A model generated the notes under the pieces. That model made no database searches. It saw only the letters and a program-made list of their open reading frames with translations, and had not been told where the DNA came from. DNA of 11,615 bases from an uncultured Bordetella sp. GTDB lineage: Bacteria > Pseudomonadota > Gammaproteobacteria > Burkholderiales > Burkholderiaceae_B. Within the stretch, counting starts at the first letter, position 1, and each line of letters begins with the position of its first letter. Both the position numbers and the translations under genes were made by a program. Below, piece after piece: positions 1 through 11,615 of this stretch. The stretch spans positions 1 to 11,615 of the forward strand of contig CALGFL010000361.1 of assembly GCA_937881145.1 (NCBI GenBank). The letters are read 5' to 3'.

Positions 1-2
1 AC

Positions 3-59
3 GACTTCGTCGCGGCCTGGGTCAAGGTGATGAATCTGGATCGCTTCGATCTGGCTTGA
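3..59 (+). CDS. katG: Catalase-peroxidase KatG, C-terminal end only
   Basis: Only the last 18 codons and a TGA stop are in the window. They read DFVAAWVKVMNLDRFDLA, which closely matches the usual C-terminus of bacterial KatG (the FVAAW-KVMNLDRFD pattern). KatG is a cytoplasmic haem enzyme that breaks down hydrogen peroxide and also has peroxidase activity. The catalytic N-terminal haem domain lies upstream of the window, so activity cannot be judged. The gene runs tail to tail into the minus-strand amidohydrolase, with only 11 bp between the two stop codons. The identification rests on a short but very distinctive tail. Confidence 0.8.
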   Translation, partial: DFVAAWVKVMNLDRFDLA

Positions 60-70
60 TCACGCGCTGG

Positions 71-1276
71 TCAGGCCTTGAAAAAGGCCTCGACCAGCTT
101 CACCCAATATGTCGCGCCCACCGGCAGCAGGGCGTCGTTGAAATCGTAGTTGGAGTTGTGCAGCTGGCACGGCCCCATGCCGTGGTAGCTGGCTTCGCGG
201 TGATCGCCCTCGCCATTGCCCAGAAACAGATAGGCGCCGGGAATCTTCTGCAGATAAAAGGAGAAATCTTCCGCGGCCATCAACTGCATCGTGTTTTCGT
301 CGACGTTCTCGGCGCCGAAGGCCTCGCGCGCCACCTGCGCGGCAAAAGCGGTTTCCTTGGCATGATTGACGACCGCCGGATACGAGCGAAAGAACGTCAA
401 CTCGCCCGTCGCGCCGTAGACCTGCGGCAAGGACGTGACGATGCGCTGCATGTCGCTTTCGATCTGATCCAGCGTCTGGGTCGTGAACGTGCGCACCGTG
501 CCGCGCAGAACGACTTCGTTGGGAATTACGTTGTATGCATCCCCCGCGTGAATCTGCGTGATCGACAGCACGGCCGGATCGAGCGGGTCGCGCCGGCGCG
601 AAATGACCGACTGCAGGGCCTGCACCACCTCGGCCGAAATCACGATGGGGTCGATGCCCCGGTTCGGCATCGCGGCATGTCCGCCCACGCCGCGAATGAC
701 GATATCCCAGCGATTGCTCGACGCCATGAGGGGGCCCGCGCGAAAACAGAAATTATTGGTCTTGTGCCCCGGCATGTTGTGGATGCCGAAAATTGCGTCG
801 CAAGGAAATTTCTCGAAGAGGCCCTCCTCGATCATGGCCTGCGCGCCGGCATGGCCGCCTTCTTCGGCGGGCTGGAAAATGAAGTTCACCGTGCCGCCGA
901 ACAGCTCGCGATGCTTGGCCAGATACTGCGCCGCGCCCAGCAGCATGGTGGTGTGGCCGTCGTGGCCGCAGCCATGCATGCGGCCGCTGATGGTGGATGC
1001 GTGGGCAAAGCGGTTGAGCTCGGGCATGGGCAGCGCGTCCATGTCCGCGCGCAAACCCAAGGCCTTCTTCGATGCCGCACCCGTTCCGTGCAATACACCG
1101 ACCACGCCCGTCTTGCCCAGGCCGGTGTGTACCTCCAGCCCCCAGGCGCGCAAGCGATCGGCCACCAGTTGGGACGTGCGGGTCTCTTCGAAAGCCAACT
1201 CCGGGTTGGCGTGAATGTCGCGTCGAATGGCGATGAGCTCGCCGCGCGCGCGTTCGATTTCGTCTAGGGTCTTCAT
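71..1276 (-). CDS. M20D-family metal-dependent amidohydrolase (hippurate / N-acyl-amino-acid hydrolase type)
   Basis: The protein has 401 residues, the normal length for the M20D peptidase/amidohydrolase family (hippurate hydrolase, N-acyl-L-amino-acid amidohydrolase, IAA-amino-acid hydrolase). These enzymes cut the amide bond of N-acylated amino acids, usually in the cytoplasm. Expected metal ligands are visible: Cys103 and His105 in MHGCGHDGH, Glu138/Glu139 in QPAEEGG, His166 in GIHNMPG and His373 in [10 protein letters not shown]. The N-terminal [14 protein letters not shown] block and AEDFSFY near residue 335 also fit. The start chosen is the ATG at 1274-1276, preceded by AGGAA about 6 nt away. 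An in-frame ATG 24 bp further upstream (1300) would add MHCQTGIS and is less likely. No signal peptide is evident. The exact substrate cannot be read from sequence. katG converges on it and mnmE diverges from it. Confidence 0.9.
73..90. other. Perfect hairpin between convergent katG and amidohydrolase
   Basis: AGGCCTT and AAGGCCT form a perfect 7-bp stem around a 4-nt GAAA loop (a GNRA-type tetraloop when read on the plus strand). It starts at the amidohydrolase stop codon and lies 13 bp past the katG stop. There is no run of T after it on either strand, so it is not a classical intrinsic terminator. It may help end or stabilise one or both convergent transcripts. It also overlaps the last codons (EAFFKA) of the amidohydrolase, so it could be a by-product of that coding sequence. 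Confidence 0.35.
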
Positions 1277-1422
1277 GGAAATTCCTGTCTGGCAGTGCAA
1301 GTCTGTCCTACATCATAGTCATGCATCCCGCCCGACCGCCAATCCGGGGCAAATCGTCGCCTGCGCGCCGGCAATCCTACCCGGGCACGTTATATTTCTT
1401 CATTGCCTCTTCTCACGTCATC
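1277..1422. promoter_or_regulatory. Divergent promoter region, amidohydrolase / mnmE
   Basis: This 146-bp spacer must carry the promoters of both flanking genes. For mnmE, a TTATATT tract at 1390-1396 could be a -10 element about 27 bp before the ATG, with no clear -35. For the amidohydrolase, TATGAT on the minus strand (1312-1317) could be a -10 element, again without a good -35. mnmE has no evident Shine-Dalgarno sequence before its ATG. These are visual assignments only. Confidence 0.3.
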
Positions 1423-2793
1423 ATGCCCGCATCCATCCCCATCGCCGCCATTGCCACCGCCCCGGGCCGGGGAGGGATAGGCGTGGTGCGCGTTTCGGGC
1501 AGCGATCTGGCCCCGCTGATCATGCGTCTTTTCGGCCGCGAGCTTACCCCGCGCCATGCGCACTATCTGCCGTTTACCGCTGCCGGCGGCGACGTGCTGG
1601 ATCAGGGCATCGCGCTGTTTTTTCCCGCACCGCATTCCTACACCGGCGAGGACGTGCTTGAACTGCAGGGCCATGGCGGCCCCGCCGTGCTGCGGCGCCT
1701 GCTGGCGCGCTGCGTGGAGGCCGGCCGCGAAGAGGGGTTGCGTCTGGCCCAGCCCGGCGAATTCACCCATCGCGCCTTCCTGAACGACCGCATGGACCTG
1801 GCCCAGGCCGAGGCCGTGGCCGACCTCATCGATGCCTCGTCGGAAGCCGCGGCGCGCGGCGCCATGGCTTCGCTGTCCGGCGAGTTCTCGGCACTGGTCA
1901 ACGCCCTGGCCGACCGTATCGTGCATCTGCGCATGCTGGTCGAGGCCACGCTCGATTTTCCCGAGGAAGAAATCGACTTTCTCGAGAAGTACCAGGCCCA
2001 CCCTGCGCTCGATGCGCTGGCAGGCGATCTCGATGCGCTCATCGGGCAGGCCCGGCAGGGTGTGATCCTGCGTGAAGGCCTGCACGTGGTGCTGGCCGGC
2101 CAGCCCAATGTGGGCAAGTCCAGCCTGCTCAATGCGCTGGCGGGCGACGAAGTGGCCATCGTCACGCCCATCGCCGGCACCACACGCGACAAGGTCGTGC
2201 AAGAGATCCACATCGACGGCGTGCCGCTGCACATCGTCGATACCGCCGGACTGCGCGACACCGACGACACCGTCGAAAGCCTGGGCATCGCCCGCACCTG
2301 GAAGGAAATCGAACGAGCCGATGCCATCCTGCATCTGCAGGACGCCACGCGTCCTGCAGATGCGCTCGACACGCAAATCACCGCACGGCTGCCGGCCCGC
2401 ACGCCAGTGCTGGCCGTCTACAACAAAGTCGATTTGCTGCCCGGGCCTTTTATCGCGCCTGCGGGCGGCCATGCCTATGCCGGTACCCTGGGCATCTCGG
2501 CTCATGCCGGCACCGGCCTGGCCGAGCTGCGCACGCAGCTGCTGCGCCTGGCCGGCTGGAACCCCGGCATCGAATCGCCCTGGCTCGCGCGCGAGCGGCA
2601 TTTGCATGCTTTGCAAGACGCCGCGCAGCACCTGGAGTTCGCCGCGCAGCATGCCTCGCAAGACGATCGCGTGCTGGACCTTTTCGCCGAAGAACTGCGG
2701 CTGGCCCATGAGAGCCTGTCCGCAATAACGGGAAAATTCACCAGCGACGATTTGCTTGGAGAAATTTTTTCCAGCTTCTGTATCGGCAAGTAG
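1423..2793 (+). CDS. mnmE: tRNA uridine-5-carboxymethylaminomethyl modification GTPase MnmE
   Basis: MnmE (TrmE, 456 residues here) is a dimeric, potassium-activated GTPase. With MnmG it installs the cmnm5 group on the wobble uridine (U34) of certain tRNAs. The formyl-THF-binding N-terminal domain begins [20 protein letters not shown]. The inserted G domain shows G1 GQPNVGKSS at 226-234, G2/K-loop GTTRD at 252-256, G3 DTAGL at 273-277 and G4 NKVD at 334-337. The chain ends with the diagnostic CIGK, whose Cys453 is needed for modification. The ATG at 1423 is chosen because homology starts there; an open extension back to 1321 has no family resemblance. A 14-bp perfect inverted repeat lies in the coding sequence at 2331-2363. 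Its partner mnmG is about 5 kb downstream rather than close by, and rnpA/yidC, common upstream neighbours, are absent. Confidence 0.97.
2331..2363. repeat. Long perfect inverted repeat inside mnmE
   Basis: GCATCTGCAGGACG (2331-2344) and its exact reverse complement CGTCCTGCAGATGC (2350-2363) are separated by the 5-nt loop CCACG. This 14-bp perfect stem is far stronger than expected by chance in coding DNA. It falls in the G domain between the DTAGL and NKVD motifs and encodes residues around [13 protein letters not shown], so the reading frame is intact. Whether it acts as an mRNA hairpin, is a palindromic element insertion or is coincidence is unknown. Confidence 0.9.
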
Positions 2794-2794
2794 C

Positions 2795-2822
2795 TTGACG
2801 CCTGAAAGAATCCGGCTAAAGT
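2795..2822 (+). promoter_or_regulatory. Possible promoter for the exported-protein gene
   Basis: TTGACG (2795-2800), a 16-bp gap and TAAAGT (2817-2822) resemble a sigma-70 promoter. It starts right after the mnmE stop codon and about 35 bp before the chosen start of the next gene. A second TTGACG at 2822-2827, with TGGTAA 17 bp further on, is an alternative. The assignment is by eye only. Confidence 0.35.
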
Positions 2823-2857
2823 TGACGCAACCCATTAAGACGTCTGGTAATCAACTC

Positions 2858-3256
2858 ATGCAATCAAAAGCCCGGCACTACCGACGCATGCGCATTCTCT
2901 GCGGCATCTCGCTCATTTCGGCGCTGTCGCTGGCCGCAGCGCCGGCAACAGCGCAAGAGTCGATCGACGATTTGTGGAGCATGACCATCGCAGCCGCCAA
3001 CTCGATCGTCGCCCAGGCTCAGGCCAATAAAGATAGAGAGGCCATGCGTCTCATCGTCGACGAGGTGCAAGGCTGCATGACGCAGGTCAGCGACGCGCTC
3101 GCCGATCACTCAAAGCCCGACGGCATCGTTCGTCAATGCGCCCGCAAAGTTTCGCACGATGTCTGCACCGGCGCCGGTTTTGCAAACACCAGCACCGCGG
3201 CATCCATAAAATCCACGCCTCAATGTAAAGATCTCGCCGACTCGGTCCGTATGTAG
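2858..3256 (+). CDS. Small exported four-cysteine protein, function unknown
   Basis: I do not recognise a family. The 132-residue product has a basic N-terminus (KARHYRRMR), a hydrophobic stretch (ILCGISLISALSLAAA) and an A-T-A signal peptidase I site, giving predicted cleavage after Ala32 and a mature protein of about 100 residues starting QESIDDLW. It should be periplasmic or secreted. The mature part has cysteines at 73, 94, 103 and 123, enough for two disulfide bonds, and its first half looks helical. The cysteine before the cleavage site (15) is inside the signal segment and is not a lipobox. The start is uncertain: ATG 2858 lacks a clear ribosome binding site, and ATG 2888 would give a shorter signal peptide. 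An open extension back to 2756 overlaps mnmE and is unlikely. It may have its own promoter just after mnmE. Confidence 0.7.
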   Translation: MQSKARHYRRMRILCGISLISALSLAAAPATAQESIDDLWSMTIAAANSIVAQAQANKDREAMRLIVDEVQGCMTQVSDALADHSKPDGIVRQCARKVSHDVCTGAGFANTSTAASIKSTPQCKDLADSVRM

Positions 3257-3293
3257 CCCGCCGATAATTTCTTAAGTTCCAGCATCGGCGGGC
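3256..3293. terminator. Stem-loop after the exported-protein gene
   Basis: GCCCGCCGAT (3256-3265) and ATCGGCGGGC (3284-3293) form a perfect 10-bp stem with an 18-nt loop, starting at the last base of the TAG stop. No T-run follows directly on either strand, so it is either a weak terminator or a 3'-end-stabilising hairpin. It lies between convergent genes, about 57 bp beyond the stop of the MFS gene, and could serve both. The AT-rich tract at 3329-3357 follows. Confidence 0.5.
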
Positions 3294-3349
3294 CGCTAGA
3301 AAAGCAGGGCTGCGTAAATCAGGCGTTTCACTTTTAATACTTTTTTATT

Positions 3350-4732
3350 TCATATATTCGAGATCTTCTTTCTCGTTATCGTCGTTGCCGCGATCGCCGC
3401 AGCCACGACCAGCGACACGACCGCGATCGTCGTCGACGTTTTCAATCCTACGACGACATGGCTTGGTTCGTCGCCCGCCAAAGCACCGAAGAGCGCCACG
3501 CCCATCGCACCGGCAGCCTGCCGCGCGGCATTGAGCACCGCAGCGGCAATGCCCGAGCGCTCGCGTTGGACGTTGGCCAGTACTGCCGTGGTCATGGCCG
3601 GCACGCCCAGCCCCATGCCGCCCGGAATCATGACGAAAGCGATAGCCAGCTGCCAATAGGGCGTCGCCGCTGTTGCCACCAGGGTAAGCAGCGAAAATCC
3701 GACGGCATCGATCAACGCGCCGATCATCATGGGCGCGCGCGATCCGACGCGCCCGACCCACCAACCGCTGATGATGTTGACGACGAGAAACGTCGCGGTA
3801 AGCGGCAAAAATGCGAGCCCCGCCACCACCGGCGTGTAGCCGAGCACGCGTTGGAGGTAAATGCTCAGAACGAAGACAGCGCCGTAATAGGTGAAATTGG
3901 CGAGGGAGCCGAAGCTGACGGCACCGCAGAAAATGCGTGACTTAAACAAGGACAAGGGCAGCATGGGCGCCTGCGTCCGCGCTTCCCAGTGCACGAATGC
4001 GAAGGCTGCGGCAAGCCCGATCAGCGCACACGACCACACGAGCGGGTTTTCAAAACCCAAGGGTTTGGCTTCGATCACCGTGCCGATGATGGCGCTTAGC
4101 GCAACAATGCCGAGCAGTTGGCCGACCACATCGAAACCCCGCCTTGCCGGCGGCCGTGGCGTCTCTTCGCACTTGAGCGTCAGCAATACCGCGATGACGC
4201 AAATGGGTAGGTTGACCAGAAAAATGCTGCGCCAGCTCGTCACACCGATCAGAAGACCGCCGAGTATGGGTCCCGCGGCAACGGCAATGCCGCCCACCGC
4301 CGTCCACCAGGCCACAGCCATGGCGCGGCGCTCGGGATGCCCCGCAGCAGCGTGATTGATGAGCGCGAGCGAGCAGGGCAGCATCACTGCGGCGCCCAGG
4401 CCTTGCAACATGCGCCCGGCGATCAGGAGCGGTGCGTTGGAAGAAAGACCGCACGCCAACGACGCCAGCGCAAACAGAACAATACCGCCGAGATAGGCGC
4501 GCTTTGCGCCCCAGCGATCGCCGATGTAACCCCCGGTCAGCAGCAGGGCGGCAAACACCAGGGCGTAGGCATCGACCACCCATTGCAGGCCGGCGACAGC
4601 CGTACCCAGCTCTCGCGCTATCGTGGGCAGCGCGATGTTGACGATGGTCACGTCGAGTTGAATGATACCGAAGCCGAAACTGGCCGCAACGGTCGTGGCG
4701 ATGAGGGAGGAGGGATCGGGGCGCTTGTTCAT
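3350..4732 (-). CDS. MFS multidrug-type efflux transporter, DHA2 (EmrB/QacA) family
   Basis: This is an inner-membrane proton-coupled exporter of 460 residues, typical of 14-TM DHA2 drug exporters. Family motifs are present: LDVTIVNIALPTI in TM1 (motif D1), GGYIGDRWGAKRAYLGG in the loop after TM2 (motif A), GRMLQGLGAA in TM4 and GPILGGLLIG in TM5 (motif C, the antiporter motif). About 14 hydrophobic segments can be counted, ending near residue 452 with a basic tail (TRKK). The likely substrate class is hydrophobic or cationic drugs, but it cannot be named. No membrane-fusion partner or adjacent regulator gene is seen. The ATG at 4730-4732 has no Shine-Dalgarno sequence but sits 6 bp after a TAATAT box, suggesting a leaderless or very short-leader mRNA. 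It converges with the exported-protein gene. Confidence 0.9.
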   Translation of the reverse strand: MNKRPDPSSLIATTVAASFGFGIIQLDVTIVNIALPTIARELGTAVAGLQWVVDAYALVFAALLLTGGYIGDRWGAKRAYLGGIVLFALASLACGLSSNAPLLIAGRMLQGLGAAVMLPCSLALINHAAAGHPERRAMAVAWWTAVGGIAVAAGPILGGLLIGVTSWRSIFLVNLPICVIAVLLTLKCEETPRPPARRGFDVVGQLLGIVALSAIIGTVIEAKPLGFENPLVWSCALIGLAAAFAFVHWEARTQAPMLPLSLFKSRIFCGAVSFGSLANFTYYGAVFVLSIYLQRVLGYTPVVAGLAFLPLTATFLVVNIISGWWVGRVGSRAPMMIGALIDAVGFSLLTLVATAATPYWQLAIAFVMIPGGMGLGVPAMTTAVLANVQRERSGIAAAVLNAARQAAGAMGVALFGALAGDEPSHVVVGLKTSTTIAVVSLVVAAAIAATTITRKKISNI

Positions 4733-4738
4733 GGCGCC

Positions 4739-4763
4739 ATATTAGTTGTGCCTCAGGCGCAAC
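4739..4763 (-). promoter_or_regulatory. Putative promoter with operator-like palindrome for the MFS gene
   Basis: On the minus strand, TAATAT (plus coordinates 4739-4744) is a good -10 element. Just upstream, GTTGTGCCTCAGGCGCAAC (4745-4763, plus strand) is a 19-bp dyad with a single mismatched pair, filling the place of the -10/-35 spacer. This is a typical position for a repressor operator of the TetR or MarR type. No good -35 hexamer is seen and no regulator gene is adjacent. Both promoter and operator calls are inferences. Confidence 0.4.
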
Positions 4764-4823
4764 GTTTCGGGCCGAATCGAAGCGTGTCCAAGATCCGATT
4801 CAAAGCGAAACCGCCCCGGCACT

Positions 4824-4832
4824 TGTGGATAA
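4824..4832 (-). other. Perfect DnaA box (region A)
   Basis: TGTGGATAA is the exact complement of the consensus DnaA box TTATCCACA. A second GGATAA hexamer follows at 4837-4842, 10 bp on and in the same orientation, within a poor box (CAGGGATAA). It lies in the long spacer upstream of the MFS gene. Confidence 0.7.
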
Positions 4833-5014
4833 CCAGGGATAAGCTCCAGAGAGCGTACCTGTGCACAGTATGTGGACCCAGGATGAACAAGTACCTGTTT
4901 TCAGGTCCTGCTGAAATGTTGTTCAACGTTGACCTGCTTGCAAAAGGGCTGCCTTGCACAGGTAAATTTCTACGCAAGCTTTTGAAATGTATAGGCGTTT
5001 TTCAGTTGATGGAG

Positions 5015-5073
5015 TTGTCCACAGAGACCCATCACCACCACCAAATAGATATAAGAAAAACATAGGATAAAAG
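5015..5073 (+). other. DnaA-box-like site followed by AT-rich tract (region A)
   Basis: TTGTCCACA (5015-5023) differs from the DnaA consensus at one base. About 20 bp further on is the AT-rich tract 5043-5073 (only a few G/C bases in about 30), containing another GGATAA hexamer at 5065-5070. Together with the perfect box at 4824 this resembles an origin-like or DnaA-titrating cluster, but the boxes are sparse. The rest of the spacer (4764-5444) has no convincing gene apart from the weak candidate at 5123-5329. Confidence 0.4.
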
Positions 5074-5122
5074 ATGGAGTCACCCAGTCTCCAGCGATGG
5101 ACGGACAAACCATGTGTCGTAA

Positions 5123-5329
5123 AGACTGGCATCCCGCCTGAACACTTTTCATGCGATACTCGCCGCAGTCGTGGTCGTTGCGTTGCTCATGGTTGCCGGC
5201 TGTGCGCTCGCGATGTTTCGAAGAAGAGAAGGCGCGCAATGGTTTTCTCTTTGGCCAGGCGGCATCGGCGTGCTACCTGGGGTCAATACGTTCATGTCAG
5301 TTGTCCTGGTCGCGCCGTTGCAGCGGTGA
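5123..5329 (+). pseudogene. Possible remnant or non-ATG small membrane-protein ORF
   Basis: After an in-frame TAA (5120-5122), this frame is open for 68 codons to TGA 5327-5329. It encodes a strongly hydrophobic segment, AILAAVVVVALLMVAGC, followed by a basic FRRRE stretch and a second, moderately hydrophobic tail (NTFMSVVLVAPL). That is the look of a membrane anchor, or of a lipoprotein signal with a VAGC lipobox. No ATG precedes the hydrophobic part; only CTG codons (5126, 5138) do, and the first ATG (5189) falls inside it. It may be a decayed gene fragment, a non-ATG-started small protein, or chance. I do not recognise a family. Confidence 0.25.
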
Positions 5330-5412
5330 ACGTAGAACGTGATTGGCGCAAGAAGGCTGGCCTGTCCGCAGAGCAGACCAGGCTTCGGTATGGTGCCAGG
5401 ATGGCCGGGCGC

Positions 5413-5429
5413 AACCGCGTGACGCGGTT
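5413..5429. other. 17-bp perfect palindrome downstream of the aminotransferase gene
   Basis: AACCGCGTGACGCGGTT is a perfect odd palindrome 15 bp past the aminotransferase stop codon. As RNA it can form a 6-bp GC-rich stem with a 5-nt loop. No T-run follows, so it may be a weak terminator or 3'-end hairpin of the minus-strand gene, or a protein binding site. Confidence 0.4.
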
Positions 5430-5444
5430 CGCAGGTACTTCTGG

Positions 5445-6611
5445 CTAGACCTGCCGCAATTTTTCGATGGCGGCGTCCAAGGTATTGTCTTTCTTGGCAA
5501 AGCAAAAGCGTACAAGCCGGTGGTTCGACTGTGGCGCGTCCGGCTCGCGATAGAAGGCCGACACCGGAATGACCGTGACGCCGTGTTTCACGGTCAGCCA
5601 GCGGGAGAAGTCGGCTTCGTTCTCTTTGGAAATTTCGCCGTAGTCCGCCATCAGAAAAAAGGTTCCGGGGCTGGGCAGGACCTTGAACCGGCTGTTGGCC
5701 AGACCCTGAGCCAGGCGGTCGCGTTTGGCCTGGTAGAAGCGGGAGAGTCGCAGATAGGGCTCGGGATCGTGCATGTATTGCGCCAGGGCATACTGCATGG
5801 GCGACGAGACCGTAAAGACGATGAACTGATGGATTTTGCGCAGTTCAGCGCTCATGGCCTTGGGGGCGCAGCAATAGCCGATCTTCCAGCCCGTAGTGTG
5901 ATAGGTCTTGCCGAACGACGAGATCACAAAAGCGCGTTCCGACAATAAGGGACGGGTCGCTAGGCTGCGGTGGATCTGCCCATCGAACACAATGTGCTCG
6001 TAGGGTTCATCGGACAGAAGCAGTACGCCGGTATCGCGGACGATACCCTCCAGGGCATCCAGGTCGGCGTCTTGCAAGATGATTCCCGTAGGGTTGTGGG
6101 GAAAATTCATCATGATCAGACGTGTTCGCGGTGTGATGGCGTCTCGAACACGCTGCCAGTCCACACGGAAGCGAGGATCTTCCTGAGTGGGTGCCCGCAG
6201 GGGAACAGTGACGGGAATGCCTCCAGCCAGGCGTATGGCCGGCAAATACGAGTCGTAGCAGGGCTCGATGACCACGACTTCGTCACCATTGCCAACGACA
6301 GCCAGCACCGCGGCCATCAAGGCTTCGGTGGCGCCGCTGGTCACCGTGATTTCGGTATCGGGATCGTAGGCCCGGCCATAAAGCGTCTGGACTTTTTGCG
6401 CGACGGCCTGGCGCAGAGGCGGTATGCCCGTCATGTAGGGGTACTGGTTGTGGCCGTCGGCCATGGCTTTGGACACCAGCTGGCACAGAGCGGGGTCCGG
6501 ATCGAAGTCGGGAAAGCCTTGGCCCAGATTGATGGCCTGGTGTTCTTGAGCCAGGCGGCTCATGACGGTGAAGATGGTCGTGCCAATATCGGGGAGTTTC
6601 GACTGCAGCAT
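5445..6611 (-). CDS. ybdL: PLP-dependent methionine aminotransferase, YbdL type
   Basis: This is a fold-type I aminotransferase of 388 residues, close to the length of E. coli YbdL, which prefers methionine and aromatic amino acids with keto-acid acceptors. The N-terminus (QSKLPDIGTTIFTVMSRLAQEHQAINLGQGFPDF) strongly resembles YbdL. The active-site lysine is Lys235 in SSFGKTYHTTGWK. Asn173 in FPHNPTG and Asp201 in SDEPYEH contact the cofactor, and Arg368 in VRFCFAKK should bind the substrate carboxylate. The protein is cytoplasmic with no signal peptide. The ATG at 6611 is chosen by family alignment; the Shine-Dalgarno sequence is weak. It is transcribed alone, divergently from the cold shock gene. 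A kynurenine- or glutamine-transaminase-like specificity is possible, since these subfamilies are related. Confidence 0.9.
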   Translation of the reverse strand: MLQSKLPDIGTTIFTVMSRLAQEHQAINLGQGFPDFDPDPALCQLVSKAMADGHNQYPYMTGIPPLRQAVAQKVQTLYGRAYDPDTEITVTSGATEALMAAVLAVVGNGDEVVVIEPCYDSYLPAIRLAGGIPVTVPLRAPTQEDPRFRVDWQRVRDAITPRTRLIMMNFPHNPTGIILQDADLDALEGIVRDTGVLLLSDEPYEHIVFDGQIHRSLATRPLLSERAFVISSFGKTYHTTGWKIGYCCAPKAMSAELRKIHQFIVFTVSSPMQYALAQYMHDPEPYLRLSRFYQAKRDRLAQGLANSRFKVLPSPGTFFLMADYGEISKENEADFSRWLTVKHGVTVIPVSAFYREPDAPQSNHRLVRFCFAKKDNTLDAAIEKLRQV

Positions 6612-6822
6612 GGATTTCAGAAGTGCTTTTGGAATGAGGGACTTAGCCGTGATGATAAGACGCGGCCTCGAGGGTTTGGGTTATTTGGTTCCGCCTTGGC
6701 GATATATCGAAAATGACCTAGGGAAAGTATCTAGTGTCCCATGCCAGGTGGCTGAGTATGCTCGTCCTTGCAGTTGACTCAAGAAGTGCGCAAGTCCGTT
6801 CGGTGTATTGGTTTTGGCGTCC

Positions 6823-6850
6823 TTGATTCATTTGCGTATTTTGTTTTATC
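6823..6850 (+). promoter_or_regulatory. Possible cold-shock gene promoter
   Basis: TTGATT (6823-6828), a 16-bp gap and TTTATC (6845-6850) could be a sigma-70 promoter about 22 bp before the ATG at 6872. The segment 6823-6851 is markedly AT-rich. An alternative -35 (TTGACT, 6774-6779) has no matching -10. The whole spacer 6612-6871 holds no gene I can support; it also contains the 10-bp palindrome CGATATATCG at 6700-6709. Confidence 0.3.
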
Positions 6851-6871
6851 CATCAAGGGCGCTATAGGAAA

Positions 6872-7075
6872 ATGGCAAAAGGTAAAGTCAAGTGGTTCAA
6901 CGCCGATAAGGGTTACGGGTTCATAACGCCCGACGGCGGTGGTCCGGAAGTCTTCGCACACTTTTCAGCTATTCAAGGCCGCGGTTATCGCAGCCTGAAC
7001 GAAGGCCAGGAAGTCGAGTTCGAAGTCAAGGATGGTCCGAAAGGACCCCAGGCGGCTGAAATCAAGCCGCTCTGA
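6872..7075 (+). CDS. Cold shock protein, CspA family
   Basis: The product is a single cold-shock domain of 67 residues, the usual length. It starts [18 protein letters not shown], carrying RNP1 (KGYGFI), and continues with RNP2 (VFAHFSAI). Such proteins bind single-stranded RNA and DNA, melt mRNA secondary structure and can act as transcription antiterminators. The ATG at 6872 follows AGGA very closely (2-nt gap), with AAGGG about 12 nt upstream as an alternative ribosome binding site. Two hairpins follow the stop, the second a good intrinsic terminator. The gene points toward the origin-like region, so the terminator would keep its transcript out of it. Which csp paralogue this is (cspA, cspD and so on) cannot be told from sequence alone. 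Confidence 0.95.
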
Positions 7076-7077
7076 TC

Positions 7078-7096
7078 GCAGGAATCCCGTTCCTGC
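7078..7096 (+). other. First hairpin after the cold-shock gene
   Basis: GCAGGAA (7078-7084) and TTCCTGC (7090-7096) form a perfect 7-bp stem with the 5-nt loop TCCCG, starting 2 bp after the stop codon. No T-run follows. It may protect the 3' end of the short mRNA. Confidence 0.55.
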
Positions 7097-7117
7097 TCGC
7101 CAGCGTCGTCTGGCTGC

Positions 7118-7149
7118 AACGCCCCAAGATCTCACGGTCTTGGGGCGTT
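7118..7149 (+). terminator. Rho-independent terminator of the cold-shock gene
   Basis: AACGCCCCAAGA (7118-7129) and TCTTGGGGCGTT (7138-7149) form a perfect 12-bp stem with an 8-nt loop. A modest T-rich stretch (TTGTCATT) begins at its end. It lies 43 bp past the cold-shock stop codon and 25 bp before the first DnaA-box motif. Confidence 0.85.
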
Positions 7150-7173
7150 GTCATTCCCAGGCTGGAGAAATCA

Positions 7174-7229
7174 TGTGGATAGGCTGTGGATAGGATATGG
7201 ATAAGTCGGGATAACCGTCATGCGGATAG
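7174..7229 (-). repeat. Helically phased array of five DnaA-type motifs
   Basis: The shared hexamer GGATA(A/G) recurs at 7177, 7188, 7199, 7209 and 7224, i.e. at steps of 11, 11, 10 and 15 bp and always in the same direction. Steps of 10-11 bp put successive sites on the same face of the helix, a layout suited to cooperative loading of a DnaA filament. Confidence 0.8.
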
Positions 7230-7471
7230 GCCCGCAATTTTCAGGAAATCTCGTTACTCAGTCCAGGCGGCCGAAGTTGTTCACACGAGGGGTTGGGGAG
7301 GGTGTTTTGGCAAACCTCAGGTTTTCCCCAGGGAAGAGCACCCCGATGCCTGAAATATTCGATGCAGTGCAGCATGGATCGGTGAGTTATTCACAAAGAT
7401 ATCCTCAGGTGATTCTGCTGGAGAGCAAGCTGGAGATGTCGATCTTGCAGATAGGTAGAGACTGTGGATAG
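7174..7471. other. Probable chromosomal replication origin (oriC), DnaA-box cluster
   Basis: Five motifs of the TGTGGATAA type in one orientation start at 7174 (TGTGGATAG), 7185 (TGTGGATAG), 7196 (TATGGATAA), 7206 (TCGGGATAA) and 7221 (TGCGGATAG). The first three differ from the DnaA consensus at one base, the last two at two. Further sites are TTGTTCACA at 7277 (two mismatches), TTATTCACA at 7387 (one) and TGTGGATAG at 7463 (one). Next to mnmG and two parS sites this is the expected place for oriC in this bacterial group. dnaA itself is not in the window. No obvious strongly AT-rich unwinding element is seen inside the cluster. An 83-codon open frame at 7220-7471 has no coding look and is not called. 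Confidence 0.8.
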
Positions 7472-7500
7472 ATCTTTCCCATTAATGGCGAAGACGCCAT

Positions 7501-7516
7501 GGTTTCACGTGAAACA
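7501..7516. promoter_or_regulatory. parS centromere site 1
   Basis: The 14-bp palindrome GTTTCACGTGAAAC (7502-7515) matches the core of the bacterial chromosomal ParB-binding site parS. The flanks (G on the left, A on the right) differ from the 16-bp consensus only at the first base. It lies 30 bp past the last DnaA box and about 93 bp before the mnmG start. Confidence 0.95.
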
Positions 7517-7538
7517 ACGGGATTACCAGGAATTTCAA

Positions 7539-7554
7539 TGTTTCACGTGAAACA
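7539..7554. promoter_or_regulatory. parS centromere site 2
   Basis: TGTTTCACGTGAAACA is a perfect 16-bp parS consensus, with its centre 38 bp from the centre of site 1. Its right end coincides with the position expected for the -35 element of the mnmG promoter, so ParB bound here could affect transcription of the operon. Confidence 0.96.
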
Positions 7555-7577
7555 GCAATCTCCCCAACCTCTATAAT
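7549..7577 (+). promoter_or_regulatory. mnmG promoter
   Basis: TATAAT at 7572-7577 is a perfect -10 element. At the standard 17-bp spacing the -35 position reads GAAACA (7549-7554), matching TTGACA at three of six bases and made of the right arm of parS site 2. Transcription should start near 7584, leaving a leader of about 25 nt before the ATG at 7609. Confidence 0.7.
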
Positions 7578-7608
7578 GAAGACTGATGCTCTTTCATCCT
7601 TGCCCATT

Positions 7609-9528
7609 ATGGATTTCCCTCGCGAATTTGATGTGATCGTTGTTGGTGGCGGTCATGCAGGTACCGAAGCCGCCTTGGCTTCCGCGCGCGCCGGCGCGGC
7701 AACGCTACTGCTCACCCACAACATCGAGACGCTTGGGCAGATGTCCTGTAATCCCTCAATTGGGGGTATCGGCAAAGGGCATCTGGTTAAAGAAGTGGAC
7801 GCCCTCGGGGGTGCCATGGGCATCGCCACCGATGAGGCAGGAATCCAGTTCCGCATTCTCAATAGTTCCAAAGGTCCGGCCGTACGAGCGACGCGTGCTC
7901 AAGCAGATCGCGTCCTATACCGCAAAGCCATACGCGGACGCCTGGAAAATCAACCCAATCTCTGGCTGTTCCAGCAGGCCGTCGATGATTTGATGGTCGA
8001 AGGCGACAGAATCGCCGGCGCTGTGACTCAGATCGGACTCAAGTTCCGGGCTCGTACCGTCGTGCTAACGGCCGGGACTTTCCTTAATGGATTGATCCAT
8101 GTGGGGCTACAGAACTATTCGGGTGGCCGGGCGGGGGACCCGCCAGCCATTTCCCTGGGCGCACGGCTCAAGGAACTCAAGCTGCCTCAGGGGCGACTGA
8201 AGACAGGAACGCCGCCGCGCATCGATGGTCGGACCATCGACTACAGCATTCTGGAAGAGCAGCCGGGCGACATGAATCCCGTCCCCGTGTTCTCGTTCAT
8301 GGGCAACGCCGCCATGCATCCACGACAACTGCCTTGCTGGATCACCCATACCAACAGTCGAACGCACGACATCATCCGTGGCGGGCTGGATCGCTCACCC
8401 ATGTATAGCGGCGTGATCGAAGGCGTGGGCCCAAGGTATTGTCCGTCCATCGAAGACAAGATTCATCGCTTCGCCGATAAAGAATCGCATCAGGTCTTTC
8501 TCGAACCGGAAGGCTTGGATACGCACGAGGTCTATCCCAACGGGGTGTCCACCAGCCTGCCATTCGATGTGCAGCTGGACTTGATCCATTCCTTGCCCGG
8601 CCTCGAGCACGCGCACATACTACGTCCGGGCTATGCCATCGAATACGATTACTTCGATCCTCGCGGGCTCAAGTCCACCCTGGAGACCAAAACCATCTCG
8701 GGCTTGTTCTTCGCTGGCCAGATCAACGGGACGACGGGCTATGAAGAGGCCGCGGCCCAGGGGTTGTTGGCCGGAACGAATGCGGCCTTGCAGGCACAAA
8801 GCAAAGAAAGCTGGACCCCGCGCCGCGACGAAGCTTATCTGGGTGTGCTGGTCGACGACCTGGTCACGCGCGGTGTCACCGAGCCCTATCGCATGTTCAC
8901 CTCGCGCGCCGAATATCGGTTGAGTTTGCGCGAAGACAACGCCGATCTGCGCTTGACCGAAATCGGCCGCAGGCTGGGCCTGGTCGACGATGCCCGCTGG
9001 GATGCATTCAGCCGCAAGCGCGATGCCATCGCACATGAGCTGGAACGCCTGAAGTCCACTTGGGTCAATCCGCGCCTGATGCCGGCCGAAACAGCCGAGC
9101 CTCTGTTAGGCAAGGCGATTGAACGTGAGTATTCACTATCAGATTTACTCAAGCGTCCCAACATCAGCTACGTTGATCTGATGAAAGCCCGGCAGGCCGA
9201 CGGCAGCCTGCTGGCCGGCCCTGGCCTGATTCATGACGGCACGCTGGCCGAGCAGATCGAAATCCAGACCAAGTACGCCGGCTACATCACGCGCCAGCAA
9301 GATGAAGTGCGCAAGCACGCCGAGCACGAACAGCAGCCCATTCCGGCGGACATCGACTACGACGCGGTCACCAGCTTGTCCTTCGAAGTGCGCCAGAAGC
9401 TCAAGGCCCACAAGCCCGAAACGATAGGTCAGGCCGGCCGCATTTCCGGCGTTACACCCGCAGCCATTTCGCTTTTGCTCATCCACCTAAAGCGCCTGCA
9501 CTACGGCGCGCGCAAACAGGCGGCATGA
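7609..9528 (+). CDS. mnmG: tRNA uridine-5-carboxymethylaminomethyl modification enzyme MnmG
   Basis: MnmG (GidA) is the FAD/NADH-dependent partner of MnmE; together they make the cmnm5 modification at U34 of tRNA in the cytoplasm. Length is 639 residues, standard for the family. The dinucleotide-binding motif [11 protein letters not shown] is at 11-21, Cys47 lies in [12 protein letters not shown], and Cys278 is in the signature [12 protein letters not shown]. The second signature [18 protein letters not shown] is also present. The start is set at 7609, where family similarity begins ([15 protein letters not shown]). An upstream in-frame ATG at 7576 overlaps the TATAAT box and cannot be in a transcript from that promoter. 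No Shine-Dalgarno sequence is evident. The gene overlaps rsmG by 4 bp (ATGA) and heads an operon running into parA. Confidence 0.98.
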
Positions 9529-10202
9529 TGCAAAACACCGCGATATCCACCGGCTTCGACAGTCGGTTGGCGCAGGCTTGCCGACAACTCGAATTGCAAA
9601 CGTCAGAGGCGCAGCGCGATAAGCTGCTGCGCTACGTCGAGCAGATGCAACGCTGGAACCGCACCTACAATCTCACGGCGGTACGCGATTGCGGCCAGAT
9701 GCTGGTGCAACATGTGTTCGACAGCCTGGCCGTGGTGCAACCCATCGAGGCGCAAGCCGCTGCGCGGCCGTTGCGCGTCATGGACGTGGGCTCCGGCGCA
9801 GGCCTGCCGGGTGTGGTGCTGGCCATTTTGCATGACCAATGGCAGGTGCAATGCGTCGACGCCGTGGACAAGAAAATGGCTTTCGTGCGCCAGATGAGCG
9901 GCGCCCTGAACCTGCCCAATCTGCAGGCCAGCCATGCGCGGGTCGAAGCATTGCCGCCATCGGGCTGCGATATCGTGATTTCCCGCGCCTTTGCATCGCT
10001 GCTGGACTTTGCTAACTTGGCGGGCCCGCACGTGGGCGAGCAGGGCGCTTTGCTCGCCATGAAAGGCAAGACCCCGCAGGACGAGATCGCCGCCTTGCAT
10101 GCGCAGGGTGTCTGGCACGTGCAGCGCATCGAAACGCTGCACGTGCCCGAGCTCGACGCGCAACGTTGCCTGGTGTGGATGCAACGCGCCATGCAGGCCT
10201 GA
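9525..10202 (+). CDS. rsmG: 16S rRNA (guanine-527-N7)-methyltransferase RsmG
   Basis: RsmG (GidB) methylates N7 of G527 in 16S rRNA using SAM; its loss gives low-level streptomycin resistance in several bacteria. The 225 residues are of normal size. Visible motifs are NLTAVRD (49-55), HVFDSL (63-68), the SAM-binding GSGAGLPG (89-96), the acidic VDAVDKK (111-117) and SRAF (153-156). The ATG at 9525 overlaps the mnmG stop as ATGA, indicating translational coupling; a second ATG at 9528 is an equally possible start. parA follows after 48 bp. Confidence 0.97.
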
Positions 10203-10250
10203 AAACTCGAAAGCAAACCCCAGCTACGCAGCAACCCCGACAGGAATTCC

Positions 10251-11063
10251 ATGACCGCCCCCGTGTCCCAGACCCAGCCGATCGCACAAGTCTTCTGCAT
10301 TGCCAATCAGAAGGGCGGTGTCGGCAAGACGACGACCGCCATCAATCTGGCCGCCGGCCTGGCTACGCAAGGGCAGCGTGTGCTGCTGGTCGATCTGGAT
10401 CCGCAGGGCAATGCCACGATGGGCAGCGGCATTGATAAGAGCACGCTCAAAGGCACGCTTTATCAGGTGCTGATCCGCGAAATGACCATTGCCCAGGCGC
10501 GCGTGCGCTCCGAGGTGGGCGGATACGACGTGCTGCCGGCCAATCGCGACCTCGCCGGCGCCGAGATCGACCTGGTCGAGATGGACGAACGCGAGCGACA
10601 GCTCAAAGGCGCCATTACCGAGGTTGCCGATCAATACGATTTCATCCTCATCGATTGCCCGCCCACGCTATCGCTGCTAACACTCAACGGACTTGTGGCA
10701 GCCCATGGCGTGATCATTCCCATGCAGTGCGAATACTTCGCGCTGGAAGGCCTGTCCGATCTGGTCAACACCATCAAGCGCGTGCATCGCAATATCAACG
10801 ACGAGCTGCAGCTCATTGGCCTGCTGCGCGTGATGTTCGACCCGCGCATGACTTTGCAGCAGCAGGTCTCGGCGCAGCTCGAGTCGCACTTCGGCGACAA
10901 GGTGTTCAAGACGGTCGTGCCGCGCAACGTGCGTCTGGCCGAGGCGCCCAGCTACGGCATGCCCGGCGTGGTCTACGACCGCAACGCACGCGGCGCGCAG
11001 GCCTATATCGCTTTCGGCATCGAGATGATCGAGCGCGTCAAAGCCATGCGCAGCGGTGTTTGA
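10251..11063 (+). CDS. parA: Chromosome partitioning ATPase ParA (Soj type)
   Basis: ParA is a Walker-type ATPase that binds DNA non-specifically as an ATP dimer and, with ParB bound to parS, moves newly copied origins. The 270 residues lack the N-terminal HTH found in plasmid ParA of type Ia, as expected for a chromosomal Soj protein. The deviant Walker A motif KGGVGKTT is at 21-28 (signature Lys21, catalytic Lys26), A' is VDLDPQGN with Asp48 and Asp50, and Walker B is ILIDCPP with Asp135. A clear ribosome binding site (AGGA, 10242-10245) precedes the ATG. Its cognate parS sites are 2.7 kb upstream in the mnmG promoter. A GNAT gene abuts its stop codon, with parB expected beyond the window. 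Confidence 0.97.
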   Translation: MTAPVSQTQPIAQVFCIANQKGGVGKTTTAINLAAGLATQGQRVLLVDLDPQGNATMGSGIDKSTLKGTLYQVLIREMTIAQARVRSEVGGYDVLPANRDLAGAEIDLVEMDERERQLKGAITEVADQYDFILIDCPPTLSLLTLNGLVAAHGVIIPMQCEYFALEGLSDLVNTIKRVHRNINDELQLIGLLRVMFDPRMTLQQQVSAQLESHFGDKVFKTVVPRNVRLAEAPSYGMPGVVYDRNARGAQAYIAFGIEMIERVKAMRSGV

Positions 11064-11615
11064 ATGCAAGCGCATCAACACCTACCGGATGCGGGGCAGA
11101 TCGCCCGCATAGAAGAAGCGGCGCTGAACGCGACGGTCGTGCCCGAGCAGCAGCTCTACAACGGCTGGGTGGTGCGCTGGGCCGATTCGGCGGCCAAAAG
11201 GGCCCGCAGCGTCAACATCCTGGCGCCGTCCACGGTGGCGCTGGACGAGCGCCTGGACTATGTGGCCGGCATCTACAAACAGCATGATCTGCCGCTGCTT
11301 TTCCGGCTTGCCGAAGGCTGTCCCGATTCCACACTGGAGGGCGCCCTCGCGGCGCGGGGCTTCAAATCATTTGGCCATACTTTGGTCATGACCGCGTCCA
11401 TGCGGCACGCCAACGACATCGCCGCGCGGCAAGAGCAGGGCACCAGGCAACTGCGCGCGGTCGACGAGCAGACCTTCGCGGCGCAAGTGGGCCGGCTCAA
11501 GGGCGCCAGCGCACAATACATCGCCGAGCATGCGTTGCGCCTATCCAGCGTGGCCGTGCCCAAGCAGATGCTGATGGCCTATACCGGCCAGGTCTGCGTC
11601 GGCGGAACCGAAAAC
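11064..11615 (+). CDS. GNAT-family N-acetyltransferase, partial (3' end beyond window)
   Basis: The frame starts with an ATG directly after the parA stop (TGA-ATG, no gap) and stays open for 184 codons to the window end. The N-terminal block (RIEEAALNATVVPEQQ, LYNGWVVRWADSAAKRARSVN) fits GNAT-type acetyltransferases that start with a Y-GW-R-KRA-SVN pattern, followed by LPLLFRLAEG and a GFKSFGHTLVM strand. The acetyl-CoA-binding Q/R-x-x-G-x-G/A loop is expected further C-terminal and is not reached. The substrate is unknown. Zero spacing to parA implies co-transcription and translational coupling with the segregation operon. Confidence 0.8.
   Translation, partial: MQAHQHLPDAGQIARIEEAALNATVVPEQQLYNGWVVRWADSAAKRARSVNILAPSTVALDERLDYVAGIYKQHDLPLLFRLAEGCPDSTLEGALAARGFKSFGHTLVMTASMRHANDIAARQEQGTRQLRAVDEQTFAAQVGRLKGASAQYIAEHALRLSSVAVPKQMLMAYTGQVCVGGTEN

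Follow-up and report, generated by a model that had tools for sequence, protein, structure and literature searches.

A chromosomal parS site at a conserved distance from the -10 box of mnmG: a centromere arm as candidate -35 element of its own par operon

How cells set the levels of ParA and ParB from the chromosome is little known. The locus presented here, from a group of beta-proteobacteria, raises the question of whether a centromeric parS site could at the same time be part of the par operon's own promoter, in which case a single sequence would be under two selections, ParB binding and sigma contact; if true, this would amount to a feedback built in at the origin, and to a clear example of a primary chromosome whose par operon regulates itself through parS. 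The stretch of DNA analysed (the window, 11,615 nucleotides) is the entire contig C361 of a 3.0-Mb genome, G000, which is 77% complete. Along it are found, in this order, mnmE, genes for a small exported protein, an MFS transporter and an aminotransferase (these four identities having been assigned by eye), a gene for a cold-shock protein, a DnaA-box-like stretch, two parS sites, mnmG, rsmG, parA and a cut GNAT gene. The features on which the argument turns are the following:

7174..7471, no strand: five DnaA-box-like sites with one mismatch each, possible origin region
7501..7516, no strand: second parS, 15/16, one mismatch
7539..7554, no strand: parS proximal to mnmG, exact 16-mer TGTTTCACGTGAAACA, perfect palindrome, 16/16
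7547..7554, plus strand: right arm of this parS, candidate -35 region, proposed from the conservation of spacing
7572..7577, plus strand: -10 box TATAAT of the mnmG promoter, exact
7582..7586, plus strand: predicted transcription start, at about 7584, placed from the position of the -10 box
7609..9528, plus strand: mnmG (gidA), Pfam GIDA, start set by homology
9525..10202, plus strand: rsmG (gidB), with a 4-base overlap with mnmG
10251..11063, plus strand: parA, with ParA-type ATPase domains, 48 bp after rsmG
11064..11615, plus strand: GNAT acetyltransferase gene, directly after parA, truncated by the contig end

The two 16-mers count as parS against what we take to be the consensus of the site. 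On that basis, the initial annotation, which had described a perfect 16-bp parS at 7539-7554, a second parS upstream of it and a TATAAT at 7572-7577, was right on all three. No further parS is present in the window at up to three mismatches (0.03 expected), and none of 200 shuffles contained two or more sites; a search of the window's genome, at its 77% completeness, for 14-bp parS cores with up to one mismatch returned two, both of them these window sites. The gap between parS and TATAAT in the window is 18 bp if the 14-bp core is taken as the site, and 17 bp if the 16-mer is. In G197 and G217, the two nearest relatives, a second parS core likewise lies 38 bp upstream of the first. The number of sites can be much higher in genomes of the genus g4, such as G224 and G245, where the 1.5 kb before mnmG can hold up to nine cores (0-1 mismatch), the window's genome having two.

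The surroundings of mnmG were compared in a survey of 96 genomes from 27 genera, comprising all 15 members of the window's genus (g1, the window's own genome included), other loci from a homology search, and 60 stretches hand-picked among the matches listed, one of these being a genus member's upstream end; g5, g8, g23, g30, g33, g38 and g42 are among the genera that stand outside this survey and within the searches of 268 genomes described below. With a -10 box counted only when it reads exactly TATAAT, one occurs in the 130 bp that precede mnmG in 87 of the 96 surveyed family genomes and in 5% of shuffled stretches, the nine genomes without it belonging to g12, g24 and g40. The box lies 24-41 bp before the mnmG start in 80 of the 87, and 77-105 bp before it in the other seven (g43, two of g35, and G001). 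The start codon that the longest open reading frame would place at 7576, inside TATAATG, was rejected: homology begins at 7609, and among the 49 surveyed relatives with the heptamer TATAATG, its ATG shares the reading frame of mnmG in 13, which is the chance level, so that a start at 7576 is not conserved. As for the mnmG leader (7578-7608), it has no obvious ribosome-binding site, and a pyrimidine-rich, GCTCTTT-like stretch recurs, by eye, in g1, g4, g6 and g16.

The distance from the 14-bp parS core (up to two mismatches) to TATAAT was 16 bp in 26 of the 96 survey genomes, 17 in 20, 18 in eight and some other value in 33, the remaining nine having no TATAAT; in other words, in 54 of the 96 the parS is located in the promoter at a spacing of 16-18 bp. 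The initial annotation had asked whether the 18-bp gap is conserved in relatives; the spacing there is mostly 16 or 17 bp, the window's 18 standing at the long end of the range. In g4 the spacing is 16 bp in 18 of 19 genomes, the nineteenth having one base inserted in parS, and the leader, measured from TATAAT to the start codon, ranges in these genomes from 30 to 37 bp. The standard deviation of the parS-TATAAT spacing is 0.50 in the window's genus (g1), 0.22 in g4 and 0.00 in g16, and that of the TATAAT-to-start distance is 3.48, 2.65 and 1.25, respectively. The letters of the spacer are 26-40% identical between genera, where composition alone predicts 27.7%, and an identity near the level of composition together with a steady spacing means that the length has been kept, and the letters mostly not. 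When the -10 positions were shuffled between genera, 4.1 of 25 genera fell at 16-18 bp versus the 12.0 of 25 observed, a value that none of 5000 draws reached, in a test that treats genera as independent, even though they share kinship. As judged from these sequences, the link between parS and the -10 box goes beyond what chance would give.

Other spacings are also found: 21-24 bp in g6, which is close to the window's genus, 10-70 in g27, 13 in g31 and in one g20 genome, 46-70 in g43, 31-41 in g35, and 33-122 in single genomes of g10, g13, g14 and g32. None of 80 named Burkholderiales loci is at 16-18 bp; parS and TATAAT stand 13-127 bp apart where both exist, and in 36 of the 80 there is no parS at up to one mismatch within 300 bp. 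In g35 (for example G066, G131 and G162), at least 11 genomes carry CACGTGRAAC-ATGTTC[AG]CTTGGGCAAAA-...-GCATATAAT; the spacing is fixed at 31 bp and the spacer is conserved, and this other way of placing parS relative to the -10 box may hold the site of another protein. Selection for the arm that faces the -10 box was considered and rejected, as no bias is seen among sites of the form GTTCCACGTGAAAC or GTTTCACGTGGAAC with one mismatch and a spacing of 16-18 bp, four genomes keeping this arm and four not. A link between the right arm GTGGAAC and a spacing of 18 bp (5 of 15 at 18 and two at 17, versus 3 of 71 at 18 for GTGAAAC) was also left aside, there being too few genera to use it.

At the level of whole genomes, a pattern search for CACGTGRAAC-N16-18-TATAAT returned matches in 98 of 268 family genomes, from 17 of 43 genera, once per genome, and the reversed control pattern matched in one of the 268. 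All 98 matches lie directly upstream of mnmG, as established for 53 of them in the survey, for 23 by comparison of coordinates, and for 22 by a further check of the locus. With the gap widened to 4-34 bp, the pattern is present in 176 of the 268 genomes and the reversed control in six, and in 98 of these 176 the spacing is one of the central three among 31 values. In a draw of 300 genomes from the order, the pattern matched in four of 10 family members and in one of 290 non-family genomes (G327, matched by pattern). The same restriction is seen when starting from parS: TATAAT stands 15-19 bp downstream of 52 of the 75 mnmG-proximal sites, versus one of the 262 other sites (up to one mismatch) when these are read toward mnmG, and none in the other direction; the sole distal exception belongs to G001, where no other parS is closer to mnmG, and it stands just past the 110-bp limit set for proximal sites. 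What this comparison shows is a fixed distance from parS to the -10 box and its restriction to the mnmG promoter. The arrangement is not universal, since 170 of the 268 family genomes are without it, some because they are incomplete, and a single ancestral origin followed by conservation and losses would fit this distribution equally as well as several origins. As for the central proposal of the initial annotation, which makes parS a part of the mnmG promoter, it is well supported by comparison for part of the family.

Which part of the promoter parS would provide is suggested by the position of its right arm. In the window there are two candidate -35 hexamers, GTGAAA (7547-7552), with 4/6 matches to TTGACA and a spacer of 19 bp, and GAAACA (7549-7554), inside parS, with 3/6 matches and a spacer of 17 bp, and with these the window is a weaker -35 case than its sister genomes. 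A generic promoter scan of 6500-8500 gave no sigma-70 site at a threshold of 9/12, because the -35 matches at only 3-4 of six positions, and this result was not counted against the promoter once the conservation had been seen. In the 54 survey genomes with a spacing of 16-18 bp, the hexamer that scores best 16-18 bp away from the -10 box falls in the right arm of parS, being GTGAAA (4/6) in 44 of them and GGAACA, GAAACA or TGGAAC (3/6) in the other 10; its location inside parS is in part a consequence of the 16-18 bp spacer class, which puts it there, and the informative part is the 4/6 match, a score that some 12% of positions taken at random attain. Where the spacing is different (33 genomes), the best hexamer scores 4/6 in eight, 3/6 in 10 and less in 15. 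From all this we infer that the right arm of parS is used as the -35 of the mnmG promoter.

What such a promoter would transcribe can be read in part from the window and in part from G197, the nearest complete relative, whose mnmG is 94% identical to that of the window. That the operon encodes ParA, as the initial annotation stated, agrees with the ParA-type ATPase domains found in the window, and G197 adds ParB: there the run is mnmG, rsmG, parA, GNAT, parB and an asparaginase gene (L211 4688-7420 holds GNAT between parA and parB), with a gap of 23 bp before parB and an 8-base overlap between parB and the asparaginase gene. By comparison with this closest complete relative, the operon is mnmG-rsmG-parA-GNAT-parB, ParB included. 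No match to the ParB HTH domain was found in the window's own genome (77% complete, the contig stopping ahead of parB), and the contig end may account for this absence; of the two genes near parS, parA is documented in the window and parB in G197. The gene order is wider than the shared promoter, given that parA follows mnmG in 76 of the 80 named loci, none of them at a spacing of 16-18 bp (of the other four, three end too early to tell and one is without parA). The idea that the parS promoter keeps parA in the operon was rejected, as parA comes after mnmG in 42 of the 44 named loci that have parS and in 34 of the 36 that do not, and three of the four exceptions are on contigs with an early end. 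According to a passage of PMC3909081, parAB of P. aeruginosa is transcribed from a weak promoter inside gidB, and a separate parA promoter of this type may exist here, in which case it would dilute the feedback. In one member of the window's genus (G213:C1:1320838-1322753), mnmG is divided between two reading frames, and one of the parts contains a stop.

If we accept this arrangement, the parS proximal to mnmG would be a loading site for ParB, and its right arm, GTGAAAC, would be the -35 contact of the operon. With the -35 inside parS, ParB dimers and the sigma factor could not both use the right arm, so that ParB loading and RNA polymerase binding would be mutually exclusive on it. Once it has bound CTP, ParB moves off parS as a sliding clamp. 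Clamps from the proximal parS and from its neighbour would slide across the -10 region, and the outcome would be a mild, self-limiting autorepression, in which more ParB at the origin-proximal centromere would mean less transcription of the operon of ParA and ParB. ParB probably competes, then, with the transcription of its own operon; that it represses this operon, and how strongly, we infer by analogy. ParB control of the operon, as put forward in the initial annotation, is plausible and has the precedents given below. The whole proposal, in which parS has the dual use of loading ParB and providing the -35 contact of the mnmG-rsmG-parA-GNAT-parB promoter, with a competition that leads to modest repression, is one to which we give an even chance of being correct. 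The broader view, that a centromere arm is a core promoter element in 17 of 43 genera, and that the synthesis of ParA and ParB responds directly to ParB occupancy of the centromere, is put forward slightly more tentatively.

Several known systems bear on this proposal. KorB of the plasmid RK2 represses PkorA from the operator OB, located directly upstream of the -35, and this repression is weak unless KorA locks the clamp, as set out in part of PMC11790492. The likeness consists in the operator of a ParB-family CTP clamp at the -35 of the promoter of its own operon, with repression by exclusion of the polymerase; the differences, as far as that part of the source goes, are that the system is on a plasmid, that it has KorA as co-repressor, that OB is upstream of the -35 and not in it, and that the operator is not the chromosomal parS sequence. 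With regard to what defines this type, a ParB-family site at the -35 of its own operon, the position described here fits by its spacing and by the operon content of G197, the use as -35 being presumed. In P. aeruginosa, as one passage of PMC5521831 has it, loss of ParB or of functional parS raises the expression of the genes beside parS3 and parS4, and an excess of ParB represses PA0011 and PA0013 reporters only when parS is intact. There, as here, a chromosomal parS is in the promoter region of a gene near oriC; unlike PA0011 and PA0013, which in that account are not par operon genes, the gene following the present site begins an operon that holds parA, with a parS arm at its -35 and the spacing kept in 17 of 43 genera. 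The canonical chromosomal ParABS systems near oriC share the parS palindrome and the operon mnmG-rsmG-parA-parB by the origin, but in P. aeruginosa it is recF that holds the nearest parS, said to be about 4 kb from oriC, and the promoters of gidA and parA are described, in the corresponding passages of PMC3909081, as regulated by neither ParA nor ParB. In the open-licence PMC literature we found no report of parS as part of the par operon's own promoter. A ParB site as promoter operator is a known kind of element, and the twist here is a parS of the primary chromosome that apparently acts as the -35 of its own par operon.

An alternative to competition is that the parS arm has been shared as a -35 out of mere economy, with ParB loading briefly and sliding off, and the polymerase not measurably hindered. 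This would account for the same constraint on spacing, and it agrees with statements in PMC7022226 and PMC11790492 that the effects of ParB on nearby genes are often small or absent, the former review including small effects on the transcriptomes of several species. However, loading on the -35 itself differs from spreading over genes, and the repression of PA0011 and PA0013, in the passage of PMC5521831 already cited, acts through a promoter parS. We hold sharing without regulation to be a real possibility, if a somewhat doubtful one. Since the overlap of parS and promoter is symmetric, the effect could also run in reverse, so that the polymerase at the promoter would limit ParB loading at parS, or its spreading from there, and transcription would shape the centromere; this we consider improbable, as in many g4 genomes one masked site would matter little, owing to the several further parS upstream.

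It is a shade less probable still that ParB at parS activates the promoter, in the manner of an activator at about -37 combined with a weak -35. The -35 is indeed weak and the centre of parS is about 37 bp before the predicted start, but the -10 box is a perfect consensus, and the promoter cases with parS (PMC5521831) and with KorB (PMC11790492) are, in the passages concerned, cases of repression. Chance, or a proximity, merely inherited, of two independent elements within a short intergenic region, is the account to which we give least credit: it could appeal to shared ancestry, which makes the genome counts not independent, and to the other distances at which parS is found near mnmG in the named Burkholderiales loci, but it has against it a spacer whose length is kept though its letters diverge, the specificity for mnmG across whole genomes, and the result of the shuffle between genera.

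The initial annotation had further proposed that, as with gidA transcription in E. coli, the mnmG promoter could couple segregation to replication initiation. An origin near this locus is possible, considering that in G197 the GC skew, taken in 20-kb samples, flips at mnmG (negative in nine of 10 samples on one side and positive in eight of nine on the other), and that the window has its five DnaA-box-like sites. The likeness to E. coli oriC is that gidA (mnmG) would here too be transcribed away from the origin, and the difference is that there DnaA and SeqA sites overlap the promoter, with initiation normally unaffected, whereas in the window it is parS that overlaps it (PMC4446571, in the section dealing with gidA). 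According to that section, initiation on the chromosome is not measurably affected when gidA transcription is stopped, unless DnaA sites of oriC have been deleted; moreover, no DnaA box at up to one mismatch was found in the last 1 kb in five of the 15 genus members, and the proposed coupling to initiation, being without support, was abandoned. Two more DnaA-box-like sites, at 4824-4832 and 5015-5023, one of them exact, lie about 2.3 kb from the 7174-7471 cluster, beyond the aminotransferase and cold-shock genes, and given these sites the origin could be in two parts.
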